64,000 nucleotides of DNA, taken from positions 62,001-126,000 of the forward strand of contig DASVWD010000140.1 of the NCBI GenBank assembly GCA_036389795.1, in the 5' to 3' direction. Positions 1-64,000 of the stretch are shown one piece after another. Every line of letters starts with the position of its first letter. Position 1 is the stretch's first letter. A model generated the notes under the pieces. The model searched no databases. It was not told where the DNA came from and worked only from the letters and a program-made list of their open reading frames with translations. This DNA is from Longimicrobium sp. Its GTDB lineage: Bacteria; Gemmatimonadota; Gemmatimonadetes; Longimicrobiales; Longimicrobiaceae. The translations under genes were made by a program, and so were the position numbers.

Positions 1-246
1 ACCGTCCGCGGGGAATGTCAGCACGCAACCCCCGGAAGTCAACGGGCTTGCGTGCGGTGTAGCAGTTTTTCGCAAGGCGTGCCGACTGCGCAAGGAAAAA
101 GTGCGTGAGCGCGAAAATTCGAAAGTGCGAAAAATATATTAAGGCGCATTTGCCGTTCTTCCTCTGCCGGACAACGGGAGGATCTGGGAAGAGCTGCCAG
201 GGCTAGTGCCGGGGCGATGTGGCGGCTATGACGCAAAGGCGCGTTG

Positions 247-320
247 CGCACTTTCGCACTTTCGCACTTTCGCACTTTCGCACTTTCGCACTTTCGCACT
301 TTCGCACTTTCGCACTTTCG
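247..320. repeat. Tandem octamer array (CGCACTTT)n, left half
   Basis: About nine uninterrupted copies of an 8-bp unit, CGCACTTT (GTGCGAAA on the other strand). It continues at 1519-1604 on the far side of the IS element, so it was probably one array of about 20 units before the insertion. The 246 bp to its left show no convincing gene. Degenerate 7-8 bp arrays of the same kind occur at several other gaps in the window. Confidence 0.9.
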
Positions 321-1518
321 GGTGGTGTCCCTCAACAGAGTTGACACACTGGACGGAAGTGTACAGATTGGACACGCCCCCACACCAGCACTCTTACGCC
401 GAGGTGCATCATGGCAGAGAGGCTGGAACTGGTCCCGGCAGGCAGCTTCTGCTGGAACCAAAGAGTGTCCACGGTACGGGCAGACCGGTGCCGGCAACCT
501 GCGGCGTTTCGGAAGGAGCCGCCAGGGCGTTCAGCGCTACCAGTGCAACGTGTGCAAGAAGGTGTTCTGCGCCACGCGGGGCACCCCCTTCTACCGATTG
601 CACAACCCGGAGAGGACGCTGAAGGCGCTGGCGTCTTATTGTGAGTGGCCCAGCCTGCGCGGGGTGCATCGGGTGGAAGGGGTGAAGCCGGACACCCTGG
701 GGGAGTGGCTGGAGAAGGCTGCGGGGCACGTGGAACCGATCGAACGGTTGCTGCAAGAACGCCATCAGGTTACCCGGGCGCAGTTGGATGGGCTCTGGAC
801 CTTCGTGGGCCACAAGGGTGAAAAGGGGGCTACGCGGAAGAGGAAGGGCGCGGCACCTTCTGGTGCACACGGGTGATCGACATGGACACGCGCCTGCGGC
901 TCGGGTGTGTGGTCACGAAGACGGAGAGCGAAGGGGCGCTCCTGCTCATGCAACGGCTAAAGAAAGCGCACCCCGAGGCTCCGCCCGCGCTGGCGACGGA
1001 CGCGAGGGGCGGCTACGAGGATGCCATGATTGAGACCTGGGGAAAGGTGCCGGCCTATCAAGGCTACGGCCGACCACCGACGCGCAAGCAGGCTGGGGCC
1101 GACTGGCAGTACCTCCAGGTGAAGAAGATTCGCTCCGGCAATCAGATCGTCGAGGTGAAGACGAAGGTTGTCTTCGGCGATCCGCAGCAGGTGGTGCAGA
1201 GGCTGGGCGAACACACTGCCTACATCGAGCGCTCGCAATTGACGTCGAGGCAGATGAACGGGCGGCTGGTGCGCAAGACGCTCTCCTTCTCGAAGGAGGT
1301 GCGCCGCCTGCGGGCCGCCTGCGCATGGGAGGACGCGGTGTACAACTGGGCCCGGCGGCACCTGAGTCTTCGTGTGGAGAGCAGCACGCCGGGCCGCCGG
1401 TGGGATCAGCGCTCGCCCGCGATGGCGGCCGGACTGACTGACCACATCTGGAGCGTACGCGAGCTGCTCACCACCCTGGTGGTTCCCAAGGCCATCAACT
1501 CCGTTTAGGGACACCACC
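321..1518 (+). mobile_element. IS1-family insertion sequence, 1198 bp
   Basis: Terminal inverted repeats are visible: 321-344 and the complement of 1495-1518 share 22 of 24 bases and begin GGTGGTGTCCCT. The element is flanked on both sides by CACTTTCG (313-320 and 1519-1526). That would be an 8-bp target duplication typical of the IS1 family, but the target is itself an 8-bp tandem repeat, so the duplication cannot be proven. The transposase has IS1-type DDE motifs. The stop codon of the transposase (1506-1508) lies inside the right inverted repeat. Confidence 0.88.
411..1508 (+). pseudogene. IS1-family DDE transposase, split by two frame changes
   Basis: The reading starts at ATG 411 (MAERLELVPAG), moves to another frame near 460-462, then returns to the first frame near 822-828 and ends at 1508, about 365 residues in all. 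The N-terminal zinc ribbon (CX4C, then CNVC) becomes continuous if one A of the AAA run at 460-462 is removed. The catalytic domain shows D in QLDGLWTFVG, D in LATDARGGYEDA, and the IS1 signature ERSQLTSRQMNGRL...RKTLSFSKE with the final acidic residue. IS1 elements often use a programmed -1 shift, and the second junction carries A AAG GGG, a canonical slippery heptamer. The first junction looks like a mutation, so this copy is probably inactive. Sequencing error is a possible alternative for either site. Confidence 0.75.
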
Positions 1519-1604
1519 CACTTTCGCACTTTCGCACTTTCGCACTTTCGCACTTTCGCACTTTCGCACTTTCGCACTTTCGCACTTTCGCACTTTCGCA
1601 CTTT
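1519..1604. repeat. Tandem octamer array (CACTTTCG)n, right half
   Basis: Almost eleven copies of the same 8-bp unit and orientation as 247-320. It runs directly into the stop codon (1605-1607) of the ABC transporter gene on the minus strand, leaving no room for another terminator there. Confidence 0.9.
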
Positions 1605-3575
1605 TCAGCGATACCCCGCCGCCTGCAGGCTGAACAGCTCCGCGTACCTCCCGCCGAGCGCCACCAGCTCCGCGTGGGTCCCCTCCTCCACCACGCGCCC
1701 GTTCTCCAGCACCAGGATGCGGTCCGCCATGCGCACGGTGGAGAAGCGGTGCGAGATCAGGATCGCCATCTTCGCCTCGGTGAGCTCGGCGAAGCGCTGG
1801 AAGACGGTGTACTCGGCGCGGGCGTCGAGCGCGGCGGTGGGCTCGTCCAGGATCAGCAGCTGCGCGTCTCGCATGTACGCGCGAGCGAGCGCCACCTTCT
1901 GCCACTGCCCGCCGGAGAGGTCCACCCCGCCCTCGAAGCGGCGGCCGAGCATCGTCCGGTAGCGCTGCGGCAGCGTCTCGATCACCTCCGCCGCCAGCGA
2001 GCGCGCCGACGCGTCCTCCACCCGCTCGCGCGCCGACTCGGGCTCGCGCTCCAGCGCCGCGATCCGCCCCACCGCCACGTTCTCCTCGGCCAGCATGTCG
2101 TAGCGCACGAAGTCCTGGAAGATCACCCCCACCTCCTCGTGCAGCTCCGCCGGGTCGTACTCCGCGAGCGGCCGGCCGTCCAGCAGGATCACCCCGCGCG
2201 TGGGGTCGTACAGCCGCGTGAGCAGCTTGGTGAGCGTCGTCTTCCCCGCCCCGTTCTCGCCCACCAGCGCCAGCCGCTCCCCCGGCCGGATGCGGAAGCT
2301 CACCCCCCGCAGCACCCAGCGCGGATCGTCGTCCGGCACGTCGTCGGGTGGCGGGACCAGGTCCGGAGCCCCGCCGCCGCCCGCTGTCCCCCGTTCCCCG
2401 TCCCCCGTCCCCCCGGGGCTTCCCTCCGCCTCCGGGTAGCGGAACCAGACGTCCCGGAACTCGAAGCCCTCGCGGATCGGCCGGGGGAAGGGCGCGGCGC
2501 GCGCCGGCCGGGCGATCGCGGGCTGCATGGAGAAGAAGACGAAGAGGTCCTCCAGGAAGAGCGCCTGCTCGTACAGCTCCGTGGTCGAGAGCAGCGTGCG
2601 CTGCACCAGGTCGCGCGAGCGCGAGAAGGTGCCGGCCAGGAGCGTCAGGTCGCCCAGCGTGATGCGCGCCTGCACCGCGCGCACCACGATCGACGCGTAC
2701 GCCGCGTAGTAGCCCAGCGTGGAGACCAGCGACAGCCCCGTCCCCGCCAGGTTGCGGCGGATGGCGAGGCGCCGGTTGGCCTGGTAGAAGCGGTCGGAGA
2801 GCTCACGGTACTGCTCGGTGAGCCAGTGCGAGAGGCCGAAGAGCTTCACCTCCTTGGCCGTCTTGTCCGACGCCGCCACCAGCCGGTAGTAGTCCAGCTT
2901 GCGCCGCTCCGGCGTCCACTGGTAGAGGAGCGAGTAGCCCAGCGCGGCGAAGTGCGTCTCCCCCAGGAACGAGGGGAGCACGGCCACGATGAGCAGGAGG
3001 AAGAGGAGCGGGCTGAACGCCAGCAGCGTCCCCGTGAGCGTGACCAGCGTGATGGCGTCCTGCGCCATCCCCAGCAGCTGGTTGAGCAGGCCGATGCGCC
3101 CCACCGTCTGCCGCCGGGCGCGCTCCAGCCGGTCGTAGAAGGCCGGGTCCTCGAAGTGCTGCAGGTCCAGCCGCGCCGCGTGCTCCATCAGCCGCACGCT
3201 CATGCGGTTGCTGAACAGGTCGCCCAGCAGCGATTCGAGGAGCGTCCCCGTGCGGGCCGCCACCTCGCCCGCGGCCACGATGGCGAACTCCAGCACCAGC
3301 AGCGTCCCGATCCGCCGCCAGTCGGGCGTCCCCGAGCGCGACGACGCCACCACCTCGTCCACGATCAGCTTCCCCACCCACAGCGTGGCGATGGGGACGA
3401 AGGCGCGCAGCAGCCGCAGGCACACGATCCCCGCCACGAAGCCGCGGTGCGTGCGCCACACCATGCCGAGGAACGGCGGCACGTTGCGCATCGCCCGCCA
3501 GCGCTGCGCCCAGGTGGGCCGCTCCTCGGCGGGCGGGCGGGTCCGCCTTCCCGTGTGCACGCGTGCCTGTGCCAT
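1605..3575 (-). CDS. ABC exporter, fused permease and ATPase
   Basis: A 656-residue half-size ABC exporter, expected to work as a homodimer in the inner membrane; the substrate is unknown. The N-terminal half holds the hydrophobic exporter domain (about residues 30-340). The C-terminal half holds the nucleotide-binding domain with Walker A GENGAGKTT, Q-loop FQDF, signature LSGGQWQK, Walker B LLILDEPTAALD and switch His in ISHRFST. An odd Gly/Pro/Asp-rich stretch of about 34 residues (about 383-417, nt 2325-2428) interrupts the start of the ATPase domain between FRYPEAEG and PRWVLRG. Homologues usually join these blocks directly. The stretch is encoded by GGGGACA-like low-complexity DNA resembling the intergenic repeats. 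The gene appears monocistronic. ATG at 3575 is the only good start. Confidence 0.9.
   Translation of the reverse strand: MAQARVHTGRRTRPPAEERPTWAQRWRAMRNVPPFLGMVWRTHRGFVAGIVCLRLLRAFVPIATLWVGKLIVDEVVASSRSGTPDWRRIGTLLVLEFAIVAAGEVAARTGTLLESLLGDLFSNRMSVRLMEHAARLDLQHFEDPAFYDRLERARRQTVGRIGLLNQLLGMAQDAITLVTLTGTLLAFSPLLFLLLIVAVLPSFLGETHFAALGYSLLYQWTPERRKLDYYRLVAASDKTAKEVKLFGLSHWLTEQYRELSDRFYQANRRLAIRRNLAGTGLSLVSTLGYYAAYASIVVRAVQARITLGDLTLLAGTFSRSRDLVQRTLLSTTELYEQALFLEDLFVFFSMQPAIARPARAAPFPRPIREGFEFRDVWFRYPEAEGSPGGTGDGERGTAGGGGAPDLVPPPDDVPDDDPRWVLRGVSFRIRPGERLALVGENGAGKTTLTKLLTRLYDPTRGVILLDGRPLAEYDPAELHEEVGVIFQDFVRYDMLAEENVAVGRIAALEREPESARERVEDASARSLAAEVIETLPQRYRTMLGRRFEGGVDLSGGQWQKVALARAYMRDAQLLILDEPTAALDARAEYTVFQRFAELTEAKMAILISHRFSTVRMADRILVLENGRVVEEGTHAELVALGGRYAELFSLQAAGYR
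2325..2428. repeat. In-frame low-complexity insertion in the ABC exporter gene
   Basis: Roughly 100 bp of C-rich simple sequence (for example GTTCCCCGTCCCCCGTCC within 2390-2412), absent in expectation from the conserved ATPase fold. It resembles the GGGGACA/GGGAACA arrays at 3763-3779 and 7442-7606. It keeps the reading frame. Its boundaries are estimated from the protein family, not from an alignment. Confidence 0.5.
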
Positions 3576-4137
3576 GCGAGAAGACTAACGCCCGGCCCCG
3601 CGGTTCGGGAGTCGAAGACCTTTCAGATCGACACGAGCGCACTTCGCACTTCGCACTCAGGACTGCGGTCTTGGGCGTGTCCCTCCGCTGCGCTCCGGGC
3701 CGGGCTGCGCGCGCGGTAGGGCACGATACGACTGTGCGCATCCCTCACGCGAACGGCAGGGAACAGGGGACAGCCGACGAACCCCCCTCGTTTCGGCACA
3801 ATGCCTCGTCCCGCGCTCGCTACGAGCGAAGCGAGGAAGTCCCTCTCCCGCGCAGCGGGGGAGGGACAGGCGCCTCAGGCGCCAGGGAGGGGGCTCCTCG
3901 CCGGCGCGGCGAGACCTTCCGCGTAGCCAGATCCCTGTCCCCACGCTGGCAGGAGACGTGCGGACGGCCGCGCACGTCGCGCCGGCGGCGCGGACGTAGG
4001 GCAATCCCCCACGCGCGGTCCAGGGCTTCCCGACAGGCGTGCCGGGAGGACGCCGCGTAGATTCCCGGCGGCCGCACCGCCGCGCGCGCGCACGGGAAAC
4101 CCTCCCCGCGGGTCTGGCGGGCTTCCGGAGGGCCGCA
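3576..4137. other. Gene-free region with several repeat modules
   Basis: No supported gene. It holds a short GCACTTC array (3640-3658), then a GGGCGTGTCC-type repeat (3673-3760, the shortest of three copies), a GGGAACAGGGGACAG motif (3763-3779), and a hairpin of the CTCTCCCGCGCAGCGGGGGAGGG type (3842-3868). Long open frames here on both strands are high-GC artefacts. Confidence 0.6.
3673..3760 (+). repeat. GGGCGTGTCC composite repeat, short copy
   Basis: About 65 bp (3673-3736) nearly identical to 21135-21197 and to the complement of 32355-32423, from GGGCGTGTCCCTCCGC to CACGATACGACTGTG. It then jumps to GCATCCCTCACGCG, lacking the middle part present in the two longer copies. A GCACTTC array lies just upstream, as in the other copies. 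Confidence 0.85.
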
Positions 4138-4143
4138 TATAAT
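4138..4143 (+). promoter_or_regulatory. Candidate -10 box for the caa3 oxidase operon
   Basis: A perfect TATAAT in very GC-rich surroundings, about 100 bp upstream of the coxB start. The hexamer 17 bp upstream (TGGCGG, 4115-4120) is a poor -35, so an activator or another sigma factor may be involved. Confidence 0.4.
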
Positions 4144-4243
4144 GCCCGCCTCCCGGAAGACCCGCGGCGCGCGTGGCTTCGCGCGGTGTCCACGGGCAGT
4201 CGGCCGGACACGGGAACGACCGAACACCGAACCCTCACCGCAG

Positions 4244-5371
4244 ATGACGTCGACAGCGATCCTCGCCGGACCGCGCCGGGGCCGCGGCCAGCACGCAGGG
4301 GCACGCCGGCCGGTCCGGGCGCGCCTGCCGCTTGCGCTCGCGGCGCTCCTTCCGCTGCTCCTGGCGGCGTGCGGTGAGGACCACGTGCACCGCTACCCGC
4401 AGACCACCTTCCACCCCACCACCGAGTACGCGCGGATCACCGACTGGCTCTTCAAGTACACGATGACGCTGGGCGCCATCGTGGGGCTGCTGGTGTTCGC
4501 CATCCTGGCGTACATCATGGTGAGGTTCCGCTACCGCCCGGGGATGGCCGAGCCCAAGCAGGTGCACGGCAACACCACCGTCGAGCTGATCTGGACGCTG
4601 GTCCCCGCGCTCATCCTGGCGGCCATCGCCGTCCCCACCGCGCGGGCCATTTTCGCCACCCAGCCCGAGCCGCCGCCCAACGCGGTGGCCATCGAGGTGA
4701 TCGGCAAGCAGTGGTGGTGGGAGTTCCGCTACCTGATCAAGGACTCGCGCGGCGCCATCGTCGACACCGTGGTCACCGCCAACGAGATCCACGTCCCCCA
4801 GGGCGACACGGTGCACCTGCTGCTCAAGAGCGACAACGTGCTGCACTCGTTCTGGGTGCCGCAGATGGGCGGCAAGCGCGACCTGATCACCAACCGCGTG
4901 AACCACCTGGTGTTCATGCCCGAGGAGCCGGGCGTGTACCTGGGACAGTGCGCCGAGTTCTGCGGCGACAGCCACGCGCTCATGCGCATGCGGCTCGTCG
5001 TGCACACCCCGCAGGGCTACCGCGACTGGCTGGCCAACGAGAGCCGCCCCGCGGCCGAGCCCGTGGCCGGCGACTCGGCGCTGCTCTACGGCAAGCAGCT
5101 GGTGACCGCCGGGCAGTGCGCCGGGTGCCACTACATCGAGGGGACCACCGCGGTGGGGCGCACCGGGCCCGCGCTCACCCACTTCGGGCGGCGGCTCACC
5201 ATGGCGGGCGGGATCCTGGAGAACAACGCCGAGAACCTGGCCCGGTGGATCGCCGACGCCCCGTCGGTCAAGCCCGGCTCCAAGATGCCGCAGCTGGGCG
5301 GCGGCATCCAGGGCGGGCTCACCGACGAGCAGATCCAGTACATCGTGGCCTACCTGCAGTCGCTGCAGTAG
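4244..5371 (+). CDS. coxB: Cytochrome c oxidase subunit II with fused cytochrome c domain
   Basis: A 375-residue lipoprotein subunit of a caa3-type haem-copper oxidase. It takes electrons from cytochrome c or ACIII and passes them through CuA to subunit I. ATG 4244 is chosen because it places a signal sequence ending in a lipobox (LLLAAC) near the N-terminus. Two transmembrane helices follow, then the cupredoxin domain with IGKQWWWEFRY and the CuA ligands in CAEFCGDSHALM (C236, C240, H244, M247). A C-terminal cytochrome c domain has CAGCH (C292-H296) and a later Met ligand in SKMPQL. The fused c domain defines the caa3 subtype. It is the first gene of the cluster, 103 bp ahead of ctaD. Confidence 0.95.
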   Translation: MTSTAILAGPRRGRGQHAGARRPVRARLPLALAALLPLLLAACGEDHVHRYPQTTFHPTTEYARITDWLFKYTMTLGAIVGLLVFAILAYIMVRFRYRPGMAEPKQVHGNTTVELIWTLVPALILAAIAVPTARAIFATQPEPPPNAVAIEVIGKQWWWEFRYLIKDSRGAIVDTVVTANEIHVPQGDTVHLLLKSDNVLHSFWVPQMGGKRDLITNRVNHLVFMPEEPGVYLGQCAEFCGDSHALMRMRLVVHTPQGYRDWLANESRPAAEPVAGDSALLYGKQLVTAGQCAGCHYIEGTTAVGRTGPALTHFGRRLTMAGGILENNAENLARWIADAPSVKPGSKMPQLGGGIQGGLTDEQIQYIVAYLQSLQ

Positions 5372-5474
5372 GCCGGCGGGCTCCGACAGGCCGAGGGCCG
5401 GGCGCGGAGCCCGGACGCATCGTGACCCAAGCGCCCGCGCGCTCCGCGCGGCGCCGCAACCCGATGGAGCAGGA

Positions 5475-7433
5475 ATGGCAACGCAAACGGTCGCCGCACC
5501 CCACCACGCGCCCGCGCCGGCGCACCCGGAGCCCACCGGCATCTGGAGCTGGATCACCACGGTCGACCACAAGCGGATCGGCATCCTGTACGGCGTCACC
5601 GCCTTCCTCTTCTTCCTGGTGGGGGGGATCGAGGCGCTCCTGGTGCGCGTGCAGCTGGCGGTGCCCAACAACGACTTCCTCAGCGCGGAGAGCTACAACC
5701 AGCTCTTCACCATGCACGCGCTGACGATGATCTTCCTGTCGCTGATGCCGCTCACCGTGGCGTTCTTCAACTTCATCGTCCCGCTGCAGATCGGGGCGAG
5801 GGACGTGGCGTTCCCGCGGCTCAACGCGCTGTCGTACTGGCTCTACTTCTTCGGCGGCATCTTCCTGAACGTCTCCTGGTTCCTCAAGGCCGCGCCCAAC
5901 GCCGGGTGGTTCGCCTACGCCCCGATCACCACCACCCTGTTCGACCCCGGCTTCAACATGGACTTCTACGTCCTGGGGCTGCAGGTGCTGGGCTTCTCGT
6001 CGATCCTGGGCGCGCTGAACTTCATCGTCACCATCATCAACCTGCGCGCTCCGGGGATGCGGCTGATGCGGATGCCGATCTTCACCTGGATGACGCTGAT
6101 CACCGCCGTGCTGCTGGTGACCGCGATGGCCGTGTTCACCATCGCCGTCACCGAGCTGATGTTCGACCGCGTCTTCGGCACGAACTTCTACAACGTGGGG
6201 ACCACCGCGTCGGGCGCGCCCGCCGGCGCCGACCCGCTCCTCTGGCAGCACCTGTTCTGGATGTTCGGCCACCCCGAGGTCTACATCCTCATCGTCCCGA
6301 TCTTCGGCATGGTCTCGGAGGTGCTCCCCACCTTCAGCCGCAAGCCGCTCTTCGGCTACAACGTGATGGTGTTCGCCTCGGTGCTGATCGGCTGGCTGGG
6401 GTGGGGGGTGTGGAGCCACCACATGTTCGCCACCGGGATGGGCCCCATCGCCGACAGCTTCTTCGCGCTGTCGACCATGCTGATCGCCATCCCCACGGGG
6501 ATCAAGATCTTCAACTGGATCGGCACCATGTGGGGCGGGTCCTTACGCTTCACCACCGCCATGCTCTTCGCGATCAGCTTCATCGCGATGTTCACCATCG
6601 GCGGGATCTCGGGGGTGATGCACTCGGTGATGCCCAGCGACCTGCAGCAGACCGACACCTACTTCATCGTGGCGCACCTGCACTACGTGTTCTTCGGCGG
6701 CACGGTGCTGGGGATGTGGGCGGGGATGTACTACTGGTACCCCAAGGTGTTCGGGCGCCTGCTGGACGAGCGGATGGGCCAGGCGCACTTCTGGCTCACG
6801 CTCGTCGGGATGAACCTCACCTTCTTCCCCATGCACTTCGTGGGGATGTTCGGGATGGTGCGGCGCACCTTCACCTACCCCGACAACCTGGGGTTCAACG
6901 CCTACAACCTGGTGGAGACGATCGGCGCCTTCATCATCGCCCTGGGGACGCTGATCTTCGCCGTGAACCTGTTCACCGCCTGGAAGCGCGGGAAGGTGGC
7001 GGGGCCCAACCCGTGGGGCGCCTCCACGCTGGAGTGGAGCATGCCCTCGCCGCCGCCGGTCTACAACTTCCGCGAGGTGCCGGTGGTGCACTCGCGCATG
7101 CCGCTCTGGGAGGGCGACCCCAGCAAGGACGCCGGCATCCCGCACGGGCGCATGGAGGAGGAGACCGAGCACGTCAAGATCGCCGGCACCGAGATCGCGC
7201 AGATGCGCGACCCCGACGACGAGAACCGGATGTCGGCGCACGACCTGGGGATCCACCTGCCGCCGCCCTCGTTCTGGCCGGTGGTGCTGGCGGCCGGGAT
7301 CACGCTGGTGTTCGTGGGGCTGATCTTCCGGCAGGCCGAGGGCTTCTGGCACAACCTGTGGGTGCTCACGATCATGGGCGTGGCCATCACCATCGTCTCG
7401 ATCTACGCCTGGGCGTTCGAGCCCGGGCACTGA
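5475..7433 (+). CDS. ctaD: Cytochrome c oxidase subunit I
   Basis: A 652-residue polytopic membrane protein that holds haem a and the haem a3/CuB oxygen-reduction site and pumps protons. Diagnostic motifs are present: WMFGHPEVYILI (His-Tyr crosslink), WSHHMFATGM (CuB histidines), the K-channel region and HLHYVFFGG (haem ligands). The core fold ends near residue 515. The rest is an extension with a soluble stretch and two more hydrophobic helices (SFWPVVLAAGITLVFVGLIF and the final segment), a feature of several caa3-type enzymes. Start ATG 5475 follows GGAGCAGGA (5466-5474). It lies between coxB and ctaE, separated from the latter by a large inverted repeat. Confidence 0.97.
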   Translation: MATQTVAAPHHAPAPAHPEPTGIWSWITTVDHKRIGILYGVTAFLFFLVGGIEALLVRVQLAVPNNDFLSAESYNQLFTMHALTMIFLSLMPLTVAFFNFIVPLQIGARDVAFPRLNALSYWLYFFGGIFLNVSWFLKAAPNAGWFAYAPITTTLFDPGFNMDFYVLGLQVLGFSSILGALNFIVTIINLRAPGMRLMRMPIFTWMTLITAVLLVTAMAVFTIAVTELMFDRVFGTNFYNVGTTASGAPAGADPLLWQHLFWMFGHPEVYILIVPIFGMVSEVLPTFSRKPLFGYNVMVFASVLIGWLGWGVWSHHMFATGMGPIADSFFALSTMLIAIPTGIKIFNWIGTMWGGSLRFTTAMLFAISFIAMFTIGGISGVMHSVMPSDLQQTDTYFIVAHLHYVFFGGTVLGMWAGMYYWYPKVFGRLLDERMGQAHFWLTLVGMNLTFFPMHFVGMFGMVRRTFTYPDNLGFNAYNLVETIGAFIIALGTLIFAVNLFTAWKRGKVAGPNPWGASTLEWSMPSPPPVYNFREVPVVHSRMPLWEGDPSKDAGIPHGRMEEETEHVKIAGTEIAQMRDPDDENRMSAHDLGIHLPPPSFWPVVLAAGITLVFVGLIFRQAEGFWHNLWVLTIMGVAITIVSIYAWAFEPGH

Positions 7434-7441
7434 CGGACTTC

Positions 7442-7606
7442 AGGGGACAGGGAACAGGGGACAGGGGACGGCCTGCACGGCTCCCCGTCCTCCTCCCGGT
7501 CCCCGGACGAGAAGGCGAACGACGAAGAGAGGGTGAAGCGAGCGAGAAGGGCGGTCTCGAGATCGATTTTCGCTCGCTGTCCCCTGTACCCTGTCCCCTG
7601 TACCCT
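7442..7606. repeat. 165-bp inverted-repeat element inside the oxidase operon
   Basis: The left arm (7442-7469) is an array of GGGGACA/GGGAACA units; the right arm (7578-7606) is its approximate complement (GTCCCCTGTACCCTGTCCCC). The 108-bp centre shows no gene. The element fills almost the whole ctaD-ctaE gap, so it must be transcribed if the genes form an operon and could fold into a long hairpin. Confidence 0.75.
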
Positions 7607-7614
7607 GGCGGTTC

Positions 7615-8256
7615 ATGGCTGACGCGCACGCGCTGGCGGCCCACGCGGCCCACCCGGCGCACATCGACACCAGCACCGGGCTCGACAGCCGGAAGATGGC
7701 GTTCTGGATCTTCATCGGCTCGGAGTGCCTGCTCTTCGGCTCGCTGATCGCCACCTACATGGCGTACAAGGGGCGCAGCCTGAACCCGCCGTACCCGCAC
7801 GACATCACCATCAACGGGGTCTTCCACGAGGGGGCCCTGAACATCCCGCTCACCACCTTCAGCACCTTCGTGCTGCTGATGAGCTCGGTGATGATGGTGC
7901 TGGCGCTGAACGCGGTGCAGAACGGCGACCGGAAGGGGAGCGTGCTCTGGCTGCTGATGACGGCGCTGGGCGGCTCGATCTTCCTGGGGTGCCAGGTGTT
8001 CGAGTTCACCGAGTTCTACCTGCACGGGCTCACGCTGCAGAGCAACCTGTTCGGCTCCACCTTTTTCGTGCTCACCGGCTTCCACGGGGCGCACGTGACG
8101 GTGGGCGTGATCTACCTGATCACGCTGGCGGCGCTGGCCGCGCGGGGGCGGCTGGGGCCCGAGAAGACGCTGAACGTGGAGATCGCGGGCCTGTACTGGC
8201 ACTTCGTGGACGTGATCTGGATCGTGATCTTCCCCCTGGTCTACCTGATCAAGTGA
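7615..8256 (+). CDS. ctaE: Cytochrome c oxidase subunit III
   Basis: A 213-residue integral membrane protein of the haem-copper oxidase subunit III family. It shows the conserved N-terminal WIFIGSECLLFGSL block, the FEFTEF segment, GSTFFVLTGFHGAHV and the final LYWHFVDVIWIVIFPLVYLI, which are typical of CtaE/CoxC. It stabilises subunit I and its proton uptake path. The ATG starts 8 bp after the inverted repeat element. Subunit IV follows 11 bp after the stop, so the two are co-transcribed. Confidence 0.96.
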   Translation: MADAHALAAHAAHPAHIDTSTGLDSRKMAFWIFIGSECLLFGSLIATYMAYKGRSLNPPYPHDITINGVFHEGALNIPLTTFSTFVLLMSSVMMVLALNAVQNGDRKGSVLWLLMTALGGSIFLGCQVFEFTEFYLHGLTLQSNLFGSTFFVLTGFHGAHVTVGVIYLITLAALAARGRLGPEKTLNVEIAGLYWHFVDVIWIVIFPLVYLIK

Positions 8257-8267
8257 GCGGTGGCGAG

Positions 8268-8669
8268 ATGAGCAGCGAGACGCGCGAGATCGTCCACGAC
8301 CAGCACGGGCACCCCACGCGGAAGTTCTACATCGTCATCGGCGTGATCCTGATCGTGCTGACGGTGTTCGAGGTGCTCGGCTACCTGGGCGAGGTGAACG
8401 GCGTGTTCGCGCCGGGGACGGCCGCGGCCGTCATCCTCTTCCTGTCGGGGCTGAAGTTCTTCAGCGTGGTCGCCTACTACATGCACCTGAAGTTCGACCA
8501 CAAGCTCTTCACCGGGATCTTCGTCTTCCCGGCGCTCCTGGCCACGCTGGTGATCGGGGGGATGATCCTGCTCTTCCACGTGATCCACGGCGAGGCGACG
8601 GCGCTCCACGGCACGCTCACCACCGACGAGGGGATCCACGGCGCGAGCACGAACCCCACGCAGCCGTAG
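8268..8669 (+). CDS. ctaF: Cytochrome c oxidase subunit IV family protein
   Basis: A 133-residue protein with three predicted hydrophobic helices (KFYIVIGVILIVLTVFEVLG, the AAAVILFLSGLKFFSVVAYY block, and FPALLATLVIGGMILLFHVI). The motif YYMHLKFDHK is characteristic of bacterial subunit IV (prokaryotic COX4/CtaF). ATG 8268 follows GGCGAG. The tail after the last helix is hydrophilic and poorly conserved. The symbol follows Bacillus usage. Confidence 0.88.
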   Translation: MSSETREIVHDQHGHPTRKFYIVIGVILIVLTVFEVLGYLGEVNGVFAPGTAAAVILFLSGLKFFSVVAYYMHLKFDHKLFTGIFVFPALLATLVIGGMILLFHVIHGEATALHGTLTTDEGIHGASTNPTQP

Positions 8670-8724
8670 GGGAGCCGGGGGCGGGTTCGTCCCGGAGGGG
8701 GGATGGGTCCGGGGGGTCATTCGA

Positions 8725-8740
8725 GGGGGCGCGAGCCCCC
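8725..8740. terminator. Hairpin between subunit IV and ctaG
   Basis: GGGGGC-GCGA-GCCCCC, a six-pair stem with a stable tetraloop and only a weak T-rich tail (GTTCTGC). It may be a partial terminator or an RNA end-stabiliser before ctaG. Confidence 0.35.
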
Positions 8741-8762
8741 GTTCTGCGGTACCTGAGGTAGC

Positions 8763-9653
8763 GTGACGATGGTGGCGACGGCCCTGCTCCACGGCGAGAC
8801 GTTCGCGTGGAGCGAATGGCGGGTGTATCCGAGCTTCATGGCGGGGTGGCTGCTGCTGGGCGCGGCCTACTTCCTCCTGGTCGGCCCCTTTCGCCACCGC
8901 TTCCCCGGCTCGCGGCCGGCCCGCCCCCGGCAGGTCGCGAGCTTCGTGTTCGCCTGGGCGGCGATGTTCCTGTCGCTGCAGGGCCCCCTGCACGAGCTCT
9001 CCGACTACTTCCTGTTCAGCGCGCACATGGTCCAGCACCTGGTGCTGATCCTGCTGATGCCGCCGTTCCTGCTGGCCTCCGTCCCCGACTGGATGCTGCG
9101 CCCGGCGGTGCGGGTGAAGTGGGTCGGGAAGGCCGCGCGCCTGCTCACGCTGCCGCTCGTCGCCTTCACGCTCAACAACGCCATCTTCCTGGCGTGGCAC
9201 TTCCCGGGTCCGTACGACCTGATGATGCGCGAGCACGGCGTGCACGTCGGCATGCACCTGACCATCATGGTGACGGGCGTGATCATGTGGTGGCCGGTGA
9301 TGAGCCCGCTCCCCGAGCTGCCGCGCATCGCCCCGCCGCTGCAGATGATCTACCTGTTCCTGGCGGGCATCCCCATGATGCTCTCGGCGGCGCTCATCAC
9401 CTTCGCGGGGACGCCGCTCTACCGGTGGTACGTGGAGGCGCCGCGCGTCTTCCCCCTCACGCCGCTGGAGGACCAGCGCCTGGGGGGCGTGATCATGTGG
9501 GTCCCCGGCGGCCTGGTGCTGTGGATCGCCATCACCTTCGTCTACTTCCGCTGGACGCAGCGCGAGGTGCGCGAGGACGAGGCGCGCGTCGTGGTGCGCC
9601 CGCCCGTGACCGCCGCCGGGCTGGTGGTGCCGCCGCCGTTCCCGAACCACTGA
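8763..9653 (+). CDS. ctaG: Cytochrome c oxidase assembly protein, CtaG (caa3) family
   Basis: A 296-residue polytopic membrane protein of the caa3_CtaG family (Bacillus-type CtaG, unrelated to Cox11), needed for assembly of caa3 oxidase. Visible family features are the histidine-containing HMVQHLVLILLMPPFLLASV helix, AWHFPGPYDL and the MWWPVMSPLPELPR block. Translation may begin at GTG 8763 or ATG 8769. It closes the oxidase cluster and is followed by repeats, not by another respiratory gene. Confidence 0.9.
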   Translation: MTMVATALLHGETFAWSEWRVYPSFMAGWLLLGAAYFLLVGPFRHRFPGSRPARPRQVASFVFAWAAMFLSLQGPLHELSDYFLFSAHMVQHLVLILLMPPFLLASVPDWMLRPAVRVKWVGKAARLLTLPLVAFTLNNAIFLAWHFPGPYDLMMREHGVHVGMHLTIMVTGVIMWWPVMSPLPELPRIAPPLQMIYLFLAGIPMMLSAALITFAGTPLYRWYVEAPRVFPLTPLEDQRLGGVIMWVPGGLVLWIAITFVYFRWTQREVREDEARVVVRPPVTAAGLVVPPPFPNH

Positions 9654-9755
9654 GGGAAGTACGAAAGTACGAGGTCCGAGGTACGGGGTACGGGACTGCG
9701 AACGCCTCCGGGGCCGGGCTCCGGAGGCGTTCGTGCGTGCCTGTCGAAAGATTGA

Positions 9756-9824
9756 ACTCACGCAGAGACACGGAGAAACAGAGAACTGCTTTGGTTTTCT
9801 CTGTGTCTCCGTTTCTCTGTATGA
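9756..9824. repeat. TCTCACACAGAG-type hairpin, copy 1
   Basis: Arms at 9756-9785 (CACGCAGAGACACGGAGA...) and 9797-9824 are near-complementary, giving one long hairpin. It is the most diverged of four copies (others at 11834, 30165, 38851) and lies after the 3' end of ctaG. Just before it (9658-9695) is a GTACGAAA/GTACGGGG array. Confidence 0.75.
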
Positions 9825-9859
9825 TACCGTTTTTCGAGATTCGCTGTGCATTGGGAAGC

Positions 9860-10061
9860 TGTCATTCCGAGTGGAGCCCGACGCGCTGATCTCGCGTTCG
9901 CCACCGAAATCGGCCGGACTCCCGAGGAATCTACTCGCGGCCGGCAGGAGGCCGGACCGATGCACGGAGCCAGCGTCCGGGCGGGGTGAGTAGATTCCTC
10001 GGGCGCCGCCCAGCTGAGGTGTGAAACCCGGATCGGTGCTGCGGCGCCGCTCGGAATGACA
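9860..10061. repeat. MITE-like element with TGTCATTCCGAG termini
   Basis: A 202-bp element with terminal inverted repeats TGTCATTCCGAG (9860-9871) and its complement (10050-10061). Inside it is a perfect 16-bp inverted repeat, CCCGAGGAATCTACTC (9921-9936) and its complement (9988-10003). A shorter relative with the same termini is at 58139-58247, and a fragment of the inner repeat is visible near 48052-48070. No coding capacity. Confidence 0.8.
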
Positions 10062-10128
10062 TGGTTCGCGAAAGGACCGGATTGCACACTGATTCTTGGA
10101 ATTCGGTACGAGTCATTCTGTTGCCGTT

Positions 10129-10395
10129 CTACCTCCCGCCGCAGATGCGGACGGCGTCGCGCAGGCGGCGCTCGATCTCGTCGCAGCCGATCCAGTCGGG
10201 CTTGCGGGTGAAGGTGACGGTGAGCACGCCGCTGTCCGCGTCCCAGCGGTACTCGGCCTCCGCGCCGTGGGCCGACGCGGTCCCGTCGTTCTCCTTCGGG
10301 ATGGGAATGCCCCGCCGCCGCGCCTCCTCGCGCAGGCAGTCCCACTCCCGCCGGGTGATCCCCTCGAACCGCATCGTCGGGCACGCCGCCGCCAT
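10129..10395 (-). CDS. Small hypothetical protein, 88 aa
   Basis: I do not recognise this family. The product is soluble, charged and rich in Arg, Asp and Glu, with no signal peptide or membrane segment; its C-terminal half (ADSGVLTVTFTRKPDWIGCD) suggests a small beta-rich fold. ATG 10395 gives MAAACPTMRFEG; a longer reading upstream is possible but has no better start. It lies 59 bp downstream of the acetyltransferase gene on the same strand, so the two may share a transcript. Confidence 0.6.
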   Translation of the reverse strand: MAAACPTMRFEGITRREWDCLREEARRRGIPIPKENDGTASAHGAEAEYRWDADSGVLTVTFTRKPDWIGCDEIERRLRDAVRICGGR

Positions 10396-10454
10396 CGCTC
10401 CTCCCCCGGTCGAGTGTGAGCGGTGCCGACGACGCATCCGCCGCGCCGCGGGCG

Positions 10455-10946
10455 TCACACGCCGACCACCGTGCTGCGGCGCTCCAGGATGACCGTGTCG
10501 CGCCAGGCGCCGTGGTGCCGCGCGATGCGCCTGCGCACGCCCACCACGCGGAAGCCGAACGCCGCGTGCAGCGCGATGCTGGCCACGTTCTCGGGGAAGA
10601 TGCTGGCCTGCAGCGTCCAGATCCCCGCCGCCTCGGACCCTTCCACCAGCCGCTCCAGCAGCTGCCGCCCGACGCCCCGCCCCCGGTGCGAGGCGGCGAC
10701 GTAGACGCTCACCTCGGCCACGCCCGCGTACACCGCGCGCGCCGAGACCGGCGAGAGCGCCGCCCACCCGGCGACCTCCGCGCCGTCGCGCGCCACCAGG
10801 CGCGGGCGGGGCAGGTGGCCGGCGTCCCAGCGCTCCCACGGCGGCGCCTCGGTCTCGAAGGTCGCCTGGCCGGTGGCGATCCCCTCCAGGTAGATCTCGC
10901 GGACGCGCGGCCAGTCCTCCGCCGTCATCTCCTCGATCGGGATCAT
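10455..10946 (-). CDS. GNAT N-acetyltransferase, phosphinothricin/methionine-sulfoximine type
   Basis: A 163-residue GNAT enzyme. The acetyl-CoA binding loop is HRGRGVGRQLLERL, and the segment SIFPENVASIALHAAFGFRVVG is the hallmark of the PAT/MnaT (YncA) subgroup, which acetylates amino-acid analogues such as phosphinothricin or methionine sulfoximine. The natural substrate here is not determined. The N-terminus (MIPIEEMTAEDWPRVREIY) fits the family start. No neighbour points to a pathway. Confidence 0.85.
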   Translation of the reverse strand: MIPIEEMTAEDWPRVREIYLEGIATGQATFETEAPPWERWDAGHLPRPRLVARDGAEVAGWAALSPVSARAVYAGVAEVSVYVAASHRGRGVGRQLLERLVEGSEAAGIWTLQASIFPENVASIALHAAFGFRVVGVRRRIARHHGAWRDTVILERRSTVVGV

Positions 10947-11048
10947 CTGCCCGCCTCGGGGTGGAATGTCCTCTGCTTCCGCGGGCCCGGCGCTTGCCCT
11001 GCGGCGGCGGGCGCGCTATCTCGAACCGCCCCCGGCCCGGAGCGCACG

Positions 11049-11810
11049 TTGCACGCGGAAGACTACGCCGACCTGTACGCGCTGGAGGAGAGCCTCTGGT
11101 GGTTCGTGGGGATGCGCGAGATCACGGCCGCGCTCCTCGACCCGCTCTGCCCCCCGGGGCGGCGCCGCGACGTGCTCGACGCCGGCTGCGGGACGGGGGA
11201 CATGCTCACCCGCCTGGCGCCGTACGCCGGCGGCGGAACGGTGGCGGGCATCGACGTGTCCGCCGACGCGCTCCGCTTCTGCCGCGAGCGCGGGCACCGG
11301 CACCTGGCCCTGGCCTCGGCCACCGACCTGCCGTTCGCCGACGGGAGCTTCGACCTGGTCACCAGCTTCGACGTGCTGGTGCAGATCCCCGGCGAAGGCG
11401 CGGACGACCGGGCGATCCGCGAGATGCACCGCGTGCTGCGGCCCGGCGGCGTCGCCTTCGTCCGCGCGGCCGCTTACGGGTGGATGAAGAGCGGCCACGA
11501 CGAGGCGCTCGGCACCCAGCGCCGCTACTCGCTGGGCGCGCTCGCCGCGGCGCTGGAGCGGGCGGGCTTCGAGGTGGTGCGGGCCACCTACGCCAACGCC
11601 CTCCTCCTCCCCGTGGCCGCGGTCCGGCGTCTCGTCCTCAAGCGCCTGGGCCTGGCCGCCCGGGGCTCCGACGTGAAGCCCGTCGCCGCGCCGCTGAACC
11701 GCGCGCTCGCCGCCGTGCTCCGCGGCGAGGCCCGCGTCCTCCGCCGCCCCGGCGCGAAGCTCCCCGCAGGCCTCTCCGCGATCTGCGTGGCGCGCAGGCC
11801 GGGCGCCTGA
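11049..11810 (+). CDS. Class I SAM-dependent methyltransferase
   Basis: A 253-residue methyltransferase with motif I VLDAGCGTGDML, a following acidic residue in GIDVSAD, and motif IV in FDLVTSFDVLVQI. The N-terminal EDYADLYALEESLWWFVGMREI is typical of a subgroup found next to glycan and glycosyltransferase genes. The open frame continues far upstream, but homology begins at TTG 11049 (HAEDYADLY), which has GGAG 7 bases ahead, so I place the start there. It is convergent with the aminotransferase gene; the two stops are only 25 bp apart, with a hairpin repeat between and inside them. Confidence 0.85.
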   Translation: MHAEDYADLYALEESLWWFVGMREITAALLDPLCPPGRRRDVLDAGCGTGDMLTRLAPYAGGGTVAGIDVSADALRFCRERGHRHLALASATDLPFADGSFDLVTSFDVLVQIPGEGADDRAIREMHRVLRPGGVAFVRAAAYGWMKSGHDEALGTQRRYSLGALAAALERAGFEVVRATYANALLLPVAAVRRLVLKRLGLAARGSDVKPVAAPLNRALAAVLRGEARVLRRPGAKLPAGLSAICVARRPGA

Positions 11811-11833
11811 GACGGACTCCGACAAAAAGATTG

Positions 11834-11916
11834 TCTCACACAGAGTTAGCAGAGGAAGCAGAGAACTCATCGCCCGAGTCGTCTTCCTCTGCTACCTCTG
11901 CTTCCTCTGCGTGAGG
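11834..11916. repeat. TCTCACACAGAG-type hairpin, copy 2, overlapping a gene end
   Basis: Arms 11834-11864 (TCTCACACAGAG, then GAGGAAGCAGAGA) and 11882-11916 (complementary, ending CTGCGTGAGG). It forms a long hairpin between two convergent genes and is translated as the last 27 or so residues of the aminotransferase. Confidence 0.8.
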
Positions 11917-13038
11917 CTTTGATGTTTTTCCTGCTCGCCCGAAGTCGAGGACCGCCCTGGCCACGGCGTCGAGCTCGTCGTCGCGGAGCTGGGGGTAGAG
12001 CGGGAGAGAGAGGATCTCCCCGGCCAGGCGCTCGGCCACGGGAAGCGGCGCCTGGCCCGCGCGCCGGAAGAGGGGCTGCCGGTGCAGCAGGGGCCCGTAG
12101 TGGACCAGCGTCTCCACGCCGCGCTCCGCCAGGTGCGCGCGCAGGCGCTCGCGCCCGGGGTGCCGCACCACGTAGAGGTGGAAGACGTGCGCGCCGGGCT
12201 CGCGGACGGACGGGAGCTCGACCACGCCGGCCCCCGCGAGCCGCTCCCGGTAGACTTCCGCCAGCCGCGCGCGCCGCCGGTTCCACTCCTCGAGGTGCCG
12301 GAGCTTGACGCGCAGCAGCGCCGCCTGCAGCTCGTCGAGGCGCGAGTTGAGCCCCGCCACGCTCCCCCGCATCGCCTGCGGGTGCCCGCCCTGGCGCAGC
12401 TCCTTGACCCGCTCCACCAGCCCCGCGTCGTCCGACGTCACCGCGCCGCCGTCGCCCCAGGCGCCCAGGTTCTTGGTGGGGTAGAAGCTGAAGGCGGCGG
12501 CCGCGCCGTGGCCCCCGGCGCGCCGGCCGCCGAGCGCGGCCCCGTGCGCCTGCGCCGCGTCCTCGATCACGACCAGCCCGTGCCGCTCCGCCACCTGGCC
12601 GATCCCCGCCATGTCGGCCATCTGCCCGTAGAGGTGCACGGGCACCACCGCGCGCGTGCGGGGCGTGAGCGCCCGCTCCAGCGCCGCCGGGTCGAGCGTG
12701 GCGGTGCCGGGCTCCACGTCGGCGAAGACCGGGACGCCTCCCGCGCGGAGGACGGCGAGCGCCGTGTAGCCGGCGGTGAGCGGGGCGGTGACCACCTCGT
12801 CGCCGCGCCCGGGCCGCACCGCGCCCGAGGCCACGAGCGCCAGCTCCAGCGCGTCGGTGCCGCTGTTCACCCCCGCGGCGGCCCGCACCCCGCAGAAGCG
12901 CGCCCACTCCGCCTCGAACGCCTCGACCTCGGGGCCCAGCACGTAGGCCCCGCCCGCCGCCGCCCGCGCCAGCGCCGCCCCCGCCTCGGCCCCGAGCTCC
13001 CCGTGCTGCCGCGTCAGGTCGAGGAAGGGGACGCGCAT
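11836..13038 (-). CDS. DegT/DnrJ/EryC1/StrS sugar aminotransferase
   Basis: A 400-residue PLP enzyme that transfers an amino group to a nucleotide-linked keto-sugar. Family motifs are clear: NSGTDALELAL, PVHLYGQMADM, EDAAQAHGA, SFYPTKNLGAWGDGGA with the PLP lysine, and LNSRLDELQAALL. The natural enzyme should end near AVARAVLDFGRAGK. The last 27 or so residues (KPHAEEAEVAEEDD...) are acidic, repetitive and encoded by the hairpin repeat at 11834-11916, so the original stop was probably lost by insertion. Start ATG 13038 overlaps the upstream epimerase gene by 25 bp, indicating translational coupling. Confidence 0.92.
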   Translation of the reverse strand: MRVPFLDLTRQHGELGAEAGAALARAAAGGAYVLGPEVEAFEAEWARFCGVRAAAGVNSGTDALELALVASGAVRPGRGDEVVTAPLTAGYTALAVLRAGGVPVFADVEPGTATLDPAALERALTPRTRAVVPVHLYGQMADMAGIGQVAERHGLVVIEDAAQAHGAALGGRRAGGHGAAAAFSFYPTKNLGAWGDGGAVTSDDAGLVERVKELRQGGHPQAMRGSVAGLNSRLDELQAALLRVKLRHLEEWNRRRARLAEVYRERLAGAGVVELPSVREPGAHVFHLYVVRHPGRERLRAHLAERGVETLVHYGPLLHRQPLFRRAGQAPLPVAERLAGEILSLPLYPQLRDDELDAVARAVLDFGRAGKTSKPHAEEAEVAEEDDSGDEFSASSANSV

Positions 13039-14057
13039 TCGGGGCTCCAGTAGTGCTCGCCGTGGCGCTGGTAGTACTCGACGGTGCGGGCGAGCCCCTC
13101 CCGCAGCCCCGTGCGCGGCCGCCAGCCGAGCGCCGACTCGATCTTGGCGTAGCTCGAGTACGAGTTGCCGATGTCGATGAGCTGGCGCTCGGGCGGGAAC
13201 GGCACGCGCCGCACCGTGCCGCGCCCGGTGATGGCGATCAGCTCCTCCGCCAGCTCGGCCACGGTGACGGGGTCTCCCCCCAGGTTGAAGATCTCCCCCT
13301 CGGCGGCCTCGCTCGCCCCGGCCAGGAGCAGCGCCTCCACCACGTCGTCCACGTAGTTGGCGTCGCGCCGCTGGCGCCCCTCGCCGAACAGCTCGATCTC
13401 GCCGCCTTCCATCGCCTGGCGGATGAACCACCCCAGGAAGCCGTGGCGGTCGTCGCGCACGTGCTGGCGGGGGCCGTAGGTGTTGGTCAGGCGCAGGCAC
13501 ACCGCGCGCATCCCGTACACGCGGTGGTAGAGCAGGTGGTACTGCTCGGCCGCCAGCTTGTTGATGCCGTTGACGTCCAGCGGGGCCACCCGGTGCTGCT
13601 CGTCCAGCGGGAGGTAGACGGGCCGGCCGTACACCTGCCGCGTGCTGGTGAAGACGATCTTGGCGTTGGCGTTGTAGCTGCGGCAGGCGTCCAGGAGCGT
13701 GAGCTGGGCGGCGCAGTTGAGCTCCAGGTCGCGCTGCGGGTTGCGCATGGACTCCAGGTGGCTCCCGCTGGCCGCCAGGTTGAAGATGTAGTCGACGCCG
13801 CCCACCAGGTGGTTGACGGTCCAGTCGTTCCCCATGTCGGCGGTGTGCAGCGTGACCTGCTCGCGGATGTCGTGCACGTTGTAGAGGTTGCCGCCCTGGT
13901 CGGGGAGGAGCGCGTCCAGCAGGTGCACGTCCACGCCGCCCACCTCCACCAGCCGGCGCGCCAGGTTGCTGCCGATGAAGCCGAGGCCGCCCGTGATCAG
14001 GACGGTGCGTCCCCTGTACTCGCTGAACGGGACAGGCCTTTCCATGCGGGGACGCAT
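13014..14057 (-). CDS. NAD-dependent sugar epimerase/dehydratase (extended SDR)
   Basis: A 347-residue Rossmann-fold enzyme acting on nucleotide sugars. It has the cofactor motif TGGLGFIGSNLA. The usual catalytic YxxxK is hard to place: the Tyr of RQVYGRP and the later NGINKLAAEQYH segment occupy the expected region. The substrate is probably an NDP-hexose. The start may be ATG 14057 or ATG 14045 (MERPVPFSEY); neither has a strong Shine-Dalgarno. It is followed with overlap by the aminotransferase and preceded by a glycosyltransferase gene 71 bp away, consistent with modified-sugar synthesis and transfer. Confidence 0.88.
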   Translation of the reverse strand: MRPRMERPVPFSEYRGRTVLITGGLGFIGSNLARRLVEVGGVDVHLLDALLPDQGGNLYNVHDIREQVTLHTADMGNDWTVNHLVGGVDYIFNLAASGSHLESMRNPQRDLELNCAAQLTLLDACRSYNANAKIVFTSTRQVYGRPVYLPLDEQHRVAPLDVNGINKLAAEQYHLLYHRVYGMRAVCLRLTNTYGPRQHVRDDRHGFLGWFIRQAMEGGEIELFGEGRQRRDANYVDDVVEALLLAGASEAAEGEIFNLGGDPVTVAELAEELIAITGRGTVRRVPFPPERQLIDIGNSYSSYAKIESALGWRPRTGLREGLARTVEYYQRHGEHYWSPECASPSST

Positions 14058-14127
14058 CAGCAGGATGGGGTTCGCCGGTGGGACGGCGCACCTGGCGGGT
14101 GCGCGGCGCCGGTCGCGGACCAGAAGT

Positions 14128-14865
14128 TTACGCCCTCGCCCCGGCGGCGCCAGTGCTTCGTGCGCGGCCGAGCACCACCAGCCTCAGCCAGAGCTTCAGG
14201 AGGTCGGCGGCGGTGCGGGCCACGCGCCCGGGGGTGAAGAACTGCGAGCGGCCGTGCCGGCGCGGGTAGTGGTGCACCGGCGCCTCGGCGAACACGCACC
14301 CCGCCCGGTGCAGCTTGTAGACCAGCTCCACGCAGATGCTGCCGCTGTCGGACTCGAGCCGCACCCGCTCCAGGGCGCTCCTGCGCATCAGCCGGAAGTC
14401 GCAGTCCACGTCGCGCACGGGGAGCCGGAAGAGGAGGTGCGCCAGGCGGTTGTACGCCGCGCCCAGCACCTTGCGGCTCCAGCCGTCGGCCCGGCCCAGC
14501 TTGTAGCCGTTGACCACGTCCACCCCCTCGGCCAGGAGCGGGCGCAGGCGGACGAGCTCGCGCACGTCGTACTGGGCGTCGCCGTCGGTGTAGAACACCA
14601 GCTCCTTGGCGGCGCTCGCGAACCCGGTGCGCAGCGCCCCGCCGTAGCCGCGGTTGCGCTCGTGGTGCACCACCCGCACGCGCGGCAGCGTCCGGGCCAG
14701 CTCGTCCAGCACGGCCGGCGTGCCGTCGGTGCTGCCGTCGTTCACCACGACCACCTCGTAGTCGTCGGCGAGCCCGGGGAGCACCTCCAGGGCGTCCCTG
14801 ACCAGCGAGGCGATCGTGGCCTCGTCGTTGTACGCGGGGAGAAAAACGCTGATTCCAGGACCCAT
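14128..14865 (-). CDS. Family 2 glycosyltransferase
   Basis: A 245-residue GT-A enzyme of the dolichyl-phosphate mannose synthase/DPM1-like type. Visible motifs are SVFLPAYNDEATI, VVVNDGSTDGT, the DGDAQYDVRE metal-binding motif and a later DVDCDFRLMRR block. There are no convincing C-terminal membrane helices beyond the weak LLKLWLRLVVLG segment. It likely transfers a sugar to a lipid carrier or glycan. ATG 14865 (MGPGISVF) is chosen at the start of homology. It heads the three-gene minus-strand glycan cluster. Confidence 0.9.
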   Translation of the reverse strand: MGPGISVFLPAYNDEATIASLVRDALEVLPGLADDYEVVVVNDGSTDGTPAVLDELARTLPRVRVVHHERNRGYGGALRTGFASAAKELVFYTDGDAQYDVRELVRLRPLLAEGVDVVNGYKLGRADGWSRKVLGAAYNRLAHLLFRLPVRDVDCDFRLMRRSALERVRLESDSGSICVELVYKLHRAGCVFAEAPVHHYPRRHGRSQFFTPGRVARTAADLLKLWLRLVVLGRARSTGAAGARA

Positions 14866-15063
14866 GCGATGTGTCGGACGCGCGTCGGCCGCGCCACCCC
14901 GAAGCAACAACGGTGCCGCCCGCCGCCCCAGGCGCCCCGAGCCACGGGGACGAAGCAGGCTACTTGCACCCCGGACGCCGGCGCGGAACGTTAGACGCCG
15001 CAGCCGGGGATCAGTCACTACACGGACAGGCGGGGGACGACCGGCCATGGCCAGCCGAACGCG

Positions 15064-15327
15064 ATGAAGCGCCTCAAACGGATCGCCGCCCTCCTGTTCG
15101 CCCTCTTCCTGGCGTTCGCCCCGCCGGGGACGCTCATCGGGCTGGCCCTGCTGATCGCCTGGCTGGGGCGCGAGTACCCGGTGGTCGTGGGCGCGCTCGG
15201 GCTCGCCGCGGCCGCGGCGGCGTGGCTGGCGCTGCGCAAGCGGCTCGCGCGCCGCCGGCGGCGCGCGGAGCCCCCCCCGCCCGCGCCCGCCGACGTCCCC
15301 GCGCCCGGGTGGCGGCGCGACACGTGA
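15064..15327 (+). CDS. Small membrane protein, 87 aa
   Basis: No recognised family. Two hydrophobic helices (about residues 8-35 and 40-58) are followed by an Arg-rich stretch (RKRLARRRRRAE) and a Pro-rich tail, giving a short cytoplasmic basic tail. ATG 15064 is the first start after the divergent glycosyltransferase. It may be an orphan gene; the high-GC frame alone would not prove it, but the membrane pattern is consistent with a real product. Confidence 0.55.
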   Translation: MKRLKRIAALLFALFLAFAPPGTLIGLALLIAWLGREYPVVVGALGLAAAAAAWLALRKRLARRRRRAEPPPPAPADVPAPGWRRDT

Positions 15328-15352
15328 GGGCGCCGTCCGCCGGACCGGCTCG

Positions 15353-15877
15353 TCAGTGCGCGTCCTTGCCGGGCCTGCCGTGCGAAAGGTAGAGCGCGGC
15401 GGAGACCAGCAGGACGCCGATGGCCAGGTAGAGCAGGTCGAGCGGCGTCTGGAAGGAGAGCTGGAGCGCGTACTCGAAGAACTTCACCACCAGGATCAGC
15501 AGCACCACCTTGGCCAGGCGGTCCTTCAGGTCGTCGAGGCTGCGGATGAGCAGGAGCCGCTCGGCGAACTCGGAGCCCTCGGCCGCCTCGATGCGGCTGA
15601 TGAACAGCTCGTACAGCCCCAGCGAGAAGATGAGCATGATGGAGGCGAGCAGGTAGCCGTCCACCACCTCCACCACGTGCGCGACGATGGTGGAGCGCAG
15701 CTCCGGCCGCTCGTCGACCGCGGCGGCGGCGTAATGGGCGACGTGCTCCAGCAGCCCGATCACGTCGACGGTGGCGACGAAGAACATCCCCACCGCGACC
15801 ACCAGGCTGGCGACCACCGCCAGCAGCACGATCAGCCGGCTCCCCCACAGGAGCCGCTCGAATCCCCTCTCCAGCAT
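15353..15877 (-). CDS. YqhA family (UPF0114) membrane protein
   Basis: A 174-residue integral membrane protein with four hydrophobic segments. The match to the YqhA/UPF0114 family rests on the N-terminal FERLLWGSRLIVLLAVV, the VDGYLLASIMLIFSLGLYELFIS block and SLDDLKDRLAKVVLLILVVKFFE. The molecular function of the family is unknown. It stands alone, with a short GCACTTC array (15917-15947) downstream of the next minus-strand gene. Confidence 0.88.
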   Translation of the reverse strand: MLERGFERLLWGSRLIVLLAVVASLVVAVGMFFVATVDVIGLLEHVAHYAAAAVDERPELRSTIVAHVVEVVDGYLLASIMLIFSLGLYELFISRIEAAEGSEFAERLLLIRSLDDLKDRLAKVVLLILVVKFFEYALQLSFQTPLDLLYLAIGVLLVSAALYLSHGRPGKDAH

Positions 15878-15953
15878 CTACTTTCGCGTCAGGATGGGAT
15901 GCGATTCGAGGCAGCCCGCGCACTTCGCACCTCGCACTTCGCACTTCGCACGA

Positions 15954-16406
15954 TCACCCGCTCAGCCCCGGCCGGTCCATCACCGTCATCATCGTGGCCT
16001 GCATGGTGGCGACCAGGCGCTCCTGGCCGCTCTGGAGCGCGAAGACGTCGGCGGTGCAGACGGTGAGCGTGCGCCCGGCCTTCTTCACCCGCCCGCGCGC
16101 CACGAACGCCTCGCCGGCGGCGGGGGCCATCAGGTTCAGCTTGTACTCGACCGAGAGCACCGCCGCCTCGGCGGGCATCAGCGTGTACGCCGCGTAGCCG
16201 GCCGCGCTGTCGGCGACGGCGCCCAGGATGCCGGCGTGCAGGAAGCCGTGCTGCTGCGTCAGGTCCGCGCGGAAGGGGAGCCGGATGTCCACCTCGCCGG
16301 GCGCGACGTGCGCCACCTCGGCGCCGATGGTGTGCATCGCCGCCTGCCGCGCGAAGCTGTCCCGCACCCGCGCCTCGTAGCCGGGGTCGCGCGCCTGCGG
16401 GCTCAC
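15954..16406 (-). CDS. PaaI-family hotdog-fold thioesterase
   Basis: A 150-residue hotdog thioesterase, probably hydrolysing small aryl- or acyl-CoA thioesters. The characteristic QQHGFLHAGILGAVADSAAGYAA helix and VEYKLNLMAPA strand are present. GTG 16406 is chosen over ATG 16475 because GGAGG lies 6 bases upstream and the extra N-terminus would be only Pro/Arg-rich. A GCACTTC-type array sits just beyond its 3' end. Confidence 0.87.
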   Translation of the reverse strand: MSPQARDPGYEARVRDSFARQAAMHTIGAEVAHVAPGEVDIRLPFRADLTQQHGFLHAGILGAVADSAAGYAAYTLMPAEAAVLSVEYKLNLMAPAAGEAFVARGRVKKAGRTLTVCTADVFALQSGQERLVATMQATMMTVMDRPGLSG

Positions 16407-16593
16407 GCGGCGCCTCCGCGCGGGTCGGGGATCGGGCTCGTCATCGGGTGCGCGGGGTTGCGGCGGAGGAGCCAAAGAGCGGGAATCTTGTGGCGCGGCG
16501 GCCGGAGTCGCAAGCTGTCTCCCTGCGCGCGGAGGGGGACGCCCCTAATCATCCTCCCGCGCGGGAGACTTCCATGCCGCCGGGGATTCGCGG

Positions 16594-17382
16594 ATGACAG
16601 ACACGGGCGCCGCCTTCAAGGACCACTTCTCGGGCCACGCCGACGCGTACGCGCGCTACCGGCCCGACTACCCGGCGGCGCTGTTCGCGTGGCTGGCCGA
16701 AGCCGCGCCCGCCCGCGAGCGCGCGTGGGACTGCGCCACCGGGAACGGGCAGGCGGCGCTCGCCCTGGCCGGGCACTTCCGCGAGGTGGTGGCGACGGAC
16801 GCCAGCGAGCGGCAGGTCCGGAACGCCTTCACCCACCCGCGCGTCCGCTACCACGTGGCCCCCGCCGAGCGCTCGGGGCTCGCGGACGCGTCCGTCGACC
16901 TCGTCACCGTCGCGCAGGCGGTGCACTGGTTCGACCTCCCGGCCTTCTACGCCGAGGCGGACCGCGTGCTGCGCCCCGGCGGCCTCCTGGCCGTGTGGGC
17001 GTACGCGCTCTTCCAGCCGTCGCCCCCGTCGCCGGAGATCGACCGCGTGGTCCAGAAGCTCTACCGCGAAATCGTGGGGCCGTACTGGCCGCCGGACCGG
17101 GGGATGATCGAGAAGGGCTACGCCGGCGTGGAGCTCCCCTTCGAGCGCGTCGAGCCGCCGCCGTTCTGGATGGAGAAGCGCTGGAGCCCGGACGACGTGC
17201 TCGGCTACCTGCGCACCTGGTCGGCCACCCGGGGCTACCTGGAGGCGAACGGGCACGACCCCGTCGCGCTGGTGGCCGGCGAGCTGGCCGCCGCCTGGGG
17301 CTCCGGCGAGCGCACCGTCCGCTGGCCGCTGATCCTCAAGGTGGGACGGAAGACGGCCGCGGGAGCAGGCGCGTCCGCTTGA
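16594..17382 (+). CDS. Class I SAM-dependent methyltransferase
   Basis: A 262-residue methyltransferase of the Methyltransf_11 group. It begins with the typical FSGHADAYARYRPDYP, has a SAM-binding loop WDCATGNGQAALAL and the signature AQAVHWFDLPAFYAEADRVLRPGG, shared with trans-aconitate and yeast Tmt1-like methyltransferases. The substrate is unknown. It is monocistronic. Confidence 0.88.
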   Translation: MTDTGAAFKDHFSGHADAYARYRPDYPAALFAWLAEAAPARERAWDCATGNGQAALALAGHFREVVATDASERQVRNAFTHPRVRYHVAPAERSGLADASVDLVTVAQAVHWFDLPAFYAEADRVLRPGGLLAVWAYALFQPSPPSPEIDRVVQKLYREIVGPYWPPDRGMIEKGYAGVELPFERVEPPPFWMEKRWSPDDVLGYLRTWSATRGYLEANGHDPVALVAGELAAAWGSGERTVRWPLILKVGRKTAAGAGASA

Positions 17383-17538
17383 TCGGATCGGCCGGCTGAT
17401 CGTCCTTGGCTCTCCGCCCGCGGAGCACGCCGGGAGATCGGCGCCCTTCTGCTACGCGGGTCGGCGGGGTTATCTTTCCGGGGCCGCTCCTCCCGGCGAC
17501 ACCCGTCCTCCTCGCCACCCCCGACCGGAAGCCCCCGC

Positions 17539-18771
17539 TTGACCCGCATCCACGGCATGCTCGCCGCCCTGCTGGCGGCCGCGGCGCTCGCGGCGCCCGC
17601 CCGCGCGCAGGACACCATCCCCGCCCGCGACACCCTCCCGCGCGACACGCCGGGGGCCGACACGCTCCCCGGCACGAAGCTCCGCGCGGAGGCCGAGGGG
17701 CGCGAGGGCGTGCGCATCTGCGCGGGCGGCGACGTGACGCTGGGGACCAACCTCGACACCACCTGGGTGCACACCGCCTCGGCGCGGCTGAGGCGGCGGG
17801 TGGCCGCGCTCCCCGACCCCGACTCGCTGCTGGCGCCGCTGCGCCCGCTGCTGGCCGGCGCCGACGTGGTGCTGCTGAACGTGGAAGGGGCGATCGGCGA
17901 AGGCGTGCCGGCGCGCCAGAAGTGCGCGCCGGGATCGACGAGCTGCTTCGCCTTCCGCTCGCCGGTGGCCGCGGCCGCCGCGCTCCGGCGCGTGGGCGGC
18001 GAGGCCGAGGTGGTGGGGAACGTGGCCAACAACCACGCGCGCGACGCGGGCGACCCCGGCTGGCGCGCCACGGGCCGCCACCTGCAGGGCGCCGGCGTGC
18101 ACGTCACCGGCTACGACACCGTCCCCACCCTGGTGGCGCTGCCCTCGGGCGACACGGTGGCGTTCCTGGGCTACAGCGCCTGGGCGGGGCCCAAGGTGCA
18201 CGACCTGGCCGGCGTGCGGCGCCACGTGGGCCGCGCCGCCGGGCGCCACCGCTACGTGGTGGTGACCATGCACGCGGGCGCCGAGGGCAGCGGCGCCCAG
18301 CGCACGCCGAACGCGACGGAGATGGCCTTCGGGGAAGACCGCGGCAACTCCGTCGCCTTCGCCCGCGCGGCGGTGGAGGCGGGCGCCGACGTGGTGTTCG
18401 GCCACGGCCCGCACGTGATGCGCGCCGCCGAGTGGTACCGGGAGGCGCTGGTCTTCTACTCGCTGGGAAACCTGGTCACCTACGGCCCCTTCACCTTCAG
18501 CGAGCCGCTGAACCGCGGGGGGATCGCCTGCGCGGACCTGGACCCGGCAGGGGGCGTGATGGCCGCGGAGATCCGCTCCACGCGCCAGCTCGCCCCCGGC
18601 CTGGTGCGCCCCGACACCACCGGCGCGGCCGCGCGGCTGGTGGAGCAGCTCAGCCGCCTGGACTTCCCCACCAGCGCCCCCGTGGTGGCCCGGGGCGGCG
18701 AGGTGCAGCGCCCCCGCGGCGGCGAGGCGGGCGGCGTCCCTGCGGCCACCTCTCCCCGCCGGCGCCAGTAA
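17539..18771 (+). CDS. CapA-family (poly-gamma-glutamate type) secreted protein
   Basis: A 410-residue exported protein with a calcineurin-like CapA fold. A signal peptide ends at about PARAQ. The core shows GGDVTLG, VLLNVEGAIG, VVGNVANNHARDAG, VVTMHAGAE and GHGPHVMRAAEWY, which match the metal-binding motifs of CapA/PgsA proteins and related metallophosphatases. The start is TTG 17539 or, less likely, ATG 17557; both keep the signal peptide. No capBC genes are adjacent, so a role in polyglutamate synthesis is not supported by context. Confidence 0.85.
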   Translation: MTRIHGMLAALLAAAALAAPARAQDTIPARDTLPRDTPGADTLPGTKLRAEAEGREGVRICAGGDVTLGTNLDTTWVHTASARLRRRVAALPDPDSLLAPLRPLLAGADVVLLNVEGAIGEGVPARQKCAPGSTSCFAFRSPVAAAAALRRVGGEAEVVGNVANNHARDAGDPGWRATGRHLQGAGVHVTGYDTVPTLVALPSGDTVAFLGYSAWAGPKVHDLAGVRRHVGRAAGRHRYVVVTMHAGAEGSGAQRTPNATEMAFGEDRGNSVAFARAAVEAGADVVFGHGPHVMRAAEWYREALVFYSLGNLVTYGPFTFSEPLNRGGIACADLDPAGGVMAAEIRSTRQLAPGLVRPDTTGAAARLVEQLSRLDFPTSAPVVARGGEVQRPRGGEAGGVPAATSPRRRQ

Positions 18772-18854
18772 GAGGAAGCGCGGGTTTCGTAGGGGCGAGG
18801 TACGCCTCGCCCGACGAAGCCGGCTGGACGCACCGGAGCCGCGGAATGCGCCGA

Positions 18855-18907
18855 AGGAGCCCGCGCAGGCGGGCTTTTCGCCGTTGTTGCCGCGGCTTCA
18901 GCCGCCC
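18855..18907 (-). repeat. Two-hairpin TGAA-loop element, copy 1
   Basis: Read on the minus strand: GCGGC-TGAA-GCCGC, then GGCAACAAC, then GGCGAAA, then a second hairpin AGCCCGC-CTGC-GCGGGCT. The TGA of the constant loop is also the stop codon of the acetyltransferase gene (18898-18900). Five more copies are in the window. Confidence 0.8.
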
Positions 18908-19368
18908 TCGTCCCCACCTCCCTCCTTCCGCCGCGCCCCGGGATCGCGCAGCTCCATGTAGACCGACCCGCTCGCCGGCCCGAAGCCGAAGCGCTCGTAG
19001 AGCCGCTCGGCGTCGCGCGTGATCAGCGCCATGCGGCGCAGCCCCTGGAAGTCGGGGTGCGCCAGGATGCACTCCACCAGCCACACGCCGACCCCCCGCC
19101 CGCGGTGCTCCTCGCCCACCACCACGTCGGTCAGGTAGGCGTAGGTCGCCCGGTCGGTCACCGCGCGCGCGAACGCCACCAGCCGCCCGCCGTCGTAGAC
19201 GCCGAAGCAGACCGAGTTCTCGATGGCGCGCTCCATCACGTCGCGCCGGAGGCCGCCGCCCCAGTGCTCCGGGGCCAAGAGCGCGAGCACCGCGTCCAGG
19301 TCCAGCCGCCGCCGGTCGGTCGAGAGCGTCAGCTCGCCGCGCTGGAGCTCGAAGGGAGTATCCTGCAT
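18898..19368 (-). CDS. GNAT N-acetyltransferase
   Basis: A 156-residue GNAT protein with the acetyl-CoA loop EEHRGRGVGVWLVE and the C-terminal DAERLYERFGFGP motif. The N-terminal region (SVCFGVYDGGRLVAFARAVTD) is typical of the YjgM/PanZ-like subgroup with unknown small-molecule or protein substrates. The stop codon coincides with the loop of a structured repeat, so the last residues (GGGDEGG) are encoded in the repeat stem. Confidence 0.86.
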   Translation of the reverse strand: MQDTPFELQRGELTLSTDRRRLDLDAVLALLAPEHWGGGLRRDVMERAIENSVCFGVYDGGRLVAFARAVTDRATYAYLTDVVVGEEHRGRGVGVWLVECILAHPDFQGLRRMALITRDAERLYERFGFGPASGSVYMELRDPGARRKEGGGDEGG

Positions 19369-19450
19369 CGCGCCGGGTTCGTGCGACGGGCGCCGGCCGT
19401 GCCGATGCCGGCCGCAAGGAGGCTACAACCATCAGGGGACGAAGGCGCCG

Positions 19451-20113
19451 CTACTCGCGTGCGGGCCCGCCGGGCTTCTCGCGCAGGCCGAGCGGCTCGT
19501 GGAAGCGCAGCGGCAGGGGCTCTTCGGCGTGGAGCGCCACCTCCCGGGCCAGGCCGTTCCAGCGGGTGGCGGTGAGCTCGCCCGTCCTCTGGCGGAAGAG
19601 CTTCCACCAGACGTCCCAGTCCAGCTCTCCCGCCCGCGCGCGCCGGTTGGCGTCGAGGATCTCCCGCTGCAGCTCGCGCTCCTCGTCCGCGGGGAGGGGG
19701 CCGTCGCGCTCCGCGAGCTCCTCCGGCGGGAGCGCCGAGCCGGACCGCGCGAAGTCGAGCTTCCCCCGCTCCACCGCCGCGTCGTCCGGCATCAGCGCGT
19801 CCTCCCACCCGCAGACCAGGCAGAAGGTAGCCGGCGCGGGCGAGCCGCAGACGGGGCACTCGACCCAGCGCGGCCACTCCTTCCGCGGGTCCAGCTCCTC
19901 CATCTCCCCCGCCCGGAAGGTGGCGTGCTCGGCCAGCGTCTTCGCCGCCCTGAACTCCCTGTGCTTGCGGAGGGCCGCCTGGAGCTCCCGCCACGGCCCC
20001 CGCGCGATCCGGAGCGCAGCGAGGAGCACCGCGAACATCAGCAGGGCGATGACGAGGTCCGCCATTGGGGGAGAGTGTCTCGCGGGGACGGCCGGCTTTC
20101 GCTTCCGCGCCAT
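19451..20113 (-). CDS. Membrane-anchored protein with CPCC-like zinc ribbon
   Basis: A 220-residue protein of unknown function. An N-terminal helix (MADLVIALLMFAVLLAALRI) anchors it to the membrane. The centre has VECPVCGSP, then FCLVCGWEDA, two CxxC pairs that resemble the CPCC cysteine-rich domain and probably bind zinc. The C-terminal third is charged and may be helical. ATG 20113 is the outer start; ATG 20065 would begin right at the membrane helix and is equally possible. Downstream, the gene ends 82 bp before the next minus-strand gene. Confidence 0.65.
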   Translation of the reverse strand: MARKRKPAVPARHSPPMADLVIALLMFAVLLAALRIARGPWRELQAALRKHREFRAAKTLAEHATFRAGEMEELDPRKEWPRWVECPVCGSPAPATFCLVCGWEDALMPDDAAVERGKLDFARSGSALPPEELAERDGPLPADEERELQREILDANRRARAGELDWDVWWKLFRQRTGELTATRWNGLAREVALHAEEPLPLRFHEPLGLREKPGGPARE

Positions 20114-20180
20114 GGTAGCGGCGTGCCGAGCGCGCGGGCAAGGCGGGGCGAAAAGCGGAGCCAATTGCGCGTCGAAGCGA

Positions 20181-20213
20181 AAAGGCCCGCGCCCCGGGTG
20201 CGAGGCGCGGGCC
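20181..20213 (-). terminator. Rho-independent terminator of the NlpC/P60 gene
   Basis: A ten-pair stem, GGCCCGCGCC with its complement (20184-20193 and 20204-20213), followed on the minus strand by TTTTCGC. It lies 23 bp after the NlpC/P60 stop. Confidence 0.8.
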
Positions 20214-20235
20214 CTTCGTCTTCGTCCGATGACGC

Positions 20236-20844
20236 TCAGTTGCGGCGGCTCGAGCTCGCGCTGGCGGCGGCCACGGCGGCCGCGCTGTCGCCGTCGCTGA
20301 AGAGGCGGCGCACCCCGAACCAGGCGCGCACCAGCGCCGACTGCGGGCGGTCCAGGCGGCTCTCCACGATGCGGCCCTGGCCGCTGCTGGCGTGGATGTA
20401 GCGGCCGTCGCCCACGTAGATCCCCACGTGCGTCACGCGGTTGCCGCGCCCGAAGGTGAGGATGTCACCCGGGCGCAGCAGCCGCGGGTCGCGCGGGACC
20501 TCGCGCCCCACGCGCGCCTGCTCGGCCGCCGTCCTGGGCAGCTCGCGTCCGAAGGCGCGCATCAGGTACTTGAGGAAGCCGCTGCAGTCGAAGCCGCTGG
20601 GTGTGTTGCCGCCCCACACGTAGCGGCGGCCGAGCTGCGCCCGCGCGAGCAGCACCACCGAGTCGGCCTGCACCTGGTCCCGGAGCGCCGCCCGCTCGGC
20701 CGGCGTGGGAGGGCGGACGACCGCCGCGGGGAGCACACGGGGGCTCTCGGCCCGCCTCGCCGCTTCCTGCGCCGCCACCGGGAGCGGGGCGAGCATCCCC
20801 ACGAATACGAGCGCGCGCAGAACGGCTCTGCGTTGCTGGGTCAC
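20236..20844 (-). CDS. Secreted NlpC/P60 peptidoglycan endopeptidase
   Basis: A 202-residue exported cysteine peptidase expected to cut peptide bonds in peptidoglycan stems. GTG 20844 gives a signal peptide ending in PVAAQ; longer upstream reading is unsupported. The NlpC/P60 domain (about residues 75-180) has the catalytic Cys in GFDCSGF, His in THVGIYVG and the third polar residue in YIHASSGQG. The tail is Ser/Ala-rich. A strong terminator follows. Confidence 0.9.
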   Translation of the reverse strand: MTQQRRAVLRALVFVGMLAPLPVAAQEAARRAESPRVLPAAVVRPPTPAERAALRDQVQADSVVLLARAQLGRRYVWGGNTPSGFDCSGFLKYLMRAFGRELPRTAAEQARVGREVPRDPRLLRPGDILTFGRGNRVTHVGIYVGDGRYIHASSGQGRIVESRLDRPQSALVRAWFGVRRLFSDGDSAAAVAAASASSSRRN

Positions 20845-21134
20845 GGCTCTGTCGGCTCGGGGTTGCGGACGGATCGGCGCCCGTGAACGTCCATGCTTCC
20901 GGGTGGCGTCCCCCCACGAGGGGACGGCCGCGGCGGCGCCGATGCGGAACTGGAGTCTCGCTGTTGGGACGGGCGGCATTCTACGCGCGCCCGCCGCCCC
21001 CGGAAACCCTTTCGGCCCCGCTCCCGTAGCAGTCACTCCGTATCTCCTTACCCTGCAACGAAGTGCCGCTCCCCTCCTCACCAACTCCTAATCGTTTCTT
21101 CGGGTCCGCACCCCCGCACTTCGCACAGCAGTTT

Positions 21135-21280
21135 GGGCGTGTCCCTCCGCTACGCTCCGGGCCGGGCTGCGCGCGCGGTAGGGCACGATACGACTGTGCC
21201 CAACCGCGCCGGGCCACGGTCGCGCCCAACCCCACGGCGCGCCCGCGTCCCGGCCCTCCGGGCGCGCATCCCTCACGCGG
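21135..21280 (+). repeat. GGGCGTGTCC composite repeat, long copy
   Basis: About 145 bp, nearly identical to the complement of 32281-32423. It runs from GGGCGTGTCCCTCCGC through CACGATACGACTGTG, a GGTTGGGCAC-like middle and GCGCATCCCTCACGCG. A GCACTTC array precedes it and a TGAA-type element follows, the same order as in the 32-kb copy. Confidence 0.88.
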
Positions 21281-21298
21281 TCGTTCCGTCGCTGTTCG

Positions 21299-21357
21299 AA
21301 GCCTCGCGGGGTTTGCGAGGCTTTCTGCCGTGGTTGCCGCGGATTCATCCGCCCTCC
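21299..21357 (-). repeat. Two-hairpin TGAA-loop element, copy 2
   Basis: On the minus strand: GCGGA-TGAA-TCCGC, GGCAACCAC, then GCAGA and a perfect nine-pair hairpin AAGCCTCGC/GCGAGGCTT with a 7-base loop. The first stem differs from copy 1 by a paired change (C-G to A-T). Confidence 0.85.
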
Positions 21358-21456
21358 CCAGGCAGGTGCCAGGAGAGGCTCGGGTGTGGACACGCCACCG
21401 CCCGCGCGCCATACTGCCGCCGTCCACCGTCCTCCCCTCATCCGCCCGGCCCACCG

Positions 21457-22422
21457 ATGCCCCGACCCACCCTCCTGCGCCTGCTGGCGCCGCCGATCCT
21501 CGCCGCGCTGCTGACCCTGGCCTGCGCCGCCCGCCCCGCGCGCCCCGCCGCGACCGCGCCGCCGTCCGCGGGCGCGGCCGACACCGTCCCGCTGCGGCGC
21601 GCGCTGGAGGAGCTGCTGCGCGGCTACCCGGGCGTGGCGGGAGTGAGCGTCAAGAACCTGGCGACGGGCGAGGCGATCTCGATCCGCGGCGGCGAGACCT
21701 TCCCCACCGCCTCGCTGATCAAGGTGGCCGTGCTGGTGGCGCTGCTCGACGAGGCGCGAAAAGGCGCGCTCCGGCTGGACGAGCGCACGACGATGATCGC
21801 GCGCGACCGGGTGGGGGGCTCGGGGGTGCTGCAGTACGTGGGCTCGGGGGTGGAGCCGACGCTGGAGGACCTGGCGTGGCTGATGATCACCATCTCCGAC
21901 AACACCGCCACCAACCTGATCCTGGACAAGATCAACGTGCGGACGGTGTGGGACAAAATGGAGGCGCTGGGGCTGCCGCACACCAAGATCCACTCCAAGA
22001 CCTTCCTGCGCTCCACCTCCATCGCCATGGACTCGTCGGTCAAGTACGGCCTGGGCGTCACCACCCCCGACGAGACCGTGCGGCTCTTCGAGCTGCTGCA
22101 CCAGGGGCGCGCCGTCTCGCCCGCGCTGGACTCGCTGGCGATCCGGATGCTGCGCGCCAACCAGGACCTCGCCAAGCTGGCGCGCTGGCTCCCCGAAGAC
22201 CTCGCCTTCGCGCACAAGACCGGCGAGGTGGACGCCTCGAGGAGCGACTGCGGCATCCTCTACGGCCCCGACGCCCCCGTGGCCCTCTGCGTGATGACGC
22301 GCGAGAACCGCGACCACTCGTACGCCGTCGACAACCCCGCCAACCTGCTGATGGCGCGCATCGGCCTGGCCGTCTTCCGCCACTACAACCCCTCCGCGAA
22401 GGTGCCGGACCCGCCGAGGTGA
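21457..22422 (+). CDS. Class A beta-lactamase-like serine hydrolase, lipoprotein
   Basis: A 321-residue exported protein with a lipoprotein-type signal (LTLAC). It has the penicillin-binding fold motifs S86-L-I-K89, S147-D-N149 and K254-T-G256 in the right order and spacing. The omega-loop ExxLN motif with the deacylating glutamate of true class A enzymes is not visible: the corresponding stretch reads TSIAMDSSVKYGLGVTTP. It may therefore be a weak beta-lactamase, a penicillin-binding esterase or a sensor. It is monocistronic. Confidence 0.85.
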   Translation: MPRPTLLRLLAPPILAALLTLACAARPARPAATAPPSAGAADTVPLRRALEELLRGYPGVAGVSVKNLATGEAISIRGGETFPTASLIKVAVLVALLDEARKGALRLDERTTMIARDRVGGSGVLQYVGSGVEPTLEDLAWLMITISDNTATNLILDKINVRTVWDKMEALGLPHTKIHSKTFLRSTSIAMDSSVKYGLGVTTPDETVRLFELLHQGRAVSPALDSLAIRMLRANQDLAKLARWLPEDLAFAHKTGEVDASRSDCGILYGPDAPVALCVMTRENRDHSYAVDNPANLLMARIGLAVFRHYNPSAKVPDPPR

Positions 22423-22423
22423 G

Positions 22424-22478
22424 GGGAAGTGCGTGAGTGCGTGAGTGCGTGAGTGCGAGAGTACGAGAGTACGCGCGG
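22424..22478. repeat. GTGAGTGC tandem array
   Basis: Units GTGCGTGA repeated about three times, then GTGCGAGA and GTACGAGA variants, starting right after the hydrolase stop codon. It is the same family as the octamer array at 247-320. A CTCCCGCGCAGCGGGGGAG hairpin (22510-22530) follows. Confidence 0.75.
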
Positions 22479-22593
22479 AAAGCCGGCTCCCGCGGTATGT
22501 GCACCCTTTCTCCCGCGCAGCGGGGGAGAGGGCCGGGGAGAGGGGGGCTCCCCGCGTCCGCGCAGATGCCCGTCGAAGCGGCGGGAAAACCAG

Positions 22594-22618
22594 AGGGCAC
22601 CCCGGCCAGGGGTGCCCT
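22594..22618 (-). terminator. Rho-independent terminator
   Basis: Perfect ten-pair stem AGGGCACCCC with its complement and a 5-base loop, followed on the minus strand by GGTTTTCCC. It lies 23 bp after the stop of the DUF2059-like gene. Confidence 0.85.
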
Positions 22619-22641
22619 TCGCGTATCCGCCGAGGTGCGGC

Positions 22642-23157
22642 TCACGGCCTCGGGGGCGGGGGAGCGGGGGCGGGCGGCGGAGGAGCCGGCGGGCCGGAGA
22701 GCTGCCGGAGCACCGCCTCCTGCAGCTCTCCCATGTGCTCCTGCACCGCGCGCTGGCCCAGCTCCGAGCCCTCGCGCATGAGCTGCGGCGTGGCGCGCGC
22801 CAGCTTCTGCCCGGTGGGAGTGCGGTAGAAGGCGATCATCTCCCGAAGCTCGGGCTCGGTGAAGGCGCGGCTGTAGATGTCCGCGTACCCGGCTTTGAGG
22901 TTGTCCCACGACATGTAGCGCACGAAGAAGTCGCGCATCACGCTCTCCACCGCCTGCAGCTCGGGGTTGCTCTGCATCTGCGCCTGGAGCACGGTCTCGA
23001 TGGAGAGCTGGAGCGCCTCGGAGACGCGCATCGCCTCCAGCAGCTCCAGCGCCGCCGCACGGTGGGTGGGCGAGACGGGCGCCGGCTGGGCTGCGGCCGG
23101 CCCCGCGGCGAGCAGCACGGCCAGGAGCGCCGGGACCAGCACCGTGATCTTCTTCAT
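22642..23157 (-). CDS. Exported DUF2059-like protein
   Basis: A 171-residue exported protein. A signal peptide (MKKITVLVPALLAVLLAAGPAAAQ) is followed by a helical domain with the DUF2059-type pattern AYADIYSRAFTEPELREMIAFYRTPTGQKL (seen here as two adjacent blocks). The C-terminus is a short Pro/Ala tail (PPAPPPPAPAPPPP). The function of the family is unknown; members are periplasmic. Start ATG 23157 is clear. A canonical terminator follows. Confidence 0.85.
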   Translation of the reverse strand: MKKITVLVPALLAVLLAAGPAAAQPAPVSPTHRAAALELLEAMRVSEALQLSIETVLQAQMQSNPELQAVESVMRDFFVRYMSWDNLKAGYADIYSRAFTEPELREMIAFYRTPTGQKLARATPQLMREGSELGQRAVQEHMGELQEAVLRQLSGPPAPPPPAPAPPPPRP

Positions 23158-23671
23158 GTCGGTTCTCCCGTGCGAGCGGCGGACGAGACGGTGAAAGGGT
23201 AACTGAGGCGGCCGTCGTACCCCGCGCAAGCCGCCGCGCTCCGGGCGCGCGAATGCCGCGCCCGCCGCCGGGCCGAACACGCCCTGGCGCGCAGCCACTC
23301 GGGTTGCAGGCAGAAAATGACCGCACGCGAGGAACGCCGGCACGTCTGCGTAAGCCGATGTGAACAAAGTGATTCCGGCTCGCGCCAGCTCACCTTATCA
23401 GACACGTATTGCGCCGCACCCGATTTGCGCCTAATTTAGGTCGCAACATCCGTAGCACCCTTGAGCCCAACCCGGCGCGCAAGCACTCCGGCGCGTCGGC
23501 CCAACCTCCTGAAATGCCGATGCCCCGCTCGCTCCGGACGCGCCCTCACGTGCCCTGCCGCCGCCATGGTGCCGTGCGCGGCGCTCCCCTGCTCTCCGGG
23601 GGGATCATCATCGTGTCCGGCGGCCGCGCCGGCGCCGGGCCGCTTCCGTTCCCCGTCCATCCGACCCGCCC
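23158..23671. other. Gene-free region, AT-richer centre
   Basis: No supported gene or repeat. 23365-23460 is clearly less GC-rich than its surroundings (for example CTAATTTAGGTCGC) and is the likely promoter region for the plus-strand cluster that begins at 23672 and for the minus-strand gene at 23157. I could not assign a clear -35/-10 pair. Confidence 0.4.
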
Positions 23672-24250
23672 GTGAGCCGATCCCCCCGCCGCGCGCGCCG
23701 CGTCGACCCGTCCGCCTGGCCGCGCGAGAAGTTCCTGGCCGTGCTGTTCACCCTCCTGCTGGCGTGCGCGTGGATGGTGTCCACCGCGGCCGAGAGCCAC
23801 GCCGCGCTCCGCAGGCGGCACTTCATGGGCCTGGCCACCTGGCGCGCGAAGGCGCCGCTGCCGTACCTGGCCGTGGTCGGCGGGGCGCGGGGGCTGGGCC
23901 GGCCGGCGCCGGGGCGGGCGCTGGTGCTGGTGCGGGCGGACTCCGCCGCTCCCGGAGAACGGGCCCTCCTCTGCCGCCTGGCCGCCGCCGGGTCCTCGCC
24001 GCCGCCCGGGCTGGAGCTGCGCTGGGTGGCGCTCGGGGCCGACGTCGATCCCTGCACCGCCCGGGCGGCGGGCGCGCGGCTGGCCCGCCCCGCCGCGCCG
24101 GCCGCGAGCGCCCTGCGCGCCCAGCTCGCCGGCGCCCGCTGGGTGCTGCTGGACGAAGGCTGGCGGGCGCGCTACAGCCGGCGCGACATCCCCTCCGCGG
24201 CCGAGCTGGCCGCGGTGGCGCGGCTCCTCGGCGGCGAGGTGGCGCCGTGA
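23672..24250 (+). CDS. Membrane-anchored hypothetical protein
   Basis: A 192-residue protein I do not recognise. After a basic N-terminus a single helix (FLAVLFTLLLACAWMVST) anchors it. The outer part is Ala/Arg-rich, with two cysteines (LLCRLAAAG and DVDPCTARA) and the pattern LVLVRADSAAPGERALLCRL, which suggests a degenerate thioredoxin-like fold similar in layout to the next gene. The start is GTG 23672. Its stop overlaps the next start (GTGA), so the two are translationally coupled. They may help fold or reduce the cysteine-rich peptides downstream, which is inference. Confidence 0.6.
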   Translation: MSRSPRRARRVDPSAWPREKFLAVLFTLLLACAWMVSTAAESHAALRRRHFMGLATWRAKAPLPYLAVVGGARGLGRPAPGRALVLVRADSAAPGERALLCRLAAAGSSPPPGLELRWVALGADVDPCTARAAGARLARPAAPAASALRAQLAGARWVLLDEGWRARYSRRDIPSAAELAAVARLLGGEVAP

Positions 24251-24774
24251 CGCGGCACGCGTGGCGGGCGCTCCTGGCGGCGGCGGGCGCGGGCGTCCTG
24301 CTCTTCGGCGCGCGGACGGCCGCCGCGGTGCGGAGCTTCGCCGGGGCGCCCGCGCTCACCGAGACCGTGGCGGCCGAGGGGGCGCGCGGCTTCCGGGCGG
24401 CGGCCTTCCACCCCGCGCTCGCCACGCTCCCGGCCCCGGGGCGCGCGGTGGTGCTGGTGTACGCCGCCGACTGCGCCGCGTGCGCCGACAACATGTGGAA
24501 CTGGGTGGACGCGGTCCGCGCGGCGGACCCGGCGGTGCGCTTCTACGCCGTCGGGCCCGGCGACCGGCCCGCGCCGCCCGGCTACTGGGCCGGGCTCGAC
24601 CGCCGCGTGGCGGTGGCCGCCGCCGACCGGCGGGCGGTGCACCAGGCCCTGCGGGTGGACGCCACGCCGTCGACCCTGCTGGTGCGCGACGGGGTGGTGG
24701 AGCGGACGTACGTGGGCCTCCTCACCCCGGCGGCGCGCAGGAGCGTCCTCCGGTTCGTGGGCGCGCGGCCCTGA
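24247..24774 (+). CDS. Secreted or anchored thioredoxin-like protein, CAAC motif
   Basis: A 175-residue protein with an N-terminal hydrophobic leader and a thioredoxin-like domain: VVLVYAADCAACADNMWNW places a CxxC motif after a beta strand, and VDATPSTLLVRDG carries the cis-proline pattern (TPS). This suggests a disulfide oxidoreductase outside the cytoplasm. GTG 24247 overlaps the previous stop. It lies 110 bp upstream of the first of three 8-cysteine peptides, so a role in their disulfide chemistry is a reasonable guess. Confidence 0.7.
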   Translation: MTRHAWRALLAAAGAGVLLFGARTAAAVRSFAGAPALTETVAAEGARGFRAAAFHPALATLPAPGRAVVLVYAADCAACADNMWNWVDAVRAADPAVRFYAVGPGDRPAPPGYWAGLDRRVAVAAADRRAVHQALRVDATPSTLLVRDGVVERTYVGLLTPAARRSVLRFVGARP

Positions 24775-24884
24775 CGGGCGGTAGACGGTAGATGCCAGGA
24801 AAGCCAGGGACCCGGCTGGGAGGCCGCGGCAGGATGCACGACCACCGAACGCAGTTCATCCTCCACGACACACCCCCATCGACC

Positions 24885-25139
24885 ATGCGCAACCTGCTCT
24901 TGAAGTGCGCGATCGCGGCCGTGCTGCTGGCGGCCGCCCTGCTGCTGTCCCCGCCGTTCGCCGGGACCTCGTACGCCACCTACGGCGGCTGCTCGGCCAC
25001 CTGCCGCAACGGCTCGTGCAGCGCCGACCCCGAGCCCGGCGAGACCTGCAACTGCAACTGCAGCTGGTTCACCGGCTCGGCGAGCTGCACCTGCACGCAC
25101 CAGCTCCAGCCGGCGCCGGAGCCGCAGCCGGGAACGTAG
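24885..25139 (+). CDS. Secreted 8-cysteine peptide, paralogue 1
   Basis: An 84-residue precursor. A signal peptide (MRNLLLKCAIAAVLLAAALL) is followed by a mature part with eight cysteines in the pattern C-x3-C-x4-C-x9-C-x-C-x-C-x8-C-x-C, beginning YGGCSATC and ending ASCTC, then a Pro-rich tail. The same pattern recurs in the next two genes. I know no named family with it. ATG 24885 is chosen at the signal peptide. Possible roles (toxin, metal-binding, surface or envelope peptide) are open. Confidence 0.75.
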   Translation: MRNLLLKCAIAAVLLAAALLLSPPFAGTSYATYGGCSATCRNGSCSADPEPGETCNCNCSWFTGSASCTCTHQLQPAPEPQPGT

Positions 25140-25300
25140 GCTCCGCCCGGGACGTCCGCGGACCGGCTCGTTCCCCTCCGAGTGCCTCCCAGCCCGGAGC
25201 CGGTTCCGCGGCGCCCCGGCGCGCATTCGACCGACGCCCTTGCGGCCGGCATCCTCCCGTGGCGGAGGACCGGCCTCGACGCGAAACCGCCGAGCCGACG

Positions 25301-25549
25301 ATGATCCGAACCCGACTGCTGCAGACCGCCGCCGCGCTGCTGGCCGCCGCGGCCGTGGCGCTCGCCTCCCCGCGCCTGGTGCCGGGCGCGTACGCCGACC
25401 TGGGCGGCTGCTCCGTGCGCTGCGCCGACGGCACCACCTGCTCGAAAGATCCCGGCACGCTCGAGAAGTGCACCTGCACCTGCGCCCTGTGGGGCCACGG
25501 CTCCGCCGAGTGCACCTGCACCCAGCTCAAGCCGCTCACCACGGGGTGA
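25301..25549 (+). CDS. Secreted 8-cysteine peptide, paralogue 2
   Basis: An 82-residue precursor with a signal peptide (LLAAAAVALASPRLVPGAYA) and the eight-cysteine core LGGCSVRC...CTCTC...CTC, spacing C-x3-C-x5-C-x9-C-x-C-x-C-x9-C-x-C. It shares with paralogue 3 the RLVP(G/D)AYA segment before the core, so the two are the closer pair. It is separated from paralogue 1 by 161 bp and from paralogue 3 by only 8 bp. Confidence 0.75.
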   Translation: MIRTRLLQTAAALLAAAAVALASPRLVPGAYADLGGCSVRCADGTTCSKDPGTLEKCTCTCALWGHGSAECTCTQLKPLTTG

Positions 25550-25557
25550 CCAGGACG

Positions 25558-25809
25558 ATGACGACGAGACGATACCTGCTGAATGCCGCGCTGGCGCTCG
25601 TAGCGCTTTCGGCGGCGCTGCTCGGCTCCACCCGGCTGGTGCCGGACGCCTATGCCGCGCTCGGCGGGTGCACGGTTACCTGCCCCGACAAGAGCACCTG
25701 CTCCGGCAACCCCGAGGTGGGGGAGACCTGCAACTGCACCTGCACGTTCTGGGGCCTGCAGACGGCGAAGTGCACCTGCCAGGCCCTCAGGCCCGCGCCC
25801 GAGGGCTGA
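25558..25809 (+). CDS. Secreted 8-cysteine peptide, paralogue 3
   Basis: An 83-residue precursor with a signal peptide and the core LGGCTVTC, PDKST, C, SGNPEVGETCNCTC and a final CTC. Spacing is identical to paralogue 2. A GTG at 25546 is in frame upstream, but ATG 25558 gives the same leader as the paralogues. The propeller lipoprotein gene starts 5 bp after the stop, so the two are co-transcribed. Confidence 0.75.
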   Translation: MTTRRYLLNAALALVALSAALLGSTRLVPDAYAALGGCTVTCPDKSTCSGNPEVGETCNCTCTFWGLQTAKCTCQALRPAPEG

Positions 25810-25814
25810 CTTCC

Positions 25815-27044
25815 ATGATCCCGCTTCCCAACCACGTTACGACGATGCGATTCGGCGCTTTTCGACCGGCCACGTGGGCCGGCTCGCTCTGCCTCCTTGC
25901 CGCCTGCGGCACCGCCTCCGCGAACGGGCCCGACCGGGTGACGATCGACACGCTGGCGAACGGCGTGGTCCAGGTCACGAACCCCGAGCGCGGCGCGTGG
26001 ACCGAATCCACCGCCTGGCGGGCGGTCGAAGACCTGCGCATCGGCAGCGCGGATGGGGGCGGGCCCGACATGCTGGCCATGCCCATGGACGTCGAAGAGG
26101 ACGGTGCCGGGCGGATCTACGTCCTCGACGGGCAGGCGATGGAGATCCGCGTCTTCAACGCGGCGGGGCGGCACGTGCGGAGCTTCGGCCGCCAGGGCGC
26201 CGGGCCGGGCGAGCTCCGCCAGCCGCTCGGGATGACCTGGGGACCGAAGGGCGAGCTGTGGGTGGCCGACTTCGCCAATGCGCGGTACTCGGTCTTCGAC
26301 ACCACGGGCACGTTCCGCCGCTCGTACCTGCGCCACAACAACACCCTCCAGATGCCGTGGCCGGGCGTGGTCGACCAGTCCGGCCGGCTGTACGACACGC
26401 GCAGCAGCGACCAGGACGGCCAGCAGGTGGCGGTTCTTCTCCGCTACGATCCCTCGGTCTCGCGTGCGGAGGCGTTCGCGCTGCCGCACCGGCGGGAGCA
26501 GATGTTCGAGGTGCGGGACGACAGGAGGAGGCTCAGCAACGCCATCCCCGTCCCCTTCGCCCCGCGGGTGGAATGGGCGCTCGCGCCCGACGGCCGGGTC
26601 TGGTCCGGGGGAAGCGAGCGGTACCGTCTCGAGCAGCGCGATGCGGACGGCCGCCTGCTCCGGATAGCCGAGCGGCCGTACACGCCCGTGAAGGTCGAGC
26701 GGGCGGAGCTCGATTCGATCCCCGTCCGGCACCAGGATTTCGTCCAGCGGGGCGGGAAGATCGACCTCGCCGCGGTGCCGAAGGAGAAGCCCGCCTTCGT
26801 TTCCATCCAGGTGGACGACAGGGGATACCTGTGGGTGCGGCCCTCGGCCCCGCTCGGGCAGCAGGGCACCGCGTTCGACGTCTTCGAACCCACTGGAGTC
26901 TACCTGGGCCGCCTCCAGATCCCCCTGGAGATCCCGGAGTTCATGCCGATCTTCGTCCACGGCGCCCACGTCTACAGCGTCACTATGACGGACGAGGGCG
27001 TGCCCCAGGTCGTGCGCTTCCGGCTGGAGGGGCGCGAGGCCTGA
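25815..27044 (+). CDS. 6-bladed beta-propeller lipoprotein
   Basis: A 409-residue exported protein with a lipobox (SLCLLAAC) and a series of propeller blades of the NHL/6-bladed type: EDGAGRIYVLDGQAMEIRVF, GRHVRSFGRQGAGPGEL, GPKGELWVADFANARYSVF and VDDRGYLWVRPSAP. Such proteins bind ligands or partner proteins at the cell surface; no catalytic motif is visible. The start is ATG 25815, which has GAGGG 9 bases upstream; ATG 25845 is an alternative with no ribosome site. It is 5 bp downstream of peptide 3, suggesting a joint function. Confidence 0.85.
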   Translation: MIPLPNHVTTMRFGAFRPATWAGSLCLLAACGTASANGPDRVTIDTLANGVVQVTNPERGAWTESTAWRAVEDLRIGSADGGGPDMLAMPMDVEEDGAGRIYVLDGQAMEIRVFNAAGRHVRSFGRQGAGPGELRQPLGMTWGPKGELWVADFANARYSVFDTTGTFRRSYLRHNNTLQMPWPGVVDQSGRLYDTRSSDQDGQQVAVLLRYDPSVSRAEAFALPHRREQMFEVRDDRRRLSNAIPVPFAPRVEWALAPDGRVWSGGSERYRLEQRDADGRLLRIAERPYTPVKVERAELDSIPVRHQDFVQRGGKIDLAAVPKEKPAFVSIQVDDRGYLWVRPSAPLGQQGTAFDVFEPTGVYLGRLQIPLEIPEFMPIFVHGAHVYSVTMTDEGVPQVVRFRLEGREA

Positions 27045-27074
27045 CGCGCGCCGCATCCTCGCCGTCAGAACGCG

Positions 27075-27106
27075 CCGCAGGGGCTCCCGACACCGGGAGC
27101 CCCTGC
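27075..27106. terminator. Bidirectional hairpin between convergent genes
   Basis: A 13-14 pair stem, CGCAGGGGCTCCCG and complement with a short loop, between the propeller gene and the minus-strand STAS-like gene. No strong T tract on either side. Confidence 0.6.
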
Positions 27107-27132
27107 GTGCGTTGCGGCTGGATAAGGTGCCG

Positions 27133-27498
27133 TCAGTCCTGCGCGGCCAGCCAGTCCAGCGCCTCGTGCTCGGCGTCGAACGTCTGGAACTTGCGCCGGG
27201 AGAAGAGGATCACGGCCAGCAGGGCGATGCGGTGCAGCCCGCCCATCCCCACCACGGCGCTCGCCCGGACGTACGGGGCGTTGTGCGCGGCCATCTCCTT
27301 CATGGCCTGCAGGGCCCGGGCGTCGTAGCGCGCGTCGCGCACGTTGGTGAGGATGCGCAGCGAGCCGGGCGGCTGCGCGGCCACCACCCGGGTGGAGTTC
27401 TCGATCTCGCGCAGCGTCTCGCCCGTGTCGTGGAGGCCGGCGTAGTCGAAGAGGAGGATGCGCTTGCCGCGGTGCTCGATGAACCGTGTGCGCTGCAT
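27133..27498 (-). CDS. STAS/SEC14-like hypothetical protein
   Basis: A 121-residue soluble protein of a widespread uncharacterised family with an alpha/beta STAS-like fold. The motifs HRGKRILLFDYAGL, QPPGSLRILTNV, HNAPYVRASAVVGMGGLHRI and FDAEHEALDWLA match that family. A regulatory, nucleotide- or lipid-binding role is suggested by fold only. It is monocistronic. Confidence 0.75.
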   Translation of the reverse strand: MQRTRFIEHRGKRILLFDYAGLHDTGETLREIENSTRVVAAQPPGSLRILTNVRDARYDARALQAMKEMAAHNAPYVRASAVVGMGGLHRIALLAVILFSRRKFQTFDAEHEALDWLAAQD

Positions 27499-27702
27499 GG
27501 TCTCGGGTCTCCGGGAGGGATGCGGTGGGATGATCGGCCAGTCGCGCGCATGTTAACCCCCGCCTTCGAAACCGCAAGCGCGCGAAAGGACCGCCCCGCG
27601 CTTCGTTTCCGCCTCGAAGTCGAACGATGCGAACACTCGACGAAAGCCGTACCTTCCCGGTCGCGCACTTCGCACTTCGCACCCCACACTTCGCACTGAC
27701 CG

Positions 27703-28389
27703 ATGTTCCTCCCCCTCCACCCGTGGAACCTGACCGTCGCGCAGGCGCGCGAGGTCCAGCTCTCGCTCAGGGAGCGGCTGGTGCCCACCCCACCGCCGGG
27801 GTTCGCGCCGCGGCTGGTGGCGGGGGCGGACGTCTCGGCAGAGAAATTCAGCCGGCGCGGGTACGCGGGGGTGGTCACGGTGGACCTGGCGACGCTGGAG
27901 ACGGTGGAGGAGGCGTCCGCCGTGGTGGACCTCGGCTTCCCGTACGTCCCCGGCTACCTCTCCTTCCGCGAGCTCCCCGCCCTGGCGGCCGCGTGGGAGC
28001 GGCTCGAGCGGCGCCCCGACGTGGTGGTCTTCGACGCGCACGGCTACGCGCACCCGCGCCGCTTCGGGCTGGCGTGCCACGGCGGGGTGCTGCTGGACCT
28101 GCCCTCCATCGGCTGCGCGAAGACGATGTTCGTGGGCGAGCACGGCCCCCTGGCCCCCGGGCGCGGCGCCACGGCGGAGATCGTCGACCGGGGCGAGGTG
28201 GTGGGGGTGGCGCTGCGCACCCGCGACCGCTGCAACCCCGTCTACGTCTCCCGCGGCCACCGGATGGACCTGGACACCGCCGTCGGCATCGTCCTCTCGC
28301 TCAGCCGCTTCCGCATCCCCGAGACCACCCGCCGCAGCCACAACCTGGTCAACGACCTCCGCCGCGCGGACAAGCCCCAGGCGCCGTAG
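27703..28389 (+). CDS. nfi: Endonuclease V (deoxyinosine 3' endonuclease)
   Basis: A 228-residue repair nuclease that cuts the second phosphodiester bond 3' of deoxyinosine. Family landmarks: VAGADVSAEK with the first catalytic Asp, the wedge motif PYVPGYLSFRE, VVVFDAHGYAHPRRFGLA with the second Asp and the His, and SIGCAKTMFVG. The terminal region RGHRMDLDTAVGIVL is also typical. ATG 27703 follows a short GCACTTC array (27663-27695), which therefore overlaps the probable 5' leader. Confidence 0.94.
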   Translation: MFLPLHPWNLTVAQAREVQLSLRERLVPTPPPGFAPRLVAGADVSAEKFSRRGYAGVVTVDLATLETVEEASAVVDLGFPYVPGYLSFRELPALAAAWERLERRPDVVVFDAHGYAHPRRFGLACHGGVLLDLPSIGCAKTMFVGEHGPLAPGRGATAEIVDRGEVVGVALRTRDRCNPVYVSRGHRMDLDTAVGIVLSLSRFRIPETTRRSHNLVNDLRRADKPQAP

Positions 28390-28650
28390 GCCGCGTACGT
28401 CCGGCCGTGCTCGCCGGCGGCGACGCGGAGGCACGAACAGAGCTTCGGCCGTCCCTCGTTGAAACGAGCATTCCGCGGCGGGGGGCGCGGGTGTAACTTG
28501 GGCTCGGGCGCCCCGGTGCGCCCATCGGTCCCCGTTTTGCCAGCCCTCGCTCCGTCTGTGGCGGCGCCGGTCAGAAACCGGCGGCCCGGTCCGTTCCACA
28601 GCGGCTCCGGAGCGCCCGGCCAACCCGACGCTCGAAACTTGCCACCCTCC

Positions 28651-29166
28651 ATGCCTTCGGAAGAGCGCTTGAACGTTACCCAGCTCTTCCTGCAGCACTA
28701 CGACGGGCTCTACCGCTACCTGGTGCGCCTGACCGGCGACCCGGACCTGGCGGCGGACGCTGCGCAGGAAGCGTTCGTGAGGCTCGTCGAGCGGCCGCCC
28801 CAGGACCGCCACGTGCGGGCCTGGCTGTTCGCGGTCGCCACCAACGTGGTGCGCGACACGGCCCGCGCCCGCGCGCGCTGGCTGACCCTGCTGATGGGGT
28901 CGCCGGACCGCGCGCCCATGGGCGACGTGGGCCCGGGGCCCGACCAGGAGGTGGAGCGCTCCGAGCGGCGGCAGATGGTGCGCACGGCGCTGGACCGCCT
29001 GAGCTGGAAGGAGAGGACCGTGCTCCTGATGCGGGAGGAGGGATTCGCCCACCACGAGATCGCCGACGCCGTCGGCACCACGACGGGCTCGGTGGGCACC
29101 ATGATCGCGCGGGCGCTGGCCAAGCTTTCGGCCGAGCTCGCGCCAACGTCGGAGAGCCTGAAATGA
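28651..29166 (+). CDS. ECF-type RNA polymerase sigma factor
   Basis: A 171-residue sigma-70 family factor with region 2 (YRYLVRLTGDPDLAADAAQEAFVRL) and region 4 (LSWKERTVLLMREEGFAHHEIADAVG). ATG 28651 (MPSEERLNVTQLF) is the natural start; upstream reading is Pro/Gly-rich and unsupported. Its stop overlaps the start of the anti-sigma gene (ATGA), the usual arrangement of an autoregulated ECF pair. The 260 bp upstream hold TGTAAC (28493-28498), a possible ECF -35 motif, but no certain promoter. Confidence 0.92.
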   Translation: MPSEERLNVTQLFLQHYDGLYRYLVRLTGDPDLAADAAQEAFVRLVERPPQDRHVRAWLFAVATNVVRDTARARARWLTLLMGSPDRAPMGDVGPGPDQEVERSERRQMVRTALDRLSWKERTVLLMREEGFAHHEIADAVGTTTGSVGTMIARALAKLSAELAPTSESLK

Positions 29167-30080
29167 GACTGCTGGCTGGGCCTCGCCACCCGGGTGACGA
29201 GGACCTGATTCGATACATGGACCACCAGCTCCCCCGCGAGGAGCAGCGCCTGACGGGGGTGCACCTGCGCACCTGCGCCGAGTGCGCCGCGCGCTTCGAG
29301 GAGCTCAGGCGGCGCTCCACCGCGGTGAGCGGGTGGCTGGCCGACCTGGGGGTGGAGCTGCCGGACCCCAACAAGCGCGCCGTGGCCCTGGCCGCGGTGG
29401 AGCGCGCCCGCTTCCGCAGCTCGGCCACCGGCCCGCTGGGGAGCGGCTGGATGCGCGCGGCGGCCATGATCCTGCTGACGGTGGGCTTCGCCCTGGGGAC
29501 GGGGACGGGGCGGGCGTGGCTGGCCGGGGCCATCGTGCGCCTGGCGGGCGACGCCCCGCCGCCCGCGGTGGCCAGGGTGCTGGAGTGGCTGGGCGAGGAC
29601 GAGCGGCTCGCCGCGGACGCGCGGCTGCAGCGCCGCGGCGTGGCCGACTTCGAGGCGCCCTCGGCCGCCGGCCGCCAGGCCAGCCCCACCGACCCGCGCC
29701 CGCCGGTGGCGGCGCTCGCGCCGCCGCCGCCGGGGATGTCGCCGCCGCTGCGCTTCGAGCCCGAGGGGCCCGACGTGGCGCTCTACTTCGACAACATCCA
29801 GCGGGCCGGCTCGGCCACGGTGTGGATCCGCGACGTGCCGGCGGCCAGCGCGCAGGTGGTGGCGCACCTCGCGGGCGAGGCGCTGGTCCCCACGCCCGAG
29901 GGGCTCGCGGTGCGCAACCGCGGCGACTCGCGCGCCGACTACGAGATCACCGTCCCCTCGCGCTTCCGCTACGTGCGCATCCGCATCGGCGAGGGGCAGG
30001 AGATGTTCATCCCGATCCGCAAGAGCAAGCGCGAGTGGATCTGGACCATCAACCTGCAGCGCTCCGCCCTCGAACAGTAG
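29163..30080 (+). CDS. Anti-sigma factor with zinc-binding N-terminus
   Basis: A 305-residue membrane protein. The N-terminal anti-sigma domain has the HX3CXXC zinc motif (HLRTCAEC), one transmembrane helix (AAAMILLTVGFALGTGTG) follows, and the C-terminal part lies outside the membrane with a Pro-rich linker and a beta-rich domain ending EMFIPIRKSKREWIWTINL. It should hold the ECF factor inactive until a cell-envelope signal is received. It overlaps the sigma gene by 4 bp. Confidence 0.88.
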   Translation: MRLLAGPRHPGDEDLIRYMDHQLPREEQRLTGVHLRTCAECAARFEELRRRSTAVSGWLADLGVELPDPNKRAVALAAVERARFRSSATGPLGSGWMRAAAMILLTVGFALGTGTGRAWLAGAIVRLAGDAPPPAVARVLEWLGEDERLAADARLQRRGVADFEAPSAAGRQASPTDPRPPVAALAPPPPGMSPPLRFEPEGPDVALYFDNIQRAGSATVWIRDVPAASAQVVAHLAGEALVPTPEGLAVRNRGDSRADYEITVPSRFRYVRIRIGEGQEMFIPIRKSKREWIWTINLQRSALEQ

Positions 30081-30105
30081 GAGCGCGGGAGACGCGAAAG
30101 GACCG

Positions 30106-30142
30106 GGACCGCCCGGCGCCGTCGGCAGGCGCCGGGCGGTCC
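30106..30142 (+). terminator. Rho-independent terminator of the sigma/anti-sigma operon
   Basis: A perfect 15-pair stem, GGACCGCCCGGCGCC and its complement with a 7-base loop, 25 bp after the anti-sigma stop; the tail is TGTGTTC. Confidence 0.75.
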
Positions 30143-30164
30143 TGTGTTCAAGATGAACTGCATT

Positions 30165-30244
30165 TCTCACACAGAGACACAGAGACACAGAGAACAACAA
30201 GCGTCCTTCAGGCTGTTCTCTGTTCCTCTGTGTCTCTGTGTGAG
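30165..30244. repeat. TCTCACACAGAG-type hairpin, copy 3
   Basis: Arms TCTCACACAGAGACACAGAG (30165-30184 onward) and the complementary CTCTGTGTCTCTGTGTGAG (30226-30244) enclose about 30 bp. The best-preserved copy of this family in the window, downstream of the sigma operon terminator. Confidence 0.85.
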
Positions 30245-30308
30245 TCCCAGGCGGAGCCCGTTCCAGATCGGCACCGTCCGACGTGGCAACGACTTTCGGT
30301 GTCGGCGC

Positions 30309-30337
30309 TTGACAGGACCGGGCGGTGTAAATATCCT
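30309..30337 (+). promoter_or_regulatory. Sigma-70-type promoter of the metal importer
   Basis: TTGACA (30309-30314), a 17-bp spacer and TATCCT (30332-30337). The -35 is perfect and the -10 matches 4 of 6. Transcription would begin near 30344, just before the inverted repeat at 30347. Confidence 0.75.
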
Positions 30338-30346
30338 GTTAGAAGA

Positions 30347-30364
30347 TTTTAAAGCCATTTAAAA
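30347..30364 (+). promoter_or_regulatory. Candidate metal-repressor operator
   Basis: A perfect inverted repeat TTTTAAA-GCCA-TTTAAAA in an otherwise GC-rich region, located at or just after the start of transcription and about 25 bp before the substrate-binding protein gene. Its size and AT content fit operators of the DtxR/MntR or Fur/Zur type, without matching one consensus. Confidence 0.6.
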
Positions 30365-30387
30365 TTCGAATTCGGCCAGTGTGGACG

Positions 30388-31353
30388 ATGCTGGATAGAG
30401 CCGGGAGGTGGAAGGAGGCGGCGAAGAACGCGCTGGCGGCGCTCGCGGTGGCGGGCGCCCTGGCCGCGTGCGCGCCGCCGGAGCCCACGGAGACGCAGGG
30501 GCGCCTGCACGTGGTCGCCACCATCGGGATGATCAAGGACCTGGTGGAGAACGTGGGCGGCGACCACGTGGTGGTGACCGGGCTGATGGGGCCGGGGGTG
30601 GACCCGCACCTCTACAAGGCCAGCGAGGGCGACGTCCGCAAGCTGTACCGGGCGGACGTGATCTTCTACGGCGGGCTGCACCTGGAGGCCAGGATGGCCG
30701 AGGTGCTGGAGGAGATGGGCGAGCGCACCCGCACCGTAGCCGTCACCGGCGCGATCCCCAAGGACAGCCTGCTGGCGCCGCCCGAGTTCAAGGGCGCCTA
30801 CGACCCGCACGTGTGGTTCGACGTGCGTCTCTGGATGATGACCATCGACCGCGTGGAAGAGACGCTGGCGGCGATGGACCCCGCCAACGCCGGCGACTAC
30901 CGCGCCAACGCCGCCCGCTACCGCGCCGAGCTGGATGCGCTGGACCGGTACGTGCGCGCCCAGGCGGCGCGCGTGCCCGACAACAAGCGGGTGCTGATCA
31001 CGGCGCACGACGCCTTCAACTACTTCGGGCGGGCGTACGGCTTCCAGGTGCGCGGCCTGCAGGGGATCAGCACCGCGGCCGAGGCCGGCACCGCCGACGT
31101 GCAGGACCTGGCGCGCTTCATCGCCACGCGGAAGATCCCCGCGGTCTTCGTGGAGTCGTCGGTCCCCTCGCGCACCATCGAGGCGGTGCGCGAGGCGGTG
31201 ACGGCCCGCGGCTACCGGGTGGGGATGGGGGGCTCGCTCTTCTCCGACGCCATGGGCAGCCCGGGGACGCCGGAGGGAAGCTACGTGGGGATGGTCCGCC
31301 ACAACATCGACACCATCGTGGGCGCGCTGCTGCGCGACCCTGACTCCCGCTGA
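30388..31353 (+). CDS. Metal ABC transporter substrate-binding lipoprotein (Mn/Zn type)
   Basis: A 321-residue lipoprotein (lipobox ALAAC) of the cluster A-I binding-protein family (ZnuA, TroA, MntA/PsaA). Metal ligands are visible: His in [14 protein letters not shown], His in [11 protein letters not shown], Glu in [10 protein letters not shown] and Asp in [10 protein letters not shown]. The absence of the long His-rich loop of ZnuA and the His-His-Glu-Asp ligand set favour manganese or iron over zinc. GTG 30379 is an alternative start. It is the first gene after a promoter with an operator-like repeat and lies 8 bp ahead of the ATPase gene. Confidence 0.9.
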
Positions 31354-31361
31354 GGAACGGT

Positions 31362-32177
31362 ATGAACGCCATTTCCGCACCCGCCATCGAGGTGAACGAC
31401 CTCACCGTGGCCTACCGCGAGAAGCCGGTGCTGTGGGACGTGGACCTGGAGGTGCCCGCCGGGGTGCTGATGGCCATCGTGGGCCCCAACGGCGCGGGGA
31501 AGTCCACCCTGATCAAGGCCATGCTGGGGCTCGTCCGCGCGGCGGCCGGGCAGGTGCTCTTCTTCGGCCGGCCGTACGCGGAGCAGCGCCGGCTGGTGGC
31601 GTACGTCCCCCAGCGCGGGAGCGTGGACTGGGACTTCCCCACCAGCGTGCTGGACGTGGTGATGATGGGGTGCTACGGCGCGCTGGGGTGGCTCCGGCGC
31701 CCGGGGCGGCAGCAGCGCGAGGCGGCGTGCCGGGCGCTGGAGCAGGTGGGGATGCAGGAGTTCGCGGAGCGGCAGATCTCGCAGCTCTCGGGCGGGCAGC
31801 AGCAGCGGGTGTTCCTGGCGCGCGCCCTGGTGCAGAGCGCGCAGCTGTACCTGATGGACGAGCCGTTCCAGGGGGTCGACGCCAAGACGGAGCGCGCCAT
31901 CGTGGGCGTGCTCCAGGAGCTGCGCCGCCAGGGAAAGACGGTCGTCTGCGTGCACCACGACCTGGAGACGGTGCCCGAGTACTTCGACCAGGTGCTGCTG
32001 CTGAACGTGCGCCGCATCGCCTCGGGGCGGGTGGACGAGGTGTTCACCGAGGAGAACCTGCGGCTCACCTACGGGGGGCGCACGCCCTTTCTCCAGCGCC
32101 GCGGCGGCGGGGTGATGTCGGCGCTCTCGGCGGGGCACGCCGAGCCGCGGCCGATCGGGCGGGCGGCGTTCAGCTAG
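31362..32177 (+). CDS. Metal ABC transporter ATP-binding protein
   Basis: A 271-residue ATPase with Walker [11 protein letters not shown], the family-specific [11 protein letters not shown] block (typical of Mn/Fe/Zn importers), signature LSGGQQQR, Walker [13 protein letters not shown] and switch His in CVHHDLETV. The C-terminal tail after residue 240 is extra and low-complexity. It pairs with the two permeases downstream, from which it is split by a 365-bp repeat block. Confidence 0.93.
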
Positions 32178-32206
32178 GGCTGTCGGGCTGGTGGGGGTGG
32201 TCCGGG

Positions 32207-32260
32207 GCGGCTGAAGCCGCGGCAACGACAGCAGAAAGCCTCGCAAACCCCGCGAGGCTT
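32207..32260 (+). repeat. Two-hairpin TGAA-loop element, copy 3
   Basis: GCGGC-TGAA-GCCGC, GGCAACGAC, GCAGA, then the nine-pair AAGCCTCGC hairpin identical to copies 2 and 6. It starts 30 bp after the ATPase stop codon. Confidence 0.85.
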
Positions 32261-32280
32261 CAAACCCGACGATAGACCCG

Positions 32281-32423
32281 CGTGAGGGATGCGCGCCCGG
32301 AGGGCCGGGACACGGGCGCGCCGGGGGTTTGGCGCGAACGTGGCCCGGCGCGGTTGGGCACAGTCGTATCGTGCCCTACCGCGCGCGCAGCCCGGCCCGG
32401 AGCGCAGCGGAGGGACACGCCCA
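32281..32423 (-). repeat. GGGCGTGTCC composite repeat, reverse long copy
   Basis: Complement of the 21135-21280 repeat with few differences, here running CGTGAGGGATGCGC to GGGACACGCCC on the plus strand. It is followed by a GTGCGAAG array, as the arrays precede the other copies. Confidence 0.88.
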
Positions 32424-32542
32424 GACTGCAGTGCGAAGTCCTGAGTGCGAAGTGCGAAGTGCGTTCGTACCCAATTGACCGATACCAATCCTCCCGGTGG
32501 AGGCGAGACTATGTTCCTGGAATTGTTCGCGGCGGCGGGGCG

Positions 32543-33664
32543 ATGATGGCGCTCCCCGACCTCTTCGGCGACTACACGCTGCGCACGGTGGCGCTCGGCG
32601 CGGCGGCGCTGGGCGCGGTGAGCGGCTCGCTGGGCTCGTTCGCGGTGCTGCGCAAGCAGAGCCTGCTGGGCGACGCCATCAGCCACGCGGCGCTCCCCGG
32701 GATCGCGCTGGCCTTCCTCCTCACCGGGAGCAAGGCGTCGCTGGTGCTAGTGCTGGGCGCGGCCGCCGCGGGGTGGCTGGGGACGCTGATCGTGATGCGC
32801 ATCGTGGGCACCACGCGGGTGAAGGAGGACAGCGCGCTGGGGATCGTGCTCTCGGTGTTCTTCGGGCTGGGGCTGGTGCTGCTCACCTACATCCAGAAGC
32901 GCCCCGACGCCAGCCAGGCGGGGCTCGACCGCTTCCTCTTCGGCCAGGCGGCCACGCTGCTGCACCGCGACGTGATCCTGATCGCCTCGCTGGGCGCGGT
33001 GGCGCTCCTGGTGGCGGCGCTCTTCTGGAAGGAGTTCAAGCTGCTGGCCTTCGACCCCGACTTCGGCTCGAGCCTGGGCTTCCCGATGCGGGCGATGGAC
33101 GTGCTGCTCACCTCGGTGCTCGTCCTCTCGATCGTGATCGGGCTGCAGACGGTGGGCGTGGTGCTGATGAGCGCGATGGTGGTGGCGCCGGCGTCGGCCG
33201 CGCGGCAGTGGACCGACCGCACCGGGCGGATGGTGTTCCTGGCCGGGGGCTTCGGGGCGCTGGCCGGGGTCTCGGGCGCGGTGGTGAGCAGCCTGGGGCA
33301 GCACGTGCCCACCGGGCCCACCATCGTGCTCTGCCTGAGCGTGCTGGTGGCGGCGTCGATCGCCTTCGCGCCGAACCGGGGGCTGGCGTGGGAGTGGGTG
33401 CGGCAGCAGCGCAACCGGCGGCGGCTGCACATGGAGGCCGTGCTCGGCGACCTGGCGGCGCTGGCGCGCCAGCACCCGGGGCAGGCGCACGGCCACGCCA
33501 CGGCGGCGCTGGAGGCGATGCACCCGGGTGCGCACCACGAGCTGATGGCGCTGGAGTCGCGCGGGCTGGCGCGGCAGACGGCGGAGGGGGAGTGGGCCAT
33601 CACCCCCGCCGGGCAGGCGCAGGCCGAGCGGCGCGGCGGCCGCCTGAGGGAGGTGGAGCCGTGA
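32543..33664 (+). CDS. Metal ABC transporter permease with winged-helix-like tail, 1
   Basis: A 373-residue permease of the ABC-3 family (ZnuB, TroC, MntC). Its membrane part (about residues 10-285) shows LGDAISHAALPGIALAF, RVKEDSALGIVLSVFFGLG and VGVVLMSAMVVAPASAARQ, typical of the family. The C-terminal ~85 residues are soluble and look like a winged helix: helices with HHELMALESRGLARQ, then WAITPAGQAQAE. Similar permease-regulator fusions exist (Chlamydia YtgCR), which suggests a metal-sensing tail. ATG 32543 or 32546. Stop overlaps the next start. Confidence 0.9.
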   Translation: MMALPDLFGDYTLRTVALGAAALGAVSGSLGSFAVLRKQSLLGDAISHAALPGIALAFLLTGSKASLVLVLGAAAAGWLGTLIVMRIVGTTRVKEDSALGIVLSVFFGLGLVLLTYIQKRPDASQAGLDRFLFGQAATLLHRDVILIASLGAVALLVAALFWKEFKLLAFDPDFGSSLGFPMRAMDVLLTSVLVLSIVIGLQTVGVVLMSAMVVAPASAARQWTDRTGRMVFLAGGFGALAGVSGAVVSSLGQHVPTGPTIVLCLSVLVAASIAFAPNRGLAWEWVRQQRNRRRLHMEAVLGDLAALARQHPGQAHGHATAALEAMHPGAHHELMALESRGLARQTAEGEWAITPAGQAQAERRGGRLREVEP

Positions 33665-34779
33665 TCGCGCTCGCGCCCGAACAGGAGATCCAGTGGATCG
33701 CGGCGGTGACGGCGGCCGCCTGCGCGCTCCCCGGCGTGTTCCTGGTGCTCCGGCGGATGGCGCTCATGAGCGACGCCATCAGCCACGCCATCCTGCTGGG
33801 GATCGTGCTGGCGTTCTTCGTCACCGAGAACATCGCCTCGCCGCTCCTGATCGCGGCCGCGGCGGCCACGGGGGTGCTCACCGTGTCGCTGGTGGAGGCG
33901 CTGCACCGCACCCGCCGGGTGAAGGAGGACGCGGCGATCGGGCTGGTGTTCCCCGCGCTGTTCAGCATGGGGGTGATCCTGATCTCGCGCTTCGCGGGGA
34001 ACGTGCACCTGGACGTGGACGCGGTGCTGCTGGGCGAGCTGGCGTTCGCGCCGTTCAACCGCCTGGTCGTCGGCGGGGTGGACCTGGGGCCGCGGACTCT
34101 CTGGGTGATGATCGGGATCCTGGCGCTGAACGTGGCCTTCATCCTGGCGTTCTACAAGGAGCTCAAGCTCACCACCTTCGACGCGGCGCTGGCCGGGGCG
34201 CTGGGCTTCGCGCCGGCGGTGGTGCACTACGCCTTCATGACGCTGGTGTCGGTGACGGCCGTGGGCGCCTTCGACGCCGTGGGCTCGGTGCTGGTGGTGG
34301 CGCTGATGATCGCCCCGCCGTCGGCGGCGTACCTGCTGACGGACCGGCTGCCGCGGATGATCGGGCTGAGCGTGGCGATCGGGGTGGCGAGCGCGCTGGC
34401 GGGGTACTGGATGTCGTACCTGCTCGACGTCTCCATCGCGGGGTCGATGGCGACGATGACGGGGGTGGCGTTCGGGCTGGTGTTCCTCTTCGCGCCGGAG
34501 CGCGGGGCGGTGGCGCTGGCCCGGCGGCGGGCGCGCCAGCGCTGGGAGTTCGCGCAGGCCATGCTGGCGATCCACCTGCTGAACCACGAGGCGTCGCCCG
34601 CGGCCGCGACGGAGAACCGGGAGACGCACCTGCACGAGCACCTGCGCTGGGAGCCCGGCTTCGCGCGCGCGGTGGTGCGCCGCGCGCAGGGCGCCGGCCT
34701 GGTGGCGCGCGTGAACGGCGACCGCCTGGCGCTCACCGACCGCGGCCGCTCCGTCGCCCGCGAGATGGTGGCGGCGTAG
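33661..34779 (+). CDS. Metal ABC transporter permease with winged-helix-like tail, 2
   Basis: A 372-residue ABC-3 family permease, paralogous to the preceding gene, with MSDAISHAILLGIVLAFF, RVKEDAAIGLVFPALFSMG and VGSVLVVALMIAPPSAAYL. The tail after about residue 285 (LAIHLLNHEASP..., FARAVVRRAQGAGLVARV, LALTDRGRSVAREMV) again fits a winged-helix domain of the DtxR/MarR kind. GTG 33661 overlaps the previous TGA by 4 bp. With two different permeases, the pore is probably a heterodimer served by one ATPase. Confidence 0.9.
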   Translation: MIALAPEQEIQWIAAVTAAACALPGVFLVLRRMALMSDAISHAILLGIVLAFFVTENIASPLLIAAAAATGVLTVSLVEALHRTRRVKEDAAIGLVFPALFSMGVILISRFAGNVHLDVDAVLLGELAFAPFNRLVVGGVDLGPRTLWVMIGILALNVAFILAFYKELKLTTFDAALAGALGFAPAVVHYAFMTLVSVTAVGAFDAVGSVLVVALMIAPPSAAYLLTDRLPRMIGLSVAIGVASALAGYWMSYLLDVSIAGSMATMTGVAFGLVFLFAPERGAVALARRRARQRWEFAQAMLAIHLLNHEASPAAATENRETHLHEHLRWEPGFARAVVRRAQGAGLVARVNGDRLALTDRGRSVAREMVAA

Positions 34780-34824
34780 ATCGGCTTTCGAAACGACGAC
34801 GGCGGGTCCGCCCGCTCTGGAGCC

Positions 34825-35205
34825 ATGGCCGCAGAATTGATCGCGAAGGTCTACTCCGCCGGCTTCCTGGTGATCGGGCTCTCCCACCTGGCGCGCCCGC
34901 GGCTCTGGGCGGACTTCTTCGCCGAGGTCCTCCGGAGCCGGCACGCCGCCTTCCTCATCGGCACCCTCACCCTGCCGGCGGGCCTGCTGATCGTCGTCGG
35001 CCACAACGTCTGGGTCCCCGGGCCGCGGACGCTGATCACCCTGGCCGGCTGGGGGATGACGCTCAAGGCCACCGCCTACCTCCTCTTCCCCCGCTCGGCG
35101 GACCGGCTCGTCGCGACCGGCGCCACGCCCCGCAGCTACGCCATCGGCGGCGCGGTGATGTCCGCGATCGGCGCGCTGCTCGTCTTTGACGTCTTCCTTT
35201 CGTAG
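34825..35205 (+). CDS. Small integral membrane protein, 126 aa
   Basis: No firm family. Four hydrophobic segments (KVYSAGFLVIGLSHLARP, AFLIGTLTLPAGLLIVVG, LITLAGWGMTLKATAYLLF, IGGAVMSAIGALLVFDVF) span almost the whole sequence, resembling DoxX-like or DUF-type four-helix membrane proteins. Start ATG 34825. It lies 45 bp after the importer but is not obviously connected to it. Confidence 0.7.
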   Translation: MAAELIAKVYSAGFLVIGLSHLARPRLWADFFAEVLRSRHAAFLIGTLTLPAGLLIVVGHNVWVPGPRTLITLAGWGMTLKATAYLLFPRSADRLVATGATPRSYAIGGAVMSAIGALLVFDVFLS

Positions 35206-35218
35206 CCCTGGCCCGCCG

Positions 35219-35236
35219 GTATAATTTTTGTTATAC
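35219..35236 (+). promoter_or_regulatory. Palindromic promoter/operator of the toxin-antitoxin operon
   Basis: GTATAA-TTTTTG-TTATAC, a perfect 6-bp inverted repeat that itself contains -10-like TATAAT and TATACT, 30 bp upstream of the antitoxin gene. AbrB-type antitoxins usually repress their own operon by binding such AT-rich palindromes. Confidence 0.6.
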
Positions 35237-35266
35237 TCCAGTGCGGACGCAAACCTGGAGGCCGAG

Positions 35267-35494
35267 ATGTACAGGACCATGACTCTGCGGCGGATCGGGG
35301 GCTCCTTGGGCGGCACGCTCCCGAAGGAAGTGACTGAGCGGTTGAACGTGGGCGAGGGCGATAAGCTGTTCGTCGTCGAGCGGGAGGACGGCATTCTCCT
35401 GACTCCCTACGATCCCACGTTCGAGAAGGCGATGAAGATCTACGAGCGCGGTGCGAGGAAGTACCGCAACGCGCTTCGGGAACTCGCGAAATAG
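35267..35494 (+). CDS. AbrB/MazE-type antitoxin
   Basis: A 75-residue swapped-hairpin DNA-binding protein: MTLRRIGGSLGGTLPKEVTERLNVGEGDKLFVV is the AbrB fold (split here for length, residues 4-37), followed by DGILLTPYDP and a short toxin-binding helix. ATG 35267 has GGAGG 5 bases upstream. It precedes the doc-like toxin by 2 bp. Base composition is lower in GC than the flanking genes, which points to horizontal gain. Confidence 0.87.
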   Translation: MYRTMTLRRIGGSLGGTLPKEVTERLNVGEGDKLFVVEREDGILLTPYDPTFEKAMKIYERGARKYRNALRELAK

Positions 35495-35496
35495 GA

Positions 35497-35892
35497 ATGG
35501 CTGCCGAGCCGGTCTGGCTGAGCCGCGAACTCGTCGATCAAATCCATGCGAATCAGATCGAAGAGCACGGAGGAAGCCACGGGGCGCGTGATGATGGTCT
35601 GATCGAGTCCGCACTGGAGCGCCCACGAAACCGCTGGCAGTACGATCCTGAGGCGGATCTTCATTCACTTGCAGCAGCGTACGGATACGGGCTCGCCAAG
35701 AATCACGGCTACATTGACGGGAACAAGCGTGTCGCATACATGGCGATGTATGTGTTCCTGGGCCTCAATGGACTCGAAATCGAGGTGGCCGAGCCCGAGA
35801 CCGTGATGGCCATGCTGGAAGTCGCGGCCGGAGAGCGCTCGGAAGATCAACTCGTGGAGTGGCTCCGGGAGCATACAATTCCCTTCGAATAG
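35497..35892 (+). CDS. Doc-family (Fic fold) toxin
   Basis: A 131-residue Doc/death-on-curing protein. The active-site motif is HGYIDGNKRVAYM, matching the Doc consensus HxxxxxNKR; in phage P1 Doc this protein phosphorylates EF-Tu. Here it is paired with an AbrB-type antitoxin rather than Phd. Codon use is less GC-biased than in the neighbours. The operon ends in a strong terminator. Confidence 0.9.
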   Translation: MAAEPVWLSRELVDQIHANQIEEHGGSHGARDDGLIESALERPRNRWQYDPEADLHSLAAAYGYGLAKNHGYIDGNKRVAYMAMYVFLGLNGLEIEVAEPETVMAMLEVAAGERSEDQLVEWLREHTIPFE

Positions 35893-35903
35893 CTGTGGGA
35901 ATG

Positions 35904-35937
35904 AGCGGGTGTCGCTCTCGACGCCCGCTTCGTTTTT
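35904..35937 (+). terminator. Rho-independent terminator of the toxin-antitoxin operon
   Basis: An 11-pair stem with one G-T pair (AGCGGGTGTCG / CGACGCCCGCT) and a CTCT loop, followed by TCGTTTTT. Confidence 0.9.
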
Positions 35938-36010
35938 CTGACCGGGAGCACACAACTTGCGCGGCGGTTCCTCCCCCTCGCGGACGACGAGAGAGAGACA
36001 GGAGGATGCG

Positions 36011-36397
36011 ATGGACCACAAGCCGCAGACCGAGGCCAAGCACCCGCCCGAGTACCAGCGCGACCTGAGCCCCGACCACATGGCCGGGCAGAACGTCGGC
36101 AACCCGTCGGGCGACCGGGAGGTGGGGCTGCGCACGGCGTTCGACGTGAAGTCGGTGCACCGCTCGCTCTCCGGGCTCCCCGACGACGAGCTGAAGCAGG
36201 TGCCGATCCTGGAGGAGGGCACGCGCCTGCAGCAGGGCGCCACCTACCTGGACCTGGCGCACCCCGAGCGCGGCGAGCTGACCGCCACGGGCGACATGGC
36301 GGCGGGACCGGAGAACGTGTACGTGGCCAAGGACCGGGTGCCGTACCAGACCTGGAACCGCCTGCGGGGCGTCGACGACCCGCGGCGCACCACCTGA
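36011..36397 (+). CDS. Hypothetical protein, 128 aa
   Basis: I do not recognise this family. The product is soluble, hydrophilic and probably partly disordered at the N-terminus (MDHKPQTEAKHPPEYQRDL). The centre has a short conserved-looking block (SLSGLPDDELKQVPILEEGTR, residues about 55-75 in two halves). A GGAGG site lies 6 bases before ATG 36011, supporting a real start. It lies 63 bp before the TPR gene. Confidence 0.65.
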   Translation: MDHKPQTEAKHPPEYQRDLSPDHMAGQNVGNPSGDREVGLRTAFDVKSVHRSLSGLPDDELKQVPILEEGTRLQQGATYLDLAHPERGELTATGDMAAGPENVYVAKDRVPYQTWNRLRGVDDPRRTT

Positions 36398-36459
36398 CGC
36401 CGGCGAGCGCGGCGGCCCCACCGGCCGCCGCGCTCCGCTTCGCTCCCCCATCGGAGCCG

Positions 36460-37071
36460 ATGATCGAGATCCTGCTGGAGCTTCCTCCGCCCGGCGGCTA
36501 CGTCCGCGCCGAGGGGTGGGAGTCGTACGACGAGGTGCCCGCGACGAAGGCGTGGCACCGCTTCGCCGCGGAAATCGAGGCGGGGGTCGAGGCCGGGCTC
36601 GCGGGCGACGGCGCCGGGGCGCTGCGGCGCTTCGACCTGGCGGCCGCGGAGCTGCCGCCGGAGGCGCTCTACGGCCGGCTGCTGCTGGGGATCGACCGCG
36701 CGCAGGCGCTGCTCCTGCTGGACGACGCGGCGGGGGCGGAGGACGAGGCGGTGAGGGCGCTGCGCCTGGCGCGGCGCGAGAAGCGGGAGCACTGGATGGC
36801 GCTGGCCGGGCTGGGCGTGGCGCTGGTCTACCTGGCGCGCGGCCGGCGGGCCGAGGCGCGCACCCGCCTGGGCGAGGCGGTCCGCGGCTTCGCGCGCCAC
36901 GGCGACCGGCTGCGGCAGATCCAGTGTCACTACGTGCTGGGCGAGATCGCCTACCTGGGCGAGGACCCGATCCGCGCCGGCTCGCACTACCGCGACGGGC
37001 TGGCCGTGGCGCGCGAGGCGTGCGAGCAGGAGTGGATCGAGCTGCTCACCAGCCGCTTCGAGCATCGTTAA
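36460..37071 (+). CDS. Tetratricopeptide-like repeat protein
   Basis: A 203-residue soluble protein formed of helix pairs with TPR spacing (ALRRFDLAAAELPPEALYGR, AEDEAVRALRLARREKREHW, ALVYLARGRRAEARTRLGEA, YVLGEIAYLGEDPIRAGSHY). It has no signal peptide. Likely an adaptor for protein contacts; no partner is evident. Confidence 0.75.
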   Translation: MIEILLELPPPGGYVRAEGWESYDEVPATKAWHRFAAEIEAGVEAGLAGDGAGALRRFDLAAAELPPEALYGRLLLGIDRAQALLLLDDAAGAEDEAVRALRLARREKREHWMALAGLGVALVYLARGRRAEARTRLGEAVRGFARHGDRLRQIQCHYVLGEIAYLGEDPIRAGSHYRDGLAVAREACEQEWIELLTSRFEHR

Positions 37072-37167
37072 TCCCGCCAACGAGTTGAGGGGCTTGCGCC
37101 GGACGGCCTTCCCGCGGTATCGTGTGTATCCCGTCATTCCTCGTTTTCCCTTCGAACTCCACTTCCG

Positions 37168-38310
37168 ATGCTCCGCCGATTCTTCGCCTCCGTCGCCGTC
37201 GCGGTGGCGCTCGCCGCGCCGGCCGCCGCGCAGAACGCCCCCGAGCGCCCCGAGCTGCCGCGGGGCGCCGACCCGAACGACTGGGAAGCCTACTACGACT
37301 TGGGCGTCGTCAAGCTCAACGCGAAGCTGGGGAGGGACGCCGGGGCGGCGTTCTACTGGGCCGCGCGCCTGGAGCCGCAGCGCGCGGAGCCGCTCTACGG
37401 GATGCGCGCCGCCGTGTTCATGCAGGACCTCACGCTCTGGGAGCGCTACCTGGCGGACGACGAGCGCGCGCTGCGGAGCCCGGCCGCGCTGCGCGCGGAC
37501 TCGCTCATGGTCGAGTCGCTCCTGCGCAACCCGTTCGTCGCGCCCACCCTCGACGTGCTGCTGCTCGACCAGCTTCCCGGGTACTGGGGGCAGGACCGGA
37601 CCACGCAGGGGTGGCTGCACTTCGCCCGCGGCAACCTGGGGCAGGCGGCGCGCCACTTCCGCGCGGCGATCGAGTCGAACCCCCGCTCCAACTATCGCCG
37701 CCGCTACTCCCTGGCGACGGTGCTGGTGGTGATGGGGGAGATGGACAGCGCCGCGGTGCAGATCCAGGCGATGCTCGACGAGCTGCGCCGGCGCGACGAG
37801 GCGCGCGTGGTGGTGGTCTACCAGTCGAAGGAGACGCTGGAGTACGCGCTGGGGCTGCTGCACATGGCGCGGCGGCGCTGGCCCGAGGCGCGCGCCGCCA
37901 TGGAGCGCGCGGTGCTCGAGAACGCGGGCGGGCACCTGGGGCACCGCGGCCTCGCCTCCATCGCGCAGGCGGAGGGGAAGGCCGCCGAGGCGGTGGAGGA
38001 GTACCGGCAGGCGGTGGCGCTCGGCGGCGAGCACCCGCTGCTGGAGTACGAGTTCGGCGACGCCCTCCTGCGCGCCGGCGCCGTCGAGGAGGCCATCGAG
38101 CACCTGGGGCGCGCCGTCGCCCGGGAGCCGTACTGGGCCGACGCGCGCCTGGAGCTCGGCCGCGCCTGCGAGACCGCGGGGAAGACGGCGGAGGCGCTGG
38201 AGGCCTACGAGCGCTACGCCCAGCTCGCCCCCCGGAAGGACGCCGCCACCGTCCAGGCGGTCCGCCAGCGCATCGAGCGGCTCCGCGCCGCGCCGCCGTC
38301 CGCGCCGTGA
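37168..38310 (+). CDS. Exported TPR protein
   Basis: A 380-residue exported protein with a signal peptide (MLRRFFASVAVAVALAAPAAAQ). Several TPR units follow, for example GWLHFARGNLGQAARHFRAA, YSLATVLVVMGEMDSAAVQI, LASIAQAEGKAAEAVEEYRQ and RACETAGKTAEALEAYERYA. The repeats suggest a periplasmic scaffold. It is separated from the previous gene by 96 bp and has the same orientation. Confidence 0.82.
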   Translation: MLRRFFASVAVAVALAAPAAAQNAPERPELPRGADPNDWEAYYDLGVVKLNAKLGRDAGAAFYWAARLEPQRAEPLYGMRAAVFMQDLTLWERYLADDERALRSPAALRADSLMVESLLRNPFVAPTLDVLLLDQLPGYWGQDRTTQGWLHFARGNLGQAARHFRAAIESNPRSNYRRRYSLATVLVVMGEMDSAAVQIQAMLDELRRRDEARVVVVYQSKETLEYALGLLHMARRRWPEARAAMERAVLENAGGHLGHRGLASIAQAEGKAAEAVEEYRQAVALGGEHPLLEYEFGDALLRAGAVEEAIEHLGRAVAREPYWADARLELGRACETAGKTAEALEAYERYAQLAPRKDAATVQAVRQRIERLRAAPPSAP

Positions 38311-38326
38311 CCTCCGTCTCGCACGG

Positions 38327-38806
38327 CTAGCCCGGACGCCGCAGCACGGCGAAGCGCGTCCCCTCCGGGTTCGCGAAGCTCTGCTCCACGACGAAGCCCG
38401 CGCGCTCGCAAGCCCTGAGCGCACGGGCGTTCCATTCGGCGACGGTGACGCGGAAGGCGGGCGGGTGGAACCGCTCACGGGCGAAGCCGAGCGCCGCTTC
38501 CAGCAACGGGAGTCCTCGCCCGCGCCCCGTCAGCTCCGGGCGCACGCCGCCGCCGACGTCCAGCGCCTCGCCCGCGTAGTCGCCGCCGGGAACGCGCGCG
38601 TCCGGCCCGAAGCACCAGTAGGCGACGAGCGCGCCGTCTCCATCCCGCACGGCGAAGTACGCGTTCGCGGGATCGAGGAAGGTGCGCAGCGCTGCGTCCG
38701 GATCTCCCGTGCCGGGATCGTAGACCGCGTACAGGCCGGCGTAGCGCCAGGCGAGGATCTCGCGGGCGCTCTCCTCGTCCATCGGCTGGAAGGTGAAGGC
38801 GGCCAT
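38327..38806 (-). CDS. GNAT N-acetyltransferase
   Basis: A 159-residue GNAT protein with the acetyl-CoA loop ELTGRGRGLPLLEAALGF and the C-terminal WNARALRACERAGFVVEQSF. The start is ATG 38806 (MAAFTFQPMDEES). The function is unknown. It lies downstream of dnaE2 on the same strand but is separated by a hairpin repeat that may end transcription. Confidence 0.83.
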   Translation of the reverse strand: MAAFTFQPMDEESAREILAWRYAGLYAVYDPGTGDPDAALRTFLDPANAYFAVRDGDGALVAYWCFGPDARVPGGDYAGEALDVGGGVRPELTGRGRGLPLLEAALGFARERFHPPAFRVTVAEWNARALRACERAGFVVEQSFANPEGTRFAVLRRPG

Positions 38807-38850
38807 GAGATCCCGTCCGGCGGTATCGTTCAGGTATCGGATCTGAAAAG

Positions 38851-38909
38851 TCTCACACAGAGAAACAGAGGAACAGAGAGATCCTCTCTTCCTCTGTTTC
38901 TCTGTGTGA
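38851..38909. repeat. TCTCACACAGAG-type hairpin, copy 4
   Basis: A compact copy with arms TCTCACACAGAGAAACAGAG (38851-38870) and the complement ending CTCTGTGTGA, loop about 10 bp. It lies immediately after the dnaE2 stop codon and could end or protect its transcript. Confidence 0.85.
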
Positions 38910-38916
38910 TCCAAAT

Positions 38917-41900
38917 TCAGTGGTAGTCGTGCGAGGCGACGACCTGGGCGGCGTCGTCCAGGCGGAGCTGGTAGAAGGTCTCGGCGCGCAGGTTGGTGAC
39001 GCCGTCCTCCTTCCCCAGCTTCCCGCGTACGGCCAGGATGCCGCTGCCGTTCAGGATCTCGCGCTGCTCGGCGTAGACCCTGGGGCTCACGATCACGTCC
39101 AGGCGCCCCGTCTCGTCTTCCAGCCCCACGAACACGAAGCCCTTGGCGGTGCCCGGCCGCTGGCGCACGATCACCACGCCCGCCGCGGTCACCGGCTCGC
39201 CCTGCCGGCGCCGCTCGTCGCGCAGCTCGGCCACCGTCTTCACCCCCAGCCCGCGCAGCCACTCGCGCAGGTGGCGCATGGGGTGGCCCTCCAGGTCGAA
39301 GCCGGTGGCGCGGTGGTCCAGCAGCGTGCGCTCGGTGGGCACCAGCGCGGGGATGCGCGCCTCGGGCGCCACCTCGGCCGGGGCCAGGGGGCCGCCGCTG
39401 CGGCGCGCGCGCAGCTCGCCCAGCACCGTCCAGAGCGCCTGCCGCGGGCCCCCTGCGATCCACGAGCGGAACGCCCCCGCCGCCGCCAGCGCGCGCAGCC
39501 CCGCCTCGGAGTCGAAGCGCGCCACCACGTCGGACGCGGAGGTGAACGGCCGCTTCGCCAGCTCCGCCTTGAGCCGGGCCCCCGCCACGGCGCCCAGGCC
39601 GCGGACGTAGCGCAGGCCCATGCGCACGGCGGGGTCGCCGCGGGGAGTGCCCAGTTCCAAGTGCCCAGTGCCCGGGAACTGCTCCGATCCTCCTGGGCCC
39701 TGGGCACTGGGCACTGGGCACTTCGGTTCCAAAGTGCAGTCCCACGCGCTGTGCGCCAGGTCGATCGGCCGCACCTCGACGCCGTGCTCCTTCGCGTCGT
39801 GGATCAGCGTGGAGACGGGGTAGAAGCCCATCGGCTGGGCGTTGAGGATCGAGCAGAGGTACTCGGCCGGGTAGTAGTGCCGCAGCCACGCGCTCGCGTA
39901 CGCCAGCAGCGCGAAGCTGATGGCGTGGCTCTCGGGGAAGGTGTAGCTGGCGCACGCCTCCAGCCACCCGAGCACCTTCTCGGCCGCCTCGCCCGCCACC
40001 CCGCGCGCCGCCATCCCCGCGCGGATCGCGGCGGTGGCCTTGTGCATCTCGTCGCTGGAGCGCTTGCGGCTCATCGCCCGGCGCAGGCGGTCGGCCTCGC
40101 CGGGGGTGCAGCCGCTCACCACGATGGCGCAGCGCATCAGCTGCTCCTGGAAGAGCGCCAGCCCGTGCGTGCGGGCCAGCACCGGCTCCAGGTCGGGGTG
40201 CGGGTACTCGGTGGGCGCCTGGCCGCGGCGGCGCGCCATCATCTCCTTCACCTGCCCGCCCAGCATCGGCCCCGGGCGGATGGCGCCCACGCTGATCACG
40301 ATGTCGTAGAACTCCCTGGGCTTCAGCCGCGGGAGGAAGTTGGCCTGCGCGCGGCTCTCGATCTGGAAGAGCCCCACCGTGTCGGCCGCGCGGATCTGGC
40401 GGTACACCTCGGCGTCGTCCATCGGCAGGCGGCCGATGTCGACCTCCCTGCCCCGCCACGCCTTCACGTGCTCCAGGCACTCGCCCAGGAGGCGCAGCAT
40501 CCCCAGCCCCAGCAGGTCGAACTTCGGCAGCCCCGCGTCGGCGCAGTCGTCCTTGTCCCACTGGATCACCGTGCGGTTGGGCATCGACGCGGGCTCGATG
40601 GGGACCACGGAGGAGAGCGGGCGCGCGGAGATCACGAAGCCGCCGCTGTGGATCCCCCGGTGGCGCGGCAGGCCGTCGAGCCCGGCGACGAGCTTCACCA
40701 GCGCCCGCGCCGTGGGCCCGGCGGGGTCGAGCCCCACCGCCTTCAGCGCCTTCCCCTCGGCCAGGTCCAGCCACTCGGCGGCGGTGCGCGCCGGGGTGTA
40801 CCCGTCGATCCGCTTGGCCAGGAAGTCGCCCGTCGCCACGGGGAGGCCGAGCACCCGCACGGCGTCGCGCACGGCGGAGCGCCCCCGGTACTCCACGTGG
40901 GTGCAGACCATGGCGGCGTGGTCGCGCCCGTACTTCTCGTAGACGTACTGCAGCACGCGCTCGCGGGCGTCCAGCGCGGCGAAGTCGATGTCGATGTCGG
41001 GCGGCTCGGGGCGCTCCAGCGAGAGGAAGCGCTCGAAGAGGAGCGAATGGGCCACCGGGTCCACCGCCGTCACCCGGAGCGCGTAGCAGACGATGGAGTT
41101 GGCCGCCGAGCCGCGCCCCTGGCACATGATCCCCCGCTCGCGTGCGAAGCGGCAGATGTCCCAGCACACCAGGAAGTGGTCGGCCAGCGAGAGCGCGCGG
41201 ATGGTGGAGAGCTCGTGCTCGAGCTGCTTCCAGTGCCGGTAGGTGGCCCCGGGGAGCCGCTCGCGCAGCCCCGTTCTGGCCAGGTGGTCCAGGTAGTCGT
41301 CGGCGTTTCCCCAGCGCGCGGGGGAGGGGAAGTGCGGGTGCACGGGCCCCAGCTTGCCGAAGACGAACCCTTCCGCCCGCTCGGCGATCTCGCGGGTGCG
41401 CCGGATCCCCTCGGGCGCGTGCCGCCAGCGGCGCGCCATCTCTTCGGGCGGCTGCAGGCACCACTCGGCCGAGGGGCGCAGCAGCCCCCGGCGGTGCGCC
41501 TCCTCCAGCGTCACCTGGCGGCGCACGCACACCAGCAGGTCGTGCACGGCGCGCGCTTCGGGCGTGGCGTAGTGCACGTCGTGGGTGACGGTCCAGGGCA
41601 CCCCCGTCTCCTTCGCCAGCTCCAGCAGGTCGGCCGAGAGCGACGCCTCGCCGTGGGTGCGGTGGTCCCACAGCTCCAGGTACAGCCGGTCGCCGAAGAC
41701 GTCGCGGAGCCGCCCCACCTCCTCGCGCGCCTCGGCGTAGCGCTCCTCCCGCAGGAGCCGGGGGACGCGCCCCTGGGGGCAGCCGGTCAGAGCGACCAGC
41801 CCCCCGGCGTACGCGGAGAGGTCGTGGAAGGAGATGCCGGGCTCGCCGCGGGGGGCCTGCATCCGCGCCTGAGTGAGCAGCGCGCAGAGGTTGCTCCACC

Positions 41901-42165
41901 CCCGCGGGTTTTCCACAATCAGGGTGAGGTGAGAGCGGTCCGCCAGCGTGATTTCCGCCCCGAAAACCGGCTGGATTCCGGCCTCCGCGCACGCCTTCGC
42001 GAAACGGACGGCGCCGCCCAGGTCGTCGTGGTCGGTGAGCGCGAGGGCGGGGTAGCCGAGCTCGGCCGCGCGGGCGGCGAGCGTCTCGGGCGTACTGGCG
42101 CCGTCGCTCAGCGAGAAGGCGCTGTGACAGTGCAGCTCTACGTAATCTCGTTGCCCCATCGTCAC
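38917..42165 (-). CDS. dnaE2: Error-prone DNA polymerase III alpha subunit DnaE2
   Basis: A 1082-residue translesion polymerase, the catalytic unit of the ImuA-ImuB-DnaE2 mutasome. The N-terminal PHP domain begins YVELHCHSAFSLSDGAS; the polymerase palm has PDIDIDFA with catalytic aspartates; the fingers have AMVCTHVEYRGRSAVRDAVR; and a C-terminal OB domain includes VIVRQRPGTAKGFVFVGLED. Residues about 814-843 (EPKCPVPSAQGPGG, then ELGTPRGD) interrupt the usual WDCTLE...AVRMGLRYVRGLG join. They are encoded by an inverted repeat (39645-39725), so a mobile hairpin seems to have entered the gene in frame. It ends the imuA-imuB-dnaE2 cluster, 52 bp after imuB. Confidence 0.95.
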   Translation of the reverse strand: MTMGQRDYVELHCHSAFSLSDGASTPETLAARAAELGYPALALTDHDDLGGAVRFAKACAEAGIQPVFGAEITLADRSHLTLIVENPRGWSNLCALLTQARMQAPRGEPGISFHDLSAYAGGLVALTGCPQGRVPRLLREERYAEAREEVGRLRDVFGDRLYLELWDHRTHGEASLSADLLELAKETGVPWTVTHDVHYATPEARAVHDLLVCVRRQVTLEEAHRRGLLRPSAEWCLQPPEEMARRWRHAPEGIRRTREIAERAEGFVFGKLGPVHPHFPSPARWGNADDYLDHLARTGLRERLPGATYRHWKQLEHELSTIRALSLADHFLVCWDICRFARERGIMCQGRGSAANSIVCYALRVTAVDPVAHSLLFERFLSLERPEPPDIDIDFAALDARERVLQYVYEKYGRDHAAMVCTHVEYRGRSAVRDAVRVLGLPVATGDFLAKRIDGYTPARTAAEWLDLAEGKALKAVGLDPAGPTARALVKLVAGLDGLPRHRGIHSGGFVISARPLSSVVPIEPASMPNRTVIQWDKDDCADAGLPKFDLLGLGMLRLLGECLEHVKAWRGREVDIGRLPMDDAEVYRQIRAADTVGLFQIESRAQANFLPRLKPREFYDIVISVGAIRPGPMLGGQVKEMMARRRGQAPTEYPHPDLEPVLARTHGLALFQEQLMRCAIVVSGCTPGEADRLRRAMSRKRSSDEMHKATAAIRAGMAARGVAGEAAEKVLGWLEACASYTFPESHAISFALLAYASAWLRHYYPAEYLCSILNAQPMGFYPVSTLIHDAKEHGVEVRPIDLAHSAWDCTLEPKCPVPSAQGPGGSEQFPGTGHLELGTPRGDPAVRMGLRYVRGLGAVAGARLKAELAKRPFTSASDVVARFDSEAGLRALAAAGAFRSWIAGGPRQALWTVLGELRARRSGGPLAPAEVAPEARIPALVPTERTLLDHRATGFDLEGHPMRHLREWLRGLGVKTVAELRDERRRQGEPVTAAGVVIVRQRPGTAKGFVFVGLEDETGRLDVIVSPRVYAEQREILNGSGILAVRGKLGKEDGVTNLRAETFYQLRLDDAAQVVASHDYH
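39645..39725. repeat. In-frame hairpin insertion in dnaE2
   Basis: A perfect 15-bp inverted repeat AAGTGCCCAGTGCCC (39659-39673) and complement (39709-39723), with extra GGGCACT units. The sequence resembles the intergenic short-period arrays, yet it stays open and in frame in dnaE2. Confidence 0.75.
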
Positions 42166-42217
42166 TTAGATGCAAAGCGCGTGCATTGCGCCGTCGCGCC
42201 GGGGTCACGGGGCGTTC

Positions 42218-43636
42218 TCAATCGTACCACCCTTCCAGGTACCAGCCGCCGTCCGCCGCGTCACGGTAGAGGAGCCCGAGCCACCCGTCGGGAGACTCGA
42301 TTCGCCAGTACTCGCGGGCGGTGCCGCCGGCCCACCAGGCGCCCGAGACCCGCTCCGGGCCCTCGGCGATAGTTTTCCACAGCCTCGGTGGAAAACTCCC
42401 GGGCTCGCCCCCAAGTGCGTCCGTTGACGCGGCTTGGAAGTCGACCCCCAGCGGGCGGCGCCCGGCGCCCTCGCGGACGCGCACCGGGCGGGGCTCGGGG
42501 AGGCGGCGCAGGCACAGGGAGAGGACCCCGCGCCCGAGCTCCGGCCCCTCCTCCTGCGGCTCCGGCGCCGGGGGGTGCGCGCGGGTGAAGGGGGCGATGC
42601 CGGCGCTCCCCCGCGCGTCCCAGGCGGCGTGCTCGGCGGGGAGGTGTGCCCCGTGGCGGACGGCCCCGGAGAGCGCCCCCTCGCCCCAGCGCGCGAAGAC
42701 GGGGAGCAGCGCGGCGTGGAGCGCGCCGGGGTCGGGCGCGGGGGCCTGGAAGGCGTCGAGCTGGTCGGCGCGGGGAACACCGTCCTCGGCCAGCTCCAGC
42801 CGCACCCCGGCCACGGGCCCGGCCGGCTGGCGTTCCTCCACCGCGCGGCGGCAGAGGTCGGCCAGCACGCGCTCCTCGGCCGTGGGGCGCGCGGGGCGCA
42901 CCTCGCGTGCGTCGTCCACCACGCCCTCGGCGGTCTCGGCGCGCAGCACCAGGCGGAGCCGCGCGGGGATGCGCTGGCGGCGGCCGAGCTGGGCGCAGAC
43001 GGAGGCGATCAGGCCGGGGAGGACGAAGCGCAGCGGCTCGGCGCCGGCGATCGGCGGCTCGAACTCGGCCTCGGCGGCCACGGCGCCGGGATCGGCGGGG
43101 GGGAAGGGCCAGCGGCCGTCCTCGGCGCGCGCCAGCCGCCACGCCGCCACCCCCGCCGGCCCGAAGCGCAGCTCCACGTCGGCCGGGGAGAGCGCGGCCA
43201 GGTCTCCGCACGTCTTCAGCCCCAGCAGCTCGAGCGTCTCGCGCAGGTCCGCCGGCATGGGCACCAGCGCCAGCGAGCGCCGGCGCAGGTAGCGCGCGTC
43301 GGCGCCCGGGGGGACGACGCGCGAGTGGGTGCCGCGCTCGCGCGTGGCCGCCGCCGCGGCGATGCAGCTGCCGGCGATCCCCACCTTCGCGTCGGGGAAG
43401 CCGGCCTCGGCGGCGGCGTCCAGCAGCGCGCGGGCCACGGCCGCGTCGCCGCCACGGCGCTCCATCCCCCCGGCGTCGGCCCAGAGCGCGCGCGGGTGGC
43501 CGCGCACGGGGGTCACCCGCGGCGCGGCCCGGAGCAGCGCCCCGGCGAGCACGACCTGCGCCTCAGGTCCAGGACGCGGCGCGCCGGTCGGGGGCGAAGG
43601 CAGGCGGATGCAGGCGATGCGTCGGTTCGTGGACAA
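42218..43636 (-). CDS. imuB: ImuB, inactive Y-family polymerase-like mutasome protein
   Basis: A 472-residue protein matching ImuB: a Y-family-like N-terminus that has lost the catalytic acidic residues (expected for ImuB), LELLGLKTCGDLAALSPADVELRFG (helix-hairpin-helix) and a C-terminal domain ending with RESPDGWLGLLYRD-type sequence. ImuB links DnaE2 to the sliding clamp and to ImuA. The product begins MSTNRRIACIRLP. The gene starts 74 bp inside imuA, so it is translationally coupled. Confidence 0.88.
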   Translation of the reverse strand: MSTNRRIACIRLPSPPTGAPRPGPEAQVVLAGALLRAAPRVTPVRGHPRALWADAGGMERRGGDAAVARALLDAAAEAGFPDAKVGIAGSCIAAAAATRERGTHSRVVPPGADARYLRRRSLALVPMPADLRETLELLGLKTCGDLAALSPADVELRFGPAGVAAWRLARAEDGRWPFPPADPGAVAAEAEFEPPIAGAEPLRFVLPGLIASVCAQLGRRQRIPARLRLVLRAETAEGVVDDAREVRPARPTAEERVLADLCRRAVEERQPAGPVAGVRLELAEDGVPRADQLDAFQAPAPDPGALHAALLPVFARWGEGALSGAVRHGAHLPAEHAAWDARGSAGIAPFTRAHPPAPEPQEEGPELGRGVLSLCLRRLPEPRPVRVREGAGRRPLGVDFQAASTDALGGEPGSFPPRLWKTIAEGPERVSGAWWAGGTAREYWRIESPDGWLGLLYRDAADGGWYLEGWYD

Positions 43637-44306
43637 GCTCGACCTCTCGTTCTCCCGCGCGCGCGCCCGACCCCTTGGCCAGGCGCACCCCCGAGCGCCG
43701 CCGGAAGCGGGCGCCGGTGCCGAGCCCCGCGCCCGCTTCGGCCTCGCGGCGGAACTCCAGCCGCGCGTCGGCGCGCCACCCGGGGGCCGCCCCGGCGGTG
43801 GAGACCAGGAGCGCGGCGTCGGTCTCGCGGGCCAGGGCGCGCAGCCGGTGCAGCTCGGTGGCGTCGGGGGCGGGGCCGTCCAGCACCACCAGGCCGAAGG
43901 CGCCCGTGCGCAGGAGCTGCTCGGCCACCCAGGCGCCCTCGCCCGCGTGCCCGGGGCCCGGCGGGCGCGCCACCCACAGCCCCGGCGCGGAGTGCCCGTC
44001 GGGGCCGCACCAGGCGGCGGGGTCCAGGGTGCAGGTGGCGTCCACCAGCGCCACCAGCGCCTCGCGGCAGGCGGCCTCCACCAGCGCGCGCACGGCGGCC
44101 GTGCGCCCCGAGGTGGCCTCGCCGGTCCACAGGGTGACGGCGCGCCGGGGCACGCCCCCGGGGAGGAGCTGGTCGAGCGCGCGCACCCCCGTCCGGAAGC
44201 CGGGGCGCGCGCGCTCCGGGGCCTCGCCCGGCAGGGGGCGGATCGCGCTCCCGAACCGCTTCTCCAGCTCGGAGCGGAGCCTGATCAGGTCTGCGGCTGC
44301 GCTCAC
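43563..44306 (-). CDS. imuA: ImuA, RecA-like mutasome protein
   Basis: A 247-residue RecA/SulA-like protein. It has VSAAADLIRLRSELEKRFG, then FRTGVRALDQLLPGGVPRRAV, the segment that in RecA relatives leads into Walker A (here degenerate: GEATSGRTAAV). GTG 44306 is chosen because GGAGG lies 5 bases upstream; upstream reading to 44396 would cross the AT-rich promoter region. It heads the damage-inducible cluster with imuB and dnaE2. Confidence 0.85.
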   Translation of the reverse strand: MSAAADLIRLRSELEKRFGSAIRPLPGEAPERARPGFRTGVRALDQLLPGGVPRRAVTLWTGEATSGRTAAVRALVEAACREALVALVDATCTLDPAAWCGPDGHSAPGLWVARPPGPGHAGEGAWVAEQLLRTGAFGLVVLDGPAPDATELHRLRALARETDAALLVSTAGAAPGWRADARLEFRREAEAGAGLGTGARFRRRSGVRLAKGSGARAGEREVELVHEPTHRLHPPAFAPDRRAASWT

Positions 44307-44806
44307 GGTGTCCTCCGGGTAACGCTCTCTGGACGCACGGTGGCTGCAATGAATCTCTCGCTGTGCAACAGTAATACCGAAAACAAACCGAAACAAGGTA
44401 AGAGAGCTGTAAACATCGTATAAATTCCAATTTCCTTGCCACTGCTGGACTTGCGCGAGAGCGGAAGCTGCATGCCACGGGAAAGGTGCCGTGCACTCCG
44501 TTTACTTATTGCGCGTCGACCCGTGCACCCTGTTTACTTCGTTCTTGAAATCGGGGGAATGCGCGAAAGTGCACGAAGTGAAAGGAAGCTGGTAGCGAGA
44601 CCGCAGGAGAAGACCGGAAGATGCGTCTACGATGTAAACCGTTCATTGCTGACGATGGATGATCACCACATTGCACGCCGGGTGATGGTCGCCACGCGGC
44701 GTGAAGAGGTCGTGCACGGAGGATGCGGGAGAGTGTCAGAAGCGCGGACGGGAGGACGTTCCCGCACCGGCACCGAGATCACCCCACCCGATCCAGCAGG
44801 CAACCG
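44307..44806. other. AT-rich regulatory region between imuA and the esterase gene
   Basis: About 500 bp, distinctly lower in GC than the surroundings, between divergent genes. It contains GTTTAC or its complement four times: 44409-44414, 44499-44504, 44532-44537 and 44633-44638. The two central ones are part of a 17-bp direct repeat GTGCAC-Y-C-Y-GTTTACTT (44491 and 44523, 32 bp apart). This is a likely control region of the mutasome. I see no classical LexA box (neither GAACN4GTTC nor GTTCN7GTTC). A small plus-strand ORF crossing it is not supported. Confidence 0.55.
44491..44539. promoter_or_regulatory. Direct repeat GTGCAC(C/T)C(C/T)GTTTACTT
   Basis: Two 17-bp copies (44491-44507, 44523-44539) that differ at 2 positions, 32 bp apart, i.e. 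about three DNA turns. Such spacing fits binding by one protein on the same face of the helix. Confidence 0.5.
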
Positions 44807-45742
44807 ATGCCCGGCAGAAGACGATCCCTCGCGGCGCTGCTCCTGGGGCTCGCCGCCGCGGGCTGCGGCGGGAGCGTGACCGACGCCGACCCGCCGATCG
44901 ACGCCCCCGGCGACTACGTCCGTACCCTCAGTTCGGGCGGGCGCGACCGCACCTACGAGTTGCACGTGCCGCCGGGGTGGACTCGCTCCGCGCGGCTGCC
45001 GGTCGTGCTCGTCTTCCACGCCGTGCCGGGCACCGCGCAGGGGATCCAGGCCATCACCCGCTTCAACGCGGTGGCCGACGAGCGCGGCTTCATCGCCGCC
45101 TACCCCAGGGCCGCGACGGGGGACTGGGAGCTGGGGTGCGGCGGGTGTACGGCGGCCGAGCTGGAGGGAGTGGACGACGTCCGTTTCGTGCGCGCCCTGA
45201 TCGACGAGATCGGGGCGGAGGCGGGGGCCGGCACCTCGCGCGTCTACGTGGCCGGGTACTCGCAGGGCGCGCTGCTGGCGCACCACCTGGCCTGCGCGAT
45301 GGCGGACCGGGTGGCCGCCTTCGCCAGCGTCGCCGCCACGATGCTGGAGCCCACCGCAAACGACTGCACGTCCACGCGGCGCGTGCCGGCGCTCTTCATT
45401 CACGGCACCGCGGACGCCGTGTTCCCGCCGGGCGGGCTCACGGCGGGCGGGCTCACCTCGCTCTCGCTCGACGCGACCATCGAGTTCTGGCTGGCGCGCA
45501 ACGGCTGCACGGGCGTGGGGACACCGACGGTCCTTCCCGACACGCAGGCCGACGGCACGACGGTGACCCGCACCACCTTCCCGGGCTGCCCGGCGAGCGG
45601 CGAGGTGGTGCTCTACCAAGTGGTCGGCGGCGGCCACACCTGGCCCGGCGCCGCCCCGGGCACCCTTCCCGCCGCGCTCGGCCCCGTCAGCCGCGACGTG
45701 GACGCCAGCGAGCTCCTCGGCGAGTTCTTCGCGCGGCACTGA
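44807..45742 (+). CDS. PHB-depolymerase-type esterase, lipoprotein (LpqC-like)
   Basis: A 311-residue exported alpha/beta hydrolase with a lipobox (AAAGC). Catalytic elements are the nucleophile elbow GYSQG, Asp in HGTADAVFP and His in GGGHTWPG. It resembles the polyhydroxybutyrate depolymerase/feruloyl esterase family (LpqC), active on polyesters or aryl esters. ATG 44807 is the start at the lipoprotein signal. Confidence 0.88.
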   Translation: MPGRRRSLAALLLGLAAAGCGGSVTDADPPIDAPGDYVRTLSSGGRDRTYELHVPPGWTRSARLPVVLVFHAVPGTAQGIQAITRFNAVADERGFIAAYPRAATGDWELGCGGCTAAELEGVDDVRFVRALIDEIGAEAGAGTSRVYVAGYSQGALLAHHLACAMADRVAAFASVAATMLEPTANDCTSTRRVPALFIHGTADAVFPPGGLTAGGLTSLSLDATIEFWLARNGCTGVGTPTVLPDTQADGTTVTRTTFPGCPASGEVVLYQVVGGGHTWPGAAPGTLPAALGPVSRDVDASELLGEFFARH

Positions 45743-45940
45743 GCGGCGCCGCGACTCGCGGTGGCTGTTCTGCACCCGCCGGGGACGACGGCCCAGCGGG
45801 CGACTGTTTTGTCCGGGTCGTTGCGCTCGCACGGCTGGCGGCACTACGTTCTCTCCGGCCACTTTTGCGTCGCGGACGACCCACCCTTCCGACGCGTCGG
45901 CTCGGTTCGGGGAATTCATCATCCTGCTTTCCGCCCACTC

Positions 45941-47809
45941 ATGTCCAACGACTCGCTCCGCTGCCAGAACTGCGACGAGGACGCGCTCACGGAGGCCGTG
46001 CGGGCACTGGCCGCCGTGGGTGCCGCCATCTCGCCGTCGTTCGCGCCCGACGGAAACCGGATCGCGTTCGTCACCCGGCTGAGCGGGTCGCCGCAGGTGT
46101 GGACCGTCGCGTCGGAGGGCGGGTGGCCGGACCAGGTCACCGCGTTCGACGACCCGGTGAGCGGCGTCAAGTGGTCACCCGACGGCGAGCTGCTGGCGGT
46201 GGCGGTGGCGCCGGGGGGCGGGCTCAACGAGCAGGTCTACCTGCTGCGCCCGGACGGATCGGGGGTGCGGCGGATCACAGACGGAGGGAAGGACAACAAC
46301 TGGCTGATCGACTGGACCCGCGACGGCCGGCTGATGCTCGCGTCCAACCGCGACGGCGACGGCATGGACGCGTACCTGTACGGCGCGGCGGCGGGGACGA
46401 TGCGGAAGGTGGCCGCGAACCCCGGGGTCGGGCACCTCACCGACGTCAGCCGCGACGGCGCCCTCGGCGTGCTGTACCGCCAGCAGAGCCGCGGCGACGA
46501 CGACCTGTTCCTAGTAGACCTGCGGCGCGGCGGCGAGACGCGGCTGACGCCGCACCAGGGGCCGGGGAGCTTCGCCGTGGGCCGCTTCTCGCCCGACGGC
46601 TCCACCATCTACCTCTCCTCGAACGCGGACCGCGACCTGGTCGCCTTCGCGCGGGTGCGGCTGGGCGCGGACGGCCGCCCCGGCCCCATCGAGGTGCTGG
46701 CCGCGCGCGACGACGCCGAGCTGGACGAGTTCGCGCTCGCGGAGGACGGGCGCACCGCCGCGCTCTTCTGGAACGTGGCCGGCAGGAGCGAGCTCGCCTT
46801 CGTGGACCTCGCCAGCGGGCGCGTGGAGCCCGGGCCGCCGCTCCCCGCCGAGGTGGTCGGCGGGCCGTACGAGCGGACCGGCCCCGGCTCCGAGTTCTCG
46901 CGCGACGGGCGGCGGCTGGTGCTGGCGCTGTGGGGCCCGGCGGCGCCGTCGGACCTCTGGGTGCTGGACCTGGCGACCCGGCGCTTCACGCAGGCCACGC
47001 GCAGCCCGCACCCGGGGGTGGACCTGTCCGCGCTGGCGCGGCCGGAGCTGGTGGAGTACGCGGCGCACGACGGGCTCCCGCTCAGCGGCTGGCTGTACCG
47101 GCCGCGGGGCGCGCGGGGCCCGGGGCCGGTGGTGCTGAACTTCCACGGCGGGCCCGAGGGGCAGGAGCGCCCGATCTTCCGCTCGGACTACCAGGCGCTG
47201 GTGGCGCGCGGGATCTCGGTGTTCGGGCCCAACGTCCGCGGCTCGAGCGGCTTCGGCAAGCGCTTCGTGAACCTCGACAACGGCGCGCTGCGGGTGGACG
47301 CCGTGCGCGACATCGAGTCGACCGTGGACCACCTGGTGCGCGCCGGGGTCGCCGACCCCAGGCGCGTGGGGATCATGGGCGGCTCCTACGGCGGCTACAT
47401 GGTGATGTCGGGGCTGGCGGACTACCCGGAGAAGTTCGCGGCGGGGGCCAACCTGTACGGCGTGGTGAACTTCGAGACCTTCTTCGCCAACACCGAGCCG
47501 TGGATGGCGGCGATCTCCACCGTCGAGTACGGCGATCCTAGTACCGAGGCCGACCTGCTGCGCCGCCTCTCCCCGATCCACCGGGTGGACCGCGTGACGG
47601 CGCCGACCCTCGTGCTGCACGGCGCCAACGACACCAACGTCCCGGTGGTGGAGGCCGAGCAGGTGGTCGAGAGCCTGAAGCGGCGCGGCGTCCCGGTCGA
47701 GTACGTCCTCTTCCCCGACGAGGGCCACGGCTGGCGCAAGACCGCCAACCGCATCCGCTCCGCCGTGGCGATCGTCAGCTGGTTCGACCGATACCTCAAC
47801 CGGGAGTGA
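45941..47809 (+). CDS. S9 family (prolyl oligopeptidase-type) peptidase
   Basis: A 622-residue serine peptidase of the acylaminoacyl-peptidase/dipeptidyl-peptidase group. The N-terminal two-thirds form a beta-propeller with WD40-like TolB segments (SPSFAPDGNRIAFVTR, VKWSPDGELLAVAV). The C-terminal alpha/beta-hydrolase domain has Ser485 in GGSYGGYM, Asp in HGANDTNVPV and His in DEGHGW. It has no signal peptide, so it is cytoplasmic. The first 15 residues contain a CxxC (CQNC) of unknown meaning. Confidence 0.92.
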   Translation: MSNDSLRCQNCDEDALTEAVRALAAVGAAISPSFAPDGNRIAFVTRLSGSPQVWTVASEGGWPDQVTAFDDPVSGVKWSPDGELLAVAVAPGGGLNEQVYLLRPDGSGVRRITDGGKDNNWLIDWTRDGRLMLASNRDGDGMDAYLYGAAAGTMRKVAANPGVGHLTDVSRDGALGVLYRQQSRGDDDLFLVDLRRGGETRLTPHQGPGSFAVGRFSPDGSTIYLSSNADRDLVAFARVRLGADGRPGPIEVLAARDDAELDEFALAEDGRTAALFWNVAGRSELAFVDLASGRVEPGPPLPAEVVGGPYERTGPGSEFSRDGRRLVLALWGPAAPSDLWVLDLATRRFTQATRSPHPGVDLSALARPELVEYAAHDGLPLSGWLYRPRGARGPGPVVLNFHGGPEGQERPIFRSDYQALVARGISVFGPNVRGSSGFGKRFVNLDNGALRVDAVRDIESTVDHLVRAGVADPRRVGIMGGSYGGYMVMSGLADYPEKFAAGANLYGVVNFETFFANTEPWMAAISTVEYGDPSTEADLLRRLSPIHRVDRVTAPTLVLHGANDTNVPVVEAEQVVESLKRRGVPVEYVLFPDEGHGWRKTANRIRSAVAIVSWFDRYLNRE

Positions 47810-48121
47810 ACAGGTTGACGAACGGCATCGTATCGCGCCTGGAAAACGTACGGGGTTGACAGCTCGCCGTTCGGAATGTAAGCTTTGTGTGGAGGCTTTG
47901 CGGTCGCGCTGGTGTGGCCGCATTGCCTTTTCTTTTTCCAGCGTATGCGGGTGGAACGGACCGTACCAGAGGTGATCTGATTTGAACTGGTCGAACAGCG
48001 GGTGATCGGAGGTGGCGTCGAGCATCTGCTCACATCACCGTCCACCAGGACGTTGAGTAGATCCCTCGGGTCGCTACCGCGCCCCTCGGGTTGACATTTG
48101 TTGGTCCAACGCTGATGAAAA
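47810..48121. other. Gene-free region after the S9 peptidase
   Basis: Lower GC than its surroundings. It holds three TTGAC motifs, one (47856-47861) 17 bp ahead of TAAGCT (47879-47884), followed by a small stem-loop and a T-rich tract (TTTTCTTTTT, 47928-47938), so a short RNA is conceivable. On the minus strand a 55-residue stretch beginning MLDATSDHPLFDQFKSDHLW (from 48025) has unusually natural composition and may be a gene remnant. A fragment of the TGTCATT element (GAGTAGATCCCTCGGG, 48055-48070) is also present. Confidence 0.45.
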
Positions 48122-48155
48122 GCAGGAGGGCGGGTCCGCGGACCCGCCCTCCTGC
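48122..48155 (-). terminator. Terminator of the glyoxylate operon
   Basis: A perfect 17+17 palindrome (GCAGGAGGGCGGGTCCG and complement) starting 22 bp after the aceA stop, with TTTTC on its minus-strand 3' side. Confidence 0.88.
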
Positions 48156-48177
48156 TTTCGTCTCCCGGCTCAGCCGC

Positions 48178-49467
<1,290 letters not shown>

Positions 49468-49508
49468 CGGCTCCCCCTGTCTCTCTTCGTCGATGTCTGC
49501 CCCAACCT

Positions 49509-51110
49509 TCAGCCGAGGAGCTGGTAGGCCGGGATGGTGAGGAACTGCGTGAACTCCGAAGACTGCACCAGCTCGTCCAGCAGCTTCCTGGCGCGCTCGA
49601 GGTCGGCCGTGTCCGCGCGGCCCTCGCGCAGCCTGGCCAGCTCGTCGTCGCGGACGCGGCAGTAGAGGTCGGGCGTCACCGGGCCGCCCTCGGCCATCTC
49701 GGTGCGGTGGCGGATCCACTGCCAGAGCTGCGCGCGCGAGATCTCGGCGGTGGCGGCGTCTTCCATCAGGTTGTTGATCCCCACGGCGCCGTTGCCGCCC
49801 AGCCACGCCTCCAGGTACTGCAGCGCCACGCTCACGTTGTTGCGGATCCCCGCCTCGGTCACCTGGCCGCCGGGGATGCCGCAGTTGATCAGCTCGCGCG
49901 CCTCCACGCGCACGTCCTCGCGCAGGCGGTCCTTCTGGTTCGGCCGCCCCTCCAGCCGCCGCTCGAAGATCTCGCGCGCCACGGAGACCAGGTCGGGGTG
50001 CGCCACCCAGGTGCCGTCGAAGCCCTGCGCGGTCTCGCGCTCCTTGTCCTCGGTCACCTTCGCCAGCGCCGTCCGGTTCACCTCCGCGTCCCGCCGGCTG
50101 GGGATGAAGGCGGCCATCCCGCCCATGGCGTGCGCCCCGCGGCGGTGGCAGGTCTGCACCAGCAGCTCGCAGTACGCCTTCATGAACGGCACCGTCATGG
50201 TGACCTGCGCGCGGTCCGGGAGCACGCACTCGTCGCGCGCGCGGAACTTCTTGATCAGGCTGAAGATGTAGTCCCAGCGCCCGGCGTTGAGCCCGGCCGC
50301 GTGCTCGCGCAGCTCGAAGAGGATCTCGTCCATCTCGAACGCGGCCAGGATCGTCTCGATCAGCACCGTGGCGCGGATCGTCCCCCGGCGCACGGAGAGC
50401 TCCCGCTGGGCGTGCAGGAACACGTCGTTCCAGAGGCGCGCCTCCAGGTGGCTCTCCATCTTCGGCAGGTAGAAGTAGGGGCCGCTGCCGCGGGAGACGA
50501 GCTCGCGGGCGTTGTGGAAGAAGTAGAGCCCGAAGTCGAAGAGGGAGGCGGAGACCGGCTCGCCGTCGACCAGCACGTGCTTCTCCACCAGGTGCCAGCC
50601 GCGCGGGCGGACGAGGAGGACGGCCAGCTTGTCGCCCAGCCGGTACTGCTTCCCCTCGGGGCTGGTGAACTCGAGGGTGCGGCGGACGGCCCTGATCAGG
50701 TTGTCCTGCCCCTCGACCACGTTGCGCCAGGTGGGCGAGAGCGCGTCCTCGAAGTCGGCCATGAAGCAGCTGGCGCCCGAGTTGAGCGCGTTGATCATCA
50801 TCTTGGCCTCGACGGGGCCGGTGATCTCCACCCAGCGCTGCTCCAGGTCGGGCGGGGTGGGGCCCACGCGCCAGTCGTCGCGGCGGACGTGCTCGGTCTC
50901 GGCGAGGAAGGCGGGGAGCTCGCCGTTGTCGATGCGCAGCTGCCGCTCTTCGCGCGCGCGGAGGAGTTCCACGCGCCGCGGGTTGAAGCGGCGGTGGAGC
51001 TTCGCCACGAAGTCGAGCGCCTCGGGGGTGAGCACCCGCTCGCACGCGTTGAACTCGCAGAGTACGCTCACGCCTTCCACGTCGGTGCCGGTCGCCGTCG
51101 TGGCGTCCAT
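49509..51110 (-). CDS. aceB: Malate synthase A
   Basis: A 533-residue malate synthase that condenses glyoxylate with acetyl-CoA. Signature sequences are [66 protein letters not shown] and [11 protein letters not shown], the last containing catalytic-region residues. Start ATG 51110. It is the first gene of aceBA and, with fadJ nearby, supports growth on fatty acids or acetate. A GTTTAC site at 51240 is in its upstream region. Confidence 0.97.
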
Positions 51111-51365
51111 CGGCTCTCTCCCGAAGTCAGGTGTGGTGCTCCACCGCCCGACCGCGCGGTGTGCGGGCGCGCGAAGGGGGCGCCCGCCGTCGTGGTGTCG
51201 CCCCCAAAAGCATAGTCCGGGCCACGTCCGTAACTACGCGTTTACAATGATGTTGCCATGAGTCCGGCTCAGCCATCGCCGGACGGAGTGCACGCGGTTC
51301 TTGTTCGGGAAGTGCGGACGGGCAGGGGAACGGATGTGGGGCTACCCGGACGGGTGCGAGGGGAA

Positions 51366-51417
51366 GTGCGTGAGTGCGTGAGTGCGAAAGTGCGAAGTGC
51401 GAGAGTACGGAAGAAAG
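51366..51417. repeat. GTGCGTGA/GTGCGAAA tandem array
   Basis: Five to six degenerate 7-9 bp units (GTGCGTGA, GTGCGAAA, GTGCGAAG, GTGCGAGA), close to the 3' end of the minus-strand gene at 51437 and similar to 22424-22478. The rest of 51111-51436 holds only an AT-rich spot at 51225-51260 that may include the aceB promoter. Confidence 0.7.
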
Positions 51418-51436
51418 GCGCGGCTGTCGGATTCGT

Positions 51437-52120
51437 CTATCGCTGCGGGACGGGAGAGGGGAGGATGGGCGGAGGGAGGTAGGCGATGGGGGCGAAGGGG
51501 GTGCCGTTGCCGGAGGAGGGGCGCGTGCGGGGGGCAACAGCGCGGCCGAAGCGGATGTACAGCTCCGGGCCGCCGTCGTCGAAGGCGAGGCGCTGCTCCA
51601 CGACGATCTCGAAGGTGGAGAGGTCCACGTCCCACTCGTCGCTGAACATGCGCAGGCCCACGCCGGCGGAGACGGCGGGCGCGATCCCCCAGCGCTCGTC
51701 CTCGCCCACGCGGTTGCCGAACTCGCCGACGCCGTAGGTGGAGGCGAAGGCGATCAGGTACGGCTCCGCTCGGGTGCCGCGGCCGAACGACATGTACTGC
51801 GACGGGAAGGCGTAGCCGAAGCCGACCGAGGGACCCGCGAGCAGCCCGTCGATCAGGTCGCGGCCGGTGGTGAAGCCCAGGGAGAACTCCAGGCGCGGCA
51901 TCCACTGCCCGGACTCGCCCATCGTCCGCATGCGGCCCCACGAGAACAGGATGTCGCGCCCGGCGTCGGGATTGCCGGTGACCTGCGCGCCGAGGTTGAA
52001 GGTGCTGTAGCGCGGCGCGGGCGTGTACGCCGGCACCGGGTCCTGCGCCAGGACCGGCGCGGCGGCCAGCGCCGCGGCGAGGCCCACGATGCCGAGCGGG
52101 AGCGGGCGAACGAGACGCAT
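51437..52120 (-). CDS. Exported, probably outer-membrane beta-barrel-like protein
   Basis: A 227-residue exported protein with a signal peptide (LPLGIVGLAAALAAAPVLAQ). The mature part is rich in alternating aromatic/polar strands (FSLGFTTGRDLIDGL, SVGFGYAFPSQYMSFGRG, WDVDLSTFEIVVEQRLAFDD) as in small outer-membrane barrels. No specific family is recognised. ATG 52120 is chosen at the signal peptide. It lies 55 bp downstream of the small ORF that follows cinA. Confidence 0.7.
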   Translation of the reverse strand: MRLVRPLPLGIVGLAAALAAAPVLAQDPVPAYTPAPRYSTFNLGAQVTGNPDAGRDILFSWGRMRTMGESGQWMPRLEFSLGFTTGRDLIDGLLAGPSVGFGYAFPSQYMSFGRGTRAEPYLIAFASTYGVGEFGNRVGEDERWGIAPAVSAGVGLRMFSDEWDVDLSTFEIVVEQRLAFDDGGPELYIRFGRAVAPRTRPSSGNGTPFAPIAYLPPPILPSPVPQR

Positions 52121-52175
52121 GCGGGTCGGCTGACGGTCTGTTCTGCGGGCTCGCGGCGAAGTGGACGGCCCGGCG

Positions 52176-52370
52176 TCACTCATCAACGTCCCAGAAGCGG
52201 TGCAGTTGACAGGGCGCCTCGCCGCCCATCTCCTCGGATGCGAGGGACCGAACGTCGGCGGGCGGCGCCGGGTGCCGCTCCGGCGAGCCGGGTTCGTCTG
52301 CGCGGCCGGCCGTCTCCGGAGACTGCGGCACGTCGTCGCGATCGGGTCGGAGCGGGTGTCGATCGGCCAT
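52176..52370 (-). CDS. Small hydrophilic ORF coupled to cinA, 64 aa
   Basis: Starts at an ATG sharing one base with the cinA stop (TGATG), so translation would be coupled. The product is hydrophilic, Pro/Asp/Glu-rich and ends with MGGEAPCQLHRFWDVDE, a more conserved-looking acidic tail. No known family is claimed; a non-coding overlap cannot be ruled out. Confidence 0.45.
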   Translation of the reverse strand: MADRHPLRPDRDDVPQSPETAGRADEPGSPERHPAPPADVRSLASEEMGGEAPCQLHRFWDVDE

Positions 52371-53626
52371 CAATGCATCTCTCCCAGCAGCCAGCGGCGG
52401 ACGCGGTCGAGGGCGATCTGCGTGGTCATGCCCTTGATCCAGTCGCGGCCGCGGTCGCCCAGGTCGAAGCGGCGGGACCAGGCGCCGCCCTCCCAGGCCA
52501 CCGCGACGCACACCGTACCCACCGGCTTTTCCGGTGTGCCGCCGCCCGGCCCCGCGATCCCCGTGGTCGACAGGCCCAGGTCGGCGCCCGCCAGCCGCCG
52601 CACGCCCTGCGCCATCTCCTCGGCCGTCTGCGTGCTCACCGCGCCCCACTCGGCCAGCGTCCCGGGCGAGACGCCGATGACCTGCTCCTTCGCCTCGTTG
52701 GAGTACGTGGCGACGCCCAGCAGGAAGTACCCGGAGCTGCCGGGGACGTCGGTGACGCGGTCGCCGATGCGGCCGCCGGTGCACGACTCGGCGACGGCCA
52801 GGGTGAGGCCGCGCTCGCGCAGCAGCCTGCCGACCGTCTCCTCCAGCCCCTCGTCGCCGGTGGCGTACAGGTGCGTGCCCAGCCGCTCGCGCACGCGCGC
52901 CTCCAATTCGTCCAGCCGCGCCTCCAGGTCGTCGCCGGGCGAGCCGGTGACGGTGAGGCGGGCCTGGATGCGCGGGAAGGCGGCGCGGAAGGCGAGCCGC
53001 GCCTCGGCGGGACCGGCCACGCCGACGAGCAGCTCGTCGAGCTTGCTCTCGGTGAGCCCGAAGGTGCTGAAGGTGCGCGAGACGAAGCGCCGGCCGGGAT
53101 TCCGTGCCGCCGCCCACGGCACCAGCGTGTGGGCGACCATGACGCGCGTCTCCCGCGGGACGCCGGGGAGGCAGGCGACGTGGCGCTCGCGGCCGCCGCG
53201 CTCGACAGGGCAGATGAAGCCGGGGGCGGTGCCGTTGGGGTTCGGGATGATGGTGCTGCCCTCGGGGAAGAGCGCCTGCTTGCGGTTGTTGGGCGTCATC
53301 TCGAGCCCCCGCGCGCGGAAGCGCTCCTCGATCGCCGCGAGCGAGGCGTCGTCCAGCCGCAGCGGCCGGCCGGCGAGGCGCGCGACGGCGGCGGTGGTGA
53401 GGTCGTCGGCCGTGGGCCCCAGGCCGCCGGTGCAGACGACCAGCTCGGCGTCTTCCAGCGCGCGCTCCAGGGCGCGGATGATGGCCTCCTCGTCGTCCAC
53501 GACGGAGAAGCCGGAGACGGGCTCCACGCCCACGGCGCGCAGCTCGCCCGCCAGGAAGCCCGAGTTGGTGTCCGTCGTCAGCCCGCCGACGATCTCGTCG
53601 CCGATGGCAAGGAAGGCAGCCCGCAT
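52370..53626 (-). CDS. cinA: CinA, nicotinamide-nucleotide amidase / competence-damage protein
   Basis: A 418-residue protein with both domains of full-length CinA: an N-terminal molybdopterin-binding-like domain (AIGDEIVGGLTTDTNSGFLA, CTGGLGPTADDLT, active on ADP-ribose in relatives) and a C-terminal NMN deamidase domain (AVAESCTGGRIGDRVTDVPG, STTGIAGPGGGTPEKPVGTV). It recycles NAD breakdown products. Start ATG 53626. A small ORF overlaps its stop. Confidence 0.94.
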   Translation of the reverse strand: MRAAFLAIGDEIVGGLTTDTNSGFLAGELRAVGVEPVSGFSVVDDEEAIIRALERALEDAELVVCTGGLGPTADDLTTAAVARLAGRPLRLDDASLAAIEERFRARGLEMTPNNRKQALFPEGSTIIPNPNGTAPGFICPVERGGRERHVACLPGVPRETRVMVAHTLVPWAAARNPGRRFVSRTFSTFGLTESKLDELLVGVAGPAEARLAFRAAFPRIQARLTVTGSPGDDLEARLDELEARVRERLGTHLYATGDEGLEETVGRLLRERGLTLAVAESCTGGRIGDRVTDVPGSSGYFLLGVATYSNEAKEQVIGVSPGTLAEWGAVSTQTAEEMAQGVRRLAGADLGLSTTGIAGPGGGTPEKPVGTVCVAVAWEGGAWSRRFDLGDRGRDWIKGMTTQIALDRVRRWLLGEMH

Positions 53627-53659
53627 CCGTCCTCTTGGTTTCCGTGTCGCGGATCGGTG

Positions 53660-53711
53660 GCGGCAGGTTGAAACCTGCCGCTACAACGGCGCAAAGTCCG
53701 CCTGCGCGGAC
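53660..53711 (+). repeat. Two-hairpin TGAA-loop element, copy 4
   Basis: Longest first stem of the family: nine pairs, GCGGCAGGT-TGAA-ACCTGCCGC, then TACAAC, GCAAAG and a second hairpin GTCCGC-CTGC-GCGGAC. It lies upstream of cinA and about 190 bp before the SDR gene. Confidence 0.82.
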
Positions 53712-53898
53712 CCGGGAGATCAGTATAGTCCATACGGCGGCGGTTGGCGAAAGGCCGGGTGCATCACGGCAGCGCCGTTACCGCCGACGAGCGCGGACCA
53801 GTGAGCGACGCTCAGTTTTTCCAGTATTTGCAAGGGGTTTCGCCTCCGCTAGATTAGGCTCCCCGATCCCCTCTGCGGCCACCCGAGCGACGCCGACG

Positions 53899-54681
53899 AT
53901 GCGAAGCCTGCGCGACCTGTTCGACCTCTCCGGACGCGTGGCCCTGGTGACCGGCGGCGGGCGGGGCCTGGGCGAGCAGATCGCGGACGGGCTGGCGCAG
54001 GCGGGCGCGGCGGTGGCGGTGGCGTCGCGCAGGGTGGAGGCGTGCGAGGAGGTGGCCGCGCGGCTGGCCCAGGCGCACGGGGCCCGCACGCTGGCGCTCC
54101 GGATGGACGTGGCGTCGGAGGGCGACGTGTGCGACGCCGTCGACCGCATCGAGCGAGAGCTGGGGCCGGTGGACCTGCTGGTGAACAACTCGGGGACGGC
54201 GTGGGGCGCGCCCGCGGCGGAGATGCCGCTGGAGGCGTGGCACAAGGTGATGGAGGTGAACGTCACCGGCGCCTTCCTCTGCTCGCGCGAGGTGGGGGCC
54301 CGGCTGATCGCGCGCGGCTCGCCGGGGGCGATCCTGAACGTGGCGTCGATCTCGGGGCTCCGGGGCACGCCGCCGGAGGTGCTGGACGCGGTGGGCTACA
54401 GCGCCTCGAAGGGCGCCGTGGTCGCCCTCACGCGCGACCTGGCGGTGAAGTGGGCGCGCTACGGGATCCGCGTGAACGCCGTGGCGCCGGGTTTCTTCCG
54501 CACGAAGATGACCGAGGTGGTGCTGGAGCGGGCGGAGAAGTTCATCTCCCGCGCGGTCCCGCTGGGGCGCGTGGGCGGCGAGGACGAGCTGCTGGGCGCG
54601 GCGGTGTTCCTGCTGTCGCCAGCGGCGTCGTACGTCACCGGGCAGGTGCTGGGGGTGGACGGGGGAATCACGGCCGGGTGA
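53899..54681 (+). CDS. SDR family oxidoreductase
   Basis: A 260-residue classical short-chain dehydrogenase with cofactor motif TGGGRGLGEQIA, NNSG, Ser in NVASISGLRG and active site YSASK, and the C-terminal GQVLGVDGGITAG. It is similar to 3-oxoacyl-ACP reductase/gluconate 5-dehydrogenase types; the substrate is not fixed. The segment after RVNAVAPGFFRTKMT is typical. Start ATG 53899. It lies 282 bp before fadJ, separated by repeats. Confidence 0.92.
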   Translation: MRSLRDLFDLSGRVALVTGGGRGLGEQIADGLAQAGAAVAVASRRVEACEEVAARLAQAHGARTLALRMDVASEGDVCDAVDRIERELGPVDLLVNNSGTAWGAPAAEMPLEAWHKVMEVNVTGAFLCSREVGARLIARGSPGAILNVASISGLRGTPPEVLDAVGYSASKGAVVALTRDLAVKWARYGIRVNAVAPGFFRTKMTEVVLERAEKFISRAVPLGRVGGEDELLGAAVFLLSPAASYVTGQVLGVDGGITAG

Positions 54682-54708
54682 GGGTGGGGTCGTCGCCAGG
54701 GTGGCCGG

Positions 54709-54755
54709 GCGACTGAAGTCGCTGCAACAACTACACAAAGTCCGCCTGCGCGGAC
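54709..54755 (+). repeat. Two-hairpin TGAA-loop element, copy 5
   Basis: GCGAC-TGAA-GTCGC, then TGCAACAAC, CACAAAG and AGTCCGC-CTGC-GCGGACT. The first stem shows a paired change (G-C to A-T) against copies 1 and 3. It starts 28 bp after the SDR stop. A hairpin CTCTCCCGCGCAGCGGGGGAG (54858-54880) follows. Confidence 0.85.
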
Positions 54756-54963
54756 TCCCACGCGGAGATTTGCGCGGGCGGGTGAGGTTCGTGCGGGCGT
54801 GGCCACGGGCGAGGCATGCCTCGCCCCTACGGGTCGACGCGATAGAAGGCAGTTCCCCCTCTCCCGCGCAGCGGGGGAGGGCCGGGGAGGGGGCACCCAG
54901 CCGCGGCATGCACGAACGTCCGTCGCGGCAAGACGAGGCAGGAACATCATCCAGGAGTCAAGG

Positions 54964-57138
54964 ATGGCAAGCACGCTCGCGGAAGCGGAAGAGGCGGTCG
55001 CCACCCGGCCCCCCGTCCGCATGGACGTCGAGGACGGGATCGCGATCCTCCGCATGGACCAGCCGGGGAAGCCGGTCAACGTCATCTCGGCCGACCTGGT
55101 GGAGGCGATGCAGGAGATCCTGGAGGAGCTGGAGCGCGACGGCGGCTCCACCATCCGGGCGGCGGTCCTCGTCTCGGAGAAGAAGGGCACCTGGATCGCC
55201 GGGGCCGACATCGAGCAGTTCAAGGAGTTCCAGACGCCCGAGGACGGCGAGCGTGCCAGCCGCGCGGGGCAGGAGTTGCTGAACCGCCTGGAGAACCTGA
55301 TCATCCCCACCGTGGCGGCCATCGACGGCGCGGCGCTGGGCGGCGGGCTGGAGACGGCGCTCGCCTGCACCTATCGCATCGCCACCGACTCGCCGAAGAC
55401 CAAGCTGGGCCTTCCCGAGGTGAACCTGGGGATCATCCCCGGCGCGGGCGGCACGCAGCGTCTCCCGCGGCTGATCGGGCTGGCGGGCGCGCTGGACCTG
55501 ATGCTGACGGGGAAGCAGCTCGACGGGCGCCGCGCCCGGAGCGCCGGCGTGGTCGACGAGGTGGTCCCCGCGCCCGTGCTCCTGCGCGAGGCGCGGCGGG
55601 CCGCGCGCGACCTGGCCTCCGGCAAGCTCAAGCCGAAGGGGGCGAAGCTGCGCGGGTCGCCGAAGTTCGCGGAGAACCTCTTCGGGCTGCGCGGCTACAT
55701 CTTCCGCAAGGCGCGCGAAGGGGTGATGGGCAAGACGCACGGGCTCTACCCCGCGCCGCTCCGGCTCCTGGAGGTGGTCGCGAAGGGGCTGGACCGGCCG
55801 ATCGAGAAGGGGCTGGAGCTGGAGGCGCGCGCCTTCGGCGAACTGGCGGTCATGCCCGAGGCGCGCTCGCTGGTGCACCTCTTCTTCGTCACCACGGCGG
55901 CCAAGAACGACCCGGAGCTGGGCGGGGACGCGAAGCCGGTGGACGTGGACCACGTGGCCGTCGTGGGCGCGGGGTTCATGGGGGCGGGGATCGCCGCGGT
56001 CTCCGCGGAGAGCGGGATCCAGGTGCGGCTCAAGGACGTGAAGCCCGAGGCCGCGGCGAAGGGGCTCAAGACGGCGCGCGACACGCTGGTCAAGCGCGCC
56101 AAGCGGAAGAAGGCCCGCTCGTTCGAGATCACCCGGGTGGTCGACCGCGTCTCGGCGACCACGGAGTACACGGGCTTCCACCCGGCGGACGTGGTGGTCG
56201 AGGCGGTCTTCGAAGACGTGGGCCTCAAGCACAGTGTGATCAGGGAGATCGAGGAGCACATCGGCGAGAAGACGGTGCTCGGCTCCAACACGTCGACCAT
56301 CCCCATCGCCACGCTGGCGGAGGCGTCGGAGCGGCCGGAGCACGTGATCGGACTGCACTTCTTCTCGCCCGTGGACAAGATGCCGCTGCTGGAGATCATC
56401 ACCCACCCGGGGACGGCGCCGTGGGTGACGGCCACCAGCCACGCCTACGCCAAGAAGATCGGCAAGACGCCGATCATCGTGAACGACTCCCCCGGCTTCT
56501 ACGCCAACCGCATCCTGAGCCCCTACATGGCCGAGTCCGCGCTGCTGCTGGAGGAGGGGGTGCGGATCGAGAACATCGACCGGGCGATGGTGATGTGGGG
56601 CTACCCGGTGGGTCCCATCACCCTGTACGACGAGGTGGGGCTCGACGTGGCGCAGAAGGCGGGGAAGATCATGGCCGAGGCGTTCCCCGACCGCTTCAAG
56701 CCCAGCTCGGTGATCGACCGCATGGTGGGCGACGGGCGGCTGGGGCGGAAGAACGGGAAGGGCTTCTACCGGTACGAGGACGGGAAGAAGGGCGGCCCCG
56801 ACGAGGCGGTCTACCCCCTGGTCGGCGCCGGGCCGCGCAGGGACCTGCCGCGCGAGGAGATCCAGGAGCGCCTGGGGCTGATGATGGTCAACGAGGCGAT
56901 CCGCACGCTGGAGGAGGGAGTGCTGCGCTCGGCGCGCGACGGCGACGTGGGCGCGGTGCTGGGGATCGGCTTCCCGCCGATGAAGGGCGGCCCGTTCTGG
57001 TACGTGGACCAGGCCGGCGCGGCGAAGGTGCTGGAGCGGCTGCGGGCGCTGGAGGCGAAGTACGGCAAGCGCTTCGCGCCGGCGGCGCTCCTGGTGGAGC
57101 ACGCGGAGGGCGGGAAGAAGTTCTTCCCCGACGCATGA
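54964..57138 (+). CDS. fadJ: FadJ/FadB-type bifunctional enoyl-CoA hydratase / 3-hydroxyacyl-CoA dehydrogenase
   Basis: A 724-residue beta-oxidation enzyme. The N-terminal hydratase domain (about 1-290) has AGADIEQFKEF and both catalytic glutamates in GGGLETALA and GLPEVNLGIIPG. The dehydrogenase domain starts VAVVGAGFMGAGIAAVSA (NAD site) and holds GLHFFSPVDKMPLLEII with the catalytic His. It converts trans-2-enoyl-CoA to 3-ketoacyl-CoA. Symbol fadJ is by similarity; no thiolase gene is adjacent. Start ATG 54964; its stop overlaps the next start. Confidence 0.94.
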   Translation: MASTLAEAEEAVATRPPVRMDVEDGIAILRMDQPGKPVNVISADLVEAMQEILEELERDGGSTIRAAVLVSEKKGTWIAGADIEQFKEFQTPEDGERASRAGQELLNRLENLIIPTVAAIDGAALGGGLETALACTYRIATDSPKTKLGLPEVNLGIIPGAGGTQRLPRLIGLAGALDLMLTGKQLDGRRARSAGVVDEVVPAPVLLREARRAARDLASGKLKPKGAKLRGSPKFAENLFGLRGYIFRKAREGVMGKTHGLYPAPLRLLEVVAKGLDRPIEKGLELEARAFGELAVMPEARSLVHLFFVTTAAKNDPELGGDAKPVDVDHVAVVGAGFMGAGIAAVSAESGIQVRLKDVKPEAAAKGLKTARDTLVKRAKRKKARSFEITRVVDRVSATTEYTGFHPADVVVEAVFEDVGLKHSVIREIEEHIGEKTVLGSNTSTIPIATLAEASERPEHVIGLHFFSPVDKMPLLEIITHPGTAPWVTATSHAYAKKIGKTPIIVNDSPGFYANRILSPYMAESALLLEEGVRIENIDRAMVMWGYPVGPITLYDEVGLDVAQKAGKIMAEAFPDRFKPSSVIDRMVGDGRLGRKNGKGFYRYEDGKKGGPDEAVYPLVGAGPRRDLPREEIQERLGLMMVNEAIRTLEEGVLRSARDGDVGAVLGIGFPPMKGGPFWYVDQAGAAKVLERLRALEAKYGKRFAPAALLVEHAEGGKKFFPDA

Positions 57139-58109
57139 GCGCGGCCGCCGCCCCCGTCGAGGTGGCCCCGGGCGTCCACCGCGTCTCGGTGCCGCTCCCC
57201 TTCCCCCCGCGCGAGGTGGCGGCGTGGGTGATCGAGGGCGACGCGGGGCACACGCTGGTGGACACGGGGATCGACACGCCCCTCGCCCGGGGCGCGCTGC
57301 GCGAGGCGGCGGAGCACGTGGGGGTGACGCCCGAGAGCCTGGCCTTCGTGGTCCTCACCCACGCGCACCTGGACCACTACGGGCTGGCGGGGCCGGTGCG
57401 CGAGTGGAGCGGGGCGCGCGTGGCGGTGCACGAGCGCGAGGAGGCGCTGGTGCGCACCTTCCTGGCGCGCTGGCCCGAAGACCGCCCCGGCGCCGTCCCC
57501 GCCTTCCTGCGCGGCGGCGTCCCCGAAGGGCTGGCCGTGCAGCTCGTGGCGGCCACGGACTTCATCCACCGGCAGTACCGGGAGCTGCGGCCGGACATCG
57601 TCCTCGAGGGCGACGGCGGCCCGCTCCCCGGCGGCGGGGGATGGGAGTGGATCCACACGCCCGGGCACTCGCCGGGGCACGTGACGGTCTACCACCCGGA
57701 GCGGCGCATCCTGATCACCGGCGACCACGTGCTGCCGCGCATCTCGCCGCACATCGGCGCGGGGCCGTACTTCGAGGACCCGCTGGCGGAGTACCTGGCG
57801 TCGCTCAGCCGGCTGCGCGACCTGCCGGTGGACCTCGTCCTCCCCTCGCACGGCGAGCCGTTCCCGGACCTGGGCGCGCGCGTCGACGGCATCCTGGCCC
57901 ACCACGCCGAGCGCAACCAGCGGGTGCTGGCGCTGCTGGACGTCCCCCGCACGTCGTTCGAGGTGGCGCTCGGCGTCTTCGGCGAGCTGCCGCCGGACAA
58001 CCTGTTGCACGCGTTGCGCGAGTCGCTGGCGCACCTGGTCTACCTGGCTGGCGTCGGCGCGGTCGCGCGGGAGGAGCGGGGCGCGGTGGAGGTGTGGAGG
58101 AGGGTGTAG
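57135..58109 (+). CDS. Metallo-beta-lactamase fold hydrolase
   Basis: A 324-residue MBL-fold hydrolase with the metal motif THAHLDHYG (HxHxDH), TPGHSPGHVTVYH, ITGDHVLP and a final LPSHG. The C-terminal helical part (residues 230-320) is the winged-helix type seen in LACTB2-like proteins. ATG 57135 overlaps the fadJ stop by 4 bp (ATGA), so the two are coupled and the enzyme may hydrolyse a CoA ester or metabolite of beta-oxidation, which is inference. Confidence 0.92.
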   Translation: MSAAAAPVEVAPGVHRVSVPLPFPPREVAAWVIEGDAGHTLVDTGIDTPLARGALREAAEHVGVTPESLAFVVLTHAHLDHYGLAGPVREWSGARVAVHEREEALVRTFLARWPEDRPGAVPAFLRGGVPEGLAVQLVAATDFIHRQYRELRPDIVLEGDGGPLPGGGGWEWIHTPGHSPGHVTVYHPERRILITGDHVLPRISPHIGAGPYFEDPLAEYLASLSRLRDLPVDLVLPSHGEPFPDLGARVDGILAHHAERNQRVLALLDVPRTSFEVALGVFGELPPDNLLHALRESLAHLVYLAGVGAVAREERGAVEVWRRV

Positions 58110-58138
58110 GTGGGTGACGCATTCAGGACCGTCATGAT

Positions 58139-58247
58139 GTCATTCTGAGGGAGCCGCTGCACCGACCTGCGGAATGCGGCGACGTCCGGCGGCGTCCAAC
58201 CTCTGGTCCGGAGGAAAGACTCGCGAGGACGCTCCCTCGGAATGACA
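58139..58247. repeat. MITE-like element with TGTCATTC termini, short copy
   Basis: 109 bp with 15-bp terminal inverted repeats, TGTCATTCTGAGGGA and complement (14 of 15 match). The termini equal those of 9860-10061 but the inside differs. No coding capacity. 58248-58415 shows no further feature. Confidence 0.8.
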
Positions 58248-58415
58248 CCTTGAGGCGAGGCGGGCTTCACTCGACGAAAAACCCGCCGCCGCGCCGGCGG
58301 TACGGGGGAGCCACGCTGCGCGGCCGCGGAGTCCGCGATGGCACTTCGCGCAGATGTTGCAGCGAAGGGGTTCAACGACGAGAGTTGCGAATCCGAACCG
58401 ATCCGGGGGTGGACG

Positions 58416-58862
58416 ATGGCGGAGGACTGGCGGCAGAACCTGGTGGAGAGCGACGCGGAGATCGGGGAGATCCTGAGGAGCGTCAGGCGCGTCGCGGTGC
58501 TGGGGATCAAGACCGAGGCGCAGGCGGGGCAGCCGGCGTTCTACGTCCCCGAGTACCTGCACCGCGCGGGGTACGACGTGGTCCCCGTCCCCGTCTACTT
58601 CCCCGACGCCACGCACATCCTCGGCAAACACGTCTACCGCAAGCTGGCCGACGTCCCCGGCGGCATCGACATGGTGAACGTCTTCCGCCGCTCGCAGGAC
58701 GTGCCGCCCCACGTGGACGACATCATCGCCGCGAAGCCGAAGGTGGTGTGGATGCAGAGCGGCATCCGCAACGAGGAAGCCGCCCGCCGCCTGGCCGAGG
58801 CCGGGATCAAGGTGATCCAGGACCGCTGCGCCATGGTCGAGCACCGGCGCCACGTGCGGTGA
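58416..58862 (+). CDS. CoA-binding protein (YccU/succinyl-CoA synthetase-like domain)
   Basis: A 148-residue Rossmann-type CoA-binding protein with VAVLGIKTE, QPAFYVPEYLHRAGYDVVPV, MVNVFRRSQDVPPHVDDIIA, VVWMQSGIRNEEAARRLAEAG and IQDRCAMVEHRR, the complete CoA_binding_2 pattern. The role is unknown. ATG 58416 (MAEDWRQNL) is chosen over the longer frame from 58338. Confidence 0.9.
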   Translation: MAEDWRQNLVESDAEIGEILRSVRRVAVLGIKTEAQAGQPAFYVPEYLHRAGYDVVPVPVYFPDATHILGKHVYRKLADVPGGIDMVNVFRRSQDVPPHVDDIIAAKPKVVWMQSGIRNEEAARRLAEAGIKVIQDRCAMVEHRRHVR

Positions 58863-58889
58863 GGCTTCTGAGGGTTGCAGCGAGGCCGG

Positions 58890-58943
58890 GCGGCTGAAGT
58901 CGCGGCAACAACTGCAGAAAGCCTCGCAAACCCCGCGAGGCTT
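58890..58943 (+). repeat. Two-hairpin TGAA-loop element, copy 6
   Basis: GCGGC-TGAA-GTCGC (one G-T pair), GGCAACAAC, TGCAGA and the nine-pair AAGCCTCGC hairpin. It starts 28 bp after the CoA-binding stop, exactly as copy 5 follows the SDR gene. Confidence 0.85.
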
Positions 58944-59270
58944 CAACCGCTTCCCGCACGCGGTTTCGTCGCGCGAAGCGCCGGGGGGGTTCCCCTCCAC
59001 CGCGCAGCGGGGGAGGGAGCGCGCCCTCCGGCTGCGAGGAACGAGCAGCCGAGGGTCGCGCGGGGAGGGGGCACCCCCGCCGCGGCGGCACGAGAGCCGG
59101 TCGAAGCGAGGAAATCCGTCAATCTACCGCCCTGATTGAGAAGCGTTCTCAGCGAACGACGCCGCGGCGCCCACACCGGGAGCCGCGGCGAAATCGTCTC
59201 AACTCCAAGGGACGCAAGGCGATGGGGCGGGAAACGGGCGAGGTTGGGGGAGAGGTGGGGCGAACCCTTA
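58944..59270. other. Gene-free region before the ACIII operon
   Basis: Holds a hairpin of the CCACCGCGCAGCGGGGGAGGG type (58988-59010) with an inserted GCGCCCTCCGGCTGCGAGGAA segment, ending GGGGAGGGGGCACC near 59080. The rest up to 59270 has no gene or named motif. Confidence 0.5.
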
Positions 59271-59299
59271 TTGCCGTTCCAAACTGCCCGTGTTATATG
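59271..59299 (+). promoter_or_regulatory. Candidate promoter of the ACIII operon
   Basis: TTGCCG (59271-59276), 17-bp spacer, TATATG (59294-59299), about 130 bp upstream of actA; the only AT-rich spot in the gap. Confidence 0.45.
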
Positions 59300-59427
59300 G
59301 GTGTGCCGCGAACGGGGCCGGGGGATTGCGAGGCCCCGCGCGGGCGCAGGGGGGAAGCCGGGTGCGGGCGGCGGGCGAAGGCCCGCTTTCCGTGCGCGGC
59401 CCAGGGTTTTCTCCGCTCAGGCAGACC

Positions 59428-60114
59428 ATGACGAGAGTCGTCTCCATCCTCGGCCTCGCGCTGCTGGCCGCCGCCGCGGGCTCGTGCCGCGACTACAGCG
59501 CGGACGAGGGCGACGCGCCGCAGCAGCCGATCGCGTTCTACCACAGCGTGCACGCGGGGCAGAACCAGATCCCCTGCCAGTACTGCCACTTCTCGGCCGA
59601 CCGCTCCGTCGACGCGGGGATCCCCAGCACGCAGGTGTGCGTGGGCTGCCACGTCCCCGGCGGCACCGCCGCGGGCGCCGACCCGTCGCAGGCCGTGCTC
59701 GGCTTCCCCGCGAAGCAGCGCGACAGCACGTGGAACGCCGAGGCGCTCAAGATGGTGGACCACTGGAAGAACGGCGAGGCGATCCCCTGGGTGCGGGTCC
59801 ACAAGATCCCCGAGCACGCCAAGTTCCCGCACTACGTGCACGTGAACGTGGGGCTGCAGTGCCAGACCTGCCACGGCCCCGTGCAGAACATGAAGGAGGT
59901 CTACCAGTTCTCGTCGCTCCGCATGGGGTGGTGCATCGAGTGCCACCGCGGCGTGACCGAGCTTTCGCCGCCGGAGGAGGCCGCCGTGCGCCAGCGCTCG
60001 TCGTTCCTGCGCCGGGTGGCCGCGCTCCGGGCGGCGGGGACCGACACGCGCGGCCAGCGCGCCACCTGGCCCCGGCAGCGCGCGTCGACGGACTGCATGG
60101 TGTGCCACTACTGA
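59428..60114 (+). CDS. actA: Alternative complex III, pentahaem cytochrome c subunit
   Basis: A 228-residue lipoprotein-like subunit with five CxxCH haem sites: CQYCH, CVGCH, CQTCH, CIECH and CMVCH. The leader (VVSILGLALLAAAAGSC) ends at a cysteine, consistent with lipid anchoring. ActA gives electrons from quinol oxidation to cytochrome c or to a caa3 oxidase. ATG 59428. It precedes actB by 21 bp. Confidence 0.93.
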   Translation: MTRVVSILGLALLAAAAGSCRDYSADEGDAPQQPIAFYHSVHAGQNQIPCQYCHFSADRSVDAGIPSTQVCVGCHVPGGTAAGADPSQAVLGFPAKQRDSTWNAEALKMVDHWKNGEAIPWVRVHKIPEHAKFPHYVHVNVGLQCQTCHGPVQNMKEVYQFSSLRMGWCIECHRGVTELSPPEEAAVRQRSSFLRRVAALRAAGTDTRGQRATWPRQRASTDCMVCHY

Positions 60115-60135
60115 AGCGCCCGGGAGACGAACGGC

Positions 60136-63100
60136 ATGTCTGATGGAATGAAGCGGCGCGACTTCCTCAAGGTCCTGGGCGCGACCGGGGCGGGGGCCGC
60201 CACCGTCGGCTGCTCCACGCGGCAGGTGGAGCAGCTGATCCCGTACAACGTGGCCCCCGAGGACGTGGTGCCCGGGGTGCCCACCTTCTACACCAGCACC
60301 TGCCGCGAATGCCCGGCCGGGTGCGGCATCCACGTGGAGACGCACGAGGGGCGCGTCACCAAGGTGGAGGGCAACCCCGACCACCCGATCAACCGCGGCA
60401 ACACCTGCGCGCGCGGGCAGGCCTCGGTACAGGGGCTCTACCACCCCGACCGCTACCAGGGGCCGTTCCAGATCCAGTCGGACGTGGGCGGGGCGGCGCG
60501 CAACGTCACCTGGGCCGTGGCCGAGCAGGAGCTGGCCCGCCGCATCCGCGAGGCGGGCGCCGGCGGCGTGGTCCTCCTCACCGGCGGCTACACGGGGACG
60601 ATGGACCGGCTGGCCACGGAGTTCGTCGCGCGCGTGGGCGGCCGGCGCGTCACCTACGCGCCGCTGGAGGACACCCCGCGGGGCTTACGCTTCGAAGACG
60701 CCGACTACCTGGTCTCGTTCGGCGCCGACTTCCTGGAGACCTGGGGCTCGCCGGTGGACTACGCCGGCCAGTTCGCCCGGATGCACTCCTACAGGCGGGG
60801 CGGCGTGCGCGGCAAGTTCGTCTGGGTGGGCCCGCACCGTCCGCTCACGGGGCTGAACGCCGACCAGTGGGTGCGCCCGAAGCCCGGCACCGAGGCGCTC
60901 GTCGCCCTGGCGATGTCGGGCGGGATGACGCCCGCCGAGGCGGCGCGGCAGACCGGCGTGCCGCAGCAGGTGCTGGAGCAGCTCGCCGGCGAGTGGGGGC
61001 GGGCGCGCCGCAAGGTGGCGCTCGGGCCCGGCTACGCGCTGCGCGGCGCCAACCACCAGGCGCTCAGCGCGGCGATCGCCCGTCTCAACGGTGCCGGGAC
61101 CGCCGCGCCGGCGGCGGACGCGCGGCCGCTGCTGCAGCTCATCCAGGACATGCAGGCCGGGCGCGTGCGGGTGATCCTGATCGACGCGCCCAACCCGGCG
61201 TACTCGCTGCCGCCCGCGCTCCGCTTCGCGCAGGCGCTCGAGAAGGTGCCGGTGCGCGTCTCCTTCTCCAGCTTCCCCGACGACACCTCCCGGCTCTGCA
61301 ACTGGGTGCTCCCGCAGAGCCACTTCCTGGAGGCGTGGGACGACTACGTGCCGCAGCCGGGCGTCTTCGAGATCGTCCAGCCGGCGATGCGCCCCGTCTT
61401 CAACACCAAGCAGGTGGGCGACGTCCTCCTGGCGGTGATGAACCGGATCGCCGGCACGGGCGGCGCCCCGCAGGCCACCGCCGCGGCCGTCCCCGCCCCG
61501 TCCGCCGCGCAGCCGCCGGGGGGTGCGCAGGAGGGCGGCCAGGCCGCGCCGACGACGACCGCCGGCGCCGCGCCGCAGACGGGCGCCGCTCCGGCGGGTG
61601 CCGCCCCGGCCGCGGCCGCGGCTCCGCGCCGTCCGCAGACCTACTACGAGTACCTGATCGCCAACTGGGCCGGGCGCGCCTCCGGGCAGGCCTGGCGCGA
61701 CGCCCTCAAGCGCGGCGGGGTCTTCGCCGCGGGCGGCGGGGCCGGCGCGGGCGCTCCGGGCGGCGCGGCGGCGGTCGCGGGCACCGTGGGCGGGGCGCCC
61801 GCGCCCGCCCAGCCTGCTCCGGCTCCGGCCACGGCGCAGCCGGCCGCCGGGGCCGCGGGCGCGCCGGTCCTCCCGTTCCAGGGGCCGGGCGAGTTCCACC
61901 TGGTGGTCTACCCCTCGTACCGCTTCTACGACGGGCGCACGGCCAACCGGCCCTGGCTGCTGGAGCTCCCCGACCCGGTCACCAAGGTGCCGTGGGACAT
62001 GTGGGTGGAGGTGCACCCCTCGGCGGCCGCGCGCCTGCGCATCGAGCAGGGCGACGTGCTGGAGGTGCGCTCGCAGTACGGCGCCGTGGAGCTTCCCGCC
62101 TACGTGTGGCCGGGCGTGCGCGAGGACACCGTCGCCATCCAGATGGGGATGGGGCACCAGGAGTTCGGCCGCTGGACGGCGGGGCGCGGCGCCAACCCGA
62201 TGAAGCTCCTGGGCGGCGCGGTCGACCCCGCCACCGGCTCCTTCGCGCACTACGGGCTCAAGGTGGCCGTGCGGCCCACCGGCGAGGGCGCGGGGCCGCG
62301 CTTCCAGGGGCTCTTCGAGAACGGCGTGCGCGTGCAGCACGACCGCCGCGTGGCGCAGGCCGTGTCGCTGGCGACGGTGCAGCGGCTGGACGCCCGCGGC
62401 CCGGGGCACATCCCCGGGCAGGAGCAGGAGATCCACGAGCTCAAGGGCAACGGCGGCTTCAAGCCCGAGGAGGTGCACACCGACCCGGCCGCGAGCTACC
62501 CGCCCCCGGGGACGGAGTACGGCGAGTACCTCGAGAACGACGTCCGCTGGGCCATGAGCATCGACCTGGCGCGCTGCATCGGGTGCGGCGCCTGCTCGGT
62601 GGCGTGCTCGGCCGAGAACAACGTCCCCGTGGTCGGCCCCAGCGAGATGAAGCGCGGGCGCGAGCTGCACTGGCTGCGCATCGAGCGCTACTTCGGGGTG
62701 AGCCGGCACGAGGAGGAGGCCCTCGCCGAGGGCGCCACCGACGACGTGCGCTTCCTCCCCATGCTCTGCCAGCACTGCGGGCAGGCGCCGTGCGAGCCGG
62801 TGTGCCCGGTGTACGCGGCGTACCACACGCCCGACGGGATCAACGGGCAGGTCTACAACCGCTGCGTGGGCACGCGCTACTGCGCCAACAACTGCCCGTG
62901 GAAGGTGCGCGTCTTCAACTGGTTCACCTACCAGTTCGCCGAGCCGCTCAACTGGCAGCTGAACCCCGACGTGACCGTGCGCGAGAAGGGCGTGATGGAG
63001 AAGTGCACCTTCTGCGTGCAGCGCATCCACGAGGTGGAGCGCCGGGCGAACGTGGAGAACCGCCCCGTGCGCGACGGCGAGGTGGTGCCCGCGTGCGTGC

Positions 63101-63363
63101 AGGCGTGCCCCACCGAGGTGTTCACCTTCGGCAACATCCGCGACCCGCGCTCCGCCGTGGCGCGCGCGGCCACCAGCAACCGCGGCTACCGGGTGCTGGG
63201 CGAGCTGAACACGCACCCGGCCATCGTCTACCTGAAGAAGGTCACCCTGCACGAGCCGAGGAACGGCGGCCACGACGCCGACCCGGCCGCCCAGGGAGGA
63301 GGGACCGAGCACATGCCGCAGGGAATGCCGCAGTCCGAGCCGGCGGCGGCGGGAGGGCACTGA
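60136..63363 (+). CDS. actB: Alternative complex III, iron-sulfur molybdopterin-oxidoreductase-like subunit
   Basis: A 1075-residue subunit that fuses a molybdopterin-oxidoreductase-like N-terminal part and a C-terminal ferredoxin-type part. It begins with a Tat-like leader (MKRRDFLKVLGATGAGAA) and a CxxC cluster region CRECPAGCG. The C-terminal [Fe-S] motifs are CIGCGACSVAC, CQHCGQAPCEPVC, the CVGTRYCANNCPW segment and CTFC...CVQACP. Two Ala/Pro/Gly-rich linkers (about residues 440-497 and 525-580) are unusually long. Start ATG 60136. It is followed by actC after 1 bp. Confidence 0.95.
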   Translation: MSDGMKRRDFLKVLGATGAGAATVGCSTRQVEQLIPYNVAPEDVVPGVPTFYTSTCRECPAGCGIHVETHEGRVTKVEGNPDHPINRGNTCARGQASVQGLYHPDRYQGPFQIQSDVGGAARNVTWAVAEQELARRIREAGAGGVVLLTGGYTGTMDRLATEFVARVGGRRVTYAPLEDTPRGLRFEDADYLVSFGADFLETWGSPVDYAGQFARMHSYRRGGVRGKFVWVGPHRPLTGLNADQWVRPKPGTEALVALAMSGGMTPAEAARQTGVPQQVLEQLAGEWGRARRKVALGPGYALRGANHQALSAAIARLNGAGTAAPAADARPLLQLIQDMQAGRVRVILIDAPNPAYSLPPALRFAQALEKVPVRVSFSSFPDDTSRLCNWVLPQSHFLEAWDDYVPQPGVFEIVQPAMRPVFNTKQVGDVLLAVMNRIAGTGGAPQATAAAVPAPSAAQPPGGAQEGGQAAPTTTAGAAPQTGAAPAGAAPAAAAAPRRPQTYYEYLIANWAGRASGQAWRDALKRGGVFAAGGGAGAGAPGGAAAVAGTVGGAPAPAQPAPAPATAQPAAGAAGAPVLPFQGPGEFHLVVYPSYRFYDGRTANRPWLLELPDPVTKVPWDMWVEVHPSAAARLRIEQGDVLEVRSQYGAVELPAYVWPGVREDTVAIQMGMGHQEFGRWTAGRGANPMKLLGGAVDPATGSFAHYGLKVAVRPTGEGAGPRFQGLFENGVRVQHDRRVAQAVSLATVQRLDARGPGHIPGQEQEIHELKGNGGFKPEEVHTDPAASYPPPGTEYGEYLENDVRWAMSIDLARCIGCGACSVACSAENNVPVVGPSEMKRGRELHWLRIERYFGVSRHEEEALAEGATDDVRFLPMLCQHCGQAPCEPVCPVYAAYHTPDGINGQVYNRCVGTRYCANNCPWKVRVFNWFTYQFAEPLNWQLNPDVTVREKGVMEKCTFCVQRIHEVERRANVENRPVRDGEVVPACVQACPTEVFTFGNIRDPRSAVARAATSNRGYRVLGELNTHPAIVYLKKVTLHEPRNGGHDADPAAQGGGTEHMPQGMPQSEPAAAGGH

Positions 63364-63364
63364 G

Positions 63365-64000
63365 ATGGCCACCGAGACCACCGGGACCGGCGCCGAGACG
63401 ATCGCGCGCTCGACGTTCCACCCCGACGTCGCCAGCTACGAGCAGGTCAACCGCGACGCCAACCGGCTGCTGACCAAGCCGGGGAAGGGGTACCTGCTGC
63501 TGCTGGGCACCACCATCGCCCTGGTGGGGCTGATGGTGATCGCCGAGCTGCACAACATCTGGTTCGGCCTGGGGATGAGCGGGCTCACCAACCCCGTCGG
63601 CTGGGGCGTCTACATCACCACCTTCGTCTTCTGGGTCGGCATCGGCCACGCGGGGACGCTGATCTCCGCCATCCTGTACCTGTTCCGGGCGCCGTGGCGG
63701 CAGTCGATCTACCGCTTCGCCGAGGCGATGACGGTGTTCGCGGTGCTCACCGCCGCGCTCTTCCCGATCATCCACATCGGCCGGCCCTGGTTCTTCTACT
63801 GGCTGCTCCCGCTCCCCAGCCAGCGCCACCTGTGGCCCAACTTCCGCTCGCCGCTGCTCTGGGACGTGTTCGCGGTGACCACGTACCTCACGGTGAGCTC
63901 GGTCTTCTTCTACATCGGCCTGATCCCCGACATCGCCGCCGCGCGCGACGGGGCGACGAACCCCACGCGCAAGAAGGTCTACACGGTGCTGTCGCTGGGG
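63365..64000 (+). CDS. actC: Alternative complex III, NrfD-like quinol-binding subunit (partial)
   Basis: The first 212 residues, cut by the window end. An NrfD/PsrC-type integral membrane protein with several helices (GYLLLLGTTIALVGLMVIAE, PVGWGVYITTFVFWVGIGHAGT, FAVLTAALFPIIHIGRP). ActC carries the quinol-binding site; the GIGHAGTLISA motif is typical. ATG 63365, 1 bp after actB. actD-F are expected beyond the edge. Confidence 0.94.
   Translation, partial: MATETTGTGAETIARSTFHPDVASYEQVNRDANRLLTKPGKGYLLLLGTTIALVGLMVIAELHNIWFGLGMSGLTNPVGWGVYITTFVFWVGIGHAGTLISAILYLFRAPWRQSIYRFAEAMTVFAVLTAALFPIIHIGRPWFFYWLLPLPSQRHLWPNFRSPLLWDVFAVTTYLTVSSVFFYIGLIPDIAAARDGATNPTRKKVYTVLSLG

Follow-up and report, generated by a model that had tools for sequence, protein, structure and literature searches.

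Palindromic repeats have already been found inside dnaE2 genes and in DnaE, as REPs and as Rickettsia palindromic elements (RPE), respectively (PMC3733652, PMC3767692). One RPE lies inside DNA polymerase III alpha, and different RPE groups occur at the same gene position; whether a hotspot or slow divergence stands behind different palindromes at one gene site was left open (PMC3767692). Among REPs located in genes, dnaE2 and other repair genes are found among the matches, and in some species no other genes are decorated; repair genes, dnaE2 included, were reported as favoured in-gene REP sites, a link to mutators was speculated, and REPs in genes of one functional category sit at different sites, recB apart (PMC3733652). 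Cyanobacterial STRR (short tandemly repeated repetitive) sequences are hairpin arrays of 7-bp units, located mostly between genes and of unknown function (PMC2670836). PARCELs are dispersed protein-coding DNA with dyad symmetry (PMC2996958). What we add here are short-period hairpins that are probably translated, one DnaE2 site at which they recur and their fast turnover in place.

The window, a 64,000-nt stretch of a Longimicrobium sp. genome (the host, G000), contains a dnaE2 gene (38917..42165, minus strand) for a 1082-aa error-prone homologue of DNA polymerase III alpha (NCBIfam NF004225, 1082.7 bits) with the Pfam domains PHP, DNA_pol3_alpha, DNA_pol3_finger, HHH_6 and OB. Upstream of it, on the same strand, are an imuB-like gene (Y-family-like, IMS_C; 42218..43636) and an imuA-like gene (RecA-like; 43563..44396), the latter matching NF033429 with 43 bits, below the curated cut-off of 150. 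Together the three genes form an imuA-imuB-dnaE2 operon.

A 77-bp hairpin repeat element (39646..39722, no strand assigned) lies within dnaE2. Its left arm of AGTGCCC units (39646..39677, plus strand) and right arm of GGGCACT units (39691..39722, plus strand), 32 nt each and 88% complementary, enclose a 13-nt loop (39678..39690). The 15-bp perfect inverted repeat that the earlier note had seen inside the reading frame is present at 39659..39673 and 39709..39723 (both plus strand) and turned out to be the core of this larger hairpin. In folding calculations the mRNA form reached −54.3 kcal/mol (z −4.7; none of 200 shuffles equalled it), and the DNA form had a z-score of −5.9. An accidental GC-rich inverted repeat was rejected as an explanation: in 460 kb of sequence, coding DNA contained six other 13-bp inverted repeats, and none of them was a unit array. 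The element is in frame, encodes approximately residues K815–T840 (∼26 codons) and leaves the 1082-aa ORF open throughout; the predicted tryptic peptide of the insert is CPVPSAQGPGGSEQFPGTGHLELGTPR. An Rfam search with the element gave nothing above the gathering score, only sub-threshold look-alikes of miRNA hairpins.

In comparison with the described systems, the dnaE2 element is STRR-like in make-up and RPE-like in behaviour. Like the palindromic elements of Rickettsia and Wolbachia (RPE, WPE), it is a dispersed palindrome residing in frame in a protein gene. RPEs sit in solvent-exposed regions, as our insert is predicted to do from a structural model, and different repeat families occupy one gene position in related species, as at the DnaE2 site. 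However, RPEs are 100–150 bp long and form defined sequence families, which sets them apart, by description, from a 77-bp element of AGTGCCC units. In our case arrays of 7–8 bp units make up the arms around a free loop, copies seldom lie in genes (2 of 149), and the host, with its large genome, comes from a lineage rich in GC. The parallel with RPE drawn in the earlier note therefore extends to behaviour (insertion in frame, a surface loop, swaps of families at the site) but not to family membership (units, sequence). The GTAG/CGTC REPs share with the AGTGC hairpins an intergenic palindromic character and a small number of in-gene copies, dnaE2 being among the genes hit; the AGTGC hairpins differ in their much longer stems, tandem short units and reuse of a single DnaE2 site. 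STRR arrays resemble the AGTGC arrays in having 7-bp units (7–8 bp here), in the folding of many of them as hairpins and in their mostly intergenic position; as described they are intergenic, whereas the dnaE2 copy is predicted to be translated in a conserved protein, and the likeness is one of described layout. PARCELs, also dispersed coding DNA with dyad symmetry, encode, within repeat proteins, an amphipathic 25-residue repeat that is conserved, while the DnaE2 insert has no conserved peptide. We found no useful literature on repeats of Longimicrobium.

The unit of the hairpin belongs to AGTGC(N)2-3 arrays of 7–8 bp units dispersed in the host genome. Exact AAGTGCCCAGTGCCC has 32 matches there (control 0), and the pattern AAGTGCN{1,3}AGTGCN{1,3}AGTGC has 634 (control 2), which bears out the likeness to the intergenic short-period arrays of this genome suggested earlier. 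In 1.88 Mb of the host genome (about a quarter) we identified 156 elements with at least three units. In all 48 two-armed elements the AGTGC arm comes first; within a single element the arms are alike in unit type in 28 of 48 cases (16.4 expected from shuffling, a value as high not being reached in any of 2000 shuffles). Only two of 149 scorable arrays, those in dnaE2 and thiC, are located in genes, the rest being intergenic, while random 80-bp placements were scored as in-gene in 47.5% of cases (binomial P ∼1.7e-38); these counts depend on our own simple coding caller. In-gene copies are thus strongly selected against, permissive loops excepted. The status of dnaE2 as the sole gene with an array, suggested by a survey of 1.24 Mb, was dropped when the 1.88 Mb survey added thiC.

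Close relatives carry the empty site. Genomes G014 and G015, with dnaE2 of the same lineage as in the host, have no insert: alignment gives a block of 48 residues as compared with 72 in the host protein, with the WDCTLE and AVRxGLR flanks conserved. The linker has thus gained 24 residues, so the figure of about 30 extra residues given earlier was slightly high. The family does not strictly join WDCTLE to AVRxGLR directly, as had been supposed; in a sample of 80 DnaE2 proteins from many phyla the two motifs are mostly ∼3–10 residues apart. The insert peptide of the host was present in none of these 80 aligned proteins, and the explanation of the insert as a peptide conserved in distant DnaE2 proteins was discarded. 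Distant proteins with extra length at this site often owe it to different hairpins, each specific to its genome.

AGTGC arrays occur in all ten members of the genus (39 to 837 matches) and are absent from G014 and G015 (0 matches). Within the genus, arrays and dnaE2 insert co-occur in the lineage with the host type of dnaE2: all six members with this type (G000, G001, G002, G007, G008 and G009) have an AGTGC hairpin in the linker. The hairpins differ in length and loop; across the genus the DnaE2 loop measures from ∼26 to 60 residues. Four other genomes (G003–G006) have the arrays, but their DnaE2 is of another type (46% identity) with a short uninterrupted linker. The presence of two DnaE2 lineages, ∼46% identical, in one genus (the second one represented by L010, L011, L012 and L020 of G005, G006, G004 and G003, respectively) suggests that some members of the genus had their dnaE2 replaced through horizontal transfer. 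The DnaE2 linker of G011 carries a degenerate GTACGA insert. Overall, linkers with hairpins were found in 2 of the 80 proteins of the wide sample and in ∼10 of 30 in the order of the host. In the L030 protein (G031:C99) the linker is long and composite (∼170 residues), with several repeat pieces including CACAGAG-like units and a duplicated AVNAVNERAESQ segment; it looks like several insertions stacked on one another.

Hairpins at the DnaE2 site of other hosts are made of other repeats. Two members of the same order have a GAATCC hairpin (G033; 21 matches in its genome, 0 in G000 and G008) and a GTACCC hairpin (G025; 62 matches vs 2 in G000). A member of Acidobacteria (L169) has a GTTTCNA hairpin (14 genome matches vs 0), with the repeats of this host elsewhere located mostly between genes, and a member of Pirellulales (L173) has a TCTCCNNN hairpin (20 genome matches vs 0). 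In a DnaE2 phylogeny from which the linker was left out, the best tree requires six changes of the hairpin label, and at least four changes are forced by well-supported branches. Unrelated bacteria have filled one DnaE2 loop with hairpins of their own, differing repeat families.

The site is recurrent and not exclusive, given that thiC, metH and a gene for an SMC-like protein are hit as well. In the host, a GTGCCCA hairpin is in frame in thiC (L316:9269-9348; G000:C243, about 29269-29348), and the same ThiC loop is filled in G005 and G006 by hairpins of different families; in three examined genomes (G000, G005 and G006) the hairpins are in one loop, and other genomes have other forms of this loop. 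In G033, a GAATCC hairpin/array is in frame in metH, between the pterin-binding and B12-binding domains (L117:1443-1529), and another is in frame in the SMC-like protein (L112:1500-1524); two more GAATCC loci (L111 and L120) are possibly near the starts of thymidylate kinase-like and pyruvate dehydrogenase E2-like genes.

Comparison of close pairs indicates how the hairpins change. The dnaE2 flanks of G008 and G002 are 93% and 91% identical, but no similarity is detectable between their inserts, which are 105 and 192 nt long and consist of AGTGCCC and AGTGCGA units, respectively. The thiC hairpins of G005 and G006 are of equal length and both strong; the flanks are 94% and 98% identical and the arms are identical at 13 of 30 and 11 of 30 positions. 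Stepwise compensatory covariation was considered for these thiC arms and rejected: there are 4–7 both-sided changes, and 13–16 pairs are broken when one structure is superimposed on the other, therefore the hairpin was replaced, not compensated step by step. Whole hairpins are thus exchanged in place, faster than point mutation could manage. As the arms in both pairs (G008/G002 in dnaE2, G005/G006 in thiC) are unrelated while the flanks are 91–98% identical, slow divergence is argued against as the source of different palindromes at one gene site.

In the AlphaFold2 model of DnaE2 (mean pLDDT 87.8), whose overall fold agrees with solved structures of Pol III alpha, the insert is placed in an unstructured loop at the tip of a beta-hairpin: residues 819–841 have pLDDT <50, and the insert makes the turn between strands 811–814 and 845–848, adjoining the HHH_6 region. 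According to the model, the insert should be a disordered, floppy surface loop between the fingers and HhH regions.

We propose that the dnaE2 segment is, very probably, an in-frame copy of the dispersed short-period hairpin of the genome, tolerated in a loop and swapped over time. A copy of a genomic hairpin (inverted AGTGC(N)2-3 arms, variable loop) would land in frame in dnaE2 and would be tolerated because the site, flanked by the fingers and HhH regions, is the tip of a surface beta-hairpin. The copy would be transcribed and translated within DnaE2 to give a flexible loop with no conserved sequence, on which selection would act only to keep the reading frame open; presumably the insert is functionally neutral or nearly so. 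In an occupied loop, other hairpins, from the same genomic family or a different one, would take the place of the resident one at a rate far above that of change in the flanks. Movement could come about by hairpin-templated copying or template switching during replication and repair, or through a transposase (Y1_Tnp, for example); neither a target-site duplication nor a mobilising enzyme was identified, and we lean towards movement by copying with no dedicated transposase. A bolder version, which we offer as speculation with the odds against it, is that a sequence-independent active process replaces whole hairpins in place and that the DnaE2 fingers–HhH loop is its preferred site across phyla, with error-prone synthesis by the mutasome perhaps copying them; since it was the initial finding that directed the search to DnaE2, a preference for this protein over others is suggested but not proven.

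The hairpins could instead represent a divergent class of REPs, non-autonomous transposons mobilised by RAYT-like transposases of the Y1 type. Y1_Tnp genes are indeed present in all six genus members searched (two in G000, at C51:2308-2643 and C117:30695-31030), but they are also present in G014 and G015, both of which lack AGTGC arrays. Furthermore, the GTAG/CGTC tags that define the REP superfamilies are absent from the 77-bp element, and REP tags are not enriched at the edges of the 156 genomic elements as compared with positions 400 bp away (17 vs 17; 24 vs 46), which leaves this mode of movement rather doubtful.

Somewhat less likely still is a selected role, in which the hairpin would tune the mutasome binding or the polymerase activity of DnaE2, or its DNA or RNA form would regulate the operon, adaptively, as speculated for REPs (PMC3733652). 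Such a role would fit the repeated use of a single site, in five lineages or more, the finding of just one other in-gene array in a quarter of the genome and the reported preference of in-gene REPs for repair genes. Yet the loop is conserved neither in sequence nor in length, genomes G003–G006 have arrays and an uninterrupted DnaE2 of the other type, and thiC, metH and the SMC-like gene also carry such hairpins.

We consider it very unlikely that a fast-evolving Pro/Ser/Gly-rich linker simply grew by slippage, the palindrome being accidental. Some relatives (L019 and L029) do have long linkers in which no clear hairpin is formed, and, the arms being tandem repeats, changes in length are surely in part due to slippage; slippage, though, does not yield inverted arms, and the z-scores of the linker hairpins go down to −10.9. 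The units, moreover, are dispersed in the genome of each host and absent or rare in the other genomes tested, and this host-specific matching largely refutes the slippage explanation.

The coding frame is free of stops in all DnaE2 inserts examined, and the other two frames contain up to seven (4 and 4 in L003, 3 and 7 in L030, 0 and 3 in L169, 2 and 0 in L002); therefore selection maintains the coding frame, and we infer that the insert is translated rather than skipped. Translational bypass or RNA excision, as in mobile bypass elements, adding nothing to the protein, is hardly credible, as selection for translation and not bypass explains this pattern of stops, even though the mRNA hairpin is strong (−54 kcal/mol) and the element is dispensable in relatives.

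If the insert is, as proposed, a tolerated copy of a genomic hairpin, non-coding repeats are seen here becoming protein loops, with the states before, after and exchanged available among close relatives. The reuse of one DnaE2 loop by repeats of unrelated hosts makes the preference of palindromes for replication and repair genes (PMC3733652) testable at a defined site.

All sequences used are draft assemblies, and short-read assembly is prone to failure at palindromes. The CACAGAG family, a short-period hairpin of which lies in the gap just 3′ of dnaE2 (38853..38909, no strand assigned), has 248 CTCTGTGTNCTCNGTG matches in the genome, many of them no more than 100 bases from the end of a contig, as would be expected if the assembly broke at these palindromes. 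The window also contains pure 8-bp tandem arrays of AGTGC type (247-320, 1519-1604, 22428-22470 and 51365-51406; up to 10.8 copies), several of which have no inverted partner, and a further heptamer family of the CTGTCCC/GTCCCCC type at 7577-7607 and 2386-2413.
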